This document shows, piece by piece, positions 1 through 53,986 of a stretch of DNA of 53,986 bases. Each line of letters starts with the position of its first letter. Position 1 is the first letter of the stretch. The position numbers and the translations under genes were made by a program. The notes below the pieces were generated by a model that saw only the letters and a list, made by a program, of their open reading frames with translations, had not been told where the DNA came from and ran no database searches. The stretch comes from Phormidesmis priestleyi BC1401 (GTDB taxonomy: Bacteria > Cyanobacteriota > Cyanobacteriia > Leptolyngbyales > Leptolyngbyaceae): the NCBI RefSeq assembly GCF_001650195.1, contig NZ_LXYR01000035.1:1-53986 (forward strand), written 5' to 3'.

Positions 1-99
1 AATTCGTTCCTGATTACCCTTGCCCGTCGTTTGGGTTGCCGTACTCTCCCAGATTGCATTCGTCATCTAGCCAATCAAGTCCATCAGGTTTTTCGCTAA
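1..99 (+). CDS. C-terminal tail of an ORF cut by the window edge
   Basis: An open frame runs from the first base to a TAA at 97-99 and encodes a basic 32-residue tail ending HLANQVHQVFR. The rest of the gene is outside the window. I do not recognise the family. A transposase is possible because the neighbouring DNA is full of decayed toxin-antitoxin genes and repeats, but nothing in this tail proves it. Confidence 0.4.
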   Translation, partial: NSFLITLARRLGCRTLPDCIRHLANQVHQVFR

Positions 100-108
100 C
101 TTGAAACC

Positions 109-149
109 ACCCTGCTCTCCCAAAAGGAGAGGGGACAAGAGTGAGGGTA
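109..149. repeat. Short copy of the dispersed CTCTCC palindrome
   Basis: A partial copy of the intergenic repeat found six more times in the window. The centre reads ctctcccaaaaggagagggg and can fold back on itself, followed by acaagagtgagggt as in the longer copies. The rest of 100-328 shows no convincing gene. Confidence 0.7.
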
Positions 150-328
150 AAATCTGTGCTTCATAGATCGATTCAGCAGCGCCGGAAATGGCTCGATCGA
201 GATCCCGTTTACTCAAACTGATCTAGCCATAAAATAGGGACAAGCTTTAACCAAAGATTGGCAAAAACTACAAGTGAATCGCATCTTTAAGACACTGTTT
301 AGACTCGTTGAGACACCAATGACAGCCA

Positions 329-613
329 TCAACGATGAGCCACTTCACTCAACGCCTCGTTAATCAATTCCTCACTCACCCCTCGCCGTTTCAAGCTTGC
401 CATTAACGCCGTCACCGTTTCGCTTTCAAATCGCTCTAAATCGGTACGCAGTCCTTGACCAATGTAAGCTCGAATCAACGGCTGATAGCCTGAAAAACCT
501 AGCAACGGTGCAAGACGTTTTAAGTCTTCTACCACATCTTCAGGTATGCGAATCGTGATGCTGGTCATGGGACGATTTTTATCTAACCGCTTTTTTAATG
601 CTTCAATTTTCAT
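329..613 (-). CDS. Antitoxin of a BrnT-type toxin-antitoxin pair (CopG/BrnA-like)
   Basis: A 94-residue protein starting at the ATG at 613 (MKIEALKKRLDK). A longer frame extends upstream to 694, but that part lies inside the toxin gene. The middle, MTSITIRIPEDVVEDLKRLA, looks like a ribbon-helix-helix DNA-binding segment, and the rest is helical and acidic. The start codon overlaps the end of the toxin frame (TGA at 605-603), the translational coupling usual in brnTA operons, where the antitoxin follows the toxin. By family knowledge it should bind and neutralise BrnT and repress the operon. The antitoxin frame is intact although the toxin has a stop. Confidence 0.75.
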   Translation of the reverse strand: MKIEALKKRLDKNRPMTSITIRIPEDVVEDLKRLAPLLGFSGYQPLIRAYIGQGLRTDLERFESETVTALMASLKRRGVSEELINEALSEVAHR

Positions 614-899
614 AGTTTTCTCGCTCCTGACGGGTTGCTTTACGGGCGGAAATAATCCGAATTGCGTTCTCCTCGCATTCAATGTGAACCACACATAACA
701 GGTTCCATCAAGTATCCAGTCCGATTACAGCATCTCTCGCTTCACGGTTGCGGCTTGCGTCAATAACCACGAGAAAGGGATCGAAAAACGCTTCGGCAGC
801 TTGCTGAAAGGTAATTCCATCATGCTTACTAAGATTGCTCCGCGCCTTTTCGTCGTTCCAAACAAAAGTAATGCCGTTTAGCACGAAATACACGTCCAT
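603..899 (-). pseudogene. brnT: brnT toxin interrupted by an in-frame UGA
   Basis: The frame starts at ATG 899 and encodes VLNGITFVWNDEKARSNLSK, the usual BrnT/DUF497 opening. It stops at TGA 710-708 after GLDT and then continues in exactly the same frame as WNLLCVVHIECEENAIRIIS and ARKATRQERENYEN to a TGA at 605-603. Together this gives 98 residues with one internal stop, the normal BrnT length. BrnT toxins are RelE-fold ribonucleases, and the post-stop half carries the conserved ISARKATRQER segment. One base change (for example CGA to TGA) would explain the break. It is probably an inactive toxin. Readthrough or a sequencing error remain possible. Confidence 0.85.
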
Positions 900-976
900 A
901 TTCTGGAGTGTAAACAGGATGTATTTACGTTGTCAATACAAACTCTGAAAAACTGATGACTCTCTAGCCGCTACTA

Positions 977-1195
977 CTAACTGATTTGGTAGATTGCAGG
1001 TCGATATTTAGGTTCGGGAATCGGCTTGCCTGACGCTTTTGCAGCTTCAATCCACAGCGATTTGGCAATCTCGACTTCGTGGACGGCTTCTTCGGGGGTT
1101 GCCCCAAACGCAGAGCAAAACTTTAGGTCTGGGATGTCGGCGATGTAACCTTCATCATCTTTGCTGTAGAACACATTGATATGGTAATTATTCAT
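977..1195 (-). CDS. hicB: HicB-family antitoxin
   Basis: 72 residues. The sequence YHINVFYSKDDEGYIADIPD followed by CSAFGATPEEAVHEVEIAK matches the partial RNase-H-like HicB fold (strand, DEGY, a turn, then the GxTxEEA helix). The protein is short, with no clear extra C-terminal DNA-binding domain. Its ATG overlaps the stop of the upstream hicA by four bases (ATGA at 1195-1192), so the two are co-translated. It is expected to bind HicA and block its RNase activity. Confidence 0.85.
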   Translation of the reverse strand: MNNYHINVFYSKDDEGYIADIPDLKFCSAFGATPEEAVHEVEIAKSLWIEAAKASGKPIPEPKYRPAIYQIS

Positions 1196-1455
1196 TCTTC
1201 TCCAGCGTCTTCTAAGGTGAGATTGTATTGCTCAAGCAGCGCTAAAAATTGTCGAATTTGGTAAGATTTTGCTTGACCTTTTTGATTTTGAAGGTTGACA
1301 AGCTCAGGAATATCAGGATGCTCAAAAACGTGGTTACTTCCTCCTACTCTAGATCGGTAAAATCCGAATGCTTCTATCAGTGTAACGATGTCATCGAACG
1401 AAACATTTTTCTGATTGTTGAGGACTTTCGAGAGTAGCTTGTGTTTCTTGGTCAT
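1192..1455 (-). CDS. hicA: HicA-type mRNA interferase toxin
   Basis: 87 residues. The double-stranded-RNA-binding-like HicA fold is seen as VSFDDIVTLIEAFGFYRSRV, then GGSNHVFEHP with the catalytic histidine at about residue 42, then a C-terminal helix SYQIRQFLALLEQY. At 87 residues it is slightly longer than the ~60-80 typical of the family. It is the first gene of the pair, with hicB overlapping its stop codon. Toxin-first order is the common hicAB arrangement. Both genes look intact. Confidence 0.85.
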   Translation of the reverse strand: MTKKHKLLSKVLNNQKNVSFDDIVTLIEAFGFYRSRVGGSNHVFEHPDIPELVNLQNQKGQAKSYQIRQFLALLEQYNLTLEDAGEE

Positions 1456-1461
1456 TGCACG

Positions 1462-1557
1462 TCATATGGTGCGAAGCTCGATCGCTTCTTTAATATTTTC
1501 TACCAGTTCATCAAATGCGTGAAGACGATCGCCCTTACTGAAGCCCGCGTCTCCTCA
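1462..1557 (-). pseudogene. HicB-like C-terminal remnant
   Basis: An in-frame stretch on the minus strand ends at TGA 1464-1462 and reads RLHAFDELVENIKEAIELRT. It resembles the helix that ends the HicB/UPF0150 fold (T-x-D-E-L-x-x-N-I-K-E-A-I-E-L). No start codon or N-terminal half is in frame: a stop sits at 1557-1555. It lies just upstream of the intact hicAB pair and is best read as debris of an older antitoxin. The similarity is short, so this is tentative. Confidence 0.45.
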
Positions 1558-1645
1558 CTAATAGGTTCATTACTGATCATTTTCTAGTAGTTCTTTCGAT
1601 GAGGTGACGACGATCGCTCACTACACGCAGCCCATAAAAATGCCC

Positions 1646-2596
1646 CTACGACGCTTTTATCTGCTTCAAAACGGTCAATACTTTCTGTCGTAGATTCATA
1701 GGTAGTTGGGATAATACGAGTCCGATTTGGGCTTTGATGAGCGACGCTGATTTTCCTTGAGAAATGAGAGATCGTCCCTCTTGAGTGTCTCCGATTTGAA
1801 TGAGTCGAAGTCCGAGTAGAAGTTTGGTTTCTAAGAGACGATCGTGCCGAATCTTCTCTATTTTTTCTGACTCAAAGTGAAAGCTTTCTAAATAGTTCAG
1901 TTTATCTTTTAAGTAGGAAATGGCTCGATCGAGTCCCTGTTGTTCTGCGTGAAAGCGATATTCCATCAACCGTTCGGGCAAATAATAAGCTTGTTTTCCT
2001 GCCAATGCTAATCGGACGAGTAGATCATTGTCTTCGCAGTTTTGAATGTTCGATCGCATATAGCCAACTTCAGTCAAAACCTCGCGCCGAAAGAGCGTTG
2101 CCCCAATCTGAAGGCTTTGCTTGACGAAGGTGACTTCTAGTAAATCTTTGACCAGTCCTTGAGGTAGCTGCGATCGTCCCCATTTTTGAGAGTTGAACTG
2201 AGTCAAACTTTCGTTGCGAATCGTATTAGAATCAATCACCCAATGATCGGTGCCAACAAAATCAATATGAGGATGTTTATTTAATAACTGACTTGTTTTC
2301 TCTAGAAAGCTTGGAGTCAAGCGATCGTCGTCGTCGAATTTAATAAAATACTGCCCAGTTGCGGCTTGAAACCCAGAAATCATATTGTTACTTTTGCCAA
2401 TATTTTGAGGATGTCTGAGGTAGTGAATCCGACGATCTGTAAACTGAGCCATCAGGTTTGATGTGCCATCGGTTGAGCCATCGTCACAGACGATCAATTC
2501 AAAGTCTTGGTAAGTTTGCTGAAGAACGCTGTCAATGGCGATCGCCAATAACTCTTTGCGATTAAAAGTCGGAATGCAAACGCTAACGATCGACAT
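1646..2596 (-). CDS. Family 2 glycosyltransferase
   Basis: 316 residues with a GT-A fold. The N-terminus VSVCIPTFNRKELLAIAIDS and VCDDGSTDGT form the nucleotide-sugar half, and FIKFDDDDRLTP (aspartates 88-91) supplies the metal-binding acidic motif. The C-terminal ~100 residues are helical. No membrane segment is apparent, so it is probably a cytosolic or peripheral enzyme transferring a sugar during surface polysaccharide or glycolipid synthesis. It is divergent from the GT4 gene at 2711, with a 114-base shared upstream region. Donor and acceptor cannot be told from sequence. Confidence 0.9.
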   Translation of the reverse strand: MSIVSVCIPTFNRKELLAIAIDSVLQQTYQDFELIVCDDGSTDGTSNLMAQFTDRRIHYLRHPQNIGKSNNMISGFQAATGQYFIKFDDDDRLTPSFLEKTSQLLNKHPHIDFVGTDHWVIDSNTIRNESLTQFNSQKWGRSQLPQGLVKDLLEVTFVKQSLQIGATLFRREVLTEVGYMRSNIQNCEDNDLLVRLALAGKQAYYLPERLMEYRFHAEQQGLDRAISYLKDKLNYLESFHFESEKIEKIRHDRLLETKLLLGLRLIQIGDTQEGRSLISQGKSASLIKAQIGLVLSQLPMNLRQKVLTVLKQIKAS

Positions 2597-2710
2597 AAAA
2601 AACTAACTCAGTGAACTGCCTCTAATATTGACAAAAGCGGCGAGGTTTGCACAGACAATCGCTAAAACCCTTAAGACGGGTACATTAACTCAGTCCTTTT
2701 GGCAGTGGTG

Positions 2711-3931
2711 ATGAACATTTTGATGCTCTCGGCAACGTTTCCCTACCCGCCCACTCAAGGGGGGACGCAAGTACGAACTTTCAATCTGCTGAAATATTTG
2801 AGTCGCCATCATCAAGTCACACTAGCAGCGCTGACATCGCCGGATATGACCGATGCTGACCTCAAAGCACTGCAAGAATGGGTCGCAGAATTAGTTGTGT
2901 TCGATCGTCCAAATCACACCGCTTCTCAGCGAGGATTTTTTGCAAAAATTCAGCGGTTTAGCCAATTTCTACGGCAGGGAACGCCACCGAGCGTCTTATC
3001 TTCTTACTCGCTAGAAATGCAAGATTGGGTCGATCGAGCGATTCAATCCAATCGCTATCAGGTAATCACTTGCGAACACAGCGTCAATGAAATCTATGTG
3101 CGTTCTGAGTGGCAAAAAAGAATTCGTACTGTTGTGAATGTGCATAGCTCTGTCTATGGAACGTGCCAGAATCAATTACAGACTCAGACATCAGAAAATC
3201 AATGGCGCGATCGCTTAAATCTGCCGCTTCTTAAACGCTATGAACAACGCTATTGCAATAAATTTTCAAACATTGTAGTCACCACAGAGGACGATCGAGA
3301 CCAGTTAAACGCGTTCAATCCCACGGCTAAGTTTCAAGTCATCGCCAACGGGGTAGACTTCACCGAATTTCCTAATCGCACCACAGATCCGGGAGGACAC
3401 AGCCTCATTTTCATCGGGGCAATGGACAATTTAGCCAACATTGATGCGGCTAAATTCTTATGTTTAGAGATTTTGCCTGAGTTGCAGAAAAGATATCCCA
3501 ATACCACGATCGCGCTAGTCGGCGCACGTCCGACTTTAGAGGTGTTGCGCTTAGGTGATCGCCCTAATATCACGGTGACAGGTCGCGTTCCTGCAATGGC
3601 AGACTATTTACATCGAGCAACCGTGTGCGTGATTCCGATGCGAACCGGATTTGGAATCAAAAATAAAACACTAGAAGCAATGGCAGCCGGAACCCCGATC
3701 GTTGCCAGCGATCGGGGCTTAGAAGGGTTAGCGGTCGATGGTGAAAACAGTCCGCTGCGAGCACTGCGGGCAAATCGAGTTGAAGATTATGTGAGCGCGA
3801 TCGCTCGGCTCTTTGAAGATCCTCTACTGCGAAATCAAATGTCTCGCGAAGCCCGATCGTTTGTCGAAACTCACTACACTTGGGAGCGCGCCGGACAGTG
3901 TTATGAACAAGTGTTGACGGAATTGACTTAA
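2711..3931 (+). CDS. Family 4 (GT-B) glycosyltransferase
   Basis: 406 residues from ATG 2711 (MNILMLSATFPYPPTQGGTQ). A TTG twelve bases earlier is also in frame but less likely. The N-terminal half has the GT-B glycine turn PPTQGGTQVRTFNLLKYL. The C-terminal half has VIANGVDF, FIGAMDNLANIDA and the donor-binding VIPMRTGFGIKNKTLEAMAAG followed by PIVAS. These are the marks of GT4 enzymes such as those using UDP- or GDP-sugars. The next gene begins 31 bases downstream and encodes a membrane glycosyltransferase-like protein, so the two are probably co-transcribed for exopolysaccharide or glycan assembly. Confidence 0.9.
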   Translation: MNILMLSATFPYPPTQGGTQVRTFNLLKYLSRHHQVTLAALTSPDMTDADLKALQEWVAELVVFDRPNHTASQRGFFAKIQRFSQFLRQGTPPSVLSSYSLEMQDWVDRAIQSNRYQVITCEHSVNEIYVRSEWQKRIRTVVNVHSSVYGTCQNQLQTQTSENQWRDRLNLPLLKRYEQRYCNKFSNIVVTTEDDRDQLNAFNPTAKFQVIANGVDFTEFPNRTTDPGGHSLIFIGAMDNLANIDAAKFLCLEILPELQKRYPNTTIALVGARPTLEVLRLGDRPNITVTGRVPAMADYLHRATVCVIPMRTGFGIKNKTLEAMAAGTPIVASDRGLEGLAVDGENSPLRALRANRVEDYVSAIARLFEDPLLRNQMSREARSFVETHYTWERAGQCYEQVLTELT

Positions 3932-3962
3932 AGTAGAAAGTCGGAATTCTACTAAATCCATC

Positions 3963-5687
3963 ATGCTAGTCTCGCGGTTGCGTCGGCTTTTAACGGCTCC
4001 CATTGATCCGCTCGATCGTCACACGTCGATCGCAGTTTGGTTGAGTCTCAGCCTCGGCTTTGCTCTCTATTACGGCTGTCTAGGGCTGCAAAAAGCGTTT
4101 AGAGCAGAATACATAGTTCAAGACGATGCGCGAGAATATGTGTTTTGGATGCAGCAATTTGTCAATCCATCTCTATTCCCTCACGATTTGATTGCAGATT
4201 ATTTCAAATCGATTACGCCATCTGGATATGCAGCGATTTATCATCTGATTGCAAGCTTTGGCATTCAACCATTGTTGCTGAGTAAACTTTTGCCTATTAT
4301 AGTGGGGATTGTGACAACTCTCTACGGGTTTGGGGTTTGTTTAAACCTGTTTCCAATTCCTGCGGCTGGTTTTATCTCAATGCTGTTGCTAAATCAAAGC
4401 CTGTGGTTTAGAGATGATTTGAGTTCTGCGACTCCCAGAGCATTTATTTATCCATTGTTCTTAGCATTCTTATATTATGTGCTGCATCATAATCGGCTTG
4501 GTGTGATTGCCACAATCGTGCTGCAAGCTTTGATCTATCCTCCTCTGGTTTTTATTACGATCGCAGTCCTCTTCCTACGGCTTTGGAACTGGGAACGCTG
4601 GCATTTTCATCTCCAGCGAGAACGCATTCCCTTTTTTATAATCGCAGCCGGATTGGGGTTTCTGGCACTGTTGCCCTATGCGATCTCGTCAGCGGAGTTT
4701 AGCCCGATCGTCACGAAGGCTGAAGCATTGACGATGCCAGAACTTTACCCTGGCGGACGGCATCCCTATTTTGACCCTAATCTCTGGCGGTTTTGGCTCA
4801 CTGGGCAGCATAGTGGCATCTTTCCCCCGCTATTGCCGCCACTGATTTGGGCGGGTTTGGGGCTGTCGATCGTCGCTAAAAATCCGGTTCGCTTTCCATT
4901 AATCAGACATCTTAAGAGTGAAGCCATTGTCTTAGCTCAGACGGCGCTTGCGTCTCTGGGACTTTTTTTTGCGGCTCACGCGCTGCTGCTCAAGCTGTTT
5001 TTTCCGACTCGATATACGACGCACACTTGGCGAATAGTGTTGGCGATCGCCGCAGGCATCACGCTGACCGCCTTGCTAGATGCCGTACTTCTCAAGTGCG
5101 AAGATCTCGCCAGATCTCACCGTTGGAAACCCTTAATTTGGAGACTAACACTTACTGGATTCATCGGAGCATTCCTGATTCTATTTCCCAGTTTTTCATC
5201 TAATTTTCCAGCAACAAACTATCGAGTGTCCAATGAAAGTGGGCTGTATGAATTTCTGCAAAAGCAGCCTCAAGATAGTCTGATCGCAACCCTTTCAGAT
5301 GAAGCAAATAATATTCCGACGTTTGCCCAGCGATCGGTGCTAATCGGCAAAGAATACGCCCTGCCGTTTCATCTGGGTTACTATCGCCAAATTCGCCAGA
5401 GAAGTCTTGAGTTAATTGAGGCTCAATATGGTCAAGATTTAGCCCCGGTTGAGCAGATGATTGAGAAGTATGGGATTGATTTTTGGCTGCTCGATCGGGC
5501 TGCCTTCACGCCTAGTTATCTAGTTGATAAAAGTTGGCTGCAAAGCTTTGAGCCAGCGTTTAGTCAGGCTTTGACTCGGTTGCAGCAGGGAAAACCTTCA
5601 GCTTTGGCAAATCGAGCTAATGAGTGTGTCGTTTTTGAGAGTCAAAGTCTCATTTTGCTGGAAGCAAGTTGCGTCACCCATCAATGA
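3963..5687 (+). CDS. Multi-membrane GT-C-like protein of unknown specificity
   Basis: 574 residues. About ten hydrophobic segments span residues ~25-420, followed by a soluble C-terminal domain of ~130 residues. Just after the first membrane segment, in what should be an outside loop, is VQDDAREYVFW. An acidic pair in that position is typical of GT-C glycosyltransferases that use lipid-linked sugars. The C-terminal part (YEFLQKQPQDSLIATLSDEA, then GIDFWLLDRAAF) resembles the periplasmic domain of such proteins. It follows the GT4 gene closely. The GT-C reading is an inference from topology and one motif; no exact family is recognised. Confidence 0.7.
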   Translation: MLVSRLRRLLTAPIDPLDRHTSIAVWLSLSLGFALYYGCLGLQKAFRAEYIVQDDAREYVFWMQQFVNPSLFPHDLIADYFKSITPSGYAAIYHLIASFGIQPLLLSKLLPIIVGIVTTLYGFGVCLNLFPIPAAGFISMLLLNQSLWFRDDLSSATPRAFIYPLFLAFLYYVLHHNRLGVIATIVLQALIYPPLVFITIAVLFLRLWNWERWHFHLQRERIPFFIIAAGLGFLALLPYAISSAEFSPIVTKAEALTMPELYPGGRHPYFDPNLWRFWLTGQHSGIFPPLLPPLIWAGLGLSIVAKNPVRFPLIRHLKSEAIVLAQTALASLGLFFAAHALLLKLFFPTRYTTHTWRIVLAIAAGITLTALLDAVLLKCEDLARSHRWKPLIWRLTLTGFIGAFLILFPSFSSNFPATNYRVSNESGLYEFLQKQPQDSLIATLSDEANNIPTFAQRSVLIGKEYALPFHLGYYRQIRQRSLELIEAQYGQDLAPVEQMIEKYGIDFWLLDRAAFTPSYLVDKSWLQSFEPAFSQALTRLQQGKPSALANRANECVVFESQSLILLEASCVTHQ

Positions 5688-5784
5688 GCCACAGTTTCAA
5701 AGGCTATTGGGTGCCCCAAAACGTGCGATGTAATACTTGTTTTACTGTCTCCAAGATTTACATTAGCCTTCCTGCACGAATATC

Positions 5785-5893
5785 TTGCCCTCACCCTAGC
5801 CCTCTCCCAAAGGAGAGGGAACAAGAGTTTCTAGCTCCCTTCCCTCTGAGGAGAAGGGTTGGGGAGGGCTTGCCCCACTTCGTGAGGAGGGCA
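5785..5893. repeat. Dispersed CTCTCC palindrome, long copy
   Basis: A complete copy: tgccctcaccctagccctct, then a fold-back around cccaaaggagaggga, then gagaagggttggggagggct and a distal ccccacttcgtgaggagggc tail shared with the copy at 31181. It fills most of the ~300-base gap after the GT-C-like gene. A small ORF across it is an artefact of the repeat; the rest of the gap is featureless. Confidence 0.85.
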
Positions 5894-5987
5894 TTTCATA
5901 TCTGCATTCAGCAACGCCGGAGATTCAACGTCCCCTAACCTGATGATGAGTCTAAGCTCGTTTGTCCCTAATCAATGTCCTATAAAT

Positions 5988-6524
5988 CTACAGGCTTGAC
6001 GTTTTTCCGGTCTGTGCCTGGGTCGGGATTTCTTGCACCTCGGTGTAGCCCATTGTGCCAGCAAGTTCTCTCAATAGAGAAATCTGTTGATCAAAATCGA
6101 GTCCTTCAACTTGACTCAGTGCCCCTGTAATTGCCTCAGATGCGCTGTAGCCTTCGGGCATTCCTATGACTGACTTGCCCATCGCTTGCGCCCAAGCATA
6201 CCAGACGACGAGTTGGTTATTTTCCTTAAGTGCTCCATAGTTGCGAGAATAGTTGGTATCAGCGCCGTTCACGATGTCACGCATCACGTTTAGCTGGTCT
6301 TGGTGAGAAATAGTGTAAAAATTTCCTAGCAAGATGGGTGCTAACTCTGGCTCGGCAGCCGCAGGAGCCGCAGGAGTGATCGAGTTGCCCATCTTTTCAT
6401 AAACGTAATACAAAAACGCTAATTTACCATCAACATCTAACTTGTCGTAAGATTCGATCGCCTTCTGCCCCTTTTCATCAATATATTGCGATCGCACTGT
6501 GCCACGATTTGCAGAGTCAGCCAT
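5988..6524 (-). CDS. Helical carotenoid protein (OCP N-terminal domain homologue)
   Basis: 178 residues, covering only the all-helical carotenoid-binding domain of orange carotenoid protein, with no C-terminal NTF2-like domain. Recognisable segments are YDKLDVDGKLAFLYYVYEKM, NNQLVVWYAWAQAMGKSVIG and LDFDQQISLLRELAGTMGY, the last two corresponding to the OCP helices that line the keto-carotenoid. Known HCP proteins bind a ketocarotenoid and quench singlet oxygen or excited phycobilisomes. The start is supported by AAGGAG eight bases before ATG 6524. No partner C-terminal-domain homologue is next to it. The HCP subclade cannot be fixed by eye. Confidence 0.9.
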   Translation of the reverse strand: MADSANRGTVRSQYIDEKGQKAIESYDKLDVDGKLAFLYYVYEKMGNSITPAAPAAAEPELAPILLGNFYTISHQDQLNVMRDIVNGADTNYSRNYGALKENNQLVVWYAWAQAMGKSVIGMPEGYSASEAITGALSQVEGLDFDQQISLLRELAGTMGYTEVQEIPTQAQTGKTSSL

Positions 6525-6781
6525 AATAATTCTCCTTAAATAATTTCTGTTGACTTTAGAGGTTTACCAGGACTTATCGTTCTCTAGCGACTACCTACCG
6601 ACCGAACTTGATCCCCTCCCCAAAGCGTGAGATCACTCCAATGAGAGAGCCGCACAATCTGCCTTCAGACAGGTTAAAAAAGCTGGGATCACTCTGGTAG
6701 TGTTACAGCGAAAGGGTCGAATTTAGAACTCAAACCTTTCTCAAACAAACGTCTCAAACAAATCGATAATAGGAGCTTTTT

Positions 6782-7159
6782 ATGTCAGAAACCAATCGTG
6801 ATTTGAATCCGTCTCAGAGCTACGACGCTCAACAAGTCTCAGAAGAAATCGCAGAAGGCAGTCTTCCTGCTCCTAAAGTTGATGTCTCGTCAGACTACGA
6901 GGCTTCAAGAGAATTTAGCGTCAGTGAGATCGATCGCACGGGTGAAGGAGAAAAAGCAGCCGAAAAAGTCACGGCTCACTCATTTGAGATGCACGACCCT
7001 GAAGCAACCAAATTTAAAGCAGAACCGACTGGCGATCCGGGTGACTTCCTCAAAATGGCAAAAGAGATCGGGCACGAGACAGGGGCGCACGGCAACGTCG
7101 ATGATGATTTGATTCACAAAGCGATCGAAAAGGGGCAACCCGGTCATCCCGAATCCTAG
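6782..7159 (+). CDS. Small hydrophilic acidic protein, unknown function
   Basis: 125 residues, with no membrane segment or signal peptide and rich in Glu, Asp, Ser and Ala. It contains FEMHDPEATKFKAEPTGDPG and ends in a short helix, DDLIHKAIEKGQPGHPES. An AGGAG sits about eight bases before ATG 6782, so translation is credible. I do not recognise the family. The composition suggests a disordered, possibly stress-related cytosolic protein, but that is only an impression. It stands alone, divergent from the carotenoid protein with 257 bases between them. Confidence 0.65.
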   Translation: MSETNRDLNPSQSYDAQQVSEEIAEGSLPAPKVDVSSDYEASREFSVSEIDRTGEGEKAAEKVTAHSFEMHDPEATKFKAEPTGDPGDFLKMAKEIGHETGAHGNVDDDLIHKAIEKGQPGHPES

Positions 7160-7183
7160 ATACTTTGACAGCACAGAGCAAAG

Positions 7184-7211
7184 CTCCCCGACTTCTTGAA
7201 GAAGCTGGGAG
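7184..7211 (+). terminator. Hairpin after the acidic protein gene
   Basis: ctccc ... gggag encloses cttcttgaagaag, itself a fold-back, giving an interrupted stem. There is no strong U-run, so it may be a weak terminator or a small dispersed repeat: the core gacttcttgaagaagc recurs at 31093-31140. It sits between convergent genes. Confidence 0.45.
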
Positions 7212-7241
7212 TTTGGCGATCGCGATCAAGTGAGACAGCCG

Positions 7242-8930
7242 CTATTTTCGAGCCGGGGTCACTTTGGGTTGAACGGGTGGAGCAGGTTGACCAAAACGAT
7301 TGGTGATCGCCAACCCTATCAGCCCAGACAACACAAACACCAAAAAGCTGATTAACGCCAACGTCAAATAGACCTCAAGCGGGTTGGCAACCCACTTCGA
7401 TTGAGTGCCGTCTTGAGTTGGCAAGGTGATTTCCTTTAGACGATTCAAGTTATGGCGAGTGACACTCTCACCCATTTCGTCGTCTAGCAGCGATCGCAGA
7501 CTGATTGCGGCTGTGAGGGCATCGTAAGCGGTCGTAACTTCTTCCTGACAGAGCGCTAAGGTGCCGAGTTGATGCAGCCCCCAAGCTTCACTGGCAGAAT
7601 CTTCTAACGCCCAAGCTGCTTGCAACCCCCAATTTAGCACCCGTTGCCAGGTTCCCCACTGTTTGCTGAGTGCCAGTGCGCTTTCTAGCGATCGCACGAG
7701 TTGCAGAGTCTCTGTCCATCGACCCTGACTGATTGCCCACTGAATCGTGTGAACTAGGGTTGCCCGTTCTGATAACAAGATATCGGGCGATCGCGGATGG
7801 CTTTGCGCCCAAGGCAGTAGGTGAGTTAACACTTTTTCCATCCACGGAGCCGAGTTTGAGGCTTTTTGCAGAACGTCAACTAGGCTAGACGCTAAACAGT
7901 AGTGGTGCCCCTCGATCTGAAGCAGATGACGGTGCATCAGAGCTTGCAGACTCGGTAAAGGGTTGGGCGGACCTGTAATTACCGCAATTTGTTCGGGTAG
8001 TAAACCGACTCTCCCCATTGCTACCAAGACTGCCATGATCCAGCGCTGGGGTTTGGGCAGTGAGGCAAGAATGAGCCGCGTCAGCGATGATTCGAGATCG
8101 TCAGCTTGAAGTTGGCTTAACACCGTCTCTAGAGAAATCTTGTCTTCTCGTGCCAGCGCTGCCACTTGCAAAAGCCGCTGCGGATGCCCTTGCAAAAGTC
8201 TCCAGAGCACCTCGATCGTCTTGGCTTGAGGAGGCAGGGAAGTTTCACCAACATTTTGTGAGGCAAATCGTCTTAGCTCTTGTCCGATTAAAGTCACACT
8301 GTCTAACAGCGATAAGCCATCTAGCCTAATCGATCGCTGATCTTTCCAACAGCGACGATCGCGAGAAGCAATTAAGAAGGTACTGTTGGGCAACGCGGCA
8401 ATGAGTTGTTGAAGTTCACTCGCCGTTAACCCGTCGTCGTCTAGCAAGATCAGCACCTGCCGCTCTTGAAGCGCTTGCTGAACGTCACTTGATGACAGTT
8501 TGATGAGCGGACAACTGAGATAAAACGCGTCAAATAGAGTTTGGAGCCGATCGCCCGCTGACCCGATCGAACTCAAGTCAAATATGCCGTCAGGATGGGA
8601 CGATGTAAGCTTAGGATGATGTGCCAAGTAGCGCAGCAACACTGATTTGCCGATTCCAGCTTGACCGTAGATCTCAACGGTTTGCTTGGCTTGCAGGGCG
8701 ACGACTGCCGACTCGATCTCGGTTTGCCGACCGATCAGACCTGAGAAAGCGCGGGGAATTTGGACGATCGGAACCAGTTTTGACTCTATCACCGGAATCT
8801 GATCAAAATCGCCGAGCAAGGCTCCATGCGCTGAACCTAAAGATAGAGTCGCGTTGCCAATCGCTAACTGCCCGATCGTCTCGCTCTGAAGGGATGTCTC
8901 AAGTTGATTAGAAAGAGTCGGCTGAGACAT
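7242..8930 (-). CDS. STAND/NB-ARC-type ATPase with C-terminal membrane anchor
   Basis: 562 residues. The N-terminal ~60 residues hold a Gly-rich segment, IGQLAIGNATLSLGSAHGAL. The NTPase core follows, with Walker A GQAGIGKS (89-96), Walker B VLILLDDDG and a FLIASRDRR sensor-like strand. Next come winged-helix-like and helical TPR-like repeats (~260-500). Near the C-terminus one hydrophobic segment (~520-545, LALISFLVFVLSGLIGLAI) is followed by a Pro-rich tail. STAND ATPases are ligand-triggered switches used in regulation and in antiphage defence. No recognisable effector domain is fused, so the membrane anchor or a partner protein must pass on the signal. The gene stands alone between the acidic-protein gene and nrdR. 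Confidence 0.8.
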   Translation of the reverse strand: MSQPTLSNQLETSLQSETIGQLAIGNATLSLGSAHGALLGDFDQIPVIESKLVPIVQIPRAFSGLIGRQTEIESAVVALQAKQTVEIYGQAGIGKSVLLRYLAHHPKLTSSHPDGIFDLSSIGSAGDRLQTLFDAFYLSCPLIKLSSSDVQQALQERQVLILLDDDGLTASELQQLIAALPNSTFLIASRDRRCWKDQRSIRLDGLSLLDSVTLIGQELRRFASQNVGETSLPPQAKTIEVLWRLLQGHPQRLLQVAALAREDKISLETVLSQLQADDLESSLTRLILASLPKPQRWIMAVLVAMGRVGLLPEQIAVITGPPNPLPSLQALMHRHLLQIEGHHYCLASSLVDVLQKASNSAPWMEKVLTHLLPWAQSHPRSPDILLSERATLVHTIQWAISQGRWTETLQLVRSLESALALSKQWGTWQRVLNWGLQAAWALEDSASEAWGLHQLGTLALCQEEVTTAYDALTAAISLRSLLDDEMGESVTRHNLNRLKEITLPTQDGTQSKWVANPLEVYLTLALISFLVFVLSGLIGLAITNRFGQPAPPVQPKVTPARK

Positions 8931-9011
8931 AGATTATGACTGCACAAAAATCTAGCCGCAACACGGCTTCCTTAGAATAGCAACAGAGCTTGTGCAGAAA
9001 CAGGGTATTGA

Positions 9012-9515
9012 TTAGCGATTGAGAACATTTATTTCTGACAGATCTTCAGAGCTAGGTGGCTCGACGCGATCGTAGAGTTGGTCGATCGCGTCTACAAAAT
9101 CTTGAATGCCGTCAAACTGGCAATAAATCGAGGCATAGCGAATATAGGCAACTTCGTTGAGCGATCGCAGGTGATGCAGCACCAGTTCAATAATCTCGGC
9201 GCTGGTGACTTCGCGCCCGACTCGCTGCTGAAGGTCAGACTCGATTTCTTCGGCTAACCGTTCGACGCGCGATTCCATGACGGTGGTTTTTTCACACGCT
9301 CTCACCAGTTCTCGCAGGAGCTTTGAGCGATCGAATGATTCGCGTTCTCCACTGCGTTTTAGCACCACGATCGGCACAAATTCGATGCGTTCATAAGTCG
9401 TAAATCGGTGAGTGCATCTTAAACACTCACGCCGCCGCCGCACGCTTTGACCCAATTCTGCCGATCGCGACTCAAGCACGCGATTATCTGGGTGATGACA
9501 AGAAGGACATCGCAT
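9012..9515 (-). CDS. nrdR: Transcriptional repressor NrdR
   Basis: 167 residues. A zinc ribbon is formed by CPSC at the N-terminus and CLRC at about residues 31-34, followed by [20 protein letters not shown], the signature of NrdR. An ATP-cone domain fills residues ~48-138 ([20 protein letters not shown]). NrdR senses dATP/ATP and represses ribonucleotide reductase genes. No nrd gene is in the window. The length is normal for the family, and the assignment rests on the two domains in the right order. Confidence 0.95.
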
Positions 9516-9726
9516 AGAATACAGAACACTGAGAGAACAAGTCTGACAGAGGCGATCCTCATAATCAGACGTTTCAAATTAAAATCAAGTCACGAGCCAG
9601 CCTAACACTGGTCTCTAGCTCCTAACCTTCTCATGATACCCCTAGCGTAAGAAGTGGAAATATTTTTTTGTTTCCACTATTCCCAGCGTCAAATTCTATA
9701 AATACCTCCGCTGCTAGCGTTTACTT

Positions 9727-10428
9727 ATGCCTTTACCAACTGTGATTTTGCCCGGATATCTTGCAGGCGCGATCGACTATCGAGATCTTCAGCAAATTTT
9801 GACTGAGGCGGGCTATCCGACCGCGATCGTGCCTTTGCTCAAACGAGATTGGCTGCCCACGCTAGGCGGACGATCGGTGCTGCCGATTTTAGAGCGACTT
9901 CACCAAACGGTTGAGCAGGTGAAGCAAGACCATAACGCGTCGGAAATCAACTTGATTGGGCACTCAGCAGGCGGCTGGATCGCTCGAATTTATCTGGGTG
10001 AATATCCCTATGATGTACACGGAGTTTTGCCGAACCGTACCTATGCCTGGAAAGCTCACTCTGTCGTCTCTAACCTGCTCACGTTGGGAACTCCTCACAC
10101 CAGCTTTGAGCGCTGGACTCGCACGAATCTAAATTTTGTCAATCTCACTTATCCCGGTGCGTTCTATTCAGATGTCAACTACGTCTGCGTGGCGGGTAAG
10201 GCGATTTATGGAGAGCGTCGTCCGGGTAGATGGTTGGCGCATAGCAGCTATCAGTTAACCTGCGGCAAAGGAAATGAGTGGGGAGACGGAATTTGTCCGA
10301 TCGAGTCTGCTCACCTAGACGGGGCAGAAAATTTAACGCTCGATCAGGTTAGACACTCGCCTCGATCGGGCGGCGTTTGGTATGGCTCGGCAGACGTGGT
10401 GCCGCAGTGGATGAATTATTTGGCATAA
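9727..10428 (+). CDS. Lipase-like alpha/beta hydrolase
   Basis: 233 residues. An oxyanion-type VILPGYLAG opening is followed by the nucleophile elbow LIGHSAGGW with Ser80. TLGTPHTSFERWTRTN is typical of PGAP1/triacylglycerol lipase-like hydrolases. GDGICPIESAHLDGAENLTL near the C-terminus resembles the catalytic aspartate region, and RHSPRSGGVWYG probably supplies the histidine. There is no signal peptide, so it is likely cytosolic or membrane-peripheral. The likely role is hydrolysis of a lipid or ester; the substrate is unknown. Divergent from nrdR with 211 bases between. Confidence 0.8.
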   Translation: MPLPTVILPGYLAGAIDYRDLQQILTEAGYPTAIVPLLKRDWLPTLGGRSVLPILERLHQTVEQVKQDHNASEINLIGHSAGGWIARIYLGEYPYDVHGVLPNRTYAWKAHSVVSNLLTLGTPHTSFERWTRTNLNFVNLTYPGAFYSDVNYVCVAGKAIYGERRPGRWLAHSSYQLTCGKGNEWGDGICPIESAHLDGAENLTLDQVRHSPRSGGVWYGSADVVPQWMNYLA

Positions 10429-10548
10429 CGATCGCGATCTCTGCGTTTAGAGAGAGTGAACCGAGTATAAAGTTTTGTACCTTGTGGAGATAAGCCAGAG
10501 TGATCTAAATCAAAGTCCACACAGCCAAGCAAAACGAGTCTAGCGCTC

Positions 10549-11199
10549 ATGAAAGACGTTTCCTTCCCCTTCATTTTTAGACGGCTATCGACCATTTTGG
10601 CAGTGGCAACGCTGACGTTGACCCTGATTGCCGCCAGTAGCGGAGTTCTTTTGGCGTTTTACTATGAGCCGTCGGCTGGCGGAGCCTATCGGTCTCTCAA
10701 ATCTATCGACACAGACATTCCCTATGGTTGGCTTGTCCACACGATGCACAGTCTGTCGGGCAATTGGGTAATTGGGGTGGCGTTGATTCAAATCGTCGTG
10801 ATGTTCTTGGGTGAGCGATTTCGTCCTAGTTGGCTAACCGCTTGGATTAGCGGCATTTTCTTCACTCTATCGGCGATCGGGCTTGCGTGGACCGCGATGC
10901 TTTTAGGGTGGGATCAGCTTGGGTTTTGGCGACTTAAAATTGAATTAGGCACGATCGAAGCGATTCCCCTGATTGGGACGCAGCTAAGAGATATTCTTAC
11001 CGGGGGCGGCGCAGTAGGAACCGTCACGGTCGAGCACCTTTACACGCTTCACAGCTATGTAGTTTCGATCGCTGCTGTCGGGTTAGCCGTGATTCATCTC
11101 GGCAGTCTGCTTGTTCAAGAACGAGAGGTTCAGGTAGAGGCATTGTCGGCGATCGTTCAAGAAGAAACCGAGATTCAGGCATCGGTAGAAGCCAATTAA
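10549..11199 (+). CDS. Divergent cytochrome b (b6-like N-terminal domain)
   Basis: 216 residues with four membrane helices (~15-38, ~70-90, ~97-122, ~168-190). The fold resembles cytochrome b6: WLVHTMHSLSGNW in helix B and HLYTLHSYVVSIAAVGLAVI followed by H in helix D. Aligned to b6, His67 and His168 correspond to one haem pair. The partner of His183 is Gln81 where b6 has His, so the second haem pair looks incomplete. It has no adjacent petD or Rieske gene. It probably carries at least one haem in the thylakoid or plasma membrane. The electron partner is unknown. Confidence 0.75.
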   Translation: MKDVSFPFIFRRLSTILAVATLTLTLIAASSGVLLAFYYEPSAGGAYRSLKSIDTDIPYGWLVHTMHSLSGNWVIGVALIQIVVMFLGERFRPSWLTAWISGIFFTLSAIGLAWTAMLLGWDQLGFWRLKIELGTIEAIPLIGTQLRDILTGGGAVGTVTVEHLYTLHSYVVSIAAVGLAVIHLGSLLVQEREVQVEALSAIVQEETEIQASVEAN

Positions 11200-11240
11200 C
11201 GGTGAAATGCCCCATTGTTTCATTAGCACCATCCGAGAAC

Positions 11241-11388
11241 CCCCGTAGAGACGTTTCGGTGAAACGTCTTAGGTCGTGAGGTAAAACAGATCAATCATTC
11301 GTGCATTGACGATCGCAAAGTCACGATCGGCGTTTTAGCGGAACGTCTGGAATCACGAGAGGCGTTCCGCCGAAACGTCTCCACGGGG
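11241..11388. repeat. ~150-bp inverted-repeat element (GAGACGTTTC family)
   Basis: Two near-matching ends in opposite orientation: ccccgtagagacgtttcggt at the left, and at the right a segment whose complement begins ccccgtggagacgtttcggc. Each end also contains its own short fold-back (gagacgtttc/gaaacgtctt). This looks like a small non-autonomous, MITE-like element or a double hairpin. It fills the gap (11200-11531) between the cytochrome b and ClC genes. A single related hairpin lies at 22051-22073. Confidence 0.65.
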
Positions 11389-11531
11389 CTGTTGGGTTGA
11401 AATTAGGGGCGGGCTGCAGATATGGCATCACCCCAATGTGGATCAACGGCGAACGAACGATCGTCATTCACCTAAGGTAAGGTCTGAGCAGATAATGAGG
11501 ATTGCTCCCCGCCCTGCCGTCTTTCACTGAT

Positions 11532-14159
11532 ATGTGTCAAAGTGCCCTGCTTAAGCGTTTACCTCGACTCCTTCAACCTAATCAACTTGCCATCTTTGAG
11601 GCGTGTCTGATTGGGTTAGTCTCAGGGTTAGCCGCCGTCTCTCTCAAACAAGGAACCGGAGCGATCGGAGAGTGGCGATTACACCTCGCTCATCAATATC
11701 CCGTTTGGCTCGTCTTGCCTGCTGTGGGGTCAGTAGGAGGATTTCTCTGTGGGTTATTGATTGAACGAGCTGCCCCCGAAGCGACCGGAAGCGGTATCCC
11801 TCAGGTCAAAGCCGCGTTAGGGCACGTCTCGATCGCCCTGAATGCACGAGTGGCGATCGTTAAACTTCTCAGCACACTGCTCTCTCTCGGATCGGGCTTA
11901 ACGTTAGGACGGCAAGGACCCACCGTGCAGATCGGAGCCGCGATCGCTGCCCAACTCAGCGATTGGGTGCCCACTTCACCCGATCATCGACGACAACTGA
12001 TCGCCGCCGGAGCCGCCGCCGGACTCGCGGCTGGATTTAATGCCCCGATCGCTGGAGTTCTCCTAGTGGTTGAAGAACTGCTGCAAGACGTATCGGGGCT
12101 GACTTTGGGAACCGCTATTCTCGCCTCGTTTGTCGGCGCGGTCGTGTCTCGGCTGCTCGGCGGCGGCGGACTCAACGTCAACATGACCGGGCTACACACC
12201 AGCTTCTCGATCGCCGAACTGCCTCTGTTTATCGGGTTGGGGATTCTAGCAGGACTGCTAGGCAGTTTGTTTAATCGTGGAATCTTATTAAGTCTGCAAT
12301 TTAATCGTCGCGTTCTAAAAGTGGGTCTGCCGTGGCGAATCGGGTTTGCAGGATTGATCTCTGGGCTAGCAGTCGCCTTCTTGCCAGCCGTGTTGCGCGA
12401 CACGTCGGGTCTGCAAGGAGTCTGGATTACGAGTGAGCTAGGGTGGAAAATCACCGCCGCAATCTTTGTCACCAATTTTTTGCTGACGATGATCGCATTT
12501 GGGTCAGGCGCGCCTGGAGGATTGTTTGCACCTTCTCTGATTTTGGGGTCTGCCCTGGGCTATCTTGTCAGCACCGCCGCTCAAAACATCCAGGGAATGG
12601 GCATTCCGCTGGGCGTTGAGTTTGGGGAAGGACTGGTCACTACCTTAGCCCTGACGGGAATGGGAGCCTTTTTTAGCGCTGTGACCAGAGGTCCAATTAC
12701 CGCGATCGTCATTGTCTTTGAAATGACAACCAATTTTAATCTCGTGTTGCCCTTGATGATCGGGTCTGTCACGGCTTATCTGGTCGCTGAAACAACCTAC
12801 AACGGCTCAATCTATAAACATCTGCTGGCATCAAACGGCATTCATCTCAAGCCCGAAACGGCGATCGACACTCGTCTTTCTGGGCTGACTGCCGCCGATA
12901 TTATGCAGCGTCGCGTCAAAACCGTTTCGAGTCAGATGACTTTAGATGAAGCGATGCAGGCATTTGCACGATCGCACCATCGCGGCTTTCCGGTAGTCGA
13001 TAGTGGTAAGTTAGTCGGCATCATCACCCAAGCTGATTTGACGAGAATTACCGATCGCCAGTTAGCGGGGGATCAGTTCCTTAATTTGATCATGACTCCC
13101 AATCCGGTCACGGTGAGTCCGACTGATCCCCTCACTCAGGTTCTCTATCTGCTGAATCGTTTTAAAGTGAGTCGATTGCCCGTGCTCGATCGCCGCAAAC
13201 TGTTAGGCATTATTACCCGCGCCGATATTATTCGTGCTGAAGCAGACAAACTGAGTGGCGATAAACAAGCCGGATTAAAGATAGAGCCGTCTTATGTGGT
13301 GTATCAAACTCGTGCCCCTTCGATCGGACAAGGACGGTTGCTCGTCCCGATCGCTAACCCTCAAACGGCTGAGTCTCTCTTGCAGATGGCAGCCGCGATC
13401 GCCCGTGAGCGCAACTATGAGTTGGAATGCTTGCAGGTGATTCTGATCTCTCGGCACCAGTCGCCTGCTGAGACGGCGGTTTCTACTACGATCAGCCGTC
13501 GTTTGTTAAAACGTGCTGCCCGACTTGGCGAAGAGTGGCAAATTCCGGTGCATACGCAAGTGCGGGTCACTCACGATATCGCTTACGCTATTTTAGAGGC
13601 GATTAAAGACCGTCACATTGATCTGCTGCTGATGGGCTGGAAGGGCAACACGTCAACCCCAGAGCGAGTATTTGGCAGCGTCGTGGATACCCTTATTCGG
13701 CAAGCAAGCTGTGAGATTGTGCTGGTTAAAACCCCACCGTCTGCATCTCATGACGCTCCGCCGACGCTCGATCGCTGGCTGATTCCCACCGCAGGCGGAC
13801 CTAACTCTCGCCAAGCCATTCAGCTTTTGCCTGCATTTGCTCGTCTGACTCAACAGCCCCAGGTCTTTCTGTGTCAGGTTCATCAGGCAGAGCAGTTGCC
13901 GTCTGATTTAGAAGCTTTAAAGGATGCGATGGTGTTTTTAAGCAATCGCCTGCGGTGTCCGGTGGTGCTTCGATCGGTCTGTGCCAATTCGGTCTCTGAG
14001 GCAGTCGTGGATCTGGCGCAGAAAGATCAGTGCGATGTGATTGTGCTGGGTGCGACGCGAGAAGGATTGTTACAACAAGTCATTAACGGCAACATTCCTG
14101 AAGAGATTGCGCGGCAGTGTGCCTGTACAGTAATTTTAGTGCGCGGCGCGATCGAGTAG
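11532..14159 (+). CDS. ClC-family chloride channel with CBS pair and two USP domains
   Basis: 875 residues from ATG 11532; an in-frame TTG at 11502 preceded by GAGG is an alternative start. Residues ~20-440 are the ClC membrane domain, with GSGIPQVK, GRQGPTVQ and GAPGGLFAPSL, the three selectivity motifs. Two CBS domains follow (~455-570, ADIMQRRVKTVSSQMTLDEA and LIMTPNPVTVSPTDP), then two universal-stress-protein-like domains (~595-735 and ~740-875). In ClC antiporters the second motif is GREGP, whose glutamate gates protons. Here it is Gln (codon CAA at 11913), which suggests a channel-like or uncoupled protein. CBS and USP domains probably sense adenine nucleotides. Confidence 0.9.
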   Translation: MCQSALLKRLPRLLQPNQLAIFEACLIGLVSGLAAVSLKQGTGAIGEWRLHLAHQYPVWLVLPAVGSVGGFLCGLLIERAAPEATGSGIPQVKAALGHVSIALNARVAIVKLLSTLLSLGSGLTLGRQGPTVQIGAAIAAQLSDWVPTSPDHRRQLIAAGAAAGLAAGFNAPIAGVLLVVEELLQDVSGLTLGTAILASFVGAVVSRLLGGGGLNVNMTGLHTSFSIAELPLFIGLGILAGLLGSLFNRGILLSLQFNRRVLKVGLPWRIGFAGLISGLAVAFLPAVLRDTSGLQGVWITSELGWKITAAIFVTNFLLTMIAFGSGAPGGLFAPSLILGSALGYLVSTAAQNIQGMGIPLGVEFGEGLVTTLALTGMGAFFSAVTRGPITAIVIVFEMTTNFNLVLPLMIGSVTAYLVAETTYNGSIYKHLLASNGIHLKPETAIDTRLSGLTAADIMQRRVKTVSSQMTLDEAMQAFARSHHRGFPVVDSGKLVGIITQADLTRITDRQLAGDQFLNLIMTPNPVTVSPTDPLTQVLYLLNRFKVSRLPVLDRRKLLGIITRADIIRAEADKLSGDKQAGLKIEPSYVVYQTRAPSIGQGRLLVPIANPQTAESLLQMAAAIARERNYELECLQVILISRHQSPAETAVSTTISRRLLKRAARLGEEWQIPVHTQVRVTHDIAYAILEAIKDRHIDLLLMGWKGNTSTPERVFGSVVDTLIRQASCEIVLVKTPPSASHDAPPTLDRWLIPTAGGPNSRQAIQLLPAFARLTQQPQVFLCQVHQAEQLPSDLEALKDAMVFLSNRLRCPVVLRSVCANSVSEAVVDLAQKDQCDVIVLGATREGLLQQVINGNIPEEIARQCACTVILVRGAIE

Positions 14160-14274
14160 ATGGTTTGCTGCGATACATTTTAGAGCGGAGCGATCGCGTT
14201 AAGTAGAATTATTCGCCCTTTTTGTTCGCCCTCACACACTGTATCCTGCAAGTTTGTGTTTATAGAGATCACCA

Positions 14275-15534
14275 ATGAGACTAAATGGTTTGACGATGAC
14301 TGCGATGAATAACCCAACGCTAAAACGCTGGGGATGGGTCACTGCTTTAGGATTGCTTTTAGGATCGTGTAGCCCCAGTGCAAAGGCACCGGATTCAGCC
14401 CCTCAAAGTCCAGCAACCGGGGCTGCAAAAGACTTTACGGTTGGCATGGTGTTGGTCGGTCCTAAACAAGATGGCGGCTGGAACCAGGCACAGTTTGAAG
14501 GAATTCAGGCGGCTCTCAAGACCATTCCAGGGACGAAACTGGAGTATGTTGATAAAGTGAATGTTGCCGATCGTCCGAATGTCAAAGGCTCTCAGGTTGC
14601 AGATGATTTGATCAACAAAGGTGCCAAGTTTGTGATCTTTAACTCTGATGACTTTAAAGACGATGCGCTTGCCACGGCGAAAAAACACCCTGATGTGACG
14701 GTGATTCACGCCTCTGGTGACTACGCCTGGAAAGAGGGCAAAAACTTCAAAAATCAGCCAAACCTGGGCAACATCATGGGGCGCATGGAGTATGGCAAGA
14801 TGATTGCGGGCTGTGCGGCGGCGTTGGGCACTGAAACTGGGAAAATCGGCTATCTCGGACCGTTGATTAATGATGAAACGCGCCGCTATGCGTCATCTGC
14901 CTATGTAGGTGCAAAATATTGTTGGGAAAACTACCGCAAAAAACCAGCCCAAGACCTCACCTTTAAAGTCACCTGGATTGGATTTTGGTTCAACATTCCC
15001 GGTAAGACGTTAGACCCGACCAAAGTGGCAGATGACTACTACAACGGGGGCTATGATGTGGTGATGTCAGGCATCGATACGCCCGAAGTAGCAGTGCAGG
15101 GCAAGAAGGCGGCGGAAGCGGGAAAAAAAGTGAAATTTGTTCACTACGATCTAGCAACTGGCTGCAACTTAGCGCCTGATATTTGTCTGGGAGTGCCCTA
15201 TTACAATTGGTCGTTTCCCTACGCCAACTCGATTAAGAAAGCGATCGACAGCAAATATGTCAGTGAGTTTACCTGGCTTCCTCCCGATTGGAAAAATATC
15301 AACAATCCCGAAACATCGATGGTTGGCTTTAACGAAGGAGCCGCGCTAGGCGACAACAAAAAGTTTTTGGATGAGTTTATCAAAGGCTTGGGAGATGGCA
15401 GCATTAACCCCTTCAAAGGTCCTTTAAACTTTCAGGACGGAACGCCTTTCTTAAAAGAGGGGGAAGTCGCCACCGATCAGCAAATCTGGTATCTACCGCA
15501 ATTGCTAGCAGGAATGGAAGGATCGAGTAAGTAG
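14275..15534 (+). CDS. BMP-family nucleoside-binding lipoprotein of ABC importer
   Basis: 419 residues. A signal peptide ending in the lipobox LLLGSC shows export and lipid anchoring; in-frame ATGs at 14296 and 14305 would give a more normal signal peptide length. The mature protein has the BMP (PnrA-like) fold: FTVGMVLVGPKQDGGWNQAQ, IGYLGPLINDETRRYASSAY and VMSGIDTPEVAVQGKKAAE. Homologues bind purine nucleosides in the periplasm. The ATPase and two permeases follow directly (15659-19227), forming a full importer. A 15-bp inverted repeat after the gene may raise its mRNA above that of the membrane genes. Confidence 0.88.
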   Translation: MRLNGLTMTAMNNPTLKRWGWVTALGLLLGSCSPSAKAPDSAPQSPATGAAKDFTVGMVLVGPKQDGGWNQAQFEGIQAALKTIPGTKLEYVDKVNVADRPNVKGSQVADDLINKGAKFVIFNSDDFKDDALATAKKHPDVTVIHASGDYAWKEGKNFKNQPNLGNIMGRMEYGKMIAGCAAALGTETGKIGYLGPLINDETRRYASSAYVGAKYCWENYRKKPAQDLTFKVTWIGFWFNIPGKTLDPTKVADDYYNGGYDVVMSGIDTPEVAVQGKKAAEAGKKVKFVHYDLATGCNLAPDICLGVPYYNWSFPYANSIKKAIDSKYVSEFTWLPPDWKNINNPETSMVGFNEGAALGDNKKFLDEFIKGLGDGSINPFKGPLNFQDGTPFLKEGEVATDQQIWYLPQLLAGMEGSSK

Positions 15535-15551
15535 TGGTTTGACGAATGAGT

Positions 15552-15614
15552 TTTGAGTTCTCAGTTAACGCAAACATTGCACAGTGGAATCCTCTATAAA
15601 ACTGAGAACTCAAA
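15552..15614 (+). promoter_or_regulatory. Intercistronic hairpin in the nucleoside importer operon
   Basis: Perfect 15-base arms TTTGAGTTCTCAGTT (15552-15566) and AACTGAGAACTCAAA (15600-15614) enclose a 33-base loop between the binding-protein and ATPase genes. There is no U-run, so it is not a classic terminator. Stem-loops here commonly stabilise the upstream message or attenuate the downstream one, so that the binding protein is made in excess. The function is inferred from position. Confidence 0.6.
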
Positions 15615-15658
15615 CTTTCTGAAACACTCAATCAGTTGACTCTAAATTTCTTTAGTAC

Positions 15659-17149
15659 ATGAAAGTTGAACTGAAAGATATTTCCAAACGGTTTGGCAAT
15701 GTTCACGCTAACGATCGCGTCTCACTCACGGTTGAAGCGGGTACGATTCACGGACTTTTGGGTGAAAATGGAGCCGGAAAAAGTACGCTGGTGAAAGTGC
15801 TGAGTGGGTTTATCAGTCGAGATTCGGGGGCGGTCTTACTCGACGGAAAATCGGTTGAGATTAAAACACCTGCCGACGCGATCGCCCGCAAAATCGGGAT
15901 GCTGCACCAAGACCCGCTAGACTTTCCGCCGCTGTCGGTATTAGACAATTTTATAGTGGGCAAAACCGGGACGGGGTTGATTGATCGGCAGCGATCGCTT
16001 CGCCAACTACAGCAGCTATCGACTCACTTTAACTTCAACCTCAATCACTACGAAACGGTTGCAAATCTCACCGTTGGCGAACGGCAACAGCTAGAAATTT
16101 TGCGCCTCTTATCGCTAGGGGTCAGCACCCTAATTTTAGATGAACCCACGACCGGAATTTCTGCCTCTCAAAAGACCGCATTATTTAAGGCAATGAAGCA
16201 GTTAGCCAGCGAGGGCAAATCGATTATTTTTGTCTCTCACAAGCTCGAAGATGTTGAAGAATTATGCGATCGAGTCACCGTTCTCCGACACGGCAAAGTC
16301 AGGGGACGGGCTGAAATTCCGTGCCCCGATGCTGTGCTGATCGATCTGATGTTTGGTCGCGAATTGGCTCCCCCGCTCAAGCCCCAAACGCGTCAATCTG
16401 AACCCGCTTTGCAGTTAGAAAAGATTCGGGTTGACACCGATCGCTTGACGCTTCGCTTAGGCGATTTGACTGCTTATAAAGGTGAAGTCATCGGACTCGC
16501 CGGACTTGAAGGCAGTGGACAACAACAGCTTCTATTGATGTGTGCTGGGCTGCTGCGAGCGTCTACAGGTCAGATTCGCGTCAACGGCGTAGAAATGACT
16601 CACGAATCCTACTCAAAGTATCTCGATCGCGGGATTGGCTATTTACCCGCCGATCGCTTAAAGGATGGGTTGGTGAGTGGCTTATCGATTCAGGATCATG
16701 TTGCCCTACGGACTCCGAGTCGCAGTTTGTTTGTCGATTGGAAAGAGACTTTAAAGCAAACGGTGCAAGCGATCGCAACCTTCAACATTCGCGGTAAGCC
16801 CAACACCCTTGTAGAGCGATTGTCAGGCGGCAATCAACAACGGACTCAGTTAGCATTGCTGCCCGTCCCCTTAAATCTGTTGTTGATGGAACATCCGACT
16901 CGCGGGTTAGACATTGAGTCCGTATTGTGGGTATGGCAACAGTTGATTGCGCGCTGCCAAACCGGGACAACGATTTTGTTTATGTCATCCGATTTAGATG
17001 AAATTATGCGATATAGCGATCGGGTCATTGTGTTTAGTGGAGGTCAGGCATCTCACCCGATCGCCGTCTCTGATCTCACTGCTGATCGTTTAGGACAGAT
17101 GATCGGCGGTCGATTGAGCGACACATTAGAACCATCCGTGATTTCATGA
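15659..17149 (+). CDS. Double ATP-binding subunit of nucleoside ABC importer
   Basis: 496 residues with two fused ABC modules, as in RbsA/MglA and BMP-type nucleoside importers. Module 1 has Walker A GLLGENGAGKST, a weak signature LTVGERQQ and Walker B LILDEPTTGI. Module 2 has a degenerate Walker A (GLAGLEGSGQQQLL) but a good signature LSGGNQQR and MEHPTRGLD in place of the usual Walker B end. This asymmetric pair, with one site probably non-hydrolytic, is normal for the family. Its stop overlaps the first permease start by four bases. Confidence 0.9.
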   Translation: MKVELKDISKRFGNVHANDRVSLTVEAGTIHGLLGENGAGKSTLVKVLSGFISRDSGAVLLDGKSVEIKTPADAIARKIGMLHQDPLDFPPLSVLDNFIVGKTGTGLIDRQRSLRQLQQLSTHFNFNLNHYETVANLTVGERQQLEILRLLSLGVSTLILDEPTTGISASQKTALFKAMKQLASEGKSIIFVSHKLEDVEELCDRVTVLRHGKVRGRAEIPCPDAVLIDLMFGRELAPPLKPQTRQSEPALQLEKIRVDTDRLTLRLGDLTAYKGEVIGLAGLEGSGQQQLLLMCAGLLRASTGQIRVNGVEMTHESYSKYLDRGIGYLPADRLKDGLVSGLSIQDHVALRTPSRSLFVDWKETLKQTVQAIATFNIRGKPNTLVERLSGGNQQRTQLALLPVPLNLLLMEHPTRGLDIESVLWVWQQLIARCQTGTTILFMSSDLDEIMRYSDRVIVFSGGQASHPIAVSDLTADRLGQMIGGRLSDTLEPSVIS

Positions 17150-18195
17150 CTAAACGAATTTTTTATTATCAGCTTGCATCGATCGCACTCGCGATCGTAT
17201 TCATCACAGCAATCATTCTAGTAGTGGGCGCGTCTCCACCTTCTGTAATCACTGCAATGTGGTCGGGTGCATTCGGCACCGTAGGTCAATTCGCACGAGT
17301 GATCGCAACGCTTGCACCACTTTTGCTCTGTGCAAGCGGATTGTTATTCACATTCACAGCCGGGTTATATAACTTAGGGATTGAAGGTCAGATTGCTTTT
17401 GGTGCGATCGTCTCTACGTTGGCGATTCGTCTCACTCAGGATTCGTTGCCTCCAGCGCTAGTGATCGTTCTAGCGATTTTAATGGGTGGTGTTGGAGGCA
17501 CTCTCTGGGGATTGCTGGCTGGAGTCCTAAATGTTTATGGACGCATTAACGAGATTTTTTCGGGGTTAGGTTTAAACTTTGTCGCCGATGGTTTAGCGCT
17601 CTATTTAATCTTCGGTCCCTGGAAGCGTGAAGGAGTTGCCTCCATGAGTGGCACTGAGCAGTTTCCAGAATCGTTGTGGCTGCCGACGTTTGGTAATACA
17701 GATGCGAGTCCGATCGCGCTGTTGATCGCGATCGCGGCTGTCGCTATCACATTAATCATTTTACGAGGAACCTATTTCGGTTTGCGATTAAGAGCCGTAG
17801 GACAAAATCTTCGCGCTTCTTATGTCTTGGGCATTCCGTCTATTCGACAATTGCTGAGTGCATTTGCAATCTGTGGCGGGTTTGCTGGCATCGCTGGAGC
17901 GTTGCAGGTATTAGCGGTTTTCCATCGGTTGATCCCCAATATTTCTAGCGGTCTAGGCTATCTAGCGCTGTTAGTTGCGATGTTAGTCGGCTTGAATGCC
18001 TGGTTTATCCTTCCCGTTGCTTTTTTCTTTAGCGCTCTGAATATCGGTAGTCTACAGCTTCCATTAGATTTAGATCTAGAATCGTCTCTCGCAGGTGTGA
18101 TTCAAGGAACACTCGTTTTGTTTGTGCTGTTGGCAAGAGGAGTGAGCGAATCGCTCCGCAAACCTTCAACAACCCCCCTTCATAAAGGCTATTGA
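17146..18195 (+). CDS. Nucleoside ABC importer permease 1
   Basis: 349 residues with about ten hydrophobic segments. The family-typical FTAGLYNLGIEGQIAFGAIV and INEIFSGLGLNFVADGLALY, then GLRLRAVGQNLRASYVLGIP, match BPD_transp_2 permeases of the YufP kind. It overlaps the ATPase stop (ATGA at 17146-17149). Together with the 18235 protein it should form the membrane channel. Confidence 0.88.
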   Translation: MTKRIFYYQLASIALAIVFITAIILVVGASPPSVITAMWSGAFGTVGQFARVIATLAPLLLCASGLLFTFTAGLYNLGIEGQIAFGAIVSTLAIRLTQDSLPPALVIVLAILMGGVGGTLWGLLAGVLNVYGRINEIFSGLGLNFVADGLALYLIFGPWKREGVASMSGTEQFPESLWLPTFGNTDASPIALLIAIAAVAITLIILRGTYFGLRLRAVGQNLRASYVLGIPSIRQLLSAFAICGGFAGIAGALQVLAVFHRLIPNISSGLGYLALLVAMLVGLNAWFILPVAFFFSALNIGSLQLPLDLDLESSLAGVIQGTLVLFVLLARGVSESLRKPSTTPLHKGY

Positions 18196-18234
18196 CGGAA
18201 ACGACAGTCAACTCACTCGATCGGTTTATGACCT

Positions 18235-19227
18235 ATGGATATTGCTCAAATAACTCCTATTTTAGCGACGGCGATCGCGACTTCTACACCCCTCGTGTTT
18301 GCCTGTCTGGGCGAGACGATTGCTGAACGAGCCGGGGTGATTAACCTCTCTGCCGAGGGCACTATCTTGCTCGGCGCGATGACCAGCTTTGCAATCGCCA
18401 AAACTCTCGAAGGATCGGGAACAGTGCCCAGCCTTTTAGCCGGATTTGCAGGAGCCGCTGTTGTCGGAGCCGCGATCGCGCTGATCGTCGCGTTAGGAAC
18501 GTTGACGCTCAAACAATCGCAAGTCGCGATCGGATTCGTATTGGCATTATTAGGAGCTAGTTTATCGTCGTTTTTGGGCAATTCCTTCGTGAGAATTCCC
18601 GGTCCGACAGTGCCGAGCTTTAAGATTCCCGGCTTGCAGAATCTTCCCCTTTTAGGCAATCTTTTGTTTCAAAGTGACTTGCTAGTGTATCTCAGCTATG
18701 CCGCGATCGCCCTGGTTTGGGTCTACTTCTATCGCACTCGTGCCGGACTGATGCTGAGAGCGATCGGAGAGCAGCCCAACGCCGCCTTTGCGAGAGGAAC
18801 CAATGTCGTCAAAATGCGCTACATTTACACGCTGATCGGGGGAGCCATGATGGGAATCGCGGGAGCCGCTTTTTCTCTCGATTTTAAAGCGGGTTGGAGT
18901 CATATGCACACGGCGGGATATGGCTGGATTGCGTTAGCGATCGTCATCTTCGGCGGTTGGAATCCGCTGCGAGTCGCGTTAAGTTGTTATCTCTTTGGCA
19001 TTTTACAATCGTTGGCGAGTGTTGCTCAAAGCAGCATTCCTGCGATTCCGTCTCAGGTGTTTAATGTTGCTCCTTTTATGTTGATGATTCTATTATTAGT
19101 GCTGACATCTAGCGAGTGGGTAGAGCGAGTATTAAAGCTGTTGCCCTCACCGCTCGATCGGACTGCATCAGAACTGATCCGCAGCGCTCCGCCTGCCGCA
19201 CTAGGCAAAGTCTTTGAGCAAGATTAA
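18235..19227 (+). CDS. Nucleoside ABC importer permease 2
   Basis: 330 residues with about nine hydrophobic segments. ACLGETIAERAGVINLSAEG near the N-terminus and GLMLRAIGEQPNAAFARGTN in the middle are hallmarks of YufQ-like BPD_transp_2 permeases. It lies 39 bases after permease 1 on the same strand and is the last gene of the four-gene importer. The repeat copy at 19264 follows it. Confidence 0.88.
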   Translation: MDIAQITPILATAIATSTPLVFACLGETIAERAGVINLSAEGTILLGAMTSFAIAKTLEGSGTVPSLLAGFAGAAVVGAAIALIVALGTLTLKQSQVAIGFVLALLGASLSSFLGNSFVRIPGPTVPSFKIPGLQNLPLLGNLLFQSDLLVYLSYAAIALVWVYFYRTRAGLMLRAIGEQPNAAFARGTNVVKMRYIYTLIGGAMMGIAGAAFSLDFKAGWSHMHTAGYGWIALAIVIFGGWNPLRVALSCYLFGILQSLASVAQSSIPAIPSQVFNVAPFMLMILLLVLTSSEWVERVLKLLPSPLDRTASELIRSAPPAALGKVFEQD

Positions 19228-19263
19228 AAGTCGTTGCTAAATTCGGCTGCGAAACGATGAATT

Positions 19264-19350
19264 TGCCCTCACCCTAGCCCTCTCCCCAAGGAGAGGGAAC
19301 AAGATTTCTAGCGCTTCTTTCCTATGGGAGAGGGGTTGGAGGTGAGGGCG
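19264..19350. repeat. Dispersed CTCTCC palindrome
   Basis: A full copy (tgccctcaccctagccctct ... gggagaggggttggaggtga) placed between the convergent importer and helicase genes. It can fold into two adjacent hairpins and could act as a bidirectional terminator. Confidence 0.85.
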
Positions 19351-19354
19351 GATT

Positions 19355-20803
19355 TCAGCAATGCCCTTGTTTGCAGCGATCGCAACTTCCACATTTAAAG
19401 CCCGTCGCCTCATCTTCAAATCCAAACGCCCGTAGCAAGAAGCCCCAACGACATTCTCGTGTTTTAAGATAGTCTCGCATTGGTCGCGTTGAGTTAGACT
19501 GGCTCGACGTTTGAGAACGGTCAGACTGATGAATCGTGTAATGAAAGGGATCTGACCACGTTAACTGTCCGAGATTCTGCAATCGTGAAAGCGCGATCGG
19601 ACTTTCTTTAAATTGCTTGGCAACCTCCGTCACGTTTCCCTGCTTTGGCAGCTTTTTCAGAAGTTTCTCTGCTGTTTGCTGCTGCAATTGTCCTTGTGTT
19701 TCAAAAAACTTCCAGCGCTGTTGGTCTTCCGAATCGAGCCAGCCACTCACTAGCGTTAGCGCCTTTGCAGGTTTGCCGTCTCGTCCCGCTCGTCCGATTT
19801 CCTGCACATATTCACTCAGCAAAAATGGCGCATGGAAGTGAACAATCCATCTGACATTCGACTTATTGACCCCCATGCCGAATGCACAAGTGCAGACCAC
19901 AAACTGAAGCGTATCCGTGAGCCACGCCTGCTCGATGCGACGACGATCGCTAGCTCCCAATCCTGCATGATAAGCTGCCGTTTTATACCCCTTCTGCCTC
20001 AGCCAGTCTGACAACTCCTCGCTGTCTCGCCGCGTCCGCACGTAGACTAATCCCGCCTGTTTCGGTTGAGCCTGAATGAACGTCAGCAACCCTTGTCGTC
20101 GTCCTCTCGGAGTCTGCACCGATCGCACCGTCAGACTGAGATTGCTGCGATAGGGATTAAGCCTGAAAATCTGCGGACTCTTTAATTGCAGAACGTGCTC
20201 GATAACTTGCTGAACTTGAGGATCAGCCGTTGCGGTAAAAGCAGCGATCGCGATTTGAGTTCCGGCGGGTTTGTGCTGCAATAGCGCCGATCGCACCGCA
20301 CCCAGTCGATAATAAGCAGGTCGAAAAGCCTCTCCCCACTGCGCCAGACAATGCGCCTCGTCGAGAATAATGCCGTTGATTTGCAGGCTCGGCTCACAGA
20401 GGCGTTGCCAAACTGAGGTGCTCAAGAGCGTTTCGGGCGAGAGATAGAGCAGTCGGAGTCGTTGAGCCTCGATCGCCAAAAGCACTTGTTTGCGCTGCGG
20501 AGCAGGAAGTTCGCTGTGCAGCAACGCCGCAGGTAACCGACGCTGCCGCAACTCTTGCACCTGGTTTTCCATTAAGGCAACGAGCGGCGAAACCACGAGC
20601 GTCAATCCGGTTTGCATCAATGCTGGAAGCTGAAAGCAAATCGACTTTCCGCCACCCGTGGGCATGATAATCAGAGCATCGGTTTGAGAAAGCAACGTCT
20701 CAACGATTTCACCTTGTGGCGATCGAAAGTCGTCATATCCCCAAATTTGTTGAAAGGCTGATCGAATATCGGTTGCAGAAAGGGGAGGTCGGGGAAGGTT
20801 CAT
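19355..20803 (-). CDS. RecQ-family DNA helicase
   Basis: 482 residues from ATG 20803 (MNLPRPPLSATDIRSAFQQI); a longer in-frame start at 20878 looks less likely. Helicase motifs are in order: motif 0 FRSPQGEIV, Walker A MPTGGGKS (47-54), DEAHCLAQWG, AFTATADPQV, TAAYHAGLGASDRRRIEQA, CAFGMGVNKSNVRWIVHFHA and motif VI QEIGRAGRDG. The C-terminus ends in CGSCDRCKQGHC, with four cysteines that fit a zinc site, after a short linker. There is no HRDC domain. This is the short RecQ form common in cyanobacteria. It should unwind DNA 3'-5' in recombination or repair. Confidence 0.9.
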   Translation of the reverse strand: MNLPRPPLSATDIRSAFQQIWGYDDFRSPQGEIVETLLSQTDALIIMPTGGGKSICFQLPALMQTGLTLVVSPLVALMENQVQELRQRRLPAALLHSELPAPQRKQVLLAIEAQRLRLLYLSPETLLSTSVWQRLCEPSLQINGIILDEAHCLAQWGEAFRPAYYRLGAVRSALLQHKPAGTQIAIAAFTATADPQVQQVIEHVLQLKSPQIFRLNPYRSNLSLTVRSVQTPRGRRQGLLTFIQAQPKQAGLVYVRTRRDSEELSDWLRQKGYKTAAYHAGLGASDRRRIEQAWLTDTLQFVVCTCAFGMGVNKSNVRWIVHFHAPFLLSEYVQEIGRAGRDGKPAKALTLVSGWLDSEDQQRWKFFETQGQLQQQTAEKLLKKLPKQGNVTEVAKQFKESPIALSRLQNLGQLTWSDPFHYTIHQSDRSQTSSQSNSTRPMRDYLKTRECRWGFLLRAFGFEDEATGFKCGSCDRCKQGHC

Positions 20804-20931
20804 ATCGTCTAAAAAAGCGCTCTGACTAGAGTGCCCTCTCAAAGGATTTTGATTGGCTTCATCCTGTCGATCGCCCAAACATGCGAGACTGCTATTAGGC
20901 TGTCAATTTTGTTCTGACGGGAGGTATTGTC

Positions 20932-21495
20932 TTGACGCAATCTGATTCTTCACCCACGCTCAAGCAGATTGCCAGCACCTTCCGGCTCACGGGTTGGATT
21001 AGCTTTTGGTCGCAGCTTGTGTTGACGATCGTATCCGGTGCGATTTTGCTATTTGCCCCGATCGCGAGTCGAGGAGATCAGTCAGCCAACAATCCTGGAA
21101 CGAATGTCGGCGTGATTTTGACCGTCTGCGGCATTGCAGCGCTAGGCTTTAATATGTATTGGGCGGTGTTTCGCTATATTCCGATCGGTCGCCGCTTGCA
21201 GGGTGCTGCTTCTACCCGTCCCAAAAAGGCAGACGCAGTTCAAGCGTTGAGAACTGGACTGATCGCGAGCTTAGTCGGAATCTTGCTGGCGCTGCTCGGA
21301 GCCGAAGCGATTATCGGGCTGCTGTTTGGAAAAGCCTTGAGTCAAGGGGCAGCAGGATTTATCAACACCGACCAATCGAAGTTTATTAAACCCCTCGACA
21401 TTCTCGTCGTGCAAGCCAGCATCAATGTGATTTTGGCACATTTCATAGCGATCGCCGCCTCGCTGTGGCTACTCAACAAGATGAGTCGGCAATAG
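20932..21495 (+). CDS. DUF3611 family membrane protein
   Basis: 187 residues with four hydrophobic segments. The opening STFRLTGWISFWSQLVLTIV and SGAILLFAP are typical of the DUF3611 family of cyanobacteria and plastids. The start codon is TTG at 20932, supported by GGGAGG seven bases upstream; no in-frame ATG occurs before the first membrane segment. Its biochemical role is unknown. It is divergent from the helicase gene, 128 bases apart. Confidence 0.8.
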   Translation: MTQSDSSPTLKQIASTFRLTGWISFWSQLVLTIVSGAILLFAPIASRGDQSANNPGTNVGVILTVCGIAALGFNMYWAVFRYIPIGRRLQGAASTRPKKADAVQALRTGLIASLVGILLALLGAEAIIGLLFGKALSQGAAGFINTDQSKFIKPLDILVVQASINVILAHFIAIAASLWLLNKMSRQ

Positions 21496-21501
21496 TAAAG
21501 A

Positions 21502-21747
21502 CTACTTTTCTAGCCAGTCTAAAATTTGATTAAGCTGCTCTAGAGACACCAATCCATAGCGCCAAAGCACCATCGGCAACGGTCCACGCTCTTGTTTGGC
21601 ATAGCGAATTGCCATCGCGATCGACGATTGGGCAAGACACAGATCTTCTTGTAAAAAATAAATAAGTTGAGCGTTACTACGATTAGGACTTCGCTCACTT
21701 TCTTCTAGTTGATATTGCTCAATAATTTCAAACGGCAGCACAGGCAT
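21502..21747 (-). CDS. DUF2949 family protein
   Basis: 81 residues from ATG 21747 (MPVLPFEIIEQYQLEE); a start at 21774 is also open. The order 'FLQEDLCLAQSSIAMAIRYA' then LPMVLWRYGLVSLEQLNQIL is the pattern of the cyanobacterial DUF2949 family. It is small, soluble and of unknown function, and it converges with the DUF3611 gene, only 6 bases between the ends. No operon partner is evident. Confidence 0.7.
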   Translation of the reverse strand: MPVLPFEIIEQYQLEESERSPNRSNAQLIYFLQEDLCLAQSSIAMAIRYAKQERGPLPMVLWRYGLVSLEQLNQILDWLEK

Positions 21748-22050
21748 TGCAGAAGACCCTTGATGAAATAACAAATGGATGAATTTAGTTGTTCATACTA
21801 CACCTAAATTATGAATTGAAAAAATAAGTTCAGTAAATCCTCGGTAGACGAGCCGAATGGGTATTCTCACTCCCTGCTTAAGACATAGACCTTCTGAAAA
21901 AATCTAGGATTCTTCTCACACAGTTAAACCACAGATTGTAGGTACTGAATCTTCAAGTTTGGATAAAGATTTTAGGACGATCGACCGCTCGTGGTTCTCG
22001 TTCCAATTTAATGTTTGATTGCAACACCATCGTCGTTGCTGCATCGGGTG

Positions 22051-22073
22051 GAGACGTTCCGGTGGAACGTCTC
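22051..22073. repeat. Solo hairpin of the GAGACGTTCC family
   Basis: GAGACGTTCC, a GGT loop, then GGAACGTCTC: a perfect 10-bp stem. It is related to the ends of the 11241-11388 element. It is the only structure seen in the 21748-22124 gap and lies near the end of the mazG gene. Confidence 0.7.
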
Positions 22074-22124
22074 TACGGCATGGGGTAAACGCGCGATCGG
22101 TCGCATTCATTCGCAAAATCGGTG

Positions 22125-22961
22125 TCACTGGTCTTTTGCTGCCCGTTCTTTGGCGAGGTTTGCCTTAGCTTGCTGCCAAAACTGCTCCAACTCCTCCAGG
22201 CTATAATCTGCCAGCGGACGATCGATAACCGCTTCGATTTGCATCAATCGTTGAATAAATCTCTGATTGGTGCCCTGAACGGCTTCTGACGGATCGAGAT
22301 CGTGCCAGCGAGCGAGATTGATTAGGGTAAACAACACATCGCCTAATTCTGCCTGCTGGGCAGCTTTACTCTCGTGTGCCAGAGCGTGCTGAAATTCTGC
22401 TAATTCCTCTTGAAATTTTGCCCAAACATCGTCGATCGTGTTCCACTCAAACCCAGCGGCGGCGGCTTTTTGGGAAATCTTCATGCCTGCCATTAACGGC
22501 GGGAGCGATCGGGCATAGCGTTTTAGCTGATACGTTAACCGCTGCGTTTCTGCAAAGTCTTGCCCTTTTTCAGCCGCTTTGATTTGCTCCCAATTGCGAT
22601 GAATCTCGTCCAGATTCTCAACCGTTACGTCAGCAAACACATGAGGATGCCGTCGAATCAGTTTTTCACTAATCTTTTGCGCCACCAATGACAGATCAAA
22701 CTGCCCCTCATCACTGGCAACCTGAGATTGCAGCACCACCTGCAGCAGCAAATCTCCTAACTCTTCAGCGATCGCATCATGGTCTCCAGTGCGAATCGCG
22801 TCTACCACTTCATACGCTTCTTCAATCACATAGGGAGTCAGCGTTTCGCGAGTTTGGGCTAAATCCCACGGGCAACCCCCATCGGGCGATCGTAGCTTGG
22901 CAACGACTTCAATCAGGTGCTGTAGCGCGTCGAGGGTTACGCGTTGGTTTGATGGAATCAT
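22125..22961 (-). CDS. mazG: Nucleoside triphosphate pyrophosphohydrolase MazG
   Basis: 278 residues with two tandem MazG domains. The N-terminal domain has CPWDLAQTRETLTPYVIEEA followed by EVVDAI and EELGDLLLQVV, the metal-binding ExxE...ExxD pattern. The C-terminal domain has GFEWNTIDDVWAKFQEELAE and ELGDVLFTLINLAR. KISEKLIRRHPHVFADV is diagnostic of full-length MazG. It hydrolyses (d)NTPs to monophosphates and pyrophosphate, for housecleaning and stress control. The C-terminal extension is helical and charged. Confidence 0.95.
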   Translation of the reverse strand: MIPSNQRVTLDALQHLIEVVAKLRSPDGGCPWDLAQTRETLTPYVIEEAYEVVDAIRTGDHDAIAEELGDLLLQVVLQSQVASDEGQFDLSLVAQKISEKLIRRHPHVFADVTVENLDEIHRNWEQIKAAEKGQDFAETQRLTYQLKRYARSLPPLMAGMKISQKAAAAGFEWNTIDDVWAKFQEELAEFQHALAHESKAAQQAELGDVLFTLINLARWHDLDPSEAVQGTNQRFIQRLMQIEAVIDRPLADYSLEELEQFWQQAKANLAKERAAKDQ

Positions 22962-22997
22962 GTTAAGTCCTTCAGAGGGCAGTCTCTACTCTATCGC

Positions 22998-23561
22998 TCA
23001 TCCTTTTGCCCGTTTTTTGCCCAGCTTTTTCATTTTCTTTTTATAAGCAGACACGAGCCAATCACTAATACTGTGGCTGAGTGAACCTAACTCTAATCCG
23101 ATCGTGCCTGCGATCCATTCACCAGAGTGTTGCTGTAGTGATTGTCTAATCATTCCAATACTGGTTTCAAACCTCTGCTGAGCCAATATCTGCCAGTGGT
23201 CGATCGTGCCTAAAAGCTGTTGAACGATCGCCCCACTCAAAATGAGAATGCTGCCCCCGATCGCGACCCAAACGATGAGATAAAGAATTCGGACGATCGT
23301 GCCAATCATCAGCCCGTGAGAAAAGAACGATCGGTGACGCATACTCTTACGGTAGGGCAACCAGATCCAGCGCAAAAATCCCCAGCGTTTATATTGCTGC
23401 GAGTAGATGTCTAAATCGGGTCCAAACATCAATCCGCCGACTAAAAAAGCGCCCGACACCACGAGAGTTAGATTGCCGCTTTGAGTCAGCGCAAAGGCCC
23501 CCCCCGTTACAAGGGGCAGACTCCAGAGGGTGATGCTGTCGTGAGTGCGACCAGAAGGCAT
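22998..23561 (-). CDS. DUF2227 putative metal-binding membrane protein
   Basis: 187 residues. MPSGRTHDSITLWSLPLVTG begins the protein, then GLMFGPDLDIYSQQYKRWGF and RHRSFFSHGLMIG. The conserved His/Asp residues in these motifs are the reason the DUF2227 family is called metal-binding. Three or four hydrophobic segments place it in a membrane. The C-terminus is Lys-rich (KKKMKKLGKKRAKG). Function unknown. It is transcribed away from tRNA-Val. Confidence 0.8.
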   Translation of the reverse strand: MPSGRTHDSITLWSLPLVTGGAFALTQSGNLTLVVSGAFLVGGLMFGPDLDIYSQQYKRWGFLRWIWLPYRKSMRHRSFFSHGLMIGTIVRILYLIVWVAIGGSILILSGAIVQQLLGTIDHWQILAQQRFETSIGMIRQSLQQHSGEWIAGTIGLELGSLSHSISDWLVSAYKKKMKKLGKKRAKG

Positions 23562-23598
23562 GAGTGTGAAGGCGCAAAGAATTCTAAATTAAATCGTA

Positions 23599-23625
23599 TA
23601 GACAACTAGCACTGTCTGATACAAT
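23599..23625 (+). promoter_or_regulatory. Probable promoter of tRNA-Val
   Basis: TAGACA (23599-23604) and TACAAT (23620-23625) are spaced 15 bases apart, with the -10 box about 10 bases before the tRNA. The spacing is shorter than the 17-base optimum, so the -35 assignment is uncertain. Confidence 0.4.
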
Positions 23626-23635
23626 ATAGTCAATC

Positions 23636-23707
<72 letters not shown>

Positions 23708-23713
23708 TCGATT

Positions 23714-24061
23714 TCAGGAAGCTGAGCTGCGAGCTAGGGCGGGTGAGTTCCTGGTCTCTCTAGCGTCATCGGTTATGGCAAGTAAACCTCGTTTCTCCCA
23801 ATTCTTAATCAGTCTTTGAACTGTTCGGACTAACTTTCTAAATATTTCTGACCACTTTCTGAGTTTTTGACCGTAAGTGGCGTGATCGCGCGGTGCTATC
23901 AGATCCTCGATCGCTTCTAGCCTAAGTTTTGCTGCTTCGGAAAGATTGGTAATAACCTCATGCTTTTGGGCTTCTACTTCTTCTGAGTCAGATGCTTCAT
24001 TTTCTGAAAACCACTGAAAGTTCTGAAACTCCTTAGTTGCCATACTTTCAGGCTTACCCAT
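23714..24061 (-). pseudogene. N-terminal remnant of a TnsB-like (Tn7/CAST-type) transposase
   Basis: 115 residues. From residue ~38, LSEAAKLRLEAIEDLIAPRD, then ATYGQKLR and RTVQRLIKNWEKRGLLAIT match the first DNA-binding helix-turn-helix domain of TnsB proteins of cyanobacterial type V-K CRISPR-associated transposons and related Mu/Tn7-like elements (pattern LSEEAQ..LE.I..L..P.DR.TYGQKLRE...RTVQRLVKNWEQDGL). Full TnsB is about 550-600 residues with a DDE domain. Here the frame degenerates after ~95 residues and ends at a stop beside tRNA-Val. No tnsC, tniQ, cas12k or repeat array is nearby, so it is a relic. The assignment is from memory of the family. Confidence 0.7.
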
Positions 24062-24177
24062 TCTGATGACACTAAGTTGGTAAAATGATAACTAAAGTGT
24101 TACTCCACATCTGGAGCCAAGCGCACAAATCACAATGACCTAATGCGCTGACAAGGTTGCACTCTACAGGAGGTTTT

Positions 24178-24645
24178 ATGATCGCACTGAAGCTTTTCTC
24201 GGCACTCGGCTGTGGGCTGATCGCTGGAGTCTTCTTCGCTTTCTCTACTTTCGTGATGAATGCCCTTGCCCGACAACCACCCGCACAGGGCATTGCCACT
24301 ATGCAATCCATTAACATCACAGTGATCAATCCGTTGTTTATGACAGCGTTCTTGGGAACCGCTGTAGCTTGCATCCTTCTGGCTATCTCATCGCTATTAA
24401 ACTGGCATCAACCCAGTGCCGCCTACCTGCTAGTCGGCAGTTTGCTCTACCTTGTTGGCACAGTGCTGGTGACGATCGTAGGCAATGTGCCGTTAAACGA
24501 CGCACTAGCGATCGTCAAGCCAGACAGCCCTGAAGGTTCGAGTCTATGGGTCAGTTATCTCGCCAAATGGACGTTTTGGAATCAGGTTCGGACAATAGCA
24601 GCACTCGCGGCAGCAGCATTGTTCACCCTCGAGATCGCTCACTGA
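24178..24645 (+). CDS. DUF1772 (anthrone oxygenase-like) membrane protein
   Basis: 155 residues from ATG 24178, preceded by a strong AGGAGG; an in-frame upstream start at 24157 lacks one. Four membrane segments are seen (~4-24, ~48-70, ~80-105, ~135-150). Family features are FAFSTFVMNALARQPPAQGI, AMQSIN-like TMQSINITVINPLFM and VPLNDAL, as in DUF1772 proteins. Some members are cofactor-free oxygenases for aromatic compounds, but the true substrate here is unknown. It is a single gene; the TnsB relic is divergent from it. Confidence 0.8.
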   Translation: MIALKLFSALGCGLIAGVFFAFSTFVMNALARQPPAQGIATMQSINITVINPLFMTAFLGTAVACILLAISSLLNWHQPSAAYLLVGSLLYLVGTVLVTIVGNVPLNDALAIVKPDSPEGSSLWVSYLAKWTFWNQVRTIAALAAAALFTLEIAH

Positions 24646-24728
24646 GCAGCGCAATCTTACGAATCCTTGATCGAGAATCAGCGTGAGTGCGATATTCTGA
24701 TGTTTAATGCTGTCAAGTCTTATCTGCT

Positions 24729-24962
24729 ATGGCGAAACGCAAAGCTGTCTCCTCAAATCAAGGAATTGCAACCTTGCACGATCGGGTGTCACTGATTGAG
24801 GTTGCTACGCCGCTTCTACTCGATACGCTGACTTCTAACCCCCGGACTGCACCGCTGATTCTGACGCGATTAGATGACCTGACGGCGATCGTTGCACCTG
24901 GTAAGCTTGACGAATTATTAGAGCGCCTCAAAAAGCTGGGGCAACTCCCTAAAGTGCTGTAG
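24729..24962 (+). CDS. Small protein paired with the Helicase_C_3 gene
   Basis: 77 residues: a basic N-terminus (MAKRKAVSSNQ), then amphipathic helices DRVSLIEVATPLLLDTL and DELLERLKKLGQLPKVL. No known domain is recognised. It ends six bases before the larger downstream gene on the same strand, so the two are almost certainly an operon and may form a complex. There is no signal peptide or membrane segment. Its role can only be inferred from the partner. Confidence 0.6.
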   Translation: MAKRKAVSSNQGIATLHDRVSLIEVATPLLLDTLTSNPRTAPLILTRLDDLTAIVAPGKLDELLERLKKLGQLPKVL

Positions 24963-24968
24963 GAGAAT

Positions 24969-27182
24969 GTGATGTCTCTGCGATTTGATGCCTATCTCAC
25001 TCAACTGGCGCAGCCCCTCGTTTATGACATGGCAAAGTCTTGGGGGTATGCAGAAAAACAGACTGCTAAGAGTCAGTGCACTGCGGCGATCGTGCGTGGG
25101 TTAAAAGACGCGAAGCAGATTCAGGCGGTGATCGCGCGGTTAAAGCCCTATCAGCGCTTGGCGTTAGAGCTTGCTAAAGCCCAAGGCGGCAGGGTGGCAG
25201 TTCGCACCGTGATGATTACGGCGGCGCTATTGGGGTTTGAGCAACCTGACACTAAGAATAAATTTGGCAACGAAGCGATCGCCTATGCTCAAGAGTTGAT
25301 TCGCAGCGGTGTGTTAATTGCGACGACTCACTCGACGGATGGCTATTATGGCTGCGGGCTAAATTTTGAATACCTGATCTCGGACGAACGAATTTTGGCG
25401 CAAGTCGCTGAACCGCAGTTTCCGGCGTTGAACCTTAAAGAAACCACCGCTCCAAAAGTGTCTTCTTATCGTCGCCCTGCGAGTGTAGTGCTGACCATCT
25501 TGGGCTTTTTGCAAGCGATCGCGGGGTTAGGTGGGCTTAAACTCACCAAGTCGGGCATTCCTCAAGTCAACAGTCTTCGCAAGTTGATGAAGGCGCAGCG
25601 GTGGGAGGAAGACGGCACGCTGATTGATGGATTTTGGTTTCCGCAGCCGACGATCGCTCTAACAGCGGCGAGTGCTTATGCGGGGCTGTTGGTGCCCAAC
25701 AGTGACGACACTCAGCTAGAATTAGCTGCCCCGATCGAGACGTTTGCCAATCGTCCCTATCCGATTCAGGTGAGTCAGATGTTGCTTGGGTTGAGCGTCG
25801 CGGGGGAATGGACAGAATGGAGAGCCAGCAGTTTTTTTGATGCCAGCAGCTATGTTGAGGCGCGTCAGATCTTATTACTCGTGCTGAAGTTGGTGTCGTC
25901 GGGTGAGTCTAAGTGGTTTAGCCTTGATGAGTTAGAACTGTTTTTGTTTCAGCGCATTAGCGATCGCTTCTCACTATCTGGATTTATTCCCTCGCAGTTT
26001 CGCATGGCGGGAGTCGATCCTGAAGAGAGTGCAAAACGCTGGAGAGATCAGCGACGCAAAGACTGGCAAGAACGCGAACGACATTGGTTTCGCTACGCAT
26101 TATCAACGTGGCTATATCTGTTGGGCATCGTCGAATTAGGCTGGGATTCACAGTCCGATGCTTCAAATCAAAACGAGGCGATCGTCAGTTTTAGAGTCAC
26201 CGAGTTAGGGCAAATTATTCTGCATCCAGAATTGGCTGCGTCGTTTGTGGAGATGGCTCCGCAACCTGCGTGGATTGTGCAGCCTAACTTTGAGCTTTTG
26301 GTCTATGTGGATGAAGTCGCCCCGTCGCAAATGATCTTTCTCGATCGCTATGCCGATCGTCTCGACATTCAGCAGCACACGGCGCGCTATCGGCTGACTC
26401 GTGAATCGGTTTATCGCGGGCTAGAGCGAGGCGGCTCACTTGATGACTTTCTTGCCGCGCTGCAAACTGGGGCAAAGGTTCCGGTGCCTCAAAATGTGGA
26501 GATTGATCTTCAGCAATGGGGAAAGCTGCGAGAACAAATCACACTGCGACGAGACACACAGATGATCGAGTTTGCAGACTTTCAATCAATGCAGACGGCA
26601 ATGAATCAGGGATTGAGCGGCAAAATCTTGGGCGATCGCTTCTTACTCATTGAGCCGAACACACCCGCGATCGATGCGTGGATTAAACAAACGATTCGAT
26701 ATGATCAGCCCTTCGATCGCTGCTTAAAAATAACTGAAACGGGTGAGGTAACGCAAACAAAATCCGTAAAGGATCTGCTGCTAGACACTCAGCTACAGCG
26801 CTGGATGGAGAAGCGCTCGTCTAAAAGTTGGGCACTGACACAAGCAAGTGTCTCTAAGGCGGCTCAGTCGGGTCACAAAGCCAGCGATATTCTCGACTTT
26901 TTAGATGCTAGACGCACCGATGAATTGCCGCCTTTATTAAGGGTTGCGTTGACCGCTTGGGCAGGTCGTCCGCCGACGCTTGAGATGGCAGACGTTATCG
27001 TTTTGCGCTGCACTAATTCAGACGTGTTTGATGCCATTGCCCAAAGTGAACGGCTACGATCGCGCTTCACAGCCCAACTTTCTCCAGATTTGCTGTTGGT
27101 CGATCGGTCTCAACTCAAACAGCTCAAACAAGATTTAGAGTGGTTGGGCATTCAGCCGCTCGATCAGTTGCGGGTTGATTGA
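24969..27182 (+). CDS. Helicase-associated (XPB/Ssl2 N-terminal-like, Helicase_C_3) protein without motor
   Basis: 737 residues; start ATG 24969 or the ATG directly after it (GAG upstream). The C-terminal half contains PAWIVQPNFELLVYVDEVAP, then DRYADRLDIQQHTARYRLTR, ESVYRGLERGGSLDDFLAAL and VPVPQNVEIDLQQWG, the pattern of the Helicase_C_3 domain, which resembles the DNA-damage-recognition part of XPB/Ssl2. The N-terminal half is helical with no assigned domain. I see no Walker A, Walker B or helicase motifs, so this is not itself a helicase. It may bind DNA or serve as a scaffold for another motor. The partner gene upstream encodes a 77-residue protein. Confidence 0.75.
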   Translation: MMSLRFDAYLTQLAQPLVYDMAKSWGYAEKQTAKSQCTAAIVRGLKDAKQIQAVIARLKPYQRLALELAKAQGGRVAVRTVMITAALLGFEQPDTKNKFGNEAIAYAQELIRSGVLIATTHSTDGYYGCGLNFEYLISDERILAQVAEPQFPALNLKETTAPKVSSYRRPASVVLTILGFLQAIAGLGGLKLTKSGIPQVNSLRKLMKAQRWEEDGTLIDGFWFPQPTIALTAASAYAGLLVPNSDDTQLELAAPIETFANRPYPIQVSQMLLGLSVAGEWTEWRASSFFDASSYVEARQILLLVLKLVSSGESKWFSLDELELFLFQRISDRFSLSGFIPSQFRMAGVDPEESAKRWRDQRRKDWQERERHWFRYALSTWLYLLGIVELGWDSQSDASNQNEAIVSFRVTELGQIILHPELAASFVEMAPQPAWIVQPNFELLVYVDEVAPSQMIFLDRYADRLDIQQHTARYRLTRESVYRGLERGGSLDDFLAALQTGAKVPVPQNVEIDLQQWGKLREQITLRRDTQMIEFADFQSMQTAMNQGLSGKILGDRFLLIEPNTPAIDAWIKQTIRYDQPFDRCLKITETGEVTQTKSVKDLLLDTQLQRWMEKRSSKSWALTQASVSKAAQSGHKASDILDFLDARRTDELPPLLRVALTAWAGRPPTLEMADVIVLRCTNSDVFDAIAQSERLRSRFTAQLSPDLLLVDRSQLKQLKQDLEWLGIQPLDQLRVD

Positions 27183-27207
27183 ACGATATGGTTTCTGCGA
27201 ATAGATT

Positions 27208-27288
27208 TGCCCTCACCCCAACCCCGCAGGAGAGGAGCGCTAGAAATTCTTGTTCCCTCTCCTTTGGGAGAGGGCTGGGGTGAGGGCG
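27208..27288. repeat. Dispersed CTCTCC palindrome
   Basis: tgccctcaccccaaccccgc, a fold-back, then ctcctttgggagagggctgg ggtgagggcg at the right end. It lies between two genes on the same strand, and accounts for overlapping spurious ORFs on the minus strand. Confidence 0.85.
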
Positions 27289-27389
27289 ATTTATTGCACG
27301 ATCGGAAGACGACATCCCCCTCCGCTACGATATAGTCTGAGTCTCGTGTCCATCTCCTCAAAAGAGATCAGTCTGCAACTTCATTCACA

Positions 27390-28757
27390 ATGGCTCGATT
27401 ATTTCAAAATTATCCCCTCCTTTTATTGAAAGAAAGTCGGATTATTCTTCGACTCGCAGTTCCAGTGATGGCGGCTCAGGTCGGACAAAACCTGATGACC
27501 TTTGTAGACACCATTATGGTTGGGCACTACAGCGCTCAACATCTCGCTGCGATCGCTGCTGGAACGATGTTGTTTTTCCCGCTGCAGGTGTTTGCCAATG
27601 GCGTTTTGATGGCGCTGTCTCCAATCGTGGCGCAGTTTTATGGATCAGGGCAGCAACCCGCGATCGGTGCCTACGTGCGTCAGGGTCTCTATTTAAGTCA
27701 GCTTCTCGCACTGCCAATTTTCTTGATCGTGCGGCATCTGGCTCCTGTTCTTGGCTGGATAGGGATAGAGCCAAAAGTCGTCGCGATCGCTGATGGCTAT
27801 ATTCACGCGATTAGCTGGGGGCTTCCGGCTGCGTTTGCGTTTATGGCGCTGCGGCTGTTTAACGAAGGCATTGCCGTGATGAAGCCCGGAATGTATTTCA
27901 CGCTGGTGGCGCTAGCGTGTAATGTGGTCGGCAACTCGATTTTGATCTACGGTCGGTTTGGCTTGCCAGAACTCGGAGCCGTGGGAGCCGGATGGTCAAC
28001 GGCGATCGCGTGGTGGGTGATGCTGGCGTGTATGACGGTCTATGTCGGGATCAATCGGCACCTCAAACCCTTTAATCTGCTAGAGCGCTGGGATCGACCC
28101 AACGCCAGAAGACTCTTAGAACTGCTGAAAATGGGGCTTCCGATCGGGTTAAGCCTCATTTTAGAAGTGGGGATGTTTGCCGCCACCACACTGCTGATCG
28201 GTGGGCTAGGAACCAACGTTTTAGCAGGGCATCAGGTCGCGCTCAATGTCGCTGCTATGAGCTTTATGGTGCCACTCGGACTCTCGATCGCCACGACTGT
28301 GCGAGTTGGGCAATTAGTCGGGCAAGGCAATATCTCAGACGCGCGGTTTAGCGGATTGACGAGCCTCGTGATCTCGGTGGCGATCATGGCGAGTGCATCG
28401 TTGGTACTGATCTGTTTTCCAATGGCGATCGCCGGGTTCTACACCTCCGATCCCCAAGTCAAAGCCATTGCGGTAAAGCTGCTGACGATGGCAGCGATTT
28501 TTCAGATTTTTGACGGGCTGCAAGTCGTCGCGATCGGCGCACTGCGAGGTTTAAAAGATACGCGAATGCCAATGCTATTTAACTTAATTTCCTATTGGCT
28601 GGTGGGGCTTCCGATCGGCTATTTTCTAGGAATCATTGGTCCGTTTGGCGCTCAAGGACTCTGGGCAGGGTTCATTGCGGGACTTTTGATATCGGCTTGT
28701 CTGAACAACCTGCGATTTTTCCAGTTGACAAAACCGCAGCAGAGATCCGGTTTATAA
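27390..28757 (+). CDS. MATE family multidrug exporter
   Basis: 455 residues, twelve membrane segments in two MatE halves. Characteristic stretches are LAVPVMAAQVGQNLMTFVDT with IMVGHYSAQHLAAIAAG in the first half and MGLPIGLSLILEVGMFAATT in the second. NorM-type MATE proteins export cationic drugs or metabolites using Na+ or H+. Length and both halves are normal. Neighbouring genes give no substrate clue. Confidence 0.93.
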   Translation: MARLFQNYPLLLLKESRIILRLAVPVMAAQVGQNLMTFVDTIMVGHYSAQHLAAIAAGTMLFFPLQVFANGVLMALSPIVAQFYGSGQQPAIGAYVRQGLYLSQLLALPIFLIVRHLAPVLGWIGIEPKVVAIADGYIHAISWGLPAAFAFMALRLFNEGIAVMKPGMYFTLVALACNVVGNSILIYGRFGLPELGAVGAGWSTAIAWWVMLACMTVYVGINRHLKPFNLLERWDRPNARRLLELLKMGLPIGLSLILEVGMFAATTLLIGGLGTNVLAGHQVALNVAAMSFMVPLGLSIATTVRVGQLVGQGNISDARFSGLTSLVISVAIMASASLVLICFPMAIAGFYTSDPQVKAIAVKLLTMAAIFQIFDGLQVVAIGALRGLKDTRMPMLFNLISYWLVGLPIGYFLGIIGPFGAQGLWAGFIAGLLISACLNNLRFFQLTKPQQRSGL

Positions 28758-28761
28758 AGCA

Positions 28762-30972
28762 TCATTTCAGACTCATGATGGCAGCCACGATCGCCGATGG
28801 GTCAACAGGCTTAGAGACATGCATTTGAAACCCGGCTGAGAGAGCTTGCTGCTGATCGGCTTCTCCCGCATAAGCCGTGAGAGCGATCGCTTTCACAGGG
28901 GTTTTCGCAGACACAAACCGAGTGTTGATTTCGCGCATTAGCTGATAGCCATCCATCTGAGGCATCCCGATATCGCTGATCAAGACATCGGGCTGGCACT
29001 GTGTCATCGATTCCAGTGCCTCTAGTGCCGATGCCGTAGTGGTGACGATCGCGCCTTCTGCTTCTAGCACAAAAGCAATAAATTCTCGCGAGTCTGTATC
29101 GTCATCTACGACAAGAATTCGGAGATTACCCAACGTTGAAGAATCAGCCACCGGGCGCTCATCCCTTGACTCATCTTGCATGATTTCATCCTCTAAGTGG
29201 GGTAGCTTGACCATAAACGTCGATCCCTGTCCTTCTCCAAAACTGTGTGCCTGAATCGTGCCACCGTGCAATTCGACAAGCTGCCGAACGATCGCTAACC
29301 CCAGCCCCAACCCACCAAAATGACGCGTCGTGGCGCTGTCTGCCTGCCGAAATGACTCAAACACGTAGGGCAAGAAGTCTTGCGAGATGCCTGTGCCCGT
29401 ATCGCTGACTTGAATCTCAGCAGACCGATCGACCTGCTTTAGGTCAACGGTAATTCGTCCTCCTCCAGGCGTAAATTTTACGGCATTTGACAGCAGATTC
29501 CAGACAATCTGCTGAAGCCGTCCAGCATCGCCTGACACCTTGATCAACCTTGACGGCGGCTCAAAGGTGATTGAGATCGACTTAACCTGAGCCGCTAATC
29601 GCAGGGTGTCGATCGCCGATCTAATCGTGGATATCAGGTCAACCGGGGCAATTTTAAGGCTGAGCTTGCCCTGCACAATCTTTGAAATATCTAGCAAATC
29701 ATCGATCAATTGCGTCTGCAATTTTGCGTTGCGCTCAATGGTTTCAAGGGCTTGATCCATTTTTGCACGGTCAAAGGGGCGCGTTGTCTCCGGCTCTCGC
29801 AGACGGCTCCGCAGCAGGGTTGCCCAGCCCAAAATCGGGTTGAGCGGAGTCCGCAGTTCGTGAGAAAGAACGGCTAGAAATTCGTCTTTCATGCGGTTAG
29901 CGGCTTCTGCCTGAGCGCGGGCTTGCTGTTCATAAATTAGCATCTGGGTGCGCGTTTCTTCGGTCTGTTGACGGTCTAGCTCGGTGGCGATTCGCAGGGC
30001 AAACACCGTCAGCAGCGTCTCTGCAAGCTGCACATTTTCTAAGGGTTTGCCATCCATCACACCCAGCAGCCCGATCTCTGCCCCCGTCGAGTCAAAAAAG
30101 GGAATGGCGATACAGCTTTCGATATTAAGCGAAGCCAACAAAGGTGCCTGGGGAAACTGCGCTTGCACTCGACGCGGATAACAGCAAATCGTGCCTTTCT
30201 CAAGCACAGTTTGGCAGGGCGTATCTTTAAGCAAATAGTCAAAGTTCTCAATAATTTGACCGTGAGCGCAGGTTGCGATCGTCGCGATCGTCTCTTGGTC
30301 GTTCTGATCAGTCACTAGCCCAATGTAGGTATAGTCAACGTCTAAAACTTTGGCAAGATGCTGCACGAGTGCCTGAAAAAATGCGATGCCTGTAACGATC
30401 GAAACGCCTTGAGTCACTTCTAGAAGAGCGGCATCGGTTTGAGCAATTTTTTTTGCGGCAAGTCTCAGCTCTAGTTCATCGATGACCACCGCGGCGAGAT
30501 CTGTCAGAGTCGTCTTTTGTTCATTGCTTAACTCCTCTCGTGGGCTACTGTCTAGCAGACAGAGTGTGCCCAAGTTGTAGCCATCATGGGTGACGAGTGG
30601 CGCACCTGCATAAAAGCGAACACCCGGTTCACTGATCGCAAACGGGTTACAGGCAAAGCGATCGTCCTTGCGCGTGTCAGGAATGACGAGAATATCGTTC
30701 GTGAGCAACGCATAGTTGCAGAAAGCGTTGTCCCGTGGCACTTCGCACAGGTCAAACCCATAACTCGACTTAAACCAGGCGCGGGCATGATCAACGAGCG
30801 AAACCAACACGATCGAGGTGCCAAATAATCGAGCCGCCAGCATCGTGATGCGATCAAACGCAATCTCGGTTGGGGTATCTAGAACCTGATATCGTCGTAG
30901 TGCCTCCAGCCGTTCGGCTTCATTCGCAGGAAGTAGGGGTTTAGAGAAGTTTCCGGATAGTACATCAGTCAT
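28762..30972 (-). CDS. GAF-GAF hybrid histidine kinase with receiver
   Basis: 736 residues, no membrane segments. GAF 1 spans ~35-170 (FKSSYGFDLCEVPRDNAFCN) and GAF 2 ~185-335. The kinase core follows: H-box FLAVLSHELRTPLNPILGW with His371, N-box NLLSNAVKFTPGGG (~492-505), and G boxes DTGTGIS and FGGLGLGLAIVRQLVELHGG (~552-571). A receiver at ~615-736 has VVDDD and ISDIGMPQMDGY, with acceptor Asp667. It should autophosphorylate and pass phosphate internally. GAF 1 resembles those that lead cyanobacterial soluble kinases; no bilin-binding motif is obvious. No separate response regulator is next to it. It converges with the MATE gene. Confidence 0.92.
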   Translation of the reverse strand: MTDVLSGNFSKPLLPANEAERLEALRRYQVLDTPTEIAFDRITMLAARLFGTSIVLVSLVDHARAWFKSSYGFDLCEVPRDNAFCNYALLTNDILVIPDTRKDDRFACNPFAISEPGVRFYAGAPLVTHDGYNLGTLCLLDSSPREELSNEQKTTLTDLAAVVIDELELRLAAKKIAQTDAALLEVTQGVSIVTGIAFFQALVQHLAKVLDVDYTYIGLVTDQNDQETIATIATCAHGQIIENFDYLLKDTPCQTVLEKGTICCYPRRVQAQFPQAPLLASLNIESCIAIPFFDSTGAEIGLLGVMDGKPLENVQLAETLLTVFALRIATELDRQQTEETRTQMLIYEQQARAQAEAANRMKDEFLAVLSHELRTPLNPILGWATLLRSRLREPETTRPFDRAKMDQALETIERNAKLQTQLIDDLLDISKIVQGKLSLKIAPVDLISTIRSAIDTLRLAAQVKSISITFEPPSRLIKVSGDAGRLQQIVWNLLSNAVKFTPGGGRITVDLKQVDRSAEIQVSDTGTGISQDFLPYVFESFRQADSATTRHFGGLGLGLAIVRQLVELHGGTIQAHSFGEGQGSTFMVKLPHLEDEIMQDESRDERPVADSSTLGNLRILVVDDDTDSREFIAFVLEAEGAIVTTTASALEALESMTQCQPDVLISDIGMPQMDGYQLMREINTRFVSAKTPVKAIALTAYAGEADQQQALSAGFQMHVSKPVDPSAIVAAIMSLK

Positions 30973-31092
30973 TTAGAAAAGCACACTCATGCGGCAGTCC
31001 ATACTTCTCATTGTCTAGCCAAAGATAGAGATACCAATCTACCTAGAGAACGAATTGTTTCTAATCTTTAAAGAAAATTGTTCATGATAAGA

Positions 31093-31140
31093 TCCCTGAC
31101 TTCTTGAAGAAGCGAAGGCTCTGCGCCAGAATTTCAGGGA
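31093..31140. repeat. Hairpin sharing the CTTCTTGAAGAAG core
   Basis: tccctgacttcttgaagaag ... ttcaggga: outer arms tccctga/tcaggga with an inner palindrome. The same inner core occurs at 7189-7205. It is probably another small dispersed element. Confidence 0.5.
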
Positions 31141-31180
31141 CGTAGAGCAATCCTAATTAACTTGTGAGATGCAGAGAGTC

Positions 31181-31290
31181 TGCCCTCACCCTAAATCCCT
31201 CTCCTTGGGGAGAGGGACTTTGACTTTCTAGCTCCCTTCTCCTTAGGGAGAAGGGCTGGCGAGGGCTTGCCCCACTTCGTGAGGAGGGCA
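31181..31290. repeat. Dispersed CTCTCC palindrome, long copy
   Basis: The long form of the repeat, with the same distal segment (cttgccccacttcgtgagga) as the copy at 5785. It is one of three repeat structures that occupy the 666-base gene-free interval 30973-31638. Confidence 0.85.
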
Positions 31291-31407
31291 GACCGAGTTT
31301 ACAACTGATTCAGGATTGCCATAGATCAGGAGTGTGTAGCGATCGCCAGTCAGGTTAGGACAAGGGACTTAGGCAGCGGCTTAAAACCCTGGTCTTCGTT
31401 GCTATCC

Positions 31408-31532
31408 CGCCCTGAACTGAAGTTTGGGCTAATGGTGGGAAGTCCATTAAAACGGACTGAACGCAAGTCGAGTCAGATCCTGAGTCCGTTTCAACGGACT
31501 TTCCCTATTAGCCTGAACTGAAGTTCAGGGCG
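31408..31532. repeat. 125-bp inverted-repeat (MITE-like) element
   Basis: Left arm cgccctgaactgaagtttgg followed by gctaatggtgggaagtcc and aacggact. The right arm read on the other strand is cgccctgaacttcagttcag followed by gctaatagggaaagtcc and aacggact. Arms of about 50 bases match imperfectly around a ~25-base centre. I see no coding capacity. Similar structures are common in cyanobacterial intergenic DNA and could be a non-autonomous transposon or a large hairpin. Confidence 0.7.
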
Positions 31533-31638
31533 AGGCAGAATCGACGCGAAAGAGGTTTAAAACACGTCCTAAGCTCCTTGTTCAGGCGGTGAGTTACGTG
31601 CAGCCATGTCCCAATCCAACTGGCTACAGCGATCGCTC

Positions 31639-32652
31639 TCACTGCACAGGTTTCCCAGACGTTTGAGCGACTTGCAGCGTCTTCACCAACTCTGCCAGAG
31701 AAGTTTCTAACTGAGTTCCTGCATCCATTGCTACCCAGCCTTCAGTTGTCAGTTGGCGAAACTCAAAGTGCAGGTGAGGTCCCGTCGAGGCTCCTGTGCT
31801 GCCAACCCGCCCGATCGCCGTTCCTTGCTTCACCACGTCTCCAGGCTTGACAAAAATCTCTGACAAGTGACCATAGAGCGTCTGCTGAGTGCCTTGATTG
31901 TGATTGATCGCGATCGCCAGTCCGTATCCGCCCAAAAAGTCTGCAAACGCCACCTGACCCGCATAAGCGGCTAAAACCGGAGTTCCCATCGGCGCGCCTA
32001 AATCGGTGCCAGAGTGAAAGCGACTGTCGCCTGTGATCGGGTGAACGCGCCACCCAAACACCGACGTAATCACCGAGGGAATCGAGAGCGGAAAGCTCAG
32101 CCGAATATTGCCATTTCCCAACCGAGCAGGCGGACGAATCGTGCGGTTGTAATAGTCGCGCACCGTGCTGTATTCGCGCCCGATCGCCGTGGTGCTTCCC
32201 GGACTCGAACCCCAACCAATGCCGCTCGACGACACATTCACCGAACCCAAGTGCGCTGAAGCCGCACTCACCGAAGCGCCTACCCGATCGACTGGGGCGA
32301 TCGAGCGATTTGCAGCATCTAGCGCTGGGTCGTGGCGCTCAGTAGCTCCTAACGTGTAGTTTGTGCGATCGATAAATAAATCTCCCCCATCGGCGGGGGT
32401 TGCTCCTCTGGGCGTTGCTGGAGCCAAAAATGCTGGGGCAGAATCTGGGGCGATCGCGGCTGGAGACGAGGAAGCAGCCGGAGCCACTTCGACCACGATC
32501 GGAGTCTCTGCTGCGGGTGTCGAGGCTTGGGCGAGGGTGATGCCACTGTTCAAACAGCCTGAACCCACTGCCCAACCCAGTCCACACAGCAACAAAGAAC
32601 TTTGACATACTCGTTTCTGAACAGTGGAAGCGGACAGTTTACGTGGAGTCAT
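31639..32652 (-). CDS. M23 (LytM-type) metallopeptidase, exported
   Basis: 337 residues. An N-terminal signal sequence (SSLLLCGLGWAVGSGC, cleavage likely near AQA) is followed by an Ala/Pro/Ser-rich linker to ~residue 190, then the peptidase domain. FHSGTDLGAPMGTPV contains the zinc HxxxD motif, and STGPHLHFEFRQL contains the second HxH. GYGLAIAINHNQG and LYGHLSEIFVKPGDVVKQGT complete the LytM core. The catalytic residues are present, so it is probably an active peptidoglycan hydrolase in the periplasm, involved in cell separation or wall remodelling. Confidence 0.92.
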   Translation of the reverse strand: MTPRKLSASTVQKRVCQSSLLLCGLGWAVGSGCLNSGITLAQASTPAAETPIVVEVAPAASSSPAAIAPDSAPAFLAPATPRGATPADGGDLFIDRTNYTLGATERHDPALDAANRSIAPVDRVGASVSAASAHLGSVNVSSSGIGWGSSPGSTTAIGREYSTVRDYYNRTIRPPARLGNGNIRLSFPLSIPSVITSVFGWRVHPITGDSRFHSGTDLGAPMGTPVLAAYAGQVAFADFLGGYGLAIAINHNQGTQQTLYGHLSEIFVKPGDVVKQGTAIGRVGSTGASTGPHLHFEFRQLTTEGWVAMDAGTQLETSLAELVKTLQVAQTSGKPVQ

Positions 32653-32812
32653 GGAGCGATCCTCAAGGACATAAAGGGCAGAACGACTGACTTTTAAGTC
32701 GTCAGATCAAGCCTATCTAGCTTATTGTGGCTTGAACTTATGAGATCGAGACCAATAAACCAGCAAAGATTTGAATTACTAATCGATTTGGTGACGCGTT
32801 GAAAGTATGAAT

Positions 32813-32887
32813 TTGCCCTCTCCCAAAGGAGAAGGCGAGCCAGAAATCTTGTTCCCTCTCCTTCGGGAGAGGGCTAGGGTGAGGGCA
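32813..32887. repeat. Dispersed CTCTCC palindrome
   Basis: tgccctctcccaaaggagaa, then ccctctccttcgggagaggg and ctagggtgagggcaa: a compact copy making two hairpins. It is in the ~300-base gap between the TolC gene end and the M23 gene start; nothing else of note is there. Confidence 0.85.
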
Positions 32888-32961
32888 AATTCGCTGGTTC
32901 ACGGTTACATTGACCGAGCGATGACTAACTATCCTCACGGTCAAAACTGCGCCGAATCGAT

Positions 32962-34806
32962 CTATCGGACTGCGATGTTGCTAACCGCTCGCTGCAGTTG
33001 GGCAAGAGAAAGATTGTAGCCAATAATCGCGCTAACCCGGTTGCCTTCGGCGCGAGTCAGATCGGTTTCTGCATTGATTACGTCGGTTTGCGTTCCTACC
33101 CCTGCTTGAAAGCGCAATCGAGCCAGTCGTAAGGCTTCGGCTGCCTGGGAGAGAGCCGTGGTCGTCGTGTCAATGTTGGCACGGTTTGACTGCAAATTAA
33201 TGTACGCCTGCTCAACCTGAAAGCGAACTGTGTTGCGGCTTTGGGCAAACCGAGTTTCGGCAATTTCTTTGTTTCGCTCTTGCTGGGCTGCCCGCGCTTG
33301 AGCGGCTCCTCCATCAAAAAAGTTCCATTGAGCCTGCAGCCCAACACTATAGCCACTACCGGGTGCGCTTAGGGCAGTCTCAAAGTTCTTAAGCAAATTG
33401 TAGCTAGCGACCGCATTTACCGTTGGACCCAAGGTTGCCAACGCTGCTCGACGCTGCTGCTCACTGACTTCTCGCTGTACTAATTGTGCCTCTAGTTCAG
33501 CCCGATTTTTGTAGGCTAAGACGATCGTGTCTTCGATCGGCAGTGTCCAAATTCCGGCAGGCTGCACCGGGTCAGAGGTCGAGACGTTGATTGACTCTGG
33601 CAAACTTAAGCGCGACGCGAGTTGACGACGATTAATGCCCTGAGTCGCGATCGCGTTGGTGAGTTGCTGTTGGGCATTGGCAAGGTTGACCTGCGATCGC
33701 AGCACGTCAAAGCGGGTGCCTAACCCTGCCCGTTCTTGAGCGAGGGTGTCACTCAAACTTCGCTGGGCGTTGATCACGGCTGCTTGGTTGATTCGCACTT
33801 GCTCGTTGGCGCTTTGCAGGTTGTAATAATCATTGGTCGTGTCAAGCCTTAACTGTTCGCGAGTCTGCTCAACGGTTAACTCAGCCGCTCTCACCAGTCG
33901 CTCGGCGGCTCTTCTTCGAGCACTGTTTAGACCGGACGCAAAGATGCTGTAGCTGAGTTGAACGGTTCCGGTCAGGCTGGTGCTCGGCGGGTTGCCAGCT
34001 CCAGATGCCCCAAATAGCTGAGACTGAGGCGACTGTGCCTGCAATCTCGACGAGATATCACCTGATGCGCTCTGAGAGCGAGCCAAGCTAGACTGAATTC
34101 CCACAGTCGGATAAAGATTGGCTTGAGCTTCGCGCAGTGCCGATCGACTGCTTTCTAGCTGAAGTCTAGACACCTGAAGGTCACGATTATTTCGCTCGGC
34201 TAGCTCGATCGCTTGCAGCAAGCTGATCAGTTGAGTTCCGGCTAGGCGCACCTCATCAGGGCGGGTAGGAAACAACAGCGGATTGGCGGGTGAGTTGAGG
34301 TAGGCAGGGGCTGGCGTTGGGTCAGATTTAGACGTTGTGGGAGTGGGGACAGGGGTGCCGGGGGCTGGCGTGGCTGCTGGAGGCTGCGGAAATGACGTGG
34401 GAGAATTGGAGGGAGGGAGCGGGGTCGATCGAGGAGGCGTGACAGGCTTAGGAGCCTGAGCAACGGCTGGGTCTGGAGCCTTTTGTGGCTCGTTGGCGAA
34501 AAACTGGACGATTTTGGCACCTTCCAATGAGGGTGGCGCGGCTGCGATTGTCGGTTTCGACTGCGATCGCGGCACGGTGTCTCTAAAAGTTTGGGCGATT
34601 TGAGCGATCGCTGAGGGTTCGCCCATCGAAGCGGCTTTATCCTCAAAGGTAGCCGCGATCGTTTTCAGGTTGGGCGACTTTGCAGTGAGATTAGGGCTTT
34701 TCTGGGGCTGACCGGAAGGCAAAGTCTGTGAGTGAGCCACACCCACAGAGCCAAAGGCGATCAAAGCTCCCACACCCACTTGAATTAAATGAAGAGACAT
34801 TTTCAT
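32962..34806 (-). CDS. TolC-family outer-membrane efflux channel
   Basis: 614 residues. The N-terminal signal peptide (LIQVGVGALIAFGSVGVAHS) is followed by a ~170-residue Pro/Thr/Ser-rich segment, probably a disordered periplasmic linker. The OEP domain follows (two long coiled-coil halves: ISLLQAIELAERNNRDLQVS, and in the second DTIVLAYKNRAELEAQLVQR). QAGVGTQTDVINAETDLTRA near the C-terminus is diagnostic of TolC. It is on the same strand as, and 213 bases downstream of, the ABC exporter genes, so it likely supplies their outer-membrane exit. The long proline-rich N-terminus is typical of cyanobacterial TolC homologues. Confidence 0.9.
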   Translation of the reverse strand: MKMSLHLIQVGVGALIAFGSVGVAHSQTLPSGQPQKSPNLTAKSPNLKTIAATFEDKAASMGEPSAIAQIAQTFRDTVPRSQSKPTIAAAPPSLEGAKIVQFFANEPQKAPDPAVAQAPKPVTPPRSTPLPPSNSPTSFPQPPAATPAPGTPVPTPTTSKSDPTPAPAYLNSPANPLLFPTRPDEVRLAGTQLISLLQAIELAERNNRDLQVSRLQLESSRSALREAQANLYPTVGIQSSLARSQSASGDISSRLQAQSPQSQLFGASGAGNPPSTSLTGTVQLSYSIFASGLNSARRRAAERLVRAAELTVEQTREQLRLDTTNDYYNLQSANEQVRINQAAVINAQRSLSDTLAQERAGLGTRFDVLRSQVNLANAQQQLTNAIATQGINRRQLASRLSLPESINVSTSDPVQPAGIWTLPIEDTIVLAYKNRAELEAQLVQREVSEQQRRAALATLGPTVNAVASYNLLKNFETALSAPGSGYSVGLQAQWNFFDGGAAQARAAQQERNKEIAETRFAQSRNTVRFQVEQAYINLQSNRANIDTTTTALSQAAEALRLARLRFQAGVGTQTDVINAETDLTRAEGNRVSAIIGYNLSLAQLQRAVSNIAVR

Positions 34807-35019
34807 ACGGTTCTTGATTAGCCCACAGACTAAGGAAACTTTTAGAGAAACTTGGTTTAGAGAAGGGTTGAACTGAAATCTTCTTGCATGAATCCCAGAC
34901 AGCAGTCGGTTTACGCAAGTAGTCTACTGAATCTAAGAGTTCTGCCTTTTTCAAGAGGTAAATCTCAGATCAACAACCTTAAGCAGGATAACGCTTGTCT
35001 TGGCGCTCAACCAGGTAGT

Positions 35020-36141
35020 TTAGCTCAATTGCGTCCGAAACTTATAGGTGCTAATTGCCAGTAGAGCGATAGCAAAAGCTGTCAGGGCAAGCGCTTCGGG
35101 GTAAAGCACGTCTAACCCGCTGCCTTTAAGCAAAAGACTCCGAGCAATTTTGACATAGTGCCGCAGAGGGTTGAACAGCGACAAGATCTGAAAAAATCGC
35201 GGCATACTCTCAATGGGCGCGATCGCCCCTGATAGTTGAATGAGCGGCAAATTGATGAAAAACGACGTGAGAATCGCCTGCTGCTGGCTCCGCGAAATCG
35301 TGGCTAAGAGAAACCCAATCCCGATGCCGACGCAAATATAGAGTCCTGAAAAGCCCATGAATAAGAAAAAGTTTCCGCGAAAGGGGACGTGAAAGACCAG
35401 CGTAGCAACGGTGACTGCCAGCATGACTTCTCCTAACAGCAAGACAAATAGCGGCACCACTTTCGCCAGAATAATCTCCCAGGCGGCGGCTGGAGTCATC
35501 AATAACTGCTCTAACGTGCCCGTATCTTTTTCGCGCACTACAGTTGCCGTTGATACAAGTGAGCTACCCAAATTCAGCACCAGCCCCAAAACTCCAGGAA
35601 CGATAAACCAGCTAGAAACCAACCCCGGATTGTAGAGGATGGTGGCTTGAGTCTCGATCGCGGCTGAACTCTGAGGAGCGAGTTTTTGACTGAATTGATT
35701 GATAATCTGCGCGGCATAACCACTGGCAATTCCGGCAGTGTTGGCATCGACCGCATCGATTAGAACCTGCACTTCGGCAGAATGATCGCTCTTGAGATCG
35801 CGGTTAAACGTCGGCGGGATCACGAGTCCTGTCGTGACTTCACCGCGCCGGACTTGCTCCCCCAAAATCTGCTCGTTGGGAGGAGCGCGATCGACTTGAA
35901 ACACTCCATTTGCGGTGAGCGCTGACACCAATTCTCGGCTCATCGGCGTGTTGGAATAATCAACCACCCCCAATTTGAGGTTTTGCACATCGGGGTTCAA
36001 CGCCAACCCAAAAATCAATAGTTGCACCGTCGGCGGAAACACCAACAGAAAAATCAACTGTTTGTTCCGCAAAATCTGACCGATTTCTTTCACGGTCAAC
36101 ACCCAAAAGCGACTTTCAATTAAACGACGCAGCGGTTTCAT
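35020..36141 (-). CDS. ABC-2 type drug exporter permease (YbhR-like)
   Basis: 373 residues. One N-terminal membrane helix (LIFLLVFPPTVQLLIFGLAL), then a ~140-residue outside domain, then five helices (~175-370): ABC2_membrane_3 topology. Typical pieces are SNTPMSRELVSALTANGVFQ, REKDTGTLEQLLMTP and LSGAIAPIESMPRFFQILSL. It is probably a heterodimer half with the 36155 gene. Transcribed after it with a 13-base gap. Confidence 0.88.
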   Translation of the reverse strand: MKPLRRLIESRFWVLTVKEIGQILRNKQLIFLLVFPPTVQLLIFGLALNPDVQNLKLGVVDYSNTPMSRELVSALTANGVFQVDRAPPNEQILGEQVRRGEVTTGLVIPPTFNRDLKSDHSAEVQVLIDAVDANTAGIASGYAAQIINQFSQKLAPQSSAAIETQATILYNPGLVSSWFIVPGVLGLVLNLGSSLVSTATVVREKDTGTLEQLLMTPAAAWEIILAKVVPLFVLLLGEVMLAVTVATLVFHVPFRGNFFLFMGFSGLYICVGIGIGFLLATISRSQQQAILTSFFINLPLIQLSGAIAPIESMPRFFQILSLFNPLRHYVKIARSLLLKGSGLDVLYPEALALTAFAIALLAISTYKFRTQLS

Positions 36142-36154
36142 AATCTATAGCCCT

Positions 36155-37258
36155 CTAGCCTGGTAACTGCATTCGACCCATGATGCGGCGGGCGATGCTA
36201 AACAGCACAAATGCCAACGCTGTTAGGCACGCGTGAGCCGTCCAAACGCCAGCCCATCCGGTGCCGCGCACAAACGCATCTCGGCTAATCTCAATAAAAT
36301 AGCGAGCCGGAACAATATAGGTCACGAGCGACAACGGAAACGGGATGTTGCTCAGGGGGTAGATAAATCCCGATAACAGCAGCGCCAACAGAAATCCAGC
36401 GCTGGCTACACCTTGAACCGCAACACTGCGATTGTTTGCCCGAACGCCAATGAGTAAGCCAAACATAATGCTAGCGATCAAAAAGATACCCGTCCCGATT
36501 ATAAAAGGAGTCGGATCACCCACAAACCAAATGCGAAAGACGGCACATCCTAACGCGATGACAAACAGCGCTTGCCCAATGCCCACCACGAAGTAAGCAA
36601 GACATTTGCCCAACAGCAGCTCAGCCGCACTGATGCTAGAGGCGTAGGTTTGCAAAATGGTGCCCTGCTCTTTTTCTCGCGACATCGCCAACGCTGCCAA
36701 CAGTGACGGATAGATTGCCAAAATCACGCCAAACACTCCCGGCACGATGTAGAGCGATTCTTGCCGCCCCGGATTGAACCACAGTCTTGTTCGAGCGATG
36801 ATTTTGCTGGTTCCCGCCGTCAATCCCTGATTCTGCACAAACGATCGAGTGAATGCCTGAATGCTGTTCTTGATCACTCGCGCATTGTTGACATCAGTGC
36901 CGTCAATTAAGACCTGGATCGTACTGGTTTTTCCGGCGGTAATCTCTCGATTAAAATCGGACGGAATGATCACAGCGGCTTTGCCAATGCCACGATCGAG
37001 CGCATCCAGTGGGTCAGATCCGCTCCACCGAACTGGAACAAATTGATTAGTTTCATATATTCCCTCGCTATATCGGCGACTGAGATTGCTGCGATCGAGA
37101 TCTTGCACCACGATCGAGATATTTTTTGCCTCTAATCGGATGGCAAACCCGAAGATAAACAGCGTCATCACAGGCAAAATAAAGGCAAGCGCCAGGGTGA
37201 GGCGATCGCGACGAAATTGCGCTAATTCTTTACGGCACTGAGCGAGAATTCGTTTCAT
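36155..37258 (-). CDS. ABC-2 type drug exporter permease (YbhS-like)
   Basis: 367 residues with the same topology as its neighbour. LTLALAFILPVMTLFIFGFA, QDLDRSNLSRRYSEGIYETN, SREKEQGTILQTYASSISAA and LSGFIYPLSNIPFPLSLVTY all fit the family. Its ATG overlaps the stop of the ATPase gene (4 bases, 37255-37258), indicating translational coupling. Two unequal permease genes with one fused ATPase is the ybhFSR layout. Confidence 0.88.
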   Translation of the reverse strand: MKRILAQCRKELAQFRRDRLTLALAFILPVMTLFIFGFAIRLEAKNISIVVQDLDRSNLSRRYSEGIYETNQFVPVRWSGSDPLDALDRGIGKAAVIIPSDFNREITAGKTSTIQVLIDGTDVNNARVIKNSIQAFTRSFVQNQGLTAGTSKIIARTRLWFNPGRQESLYIVPGVFGVILAIYPSLLAALAMSREKEQGTILQTYASSISAAELLLGKCLAYFVVGIGQALFVIALGCAVFRIWFVGDPTPFIIGTGIFLIASIMFGLLIGVRANNRSVAVQGVASAGFLLALLLSGFIYPLSNIPFPLSLVTYIVPARYFIEISRDAFVRGTGWAGVWTAHACLTALAFVLFSIARRIMGRMQLPG

Positions 37259-39261
37259 GATGGCTGCGGTTCCTTTGGAGTTGCGTGAGCCGAGCGCTGC
37301 ACGACTCCGATAAAGGCATCTTCGAGCGAGAAGGGAATCGGACGTAAAGAATGAACGGTGAGATTGGCAGCGTCGAGACGCGATCGCAGATTGGGAATGT
37401 CTCGATCAGGATCATCAACGACGACGTGTAGGCGATCGGCAAAGATTGAAACCCGCCAAGACTCCATCTGCTGTTTGAGTAGATTAGAAGCCGCTTGAGT
37501 TTGGTCAGTGATCACTTCAATCAACTGTCCCGGCTGGGATGCTTTGATCTGGCTGGGCGATCCTTCTGTGACGATTTCACCCGCCACCATAAAGCTCATG
37601 CGATTGCACTGTTCGGCTTCTTCTAAATAGTGGGTAGTGACCAAAATCGCGGTGCCATTGCGAGCAAAATCGTTGATCAATTTCCAAAATTGGCGACGGG
37701 CTAGGGGATCAACGCCGGAGGTCGGCTCGTCGAGAAATAAAATATCGGGTTCGTGCATGACCGAAGCACCAAACGCGACGCGCTGTTTCCAACCGCCCGG
37801 AAGCTGTCCGGTGATCAGGGTTTCTCGTCCTTCGAGTCCGCAGGTGGCGATCACCCAGTCAATTTTTTCGCGTCTCAGCCTGCGAGGTACGCCATATATG
37901 CCGCTATAGAATTCCAGGTTTTGCAGAATGGTCAGGTCATCGTAAAGGGTGAATTTTTGGCTCATATAGCCGATGCGTCGCCTGAGTTCACTACTGCGGA
38001 GATTGCCGCGTTCTCCTCCGAGGGAAATATCGCCAGAACTCTCAGGAAGCAAGCCACACAGCATTTTAATCGTGGTCGTTTTCCCGGCTCCGTTGGCTCC
38101 GAGTAAGCCAAAAATCTCCCCGTAGCGCACTTCGACATTGACATTTTTAACGGCTTGAAAGCTGCCAAAATTCCGATTTAGGTTGTGAGAATAGATCGCA
38201 AAATCAGACGAGGAATTTTTAGTAACATCGCGATTGCCGCCTCTCGATCGCGGAAACGCCAAAGACTGTGGTGCCGATCCCTGCTGACGCAATCGAGTCA
38301 CAAACACATTTTCTAGCGTAGGTTCAGCCAGATCGATCGTGGCAGCTTGCAGGTGATGTTGCTGAAATAATTCGCGCACCTCAGCCTCCCCGATTTGGGG
38401 ATCATTCACCAGCACATCTAGGCGATCGCCAAAGGTCTGCACATCTGCAATAGAGCCGGACTCAGATGCCTCGGTCAACACTTGCTCGGCGGCTTGCAAC
38501 TGGAGCGTATGCACTTCGAGACGATATAGTCCTAAACTGTTTCTCAACTCAGCAGGCGTGCCAATTTGCTGAATCTGACCGTCATACATTAGCCCGATGC
38601 GATTGCAGCGTTCTGCCTCGTCTAGATAAGGAGTTGCCACCACGATCGTCACTCCTTCCTCAGAAGCCAGTGCCGCCAACACATCCCAAAACTCGCGCCG
38701 AGAGACGGGATCAACGCCCGTTGTGGGTTCGTCGAGCAGCAGCACTTGAGGCTGAGATATCAGCGCACAGCACAGCGCAAGTTTTTGCTTCATGCCCCCC
38801 GATAGCTCTCCGGCAAGACGATCGCCAAAGTTCTCTAAGTTCATCAAGCGCAGATATTTTTCGCGCCGCTCAGAAAACTGGCGATCGGGCACTTGTCTAA
38901 GTCCGCTCACATAGCGTAAGTTTTCATCAATGCTGAGGTCGAGATAGAGCGAAAATTGCTGAGTCAAATATCCGATCATCAATCGCGCATCTCGTGGCGG
39001 TTGCCCCAACACTTTCACATCTCCGGTAGTCGCCTCCATCACGCCGCCCAGAATGTGAAATGTCGTGGTTTTGCCTGCGCCATCGGGTCCGATCAGCCCA
39101 AAGACTTCGCCGCGCTTCACCGCAAAATCGACTCCTCGAACTGCCGCCACCCGATCGTAGTGTTTGTGCAATCCGACCACGCGAATTACATCATCTAAAG
39201 ACGCAAGACTTGGATCTCGGGCTTCTGGGATCGCACTACTCGCCACCGTTTTTTGAATCAT
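37255..39261 (-). CDS. Fused double ABC ATPase of drug exporter (YbhF-like)
   Basis: 668 residues, two ABC modules in one chain. Module 1 has Walker A GPDGAGKTTT (~58), signature LSGGMKQK and Walker B LLLDEPTTGVDP. Module 2 has Walker A GANGAGKTTTIK, signature LPGGWKQR (changed from LSGGQ) and Walker B LFLDEPTSGVDP. Each module carries a C-terminal tail of the kind seen in ABC-2 transporters. It should power the two permeases encoded downstream. The altered second signature may mean asymmetric ATP use. Confidence 0.9.
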   Translation of the reverse strand: MIQKTVASSAIPEARDPSLASLDDVIRVVGLHKHYDRVAAVRGVDFAVKRGEVFGLIGPDGAGKTTTFHILGGVMEATTGDVKVLGQPPRDARLMIGYLTQQFSLYLDLSIDENLRYVSGLRQVPDRQFSERREKYLRLMNLENFGDRLAGELSGGMKQKLALCCALISQPQVLLLDEPTTGVDPVSRREFWDVLAALASEEGVTIVVATPYLDEAERCNRIGLMYDGQIQQIGTPAELRNSLGLYRLEVHTLQLQAAEQVLTEASESGSIADVQTFGDRLDVLVNDPQIGEAEVRELFQQHHLQAATIDLAEPTLENVFVTRLRQQGSAPQSLAFPRSRGGNRDVTKNSSSDFAIYSHNLNRNFGSFQAVKNVNVEVRYGEIFGLLGANGAGKTTTIKMLCGLLPESSGDISLGGERGNLRSSELRRRIGYMSQKFTLYDDLTILQNLEFYSGIYGVPRRLRREKIDWVIATCGLEGRETLITGQLPGGWKQRVAFGASVMHEPDILFLDEPTSGVDPLARRQFWKLINDFARNGTAILVTTHYLEEAEQCNRMSFMVAGEIVTEGSPSQIKASQPGQLIEVITDQTQAASNLLKQQMESWRVSIFADRLHVVVDDPDRDIPNLRSRLDAANLTVHSLRPIPFSLEDAFIGVVQRSAHATPKEPQPS

Positions 39262-39282
39262 GACTCCAACCTCCAGAGGCGA

Positions 39283-40587
39283 TTATTGGGTCTTTAAAGA
39301 GATTTCTCCATCGGCTGGCATTCCTGGTTTTGCAAAACCCTTGGGATCGTCGATCGTTAATTTGACCCCAAACACCTGTTTGACTCGATCGTTGCGAAAG
39401 TAAATATTTTCGGGCGTGAACGAGGCTTTGGCATCGATCGCCGACACCTTTGCAGCCAGCCCTTGAGTTGGGTTAGAGTCGAGAAAAACCTTGGCAGATT
39501 GACCGACCCGAACCTTACCGATGTCGCCTTCTGGGACATAGCCTCGCAGATAAACCAAATTCAAATCCATCACGGTCAGCATCGTTTTACCCGCAGCGAC
39601 GACTGCCCCAGGCTCGATCGGACGTGCCGTGACGATTCCTGCGATCGGGCTGGTTACATTCAAATAATTAAGCTGCGCCTGAATCTCTTTTTGCTTTGCT
39701 TGAGCTGTTTTGATTTGTGCCTGTGTCTGTTTGAGTTGAGCCACTGCCTGCTGGCGCTGCTGATAAAACCCCGACAGTTGCGCGTCTCGAATGTCAGGAT
39801 TTAGCCCCGTCGTTTTCACTTGAGCAAAGCCTCCCTGCGCCGCCTTCAACTGATCCCGCGTCGCATTCACACCCGCCCGACGCGCTAAAAGCGTTGCCTG
39901 AGCCGTCTCAACCGAGGCTTGAGCTGTCTCAAAGGCGGTCTGCGACTGGTCAAACTGCTGGCGATCGACTGCGCCTTGAGACACTAGCTGGGCATAGCGA
40001 TCGCGGTCAGTGGCAGCAAATCTCTGCGTTGCCTGAGACTGTCTGACCTGCGCCTCAGCTTGTTTGACTTGGGCGATCGCTTCTGCCAGTTGAGCAGTTG
40101 CCGCCGAAACCGTCGCTTGCGCCTGACTGATTCGCCCGGTGGCATCGCCTTTTGACTGTTTGAGATTTAACTCTGCCTCACGAATCTTGCTGTCAATTCC
40201 GTCAATTTGAGCCTGTGCCTGTTGCGCTTGTTGTTGAGCCGCCGTCACCGTTGACCTCGCGCCCCTAAGCTGTGCCTGAATTTCTTCATCATTGATCCGC
40301 ACCAAGACCTGCCCTTTTTTAACTTCATCGCCCTCCCGCACCGCGATGAAATTCACCCGTCCACCCGTTTTTGCGCCGATGTCGGTTTCATAGCCTTCGA
40401 GCCGTCCGCTCAGGTGCAGGGCAGTTGGCTCTGGGTGAGGCATCAACCGCCAGATTCCATAGCCAATCCCGGCGATCGCTAGCCCGATCGGAACTAACAA
40501 CAAAGGTTTAGGAACCTGCCGCCCTTTTGGTTTTGACGGCGGAGAATCTGGGAGATGCTCGGTGGGTGGGGGAACAAGCTGAGTCAT
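39283..40587 (-). CDS. HlyD/EmrA-type membrane fusion protein (YbhG-like)
   Basis: 434 residues from ATG 40587; a TTG start at 40641 is in frame but less likely. A short cytosolic Pro-rich tail is followed by one membrane helix (LLLVPIGLAIAGIGYGIWRL). Then comes a lipoyl-like half (GGRVNFIAVREGDEVKKGQV), a long Gln/Ala-rich coiled-coil hairpin (~110-300), the second lipoyl half (LNVTSPIAGIVTARPIEPGA) and a beta-barrel. It links the inner-membrane ABC exporter to TolC across the periplasm. It is the first gene of the leftward operon, divergent from the TetR regulator. Confidence 0.88.
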   Translation of the reverse strand: MTQLVPPPTEHLPDSPPSKPKGRQVPKPLLLVPIGLAIAGIGYGIWRLMPHPEPTALHLSGRLEGYETDIGAKTGGRVNFIAVREGDEVKKGQVLVRINDEEIQAQLRGARSTVTAAQQQAQQAQAQIDGIDSKIREAELNLKQSKGDATGRISQAQATVSAATAQLAEAIAQVKQAEAQVRQSQATQRFAATDRDRYAQLVSQGAVDRQQFDQSQTAFETAQASVETAQATLLARRAGVNATRDQLKAAQGGFAQVKTTGLNPDIRDAQLSGFYQQRQQAVAQLKQTQAQIKTAQAKQKEIQAQLNYLNVTSPIAGIVTARPIEPGAVVAAGKTMLTVMDLNLVYLRGYVPEGDIGKVRVGQSAKVFLDSNPTQGLAAKVSAIDAKASFTPENIYFRNDRVKQVFGVKLTIDDPKGFAKPGMPADGEISLKTQ

Positions 40588-40649
40588 GGTAGTAAGCCGA
40601 TTGGAGGATGAGGAGACTCTTACCGCTGTAAAATGCTTCAAGATTACCG

Positions 40650-40674
40650 ATCATACTAGACGGTCTAGTATGAT
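40650..40674. promoter_or_regulatory. Perfect 25-bp palindrome, probable TetR operator
   Basis: Arms ATCATACTAGAC (40650-40661) and GTCTAGTATGAT (40663-40674) flank a single central base. The site is in the 180-base region between the divergent efflux operon (start 40587) and the TetR gene (start 40768). A 12-bp exact dyad in this position is what a TetR dimer binds. It probably represses both directions until a drug or metabolite binds the regulator. Confidence 0.8.
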
Positions 40675-40767
40675 TGAACAACGCCTAATGGAAAAAGTTA
40701 ATACTCAAGAGAAGCGTCATTCCTCTGCTGTAGATGACTTAAGCCTTACCTCACGATCCGCCCCTCC

Positions 40768-41376
40768 ATGACCTCACCCAACGTTGTTCCATTTAGCATC
40801 ACGCCCAAGCAAGAGCAGATTTTGCAGGGAGCTATGCGCGTGTTTCTCAGTTGCGGCTATGCAGGCACCAGCATGGATCGCGTTGCCACAGAAGCGAGCG
40901 TTTCTAAGCAGACGATTTACAGCCACTTTGTGAATAAAGAAGGGCTGTTTAAAGCACTATTAGAATGGATGACGCTTTCCCGATTTCGAGAAGTGTATGA
41001 CGGGAGCCGTTTATGCGGTGAGCCTGCAATCTTGTTGCGGCAAATCGCGAAGATCTATAGCTTCAGAGTCGCAGATCAGAATTATTTGTGTTTGATCAGG
41101 CTGATTATTGGAGAGTCCGATCGCTTTCCAGAATTAGCAAAACTGTTTACAACAACGGTGATTCAGCAGGGGCAACAGTTACTTAGCCAATACTTTGAGG
41201 CGCATCCAGAACTCGGCATCGATGACCCCGAAGCCGTCGCTCAAATTTTTTTCGGTTCTCTCGTCTCGTATATGCTGGTGCAGCATATTCTCCACGGCAA
41301 AGACGTGATGCCAATGGACTACGATCGTTTAGTTACAAGCCTGATTCACTTAGTTCTCGCGCAAAGTTCCAGATAA
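40768..41376 (+). CDS. TetR/AcrR family transcriptional regulator
   Basis: 202 residues. The N-terminal HTH reads LQGAMRVFLSCGYAGTSMDR followed by VATEASVSKQTIYSHFVNKE, standard for TetR. The C-terminal ~140 residues are helical, form the ligand/dimer domain and contain FRVADQNYLCLIRLIIGES, as in the CecR/AcrR group. It is divergent from the exporter, and the palindrome at 40650-40674 is its likely operator. The closest organisational parallel is E. coli CecR with ybhGFSR. Inducer unknown. Confidence 0.9.
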   Translation: MTSPNVVPFSITPKQEQILQGAMRVFLSCGYAGTSMDRVATEASVSKQTIYSHFVNKEGLFKALLEWMTLSRFREVYDGSRLCGEPAILLRQIAKIYSFRVADQNYLCLIRLIIGESDRFPELAKLFTTTVIQQGQQLLSQYFEAHPELGIDDPEAVAQIFFGSLVSYMLVQHILHGKDVMPMDYDRLVTSLIHLVLAQSSR

Positions 41377-41665
41377 TCAACAGTTCGGGCAGTTTTAATT
41401 AACCAACGATAAAATGCGGGCTTCAGCCTCTGTCTCAAACTGGTACTTCATCCATCATTACTTGAATTCTGTGAGGCGGCACTGAGTCTTTGCTCACTAC
41501 AGCAAACCCCTATCAAATACTGCTCTGAGGAGGAAAACTACCCCGATCGACAGAGTTCGTAACGCTTTACTAAGCTTAATCTTGTGCTTGATAGGTCACA
41601 ACACAACAGACTTTATATAGCTTGTAATCGCTGTGTCTCCTACAAGAAGTCCTAAAAAATCAACT

Positions 41666-42538
41666 ATGCAAAGCCAAGAATTTCGTCCGACCTCTGAAGA
41701 TATTGCAGGGCAGAAGCTTCCCTATCCTGCTAGTCAAGAAGACATGATGCCTGCCCCTGACAGCGATCTCTCTAACTATCTGCCAGCCGGAAAACTTCGA
41801 GGCAAAGTTGCGCTGATTACAGGAGGCGATTCTGGAATTGGACGGGCGGTCGCGATCGCGTTTGCAATGGAAGGAGCCGACGTTGCGATTTTCTACAACG
41901 AGAACGATGCCGATGCAAAAACCACCTGCGAGATAGTCGAGTCAAAAGGAAAGCGCTGCTTGGCGATTAAAGGAGACGTTCGCAAATCTGAAGACTGTCG
42001 CCATGCAATAGATCACGTTGTCACTGAGTTGGGCGGACTCAATATTCTCGTCAACAATGCAGCGTATCAAATGGCTCAAAAAAAGTTTGAAGACGTGAGC
42101 GAAGAGCAGTTTCGTCGCACGCTCGAAACCAATATTTTTGGTTATTTCTACATGGCAAAAGCCGCGCTTCCTCACCTCAAAGAAGACGATGCCATCATCA
42201 ACACAGGCAGCATTGTTGGATTAGTCGGCAATGAGATGCTGATTGATTATTGCGCGAGCAAAGGTGCTATTCATGCGTTCACCAAAGCGTTAGCGTTAAA
42301 CTTAGGATCGCGTAAGATTCGCGTTAACGCAGTCGCTCCCGGTCCGGTTTGGACTCCGAATATCCCAGCAACGATGCCGATCGAGGAAGTCGAAAATTTT
42401 GGTCATGAAGTAGCGATGGGTCGTCCGGGTCAACCCGAAGAGCTTGCTCCAGCTTATGTTTTTCTAGCATCGCAAGACTCAAGCTTTATGACTGGCAGCA
42501 TTGTAGAAGTGACTGGCGGCAAATTGTCGAGTGGTTGA
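41666..42538 (+). CDS. Short-chain dehydrogenase/reductase
   Basis: 290 residues from ATG 41666; a GTG at 41633 is also in frame. A ~45-residue lead with the YhdG/YhxC-type EDIAGQKLPYPASQEDMMPA pattern precedes the Rossmann fold. The NAD(P) motif is TGGDSGIG (52-59), with NNAAY, and the catalytic residues are Ser182, Tyr195 and Lys199 (YCASK). VAPGPVWTPNIPATMP and the VTGGKLSSG end are typical of the family. It precedes the GMC and GH1 genes on the same strand, probably as one operon. Confidence 0.9.
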   Translation: MQSQEFRPTSEDIAGQKLPYPASQEDMMPAPDSDLSNYLPAGKLRGKVALITGGDSGIGRAVAIAFAMEGADVAIFYNENDADAKTTCEIVESKGKRCLAIKGDVRKSEDCRHAIDHVVTELGGLNILVNNAAYQMAQKKFEDVSEEQFRRTLETNIFGYFYMAKAALPHLKEDDAIINTGSIVGLVGNEMLIDYCASKGAIHAFTKALALNLGSRKIRVNAVAPGPVWTPNIPATMPIEEVENFGHEVAMGRPGQPEELAPAYVFLASQDSSFMTGSIVEVTGGKLSSG

Positions 42539-42604
42539 TTAGACTTTTCAGATCCACAAAACTTTCATCAAGCAAAGGGCTTAGTTCTTTACTCAACGCT
42601 AACA

Positions 42605-44806
42605 ATGGAGCAGAGTCCTTATCCATCAGGAACGGTTCGTCAGCTACTCAAAACCTCATACGTCACACCCAAAACAAAGGACGTTCTCGAAGCGAGATTG
42701 GCAGAGAGTTCTACCTTAAAGCCTAGCTTTTTTGACACAGCATCTTTTGCAATTTTGCAAGCAGTATCCGATCGTTTCATCTCCCAATCTCACGGCATCG
42801 ATCTGGCTGGCGCGCTCGATCGACGCTTGGCAATCAACACGGGAGACGGCTGGCGATATAACACGATGCCCCCTGACCCGATCGCCCATCAAGCGGGGTT
42901 GCAGGGAATCGAAGAGAGCGCTCAGATTATGTTCGATCGTAGCTTTATCTCATTATCCGAGATAGAGCAAGACATACTACTAAACAGCCTTCAGCAGGGC
43001 ACAGCACCCGGAGAAACTTGGCAACAGATTCCTGCATCGCGATACTTTGAAGAGTTGCTGGTAGAACTCACTGAGACCTACTACAGCCATCCACTTGCAC
43101 AAGAGGAAATTGGCTATGTAGGAATGGCAGATGCACAAGGTTGGAACGCGATCGGACTAAACCAGTTAGAATCTTGGGAACCCCAAATTGGAGAAGCTAT
43201 TCCGTCGCGGGTGATGCAGACACCAACGCTTCAGACAACCCAAGTTGGATTGCAAGAAACTATTGATTTGCAACGCTATGCATTAACCGATGTTGTCGAT
43301 GCAGTAGTGATTGGCACAGGCGCAGGTGGGGCACCTCTATTAGCACGATTGGCACAAGCAGGACTTCGCGTCGTCGCTTTAGAAGCGGGACAATATTGGA
43401 ATCCTGCTGAAGATTTTGCAACCGATGAACGATCGCAGTCTAAGCTGTTTTGGCGAGACGAGCGGCTCAGTGCAGGCGAAGACCCGATCGCGTTTGGCAG
43501 CAATAATTCTGGAATCGGAGTAGGTGGCTCTACGCTGCACTACACCGCGTATGTGCCCAGACCTCACCCCGACGACTTTCATCTCCATCGAGACTTTGGA
43601 GTCGGCATGGATTGGGCAGTCCAATACGATGACCTGAAACCCTACTACGACGAGGTAGAAAATTTTCTCGGCGTTTCGGGCGCGTCTCCCTACTTGTGGG
43701 AACCCGATCGCAAACCCTATCCGCTGCCGCCGCTGCCGCTCAATGGCGCAGCACAACTGATGCAGCGAGGATGCGACTCACTGGGCATTCAGACTTCTCC
43801 TGCGGCAAATGCGGCAGTGTCGGCACCCTATTTTCAACCCGGCGTGGGCTGGAGAGCCGCCTGCACGAATCGCGGATTTTGTCAGGCAGGCTGCACCACA
43901 GGCGCAAAAGCCAGTATGGATGTCACGTTCATTCCGCTGGCGATCGAGCATGGGGCTGAGGTGCGATCTAACTGCTTTGTGACGGGGTTTGAGCGCGATC
44001 CAGAAGGTCGAATCACCGCCGTAATCTATGTGCAGGCAGGAGAAGAAAAACGTCAGCGGTGCGGCACCGTGTTTTTGTGCGCGGGCGCGATCGAGACTCC
44101 GCGATTGCTCTTGCTCAACAATCTCGCGAACTCTAGCGGTCAAGTCGGACGCAACTTTATGGCGCATCCGGGTGTGCAGGTGTGGGGACAGTTTTCAGAA
44201 GACATCAGACCGTATAAAGGCATTCCCGGTGGGTTGATCTCAGAGGACACACACCGCCCAAAGGATGCGAATTTTGCAGGCGGATATCTGCTGCAAAGTA
44301 TTGGCGTGATGCCTGTCACTTATGCCTCGCAGGTCGCACGAGGAACAGGATGGTGGGGCGATCGCTTACACTCTCACATGATTCAATACAATCACACGGC
44401 TGGTATCAATATTCTGGGAGAGTGCCTTCCCTCTGAGCATAACTATCTGGAATTGTCAGACGAACGGGACGATCGAGGATTGCCGAAACCTCGCGTTCAC
44501 TTCACCAATGGCGAAAATGAACGCCGCATGATCGCTCACGCAGAGTCGTTAATGCGTCAGATTTGGGAAGCTGCGGGTGCGGAGAATCTGTGGACATTTC
44601 AGCGCAGCGCTCACACGATCGGAACGTGTCGCATGGGCACCGATCCCGCTCAATCCGTGGTCAATCCAGACGGCAAGGCATTCGATGTGCCAAACCTTTA
44701 TATCATGGACAATTCAATCTTTCCGAGTGCACTGAGTGTGAACCCCGCTCTCACGCTGATGGCACTCTCATTGAGAACTGCCGATCGCTTTCTCCAACAG
44801 ATTTAA
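42605..44806 (+). CDS. GMC oxidoreductase fused to an N-terminal gluconate-dehydrogenase-subunit-3-like domain
   Basis: 733 residues. Residues ~30-190 are helical and resemble the small subunit 3 of FAD-linked gluconate/sorbitol dehydrogenases (FFDTASFAILQAVSDRFISQ). Residues ~230-733 form a GMC-family FAD enzyme. Its Rossmann entry is DAVVIGTGAGGAPLLARLAQ, then GGSTLHYTAYVPRP, FLCAGAIETPRLLLL, and the catalytic region SAHTIGTCRMGTDPAQSVVN with NPALTLMAL at the end. No signal peptide is seen. It probably oxidises a sugar or sugar alcohol. It lies between the SDR and GH1 genes, 66 and 15 bases apart. Confidence 0.88.
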   Translation: MEQSPYPSGTVRQLLKTSYVTPKTKDVLEARLAESSTLKPSFFDTASFAILQAVSDRFISQSHGIDLAGALDRRLAINTGDGWRYNTMPPDPIAHQAGLQGIEESAQIMFDRSFISLSEIEQDILLNSLQQGTAPGETWQQIPASRYFEELLVELTETYYSHPLAQEEIGYVGMADAQGWNAIGLNQLESWEPQIGEAIPSRVMQTPTLQTTQVGLQETIDLQRYALTDVVDAVVIGTGAGGAPLLARLAQAGLRVVALEAGQYWNPAEDFATDERSQSKLFWRDERLSAGEDPIAFGSNNSGIGVGGSTLHYTAYVPRPHPDDFHLHRDFGVGMDWAVQYDDLKPYYDEVENFLGVSGASPYLWEPDRKPYPLPPLPLNGAAQLMQRGCDSLGIQTSPAANAAVSAPYFQPGVGWRAACTNRGFCQAGCTTGAKASMDVTFIPLAIEHGAEVRSNCFVTGFERDPEGRITAVIYVQAGEEKRQRCGTVFLCAGAIETPRLLLLNNLANSSGQVGRNFMAHPGVQVWGQFSEDIRPYKGIPGGLISEDTHRPKDANFAGGYLLQSIGVMPVTYASQVARGTGWWGDRLHSHMIQYNHTAGINILGECLPSEHNYLELSDERDDRGLPKPRVHFTNGENERRMIAHAESLMRQIWEAAGAENLWTFQRSAHTIGTCRMGTDPAQSVVNPDGKAFDVPNLYIMDNSIFPSALSVNPALTLMALSLRTADRFLQQI

Positions 44807-44821
44807 TCAGGAATTAACACC

Positions 44822-46159
44822 ATGACAGCAGGATTTTTAGATTTGATTCAACAACGCTACGGAGACGGTCAATATCCCGGTGATAGCAACGGCGGCGCAT
44901 CAGGAGCGACTGGACAAGGACAACCCAGCAAGCGCCCCGGCAACTTCATGTTTGCAACGGGAATCGAATGTTCTTACCCAACCATTGATCACGGAAAAAC
45001 TCGCCGCGATGAACTGGAAGAATGTGGTCATTATCAACACTGGCAAAAAGATCTGCATCTGGTTAAAGATCTCGGTTTAAATGTCTTGCGATACGGCTTA
45101 CCTTATCATCGCATTCACCTTGATGCCGGACGCTTTGACTGGAGTTTTGCCGATGAAGTCATGCACGAAATGCAGCGACTAGAGATCACACCCATTCTTG
45201 ACTTAATGCACTTTGGTGTTCCTGACTGGTTGGGCAACTTTCAAAACCCCGAACTGCCGATTCACTTTGCAGACTATTGCGCGGCAGTTGCCGATCGCTA
45301 TCCGTGGGTTCGTTATTACACGCCTGTAAACGAGATCTATGTGACCGCACGAGTCAGCGCTAAAGATGGAATTTGGAACGAGCAACTCAAGAGCGATCGG
45401 GCGTTTGTAACGGCTATGAAGCATATCGTCGCTGCCAGCATTCTCGGCACTCAAAGCCTTGCCCAGAAACGCCCCGATCTCGTCGTGGTGCAAAGTGAGA
45501 GCGCTGAATATATCCACGAAGCTTGCTCGGCTCAGTCTCAAGAAGTCAAGTTGCTCAACAAACTTCGCTTTCTGTCACTGGATTTGCTCTACGCGTTTCC
45601 GCCCGATGCCGATGTCTGTATGTATCTGCTCGACAACGGCTTAACTCGCGCCGAATATGACTGGTTTATGGCTGGTGAGCCACCTGGATATCAGGTGATG
45701 GGCAATGACTATTATGGACGCAACGAGCGCATTCTCTTACCCGATGGCACGATGTGTCAGAGTGGAGACGTGATGGGTTGGTACCAAATTACTAGAGAGT
45801 ATTACGATCGCTATCGCAAACCCGTGATGCACACGGAGACGAATGTGTTAGATGCTGAAAAAGCACCCTGCTGGTTATGGAAACAGTGGGTCAACGTGCT
45901 GCAAATGCGAAAAGACGGCATCCCAGTATTAGGGTTCACCTGGTATAGCCTGATTGACCAGATCGATTGGGATATCGAACTCGCTGAGAAAAAAGGCACT
46001 GTGAATCCCTGCGGTTTGTTTGACTTAAAGCGAAATCCGCGTCCTGTTGCTCAGGCATATCGCGACTTGCTAAAAGAATTTGGACAGATGACGATCGTGC
46101 CTCATGGCGAAATGTTTGAGGTCACGAGTCAGCCCGCTCGCCTCAAAGTAGAGGTTTGA
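44822..46159 (+). CDS. Family 1-like glycoside hydrolase
   Basis: 445 residues forming a GH1-type barrel. FMFATGIECSYPTIDHGKTR is the start, DLGLNVLRYGLPYHRIHLD follows, then acid/base TPVNEI (Glu171), and nucleophile VMHTETNVLD (Glu339). A GFTWYSLIDQIDWDIELAEK segment and KRNPRPVAQAYRDLL end the barrel. Both catalytic glutamates are present. No signal peptide, so it is likely cytosolic. It starts 15 bases after the GMC gene, so the three enzymes probably act on one saccharide or glycoside. The specific sugar cannot be told. Confidence 0.85.
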   Translation: MTAGFLDLIQQRYGDGQYPGDSNGGASGATGQGQPSKRPGNFMFATGIECSYPTIDHGKTRRDELEECGHYQHWQKDLHLVKDLGLNVLRYGLPYHRIHLDAGRFDWSFADEVMHEMQRLEITPILDLMHFGVPDWLGNFQNPELPIHFADYCAAVADRYPWVRYYTPVNEIYVTARVSAKDGIWNEQLKSDRAFVTAMKHIVAASILGTQSLAQKRPDLVVVQSESAEYIHEACSAQSQEVKLLNKLRFLSLDLLYAFPPDADVCMYLLDNGLTRAEYDWFMAGEPPGYQVMGNDYYGRNERILLPDGTMCQSGDVMGWYQITREYYDRYRKPVMHTETNVLDAEKAPCWLWKQWVNVLQMRKDGIPVLGFTWYSLIDQIDWDIELAEKKGTVNPCGLFDLKRNPRPVAQAYRDLLKEFGQMTIVPHGEMFEVTSQPARLKVEV

Positions 46160-46382
46160 TGAGCGGGTTCTGCCAGCTACAATTTCGCTTTGATTCGGAT
46201 CAAAGCACCGAGGCAAATGGGCAAAACTTAGCTGATGGCAAGAACGCTAAATCACGCGAGACAAAAGGGCTATCAAACGATTTTCTTTAGTTTTCAATGG
46301 GCGAATCGATAATAGACCTCCTGCATGAATAAACTTCTCAATACAAACTCTCTCAGATCTCGCTCCGTTGAGGTCGGTTTGT

Positions 46383-46419
46383 GCCCCCTAAATCCCCCAG
46401 AATGGGGGATTTAGGGGGC
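46383..46419 (+). terminator. Perfect 17-bp hairpin downstream of the GH1 operon
   Basis: GCCCCCTAAATCCCCCA, a gaa loop, then TGGGGGATTTAGGGGGC: very stable. No U-run follows immediately, but its place after the last operon gene fits transcription termination. The same C-rich palindrome is a dispersed element in many cyanobacteria, so it may be a repeat rather than a dedicated terminator. Confidence 0.55.
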
Positions 46420-46463
46420 GTTCCCAGATTCACGCAGGGGGTCTAACGTTTTTTGGATTTGTT

Positions 46464-46727
46464 GTGGCAATTGAACTGCACGACAAAATCCAAACGTCAG
46501 CCCCTCTGAACCTGCGAAAGTGGAGCCTCGGCAATGGTAGAAGAGCGATCGGTGAAATCATAAACACAGCAAATGAATGTGCCGAAATAGGAAATGCGAT
46601 TGCATCTAATGCTACCAATAACATTCAAAGTAACCGTTGGGCAACTAGGATGAAATCATCGGAGACCGTCGATCGCCGTGATTCAACCACTCAAAAAATG
46701 ATCCATTTTGATGAGTTCATTGAATAA
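46464..46727 (+). CDS. Possible small ORF, unassigned
   Basis: An 87-codon frame from GTG 46464 with Lys/Arg/Asn-rich content (NLRKWSLGNGRRAIGEIINT). No ribosome binding site or family similarity is seen, and the antisense strand also has a 64-codon frame. It is the only coding candidate in the 46160-46997 gap; the rest of that stretch holds the hairpin at 46383 and nothing else I can identify. Confidence 0.2.
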   Translation: MAIELHDKIQTSAPLNLRKWSLGNGRRAIGEIINTANECAEIGNAIASNATNNIQSNRWATRMKSSETVDRRDSTTQKMIHFDEFIE

Positions 46728-46997
46728 TATCTAAAGAACTCAGAGAGTCGTTGCAAGCGGTTTCAACGTCTCTGATCAATTCAGCAGTCAAGGGTGTCCT
46801 ACTTAAGCTGATTTAATTAAAGAAACGAATGCTAATTTTAGATTTGCGATCTCCGATCGGGAAAGCTTAGTGGATAGAGGATTCTGGGATTCCTATTCAC
46901 ACCTTCAACGGTTGAGACGGTGTAAAATGTGCCTCTGCACTGCTTAAAATCACCGCTTGGTCGTGAGATCGCTCTTCATCCTAGCCGGAACTGTATC

Positions 46998-47735
46998 ATG
47001 TCCCCTTGCACCATCACGTTCTCCGATCGCACTGCCACTGTTGTCTCCGTCGAGTCCTTGGCAGAGTTTCCAGGCATCCTCAACAACACCGATATTCCTC
47101 AATCTCGTCCCACCCTTGTGGTGATTGGCGGTGCTAGTCGGCTCAACCCAGAAGACTCCGATCGGGTGCGGCTCCTCTTTACCCAAGCCCTCGCCCCGAT
47201 CGCTCAACGCTATCAAGCGGTAGTCGTGGATGGCGGCACCGACACTGGAGTGATGCGCCTTATGGGTCAAGCACGAGCAGAACTGCACGCCACCTTTCCC
47301 CTCATCGGAGTCAGCCCGATCGGGCTTGTGACACTACCTGGTCAAACTTCGACTCTAGAAGACGCTGCCCCTTTAGAACCCAACCACACGCATTTCTTTC
47401 TCGTTCCTGGCGCTCGCTGGGGAGACGAATCGATCTGGCTTGCCCAAGTTGCCAGCGCGATCGCTGCCGATGCGCCCTCCATCACCGTCTTAATCAACGG
47501 CGGTGACGTGACGTGGGAAGATGCCACGCAAAATGTGAACATGGGACGATCGCTGATTGTCGTTGCTGGATCAGGCAGAACCGCCGACATTCTGGCGGCG
47601 GCTGTCCACGGAGATGTGAGTGACGATCGAGCCAAAAAATTGATTCAAAGTGGATTAGTGCGGTCTATCGATCTAGCGGATGGAAGTGCGGCTCTAGCTC
47701 AGATAATAGAAGCAGCATTTATGATTAAGAGATAA
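46998..47735 (+). CDS. SLOG-domain protein (LSDAT/TRPM-like), nucleotide sensor candidate
   Basis: 245 residues from ATG 46998; an upstream in-frame GTG at 46929 is less likely. The Rossmann-like core reads PTLVVIGGASRLNPEDSDRV, RYQAVVVDGGTDTGVMRLMG, FPLIGVSPIGLVTLPG and NHTHFFLVPGARWGDESIWL. This is the SLOG fold of the LSDAT type, related to the domain at the N-terminus of TRPM channels. SLOG proteins are predicted to sense or process nucleotide-derived ligands. One base separates it from the SLATT gene, so they are co-translated. Together they match the predicted SLOG-SLATT conflict modules. Confidence 0.8.
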   Translation: MSPCTITFSDRTATVVSVESLAEFPGILNNTDIPQSRPTLVVIGGASRLNPEDSDRVRLLFTQALAPIAQRYQAVVVDGGTDTGVMRLMGQARAELHATFPLIGVSPIGLVTLPGQTSTLEDAAPLEPNHTHFFLVPGARWGDESIWLAQVASAIAADAPSITVLINGGDVTWEDATQNVNMGRSLIVVAGSGRTADILAAAVHGDVSDDRAKKLIQSGLVRSIDLADGSAALAQIIEAAFMIKR

Positions 47736-47736
47736 A

Positions 47737-48312
47737 ATGTCTACCGATCCTCAGCCCTCAAACTTGACCTATAACCAGCAGCTAAAGCAGAAGTTTGACA
47801 GCCTTATTGACGACCTAGAGATCGAATCGCTACACAAAGAGTATCTCAAGTCTCGCTGGCTCGATCAGGTGCTGTGGATGGAAGACCGCGCCACTCAAAT
47901 GCGAAACTGGCATCGTCGATTGCGCTTAACGGTGATTGTTGCCAGTGCCATCGTCCCGATTCTCGTTGCCCTCAACTTTAATGAAGACAAAGCGTTTGAC
48001 AAGTGGCTCAAAGTCGGAACAATTAGCATTAGTGCCCTCGTAACGGTGAGTTCGGCAGTGGAAGCGTTTAATCAGTTCGGCGATCGCTGGTATAGCTATC
48101 GTCGATCGGCAGAGCTTCTCAAAACCCACGGCTGGCAGTTTTTGCAGTTGGGCGGCGTGTATCGGACTTACAAAACACATGCTGAGGCGCTACCCGTTTT
48201 CACTGAGCAGGTCGAGGGAATCATTCAGCGCGATGTGGATGTCTACACGGCTGAAGCGGTGAAAACTCGAAAACGAGACGACGATGAGCCAGAGAAACCT
48301 CCTAATAGTTAG
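47737..48312 (+). CDS. SLATT (DUF4231) two-membrane-helix effector candidate
   Basis: 191 residues. After a helical start (DDLEIESLHKEYLKSRWLDQ, then VLWMEDRA) come two membrane helices, LTVIVASAIVPILVALNF (~66-83) and WLKVGTISISALVTVSSAVE (~91-110). A soluble part follows with FGDRWYSYRRSAELLKTHGW and FTEQVEGIIQRDVDVYTAEA, then a charged tail. This is the SLATT pattern (SMODS/SLOG-associating 2TM effector). By published prediction such proteins may form pores that kill or arrest the cell when the partner sensor fires. It directly follows the SLOG gene. Function here is untested. Confidence 0.82.
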   Translation: MSTDPQPSNLTYNQQLKQKFDSLIDDLEIESLHKEYLKSRWLDQVLWMEDRATQMRNWHRRLRLTVIVASAIVPILVALNFNEDKAFDKWLKVGTISISALVTVSSAVEAFNQFGDRWYSYRRSAELLKTHGWQFLQLGGVYRTYKTHAEALPVFTEQVEGIIQRDVDVYTAEAVKTRKRDDDEPEKPPNS

Positions 48313-48409
48313 GATGTGTGCGAAGTCCATCACAGACCCTACATAAAATTAGAGAACTCAAGTCAGCTTGCTACAATTTCAGCAGAACCAGAGTTAACCC
48401 AGCATCGCT

Positions 48410-48652
48410 ATGCAAGAAATTGAAGTGCAAGGCACGATCGACGAACAGGGCTATATTCGGCTTGACCAACCGCTCAAGATCAGTAACCGAAGCAATGTTC
48501 GCATCATTGTGATGGTTCCTGAAGACTCTGAACTGGATGGCTATGATGAGCCAGATGAAAGTGTCTTAGCTGGACTGCGCCAAGCCCTCAGCGAAGTTAA
48601 GGCAGGTAAAACAATTCCGCTGTCTGAGCTTTGGGACGGCATTGATGAGTGA
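48410..48652 (+). CDS. Antitoxin of a RelE/ParE-type pair
   Basis: 80 residues. MQEIEVQGTIDEQGYIRLDQ and NVRIIVMVPEDSELDGYDEP give a short strand-rich DNA-binding half and an acidic helical C-terminus (SVLAGLRQALSEVKAGKTIP). The stop (48650-48652) overlaps the downstream toxin frame, whose ATG is at 48645. It should neutralise the toxin and autoregulate. Part of its 3' end is copied at 52044. Confidence 0.75.
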   Translation: MQEIEVQGTIDEQGYIRLDQPLKISNRSNVRIIVMVPEDSELDGYDEPDESVLAGLRQALSEVKAGKTIPLSELWDGIDE

Positions 48653-49001
48653 TGAAGGCTCTATAGAGATTATTGCTGCTCCTGAATTTCAGCGACGAGT
48701 CCGCGATCTCTCCAAAAAATATCGTCAAATTCGTCGCGATCTTGAACCTGTTCTCGCGCGGCTTCGAGTTGGGGAGTTTGTGGGCGATCAGGTTCAAGGA
48801 ACGGGTCATACCGTCTTTAAGGAACGAGTCAAGAACAGTGATATTCCAACAGGTAAACGAGGGGGATATCGACTGATTTATCAACTCGTTTCTCCAATGT
48901 GTGTTGTTCTACTTTTGATTTATCCAAAATCAGAGCAGTCTGATGTGCCTGCTAAGGACATCATCAGCATCATTAAAGAATTTAATTCGCCTGAAGAGTA
49001 G
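48645..49001 (+). CDS. RelE/ParE-family toxin
   Basis: 118 residues from ATG 48645. IEIIAAPEFQRRVRDLSKKY then RQIRRDLEPVLARLRVGEFV and KRGGYRLIYQLVSPMCVVLL, LIYPKSEQSDV follow the RelE fold: two helices, then the R-x-x-Y-x strand and a further strand. The frame appears intact. The class is an mRNA interferase or gyrase inhibitor depending on subtype; the conserved Arg/Tyr strand favours a RelE/HigB-like nuclease. A truncated second copy of its 5' end lies at 52084. Confidence 0.8.
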   Translation: MSDEGSIEIIAAPEFQRRVRDLSKKYRQIRRDLEPVLARLRVGEFVGDQVQGTGHTVFKERVKNSDIPTGKRGGYRLIYQLVSPMCVVLLLIYPKSEQSDVPAKDIISIIKEFNSPEE

Positions 49002-49125
49002 CGTGAGCAACGCAGTCATCACGTTGGAATAGATCGAGCGATCGTTGTTTGTGAAGTGCGATCGCAGGTCAAAATCATCGATGCAATTCGCCATCATCGT
49101 TCTTGCACTGCATTCTCTACTCCCC

Positions 49126-51435
49126 TCATTTCGAGGTGCGTTGCGCTTGCCAGCTTTCGCCGAGTTGGGTCTCGCATTGTTTTTGCTCGGTGGTCTGCTT
49201 GGGGTCGTCGAGGATGTAAGTCTTGAGGCGTTGGCAGGCGCGGCGGAGAAGGCTGTCGAGGTTGAGGTCGATGCGATAGAGTTTAACGATCGAGTTCTTG
49301 GAATCAGGGAGGGGTGCGCCGAAATAGGAGGGTCGAGTGACGATGGCGATCGTCTGCCAATCTAGACTAAATGTTGGAGAACCTCCCTCAAATTGACCTA
49401 ATTGATTGCCGTCTCTGTCCCAGAGTTTGGTGCTGCCATCCAATCCCCCTATGGCGATGCGGCTCCCATCGGGGCTGAATGCCACACTATTAACGATGCC
49501 TTGATTGCTGTTGATACTGGTGATGGGTTTGCCGTCTCTGTCCCAGAGTTTGGTGCTGCCATCCAATCCCCCTATGGCGATGCGGCTCCCATCGGGGCTG
49601 AATGCCACACTATTAACGATGCCTTGATTGCTGTTGATACTGGTGATGGGTTTGCCGTCTCTGTCCCAGAGTTTGGTGCTGCCATCCAATCCCCCTATGG
49701 CGATGCGGCTCCCATCGGGGCTGAATGCCACACTATTAACGATGCCTTGATTGCTGTTGATACTGGTGATGGGTTTGCCGTCTCTGTCCCAGAGTTTGGT
49801 GCTGCCATCATATCCCCCTGTGGCGATGCGGCTCCCATCGGGGCTGAATGCCACACTATTAACGATGCCTTGATTGCTGTTGATACTGGTGATGGGTTTG
49901 CCGTCTCTGTCCCAGAGTTTGGTGCTGCCATCATATCCCCCTGTGGCGATGCGGCTCCCATCGGGGCTGAATGCCACACTATAAACGCCGTCTTGATCGC
50001 TGTTGATGGTGGTAATGGGTTTGCCGTCTCTGTCCCAGAGTTTGGTGCTGCCATCATCTCCCCCTGTGGCGATGCGGCTCCCATCTGGGCTGAATGCCAC
50101 ACTCCTAACGATGCCTTGATTGCCAGGGAGTCTTGTTCCTTTAATTTTTTCTAAGCCAGATTGCAGCGCTAAGATTGGGCTAAGAGCAGGATACTGATCC
50201 AGCGATTTGCCCTGTCCCCACTTTTGCAACTCAAAGCCTGCCTGCATCGCTAACCGCAAGCCATCGGCTTGATCTACATCAAATCGTCTCAACGCTATAG
50301 ACCCTAATCGCTCAATCTGCGTCCCCGCCTTTGCTTCAACCTGAAGCGCCACTGCTGCTTTTTGTTGATTTTCTGCCACCCTGACTGCTGCATCTGCCTG
50401 CTGTCGCCGTTGCTCTGCCACCTTTGCTTGCTCACTTGCCGCCTGCCTCTGTTGCTCTGCCTGCGCCACCTGCCCCTGCGCCGCCCGAATCTGCCGTTCT
50501 GACTGCGCCAACACCCGCGCTTGTTCTGCCTTCGCTTGCGTCACCGCCTTTTGAGCTTGTGCAGCCTTCGCGTCTGCTGCTTTTAGCTTCGCGTCTGCTG
50601 CTTTGACGTGTCGATCGGCTTGCTGAGTAATCGCATCCGCTTGGTGCTGTGCCGTTGTCACCTTCTGGTCTGCCTGTTGCTCCGTTTCTCGCGCCTTCTG
50701 AGTTGCTGTCGTTGCGTCCTTAGTTGCTTTCAGCGCCAAACCTCCAGCCACACCTGCCCCAATCAGCGTTGCCACCAACACACCAGCGCCAATCTGCACC
50801 ATGCGCGTTGCTCGCCGCCCCGCCCTAAGCAAAATCGCCGCCGCTTCCTCACTGGTCTGACTCGCTCGAATATATTCCCGTTGTAACTCTGTGGGCTTCG
50901 GCTGCTGCTGGTCTGACTGCACGAGCCAAGCCTGCGATCGCACTAAATCCTCCCCCCGCAGCACAAAACTCGGATTCCGTCCCTCCTTTTTCCACTCGAT
51001 CGCTTTCTCTAAAATCCGTGTATGGGTTCTGACCTGATCTAAGTCGGTGTCGATCGCGGTCGTCAACTGCTCAAAGCCGTGAGCAAAGTCATCTGTCTGC
51101 CGAAAAAACAGCCAATTGTGCTTCGACAACATCGGATGCACCTTTGCCGCCTCGAAGCCCTCACGATGCACGATCGGCACCAGTCTTTTATTGTGCTTTA
51201 CGGCGTGGTCGATCTCTTGGCGGCAAATGTCGGATGCTACCGAATCAGGACTGATTACAAACACAAAGGTATTTGTCCCTTCGATGCCGCGTTCGATCTC
51301 CTGCCACCAATCTGCCGTGAGTGGAATCGCCTGCCAATCGACCCAGATCTCTCGCTGTTCTCTGTGCAGAGCATCATGCAGCGATTGCACAAAGGCTTTG
51401 TCCTTCCGAGAATATGAGAGAAAAACGTCAGTCAT
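49126..51435 (-). CDS. TIR-coiled-coil-WD40 protein
   Basis: 769 residues. A TIR domain (~1-130) begins TDVFLSYSRKDKAFVQSLHD and has the SDICRQEI loop with Glu74, the position of the NADase glutamate in many TIR enzymes. A membrane helix (~213-235) and a long Ala/Gln-rich coiled coil (~240-370) follow. Then come six WD units of 41 residues each (439-684) that are nearly identical (VAFSPDGSRIA, GGLDGSTKLWDRDGKPITSI), a divergent seventh blade and a Cys/Lys-rich tail (LLRRACQRLKTYILDDP). TIR proteins of this plan are linked to bacterial immunity or stress signalling. The WD propeller probably senses a partner. Flanked by TA fragments. Confidence 0.85.
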   Translation of the reverse strand: MTDVFLSYSRKDKAFVQSLHDALHREQREIWVDWQAIPLTADWWQEIERGIEGTNTFVFVISPDSVASDICRQEIDHAVKHNKRLVPIVHREGFEAAKVHPMLSKHNWLFFRQTDDFAHGFEQLTTAIDTDLDQVRTHTRILEKAIEWKKEGRNPSFVLRGEDLVRSQAWLVQSDQQQPKPTELQREYIRASQTSEEAAAILLRAGRRATRMVQIGAGVLVATLIGAGVAGGLALKATKDATTATQKARETEQQADQKVTTAQHQADAITQQADRHVKAADAKLKAADAKAAQAQKAVTQAKAEQARVLAQSERQIRAAQGQVAQAEQQRQAASEQAKVAEQRRQQADAAVRVAENQQKAAVALQVEAKAGTQIERLGSIALRRFDVDQADGLRLAMQAGFELQKWGQGKSLDQYPALSPILALQSGLEKIKGTRLPGNQGIVRSVAFSPDGSRIATGGDDGSTKLWDRDGKPITTINSDQDGVYSVAFSPDGSRIATGGYDGSTKLWDRDGKPITSINSNQGIVNSVAFSPDGSRIATGGYDGSTKLWDRDGKPITSINSNQGIVNSVAFSPDGSRIAIGGLDGSTKLWDRDGKPITSINSNQGIVNSVAFSPDGSRIAIGGLDGSTKLWDRDGKPITSINSNQGIVNSVAFSPDGSRIAIGGLDGSTKLWDRDGNQLGQFEGGSPTFSLDWQTIAIVTRPSYFGAPLPDSKNSIVKLYRIDLNLDSLLRRACQRLKTYILDDPKQTTEQKQCETQLGESWQAQRTSK
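49384..50121 (-). repeat. Six tandem 123-bp WD40-coding units
   Basis: The coding strand repeats a 123-base unit six times. Several units, including the three nearest 49400, look identical base for base over most of their length, and the first two are slightly different. Such uniformity means recent copying or gene conversion. The antisense frame stays open throughout because 123 is divisible by three, giving a false 250-codon ORF. Confidence 0.9.
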
Positions 51436-51670
51436 AGGATCAGTGGGAGCTTTTCATTCCATCAGTAGAATACAAGTCTGGTCTGCCGATGTCAGTAGGG
51501 TTACAGAATGTCGTTACAGAGATAGCCCGATCGAGCTTCGACGATCGCCCTTTGAGAAGATAGAGCAGGGTCAAGTTTAGAGCGATCGCATAGGATCAAA
51601 GAAGTCGCGAGTATTTAGAAAGTTATAACCATAGGCGATGTGCAACTTCTCTCAAATGCTTGAAAATACA

Positions 51671-51759
51671 GCCCTCACCCTAACCCTCTCCCCCAGGAGA
51701 GGGAACCAGAAAGAATCTGAAAGCCCTTCTCCCTAGGGAGAAGGGTTGGGATGAGGGTG
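51671..51759. repeat. Dispersed CTCTCC palindrome
   Basis: gccctcaccctaaccctctc, a fold-back, then cttctccctagggagaaggg and ttgggatgagggtg. It sits upstream of the TIR-WD40 gene. The 51436-51782 gap contains nothing else identified. Confidence 0.85.
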
Positions 51760-51782
51760 AATTGGTTACACATCACCTAACC

Positions 51783-52001
51783 ATGTCTCTAGCTGAGCTA
51801 ATTCCTTTGGTGAATGACCTGAATCAGTCAGGCGAACTAACGCTCTTCAAACTCTTAGCGGCACAGGTTCCAGATGCCAAACTGCGGGTTGTGTTTTCTG
51901 CGTCAGCGTATCCTGTTGGGTCGCCGTATGATGCAACCTAAGCCGCAGATGTTCTGATGCAAATGATCAAGGATGACCGAGAGGCATCGACTCATGCTTA
52001 G
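51783..52001 (+). pseudogene. Decayed antitoxin gene with in-frame stop
   Basis: ATG 51783 opens MSLAELIPLVNDLNQSGELT and LFKLLAAQVPDAKLRVVFSA, a pattern familiar from small cyanobacterial antitoxins (MSLxELIPxVxxLxxxxKxxLxxxL). It continues to AYPVGSPYDAT and stops at TAA 51939-51941. The same frame resumes as AADVLMQMIKDDREASTHA and ends at TAG 51999-52001, so it spans 72 residues with one stop. In the family the usual text around the break is YPVWSPYDAxEAADVLxxML, so a single change of Glu (GAA) to TAA is a simple explanation. No intact toxin follows. Confidence 0.7.
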
Positions 52002-52173
52002 TACGATCGAGGTTCCGTTTGCGGATGGTGAAGCATTGCCGACGGTAACACAATTCCGATGTCTGAGCTTTGGGATGGCATTAATGAGTGATGAAGGCTC
52101 TATAGAGATTATTGCTGCTCCTGAGTTTAAGCGACGAATCTGCGATCGCTGCCTCTCTATCGAATTAGTCTAA
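51994..52173 (+). pseudogene. Chimeric remnant: antitoxin start joined to a copy of the RelE pair
   Basis: An ATG at 51994 opens MLSTIEVPFADGEAL, like the first strands of a small antitoxin. From 52044 to 52147 the DNA copies 48605-48708, the end of the RelE-type antitoxin and start of its toxin (identity about nine bases in ten). The toxin part begins at ATG 52084 (MSDEGSIEIIAAPEFKRRI) but stops after 29 residues at TAA 52171-52173. It is a decayed duplicate, not a working gene. Confidence 0.75.
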
Positions 52174-52567
52174 TGGAAACACCAAGCCTCAGATTTGCCC
52201 ATGCACTATCGCTCGTTAAGGCGGGAAGTTGTAACTGAAGCGCTAGGGCGAGACAGGCGCGATCGCCTAACGATAAGCCGAAGGATCGAGTTGGCAACCG
52301 CAGCTTGGCAATCTCGCAAGCCAGAAATTCATCTAGAGGTTGGATGTATAGTGCAGTGTTTAATAGTCCTTGCGTGGTGAGGCGATGGGTCACTTCATCG
52401 GGATCTTGTCCTCGCTCAACAAGTTTGGAGAGAGTTTCTGCCCAGTTGACGGCGCTCATCACTGCACCTTGCATCAAAGCAGTTTCGACGATATCTGCAC
52501 CAGATTCGTCACCTAGATACGCTAGCAGCGCGGAGGCATCGAGAACAGATTGAGCAGAAGCAGTCAT
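52157..52567 (-). CDS. vapC: VapC-type PIN-domain ribonuclease toxin
   Basis: 136 residues. The four PIN acidic positions are all present: VLDASALLAYL (Asp10), NWAETLSKL (Glu44), SLGDRACLALAL (Asp102) and LTSDSAWANL (Asp120). Mg-dependent endonucleases of this family cut tRNA or rRNA. Its ATG overlaps the antitoxin stop by four bases (52564-52567), the standard vapBC arrangement. The 3' end overlaps the decayed toxin copy on the other strand by 17 bases. Confidence 0.88.
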   Translation of the reverse strand: MTASAQSVLDASALLAYLGDESGADIVETALMQGAVMSAVNWAETLSKLVERGQDPDEVTHRLTTQGLLNTALYIQPLDEFLACEIAKLRLPTRSFGLSLGDRACLALALQLQLPALTSDSAWANLRLGVSIRLIR

Positions 52568-52824
52568 GGTTGGTTTTCTTGCTGGGCTTCTTGACGACGA
52601 TCGCGAATCAATTCATCAGAGAGATTTGTGTCAGCAGCGCTGTCTTTGAAGATGCCGCGTAGAGAGCGCAGTTGTGATCTCAGATTGGTCAGATGGAGGG
52701 TGCCGTCTGGGTTGAGGGTCAGGATGAAGCGATCGCCGGGTTGAAGACTGAGTTGATGGCGAATGGCATCTGGTAAAACGAGTGCGCCATCTTCGCTGAG
52801 TTCCAAAGTGTGTGATTCAGACAT
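52564..52824 (-). CDS. vapB: VapB-type AbrB antitoxin
   Basis: 86 residues. A SpoVT-AbrB swapped-hairpin domain is visible as LELSEDGALVLPDAIRHQLS then LQPGDRFILTL. The C-terminal part (LRGIFKDSAADTNLSDELIR) is the usual toxin-binding arm. It is the first gene of the pair and should repress its own promoter as a VapBC complex. Stop and VapC start overlap. Confidence 0.85.
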   Translation of the reverse strand: MSESHTLELSEDGALVLPDAIRHQLSLQPGDRFILTLNPDGTLHLTNLRSQLRSLRGIFKDSAADTNLSDELIRDRRQEAQQENQP

Positions 52825-53003
52825 AGGGGTTTGAGACGAGGCTTTAGATTTCAGTATAGCGATCGCTCCGCATTACGCCGGGTTCGTGGTTGTGATCACG
52901 TTGTAATTTTTGGTGAAATCTCATCCCGATCGGGTGCGACCTCTACTTGATTTAGTAGGTCAAGCATGATATCACTGAGTGAGGCAACCAAGAGGTGGTG
53001 AGT

Positions 53004-53986
53004 ATGAGCGCTCAATTGCTGAGTCAAGAAGGGACGCAAGTCAGGATAGAAGTGACGATAGACCTGAGTCATTCGCTGCTGACCAGTGAAGAAGCGATTC
53101 AGGAAAGCCTCAACGAGGCGGGTCGTATTGCCACTACAGCCGCTCTTGAGTATCTGGACACCGACGGTTCAGCCATTGAGATTGCCGGAGAGGTGATGCG
53201 AACCAAAGGCAAGCAGCCCAAAGCGTATCAAACGCCCTACGGAGAAGTCGTGATTGAACGCCATGTCTATCAGCGCTCTGGAGGCGGGAAAACGGATTGT
53301 CCGCTAGAGCGAGCGTCTCGCATCATCATCACCTCCACGCCTCTGTTTGCGAAACAAGTGTCCTCGAAACTGGCGTATGGTTCCGCCCGAGACGTGCAGC
53401 GAGACTTGGCTGAGAATCATCAACGCCCGGTCGCCGTGTCCTACATCCAGCGTCTCAGTGAAGCGGTGGCCACGATCATTGAGGTGAAAGAAGAAAGTTG
53501 GGACTATGTGCCCCCTCAACTAGACGCTGAAATTGCCAGTGTTGCCATTGGCTTAGATGGCACCTGTATGCTGTTGTGCGACACCGGATGGAGAGAAGCC
53601 ATGGTCGGCACCATCAGTCTGTATGACGCGTTTGGAGACCGACAACACACCATTTATATGGGAGCCACCCCCGAATATGGCAAGGCGACGTTTCTGGAAC
53701 GGCTAGAGCGAGAAATCGCGCGCACGAAAGCCCGTTATCCCCAAGCCACCTATCTCGGAATTGCGGATGGGGCAGCCTCAAACTGGCAATTCCTCAACCG
53801 CCATACCCACGAACAAGTGCTGGATTTCTATCATGCCTCTGGGTATCTCGGTGCGGTGGCGGTGGCCCTCTATCCCATTAATTTAGCCCAGCAACGGCAC
53901 TGGCTTCAGGAGAGTTGTCATCATCTCAAACATGACCCAGGGGCAGCCACTCACCTCTATCAACAGATGCTGGAGTTATCTCAATT
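53004..53986 (+). CDS. ISKra4-family transposase, 3' part outside the window
   Basis: Open from ATG 53004 (GAGG upstream) to the window end, 327 complete codons with no stop. It reads MSAQLLSQEGTQVRIEVTID, ATTAALEYLDTDGSAIEIAG, KQPKAYQTPYGEVVIERHVY, SGGGKTDCPLERASRIIITS, then VAIGLDGTCMLLCDTGWREA, VGTISLYDAFGDRQHTIYMG and DGAASNWQFLNRHTHEQVLD, followed by FYHASGYLGAVA. That order, including the DGT, DGA and YH motifs, is the ISKra4 DDE transposase pattern. The end is missing. Inverted repeats of the IS could not be identified in the 179 bases before the start. Confidence 0.88.
   Translation, partial: MSAQLLSQEGTQVRIEVTIDLSHSLLTSEEAIQESLNEAGRIATTAALEYLDTDGSAIEIAGEVMRTKGKQPKAYQTPYGEVVIERHVYQRSGGGKTDCPLERASRIIITSTPLFAKQVSSKLAYGSARDVQRDLAENHQRPVAVSYIQRLSEAVATIIEVKEESWDYVPPQLDAEIASVAIGLDGTCMLLCDTGWREAMVGTISLYDAFGDRQHTIYMGATPEYGKATFLERLEREIARTKARYPQATYLGIADGAASNWQFLNRHTHEQVLDFYHASGYLGAVAVALYPINLAQQRHWLQESCHHLKHDPGAATHLYQQMLELSQ

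What the first reader, a model, noticed from the sequence alone, without database searches (positions are those of the whole stretch)
49384..50121. Recently homogenised WD40 array in a TIR protein
Six 123-bp WD units are almost identical at DNA level, three of them seemingly base for base. A natural seven-blade propeller would be made by six uniform blades plus the divergent last one. Uniform repeats allow rapid gain or loss and sequence shuffling, a feature of fast-evolving recognition (NLR-like) modules.
Basis: partly seen in the sequence, partly recalled or inferred. Interest (0 to 1): 0.6.

Follow-up and report, generated by a model that had tools for sequence, protein, structure and literature searches.

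The report
Fast-evolving bacterial TIR sensor propeller
A cyanobacterial TIR protein carries a ring of nearly identical repeats that look recently copied, and in it and related arrays the differences between repeats concentrate at the same surface spots that fungi vary to tell self from non-self, which points to a fast-evolving recognition protein.

Summary
The array is real: five complete 123-bp WD40 units plus a sixth identical to its neighbour for 82 nt; 49406-49809 is perfectly periodic. The 769-aa protein is TIR, helical linker, probable transmembrane helix and coiled coil, then six uniform blades and one divergent blade; AlphaFold2 predicts a seven-bladed propeller closest to solved WRAP propellers. 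Homogenised cyanobacterial WD40 arrays are published, so the array alone is a new member of a known kind. Three results go further. (1) An orthologue on a 6.3-Mb contig has 14 units plus the same cap; inner units resemble their own gene's units more than the other gene's. (2) In 15 homogenised arrays the four codons reported under positive selection in fungal HET-D/HET-E have pN/pS 1.75 (1.19-3.10), other codons 0.30; three of the four carry the signal, and for the 7 TIR arrays alone the interval includes 1. (3) SLOG and SLATT genes lie beside this gene; SLOG is collinear with a TIR-family gene in four other genomes. Best reading: a variable-specificity sensor driving a TIR NADase-type response, possibly through SLOG-SLATT. 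The copy number is provisional; no ligand or activity was tested.

The parts
49126..51435 (-). Gene for a 769-aa TIR - helical linker - TM - coiled coil - WD40 propeller protein
   Evidence: ORF; Pfam TIR_2 1.1e-24 and WD40 2.4e-61
51064..51426 (-). TIR domain, residues 4-124
   Evidence: Pfam; AF2 model of residues 1-243 matches TIR chains of Hydra TRR-2, SPARTA and SARM1 at Z about 19 over 124-129 residues
51214..51216 (-). Codon of Glu74, candidate catalytic glutamate of the TIR domain
   Evidence: Nearly invariant (90% or more) in 18 aligned sequences; aligns with an E of Cat1; catalytic role recalled, not tested
50914..51042 (-). Conserved helical linker, residues 132-174
   Evidence: Alignment and AF2 helices 132-150, 161-174
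50731..50799 (-). Hydrophobic stretch, probable transmembrane helix (residues about 213-235)
   Evidence: Read by eye; lies in the long predicted helix 183-242
50326..50718 (-). Ala/Gln/Glu-rich probable coiled coil (residues about 240-370), largely absent from the G029 orthologue
   Evidence: Read by eye from the translations
50104..50337 (-). Linker and probable closing strand before blade 1, 79% identical to the G029 orthologue
49981..50103 (-). WD40 unit a
49858..49980 (-). WD40 unit b
49735..49857 (-). WD40 unit b, second identical copy
49612..49734 (-). WD40 unit c
49489..49611 (-). WD40 unit c, second identical copy
49366..49488 (-). Sixth unit, identical to c for 82 nt, then divergent
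49126..49383 (-). Divergent seventh blade and C-terminal cap
   Evidence: AF2 strands, low confidence; full-length cap match at high identity only in G029, 79% over 94 aa
46929..47735 (+). SLOG domain protein (LSDAT_prok), candidate signal receptor
   Evidence: Pfam PF18171 2e-72; SLOG collinear with TIR-family genes in four other genomes
47737..48312 (+). SLATT/DUF4231 protein, candidate membrane effector
   Evidence: Pfam DUF4231 8.3e-27, NCBIfam SLATT_1 9e-33

Best explanation
A membrane-anchored TIR sensor whose C-terminal seven-bladed WD40 propeller is a variable-specificity binding platform. Units are copied within the array by recombination or slippage (inferred from identity patterns), which keeps the scaffold uniform and changes blade number and order, while selection retains amino-acid changes at a few top-face positions. 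Ligand binding would cluster the TIR domains and switch on NAD+ cleavage (inferred from the TIR fold and Glu74), either killing the cell or making an ADP-ribose-type signal read by the neighbouring SLOG protein, which would act on the SLATT membrane protein (inferred from gene order and published SLOG/SLATT roles). The copying pattern is shown for this gene against its orthologue, and the concentration of variation for the array set; ligand, activity and the SLOG-SLATT link are inferred.
For: Array and identity pattern. Seven-bladed AF2 model, pLDDT 80.8, Z 43.5 to v13WRAP-T and 42.7 to WRAP 2ymu. Concerted evolution against G029: window units 0-4 have a sister unit at 0.919 or more and reach at most 0.813 with any G029 unit; G029 units 0-12 at least 0.886 within and at most 0.813 between; the cap-bearing last unit pairs across genes (0.772, against 0.764 and 0.683 within). 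Four HET codons (positions 16, 18, 39, 41): pN/pS 1.75 [1.19-3.10], other codons 0.30, in 15 arrays; only 4 of 52,360 four-position sets reach their pN; 1.83 [1.10-3.99] in the 10 arrays not analysed. Positions 16, 18 and 39 fall in the b-c turn and d-a loop, 41 at the start of strand a. Solved WRAP varies W/R/N at the position aligned with 41. TIR fold and near-invariant Glu74. SLOG within 5 kb of a listed TIR-family match in 4 of 37 cases against 0.27 expected, collinear in four other genomes.
Against: The window array alone has three distinct complete units; its position 18 does not vary and position 13 does. Over the 15 arrays position 18 ranks only eighth in pN, so the signal is that of 16, 39 and 41. 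In the 7 TIR arrays alone the ratio is 1.37 with interval 0.91-2.87; at the 0.70 identity cut it is 1.24 [0.94-1.77]. In 4 of 15 arrays four-codon pN is not above their own pS, the G029 orthologue among them (0.233 against 0.246). The cap-unit pairing is narrow on the window side (0.772 against 0.764). Only 4 of 28 WD40 members of the TIR family are homogenised to 95%. The G029 orthologue shows no SLOG or SLATT gene among the ORFs listed around it, its genome's SLOG gene lies elsewhere, and 33 of 37 SLOG genes are not within 5 kb of a listed TIR match; in the window the TIR gene faces the SLOG-SLATT pair, with two small genes between. Clustering of defence genes alone could give the association. 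No strain series.
Confidence: 0.6

Rival explanations
1. Young propeller without a special role: blades are amplified by slippage in any WD40 gene (the amplification-and-decay view of Pereira and Lupas), the array is a transient state, and the variable sites are merely the least constrained ones.
For: Highly repetitive propellers are prevalent in cyanobacteria and a number are disrupted (PMC9218822 passages). Broken relatives exist: C83 paralogue with separate TIR and WD40 open frames, TIR genes split by about 0.85-1.0 kb in G033 and G029. In 33 more divergent arrays positions 39, 41 and 16 also vary most, with a four-codon ratio of 0.87.
Against: Relaxed constraint alone should not give pN above pS at the four codons while bottom loops (0.27) and the other top-loop positions (0.25) stay constrained.
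Confidence: 0.27
2. Assembly product: the true array is longer or differently ordered, and assembly collapsed or shuffled the identical units.
For: 404 nt of exact 123-nt periodicity, 213 contigs; three related arrays run to contig ends (L012, L024, L030); the commonest count in the TIR family is 14 units; Illumina assemblies of fungal arrays are reported unreliable (PMC12222747 abstract and passages).
Against: Several exact copies are present rather than one, the frame is intact, and six plus one blades give a seven-bladed ring. G029, on a 6.26-Mb contig, shows the same kind of array.
Confidence: 0.1
3. Generic scaffold: the propeller binds a constant partner, and uniform blades serve multivalent binding or oligomerisation, so uniformity itself is selected.
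For: WRAP blades of near-identical sequence were studied for assembly into oligomeric propellers (PMC6805158 abstract start and passages).
Against: Does not explain the concentration of amino-acid changes at positions 16, 39 and 41 across arrays with different scaffold sequences.
Confidence: 0.08

Closest known systems
WRAP and other recently amplified cyanobacterial WD40 propellers (Npun_R6612, PDB 2YMU; PMC6805158, PMC9218822)
   Same: Near-identical WD40 blades in a cyanobacterial protein linked to TIR/STAND genes; best sequence match and among the best structure matches; six of ten WRAP point mutations at one position, which aligns with position 41
   Different: WRAP is the 14-blade C-terminal part of a STAND ATPase protein; here seven predicted blades in a TIR-TM-coiled-coil protein with no NTPase found
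HET-D/HET-E (HNWD) family of Podospora anserina (Paoletti 2007, PMC1805685)
   Same: Concerted evolution of WD40 units, changed repeat number, amino-acid diversification at residue pairs flanking a conserved codon on the propeller top
   Different: Fungal, NACHT NTPase with HET effector; exchange among paralogues and strain polymorphism reported there, not shown here; no evidence of common descent of the arrangement
Thoeris-type TIR to SLOG signalling (ThsB/ThsA; PMC9503650 passages)
   Same: TIR protein with a SLOG-domain protein nearby; predicted NAD-derived signal
   Different: LSDAT-type SLOG with a separate SLATT protein instead of sirtuin-SLOG; the TIR protein carries its own putative sensor; no activity known; gene arrangement not constant
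DGR-diversified sensors of multicellular bacteria (PMC10907252 passages)
   Same: Hypervariable putative sensors attached to TIR and STAND conflict proteins
   Different: Variation here fits repeat copying and substitutions; no template/variable repeat pair seen at the one WD40-RT locus examined

Membership tests
Highly repetitive (recently amplified) WD40 propeller | Blades above 60% identical, WD40 motif | tested here: met
   95.3% mean nt identity of five units, WD40 Pfam; 60% cut-off from PMC9218822
Highly repetitive (recently amplified) WD40 propeller | Closed propeller fold | tested here: met
   AF2 single-sequence model, seven blades with the last at low confidence, Z 43.5 over 281 residues to a seven-bladed WRAP design; prediction only
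Fungal HET-D/E-like diversifying WD40 repertoire (works-like claim) | Concerted evolution of units | tested here: met
   Within-gene closer than between orthologues for all inner units; last unit pairs across genes, narrowly on the window side
Fungal HET-D/E-like diversifying WD40 repertoire (works-like claim) | Amino-acid diversification at codons 7, 9, 25, 27 | tested here: inconclusive
   Met for the pooled 15 arrays (1.75, 1.19-3.10) through positions 16, 39 and 41; position 18 ranks eighth; the 7 TIR arrays alone give 1.37 (0.91-2.87)
Fungal HET-D/E-like diversifying WD40 repertoire (works-like claim) | Repeat-number polymorphism between strains | not testable with these tools
   No conspecific strain was found; the orthologue in another genus has 14 units
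NLR / STAND receptor | NACHT, NB-ARC or other STAND NTPase domain | tested here: not met
   None among the 25 shown of 50 Pfam matches; the stretch between TIR and WD40 reads as linker, TM and coiled coil. Membership rejected
TIR NADase | TIR fold with the conserved glutamate | tested here: met
   Glu74 in 90% or more of 18 sequences, L048 differs; that this is the catalytic Glu is recalled
TIR NADase | NAD+ cleavage | not testable with these tools
   No biochemistry
Thoeris | ThsA with sirtuin-SLOG or another known ThsA effector | not tested
   The SLOG neighbour matches only LSDAT models in Pfam; ThsB models match the TIR part weakly (best 6.1e-8); no dedicated Thoeris caller was run

The most novel reading that the evidence does not exclude
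Filamentous cyanobacteria keep a repertoire of TIR- and STAND-linked WD40 sensors that diversify like fungal HET genes: units are homogenised within a gene, so the scaffold stays exchangeable, while the same residues on the propeller top are driven to differ; some of these sensors signal through SLOG-SLATT modules. Bacteria and fungi would have reached the same way of making recognition diversity independently on the same fold.
Probability: 0.42. Interest if true: 0.8.

Novelty: new variant of a known kind. Interest (0 to 1): 0.5.

Why it matters
If right, bacterial repeat sensors carry a readable code: a few codons per blade set specificity, so sequence alone would show which residues contact the ligand, and blade-swap experiments could test it directly. 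It would also give a bacterial, genetically simple counterpart of the fungal allorecognition repertoire and name candidate output genes (SLOG, SLATT) for a large family of TIR proteins (38 of 58 genomes, own included, have a match at E <= 0.001).

Tried and rejected
NLR membership: rejected, no NTPase seen. DGR as source of variation: the own genome has four reverse-transcriptase matches, one on contig C90 beside a WD40 gene; an ungapped same-strand search of C90 found no template/variable repeat pair with A-biased mismatches; the other three RT loci were not examined. Relaxed loops: bottom-loop and other top-loop codons have low ratios. Synteny as proof of orthology with G029: not found; orthology rests on the shared linker, cap and TIR domain. 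The cap search drew 388 genomes from the class; 29 match, own included, most of them weakly.

Weak points. The array finder requires certain residues at unit positions 4-7 and 23-24, so these were left out. Units not of the commonest length in an array, and arrays with fewer than three comparable units, were dropped; of the L011 array only the first seven units entered; two loci duplicating the G029 gene were dropped and its units placed by hand. 'Non-TIR' means no TIR match in the fetched stretch; the N-terminal domains of two of the eight such arrays (L098, L102) are unknown. The HET codons were placed by me from the published numbers, their spacing of 18 and the conserved codon inside each pair. 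A later paper uses seven positions in another register (PMC12222747 passage), which I did not map. I had seen variable positions in six arrays before the test, hence the separate test on the other ten; the units of one of these ten, L024, had been printed. In one search the unit finder let in spurious units for L011, L059 and L043; L011 and L059 were redone, and L043 is below the 0.80 cut. The SLOG test used 109 TIR places that I took from the rows printed; I left out later printed rows, mostly second stretches of the same genes, and further rows were not printed. Dunin-Horkawicz 2014 is not held, so what it says about variable blade positions is unknown to me. Selection of this kind in bacteria was sought; the titles and abstract starts listed there (12 or 20 rows at most) did not show it, and subscription journals are mostly missing.

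Full report
Observation. The only tandem array that Tandem Repeats Finder reports in the window is 49406-50123, period 123, 96% matches, no indels. It lies in a 769-aa gene on the minus strand, 49126-51435. In coding order the units are a, b, b, c, c and a sixth unit equal to c for 82 nt; b and c differ by three nucleotides in two codons, both changing amino acids. The stretch 49406-49809 is exactly periodic.

The protein. Pfam finds TIR_2 (residues 4-124) and six WD40 units. The TIR part with its helical linker was folded from an 18-sequence alignment (pLDDT 88.8) and matches TIR chains of Hydra TRR-2, SPARTA and SARM1 at Z about 19 over 124-129 residues. Glu74 is nearly invariant. By eye there is a transmembrane stretch near residues 213-235 and an Ala/Gln/Glu-rich probable coiled coil up to about 370. 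The propeller, folded from the single sequence, has six four-stranded blades and a lower-confidence seventh (pLDDT 80.8 overall), and matches a seven-bladed WRAP design and WRAP itself at Z 43.5 and 42.7.

Family. A match to the N-terminal part occurs in 38 of 58 genomes, own included. Of 41 distinct family genes read (the window's plus the first 40 other matches listed there, some cut by contig ends), 28 have three or more WD40 units, most often 14; 4 of the 28 have adjacent units at least 95% identical in DNA. Homogenisation is thus a minority state. The cap after the array is rare: 29 of 388 genomes drawn from the class match (own included), and only G029 matches over the full 94 residues at high identity (79%).

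Copying within genes. G029 keeps the gene on a 6.26-Mb contig with 14 units plus the same cap. Window units 0-4 have a sister unit at 0.919-1.0 identity and reach at most 0.813 with any G029 unit; G029 units 0-12 have 0.886-0.976 within and at most 0.813 between. The last, cap-bearing units resemble each other across genes (0.772) more than their neighbours, clearly in G029 (0.683) and narrowly in the window (0.764), where the first 82 nt of that unit have themselves been homogenised. This is the pattern expected of concerted evolution with the end unit partly escaping. Gene surroundings are not shared.

Where units differ. Paoletti et al. 2007 (PMC1805685, abstract and passages) report codons 7, 9, 25 and 27 of the HET-D/HET-E repeat under strong positive selection, as pairs around conserved codons 8 and 26, in the d-a loop and the b-c turn. 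By spacing and conserved residues I place these at positions 39, 41, 16 and 18 here; DSSP on the model puts 16 and 18 in the b-c turn, 39 in the d-a loop and 41 at the start of strand a. In 15 arrays with mean unit identity of 0.80 or more (7 TIR genes; 8 others, found through the cap), positions 16, 41 and 39 are the three highest in pN, and 18 is eighth. The four codons have pN 0.383 and pS 0.219, ratio 1.75 (bootstrap 1.19-3.10); the remaining codons 0.30 (0.23-0.40); bottom loops 0.27; other top-loop positions 0.25. Of 52,360 possible sets of four, 4 reach the observed pN, and 11 of 15 arrays have four-codon pN above their own pS; the G029 orthologue is one of the four that do not (0.233 against 0.246). 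In the ten arrays not analysed the ratio is 1.83 (1.10-3.99). For TIR arrays alone it is 1.37 (0.91-2.87), for the others 2.24 (1.25-6.35); at a looser 0.70 cut 1.24 (0.94-1.77), at a stricter 0.90 cut 2.61 (1.46-11.35). The signal is strongest in the most homogenised arrays, as expected if older ones are saturated, but relaxed constraint is not excluded for the TIR arrays taken alone. Eight regions were fetched around non-TIR arrays and the N-terminal parts of seven were scanned: four match nSTAND1, two AAA_35, and one only a weak TPR model (one of the four, L148, belongs to an array below the 0.80 cut). The pattern therefore seems to go with the sensor rather than with the TIR protein. WRAP points the same way: six of its ten point mutations are Trp to Arg at one position (PMC6805158 passage), and its W/R/N residue aligns with position 41.

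Output. A SLOG (LSDAT_prok) and a SLATT/DUF4231 gene lie at 46929-48312 on the opposite strand, with two small genes between them and the TIR gene. Of 37 SLOG genes in the 58 genomes (39 rows, fragments merged), 4 (window included) lie within 5 kb of a listed TIR-family match, against 0.27 expected by uniform placement; without the window 3 of 36, P 0.003; within 15 kb 6 of 37 against 0.75. In G007 the order is SLOG, SLATT, SLATT, TIR-family gene on one strand. In G011 SLOG, two SLATT relatives and the TIR-family gene lie on one strand in that order within about 7.4 kb; the genes between were not listed. In G016 and G046 SLOG lies directly upstream of a TIR-WD40 gene on the same strand, with no SLATT relative detected by tblastn. 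The review PMC9503650 (passages) describes the SLOG of ThsA as receptor of the TIR product of ThsB and SLATT as a predicted ADP-ribose-derivative-regulated membrane effector. A TIR to SLOG to SLATT path is therefore plausible here, but 33 of 37 SLOG genes are not so placed and defence-gene clustering could explain the rest.

Known and new. Near-identical WD40 blades in cyanobacteria, their repeated amplification, a TIR/STAND context and the suggestion of an innate-immunity role are published (PMC9218822 passages; PMC6805158 passages); so are two points close to mine, that WRAP homologues have more non-synonymous than synonymous differences among blades and that each propeller was amplified independently (PMC9218822 passages). 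WD40 enrichment in cyanobacteria is also published (PMC5587647 passages). PMC9218822 has no occurrence of 'positive selection' or 'diversifying'. I found no report of HET-like codon diversification in bacterial arrays in the listings of six library searches, which do not cover most subscription journals. I therefore file the array as a known kind and the sensor as a new variant: seven predicted blades, six of them homogenised, on a TIR-TM protein with no NTPase found, within a set of arrays showing the fungal-type pattern of variation.

Limits. Copy number rests on an assembly of unknown read type, and Illumina assemblies of such arrays are reported unreliable in a fungus (PMC12222747 abstract and passages). 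pN/pS on paralogous units ignores their relatedness and recombination; bootstraps are over arrays. Nothing on ligand, enzymatic activity or defence was tested.

Noticed in passing
46929-48312: SLOG(LSDAT)-SLATT gene pair beside the TIR gene; collinear SLOG-SLATT-SLATT-TIR in G007 (L175) and, with unread DNA between, G011 (L176); SLOG directly upstream of a TIR-WD40 gene in G016 (L174) and G046 (L173).
   Followed up: partly
48410-49001: Two small overlapping genes (80 and 119 aa) that look like an antitoxin-toxin pair by eye; no Pfam match for either.
   Followed up: no
52157-52567: PIN-domain protein (Pfam 1.9e-13), possible VapC-type toxin; a PIN-like gene also lies next to the G029 orthologue (L136 12673-13242, by eye).
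   Followed up: no
52995-53984: ISKra4 family transposase match (NCBIfam, below its cut-off), running off the contig end.
   Followed up: no
L124 (own genome C83): Paralogous TIR-WD40 locus in which the TIR open frame (234 aa) ends before the 724-aa WD40 open frame: apparently a broken family member.
   Followed up: partly
L139 4218-5782 and L140 4234-5902: Two TIR family genes, in G033 and G029, split at about residues 104 and 83 by roughly 0.85 and 1.0 kb of other sequence, as if mobile elements had entered at nearby sites.
   Followed up: no
L123 (own genome C90) 1416-7601: Reverse-transcriptase gene beside a 1186-aa WD40 frame; no template/variable repeat pair found.
   Followed up: partly
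L127, L128, L129: Cap remnants in two genomes (G273, G266) of the genus of G029, in split or interrupted frames: likely decayed relatives.
   Followed up: partly
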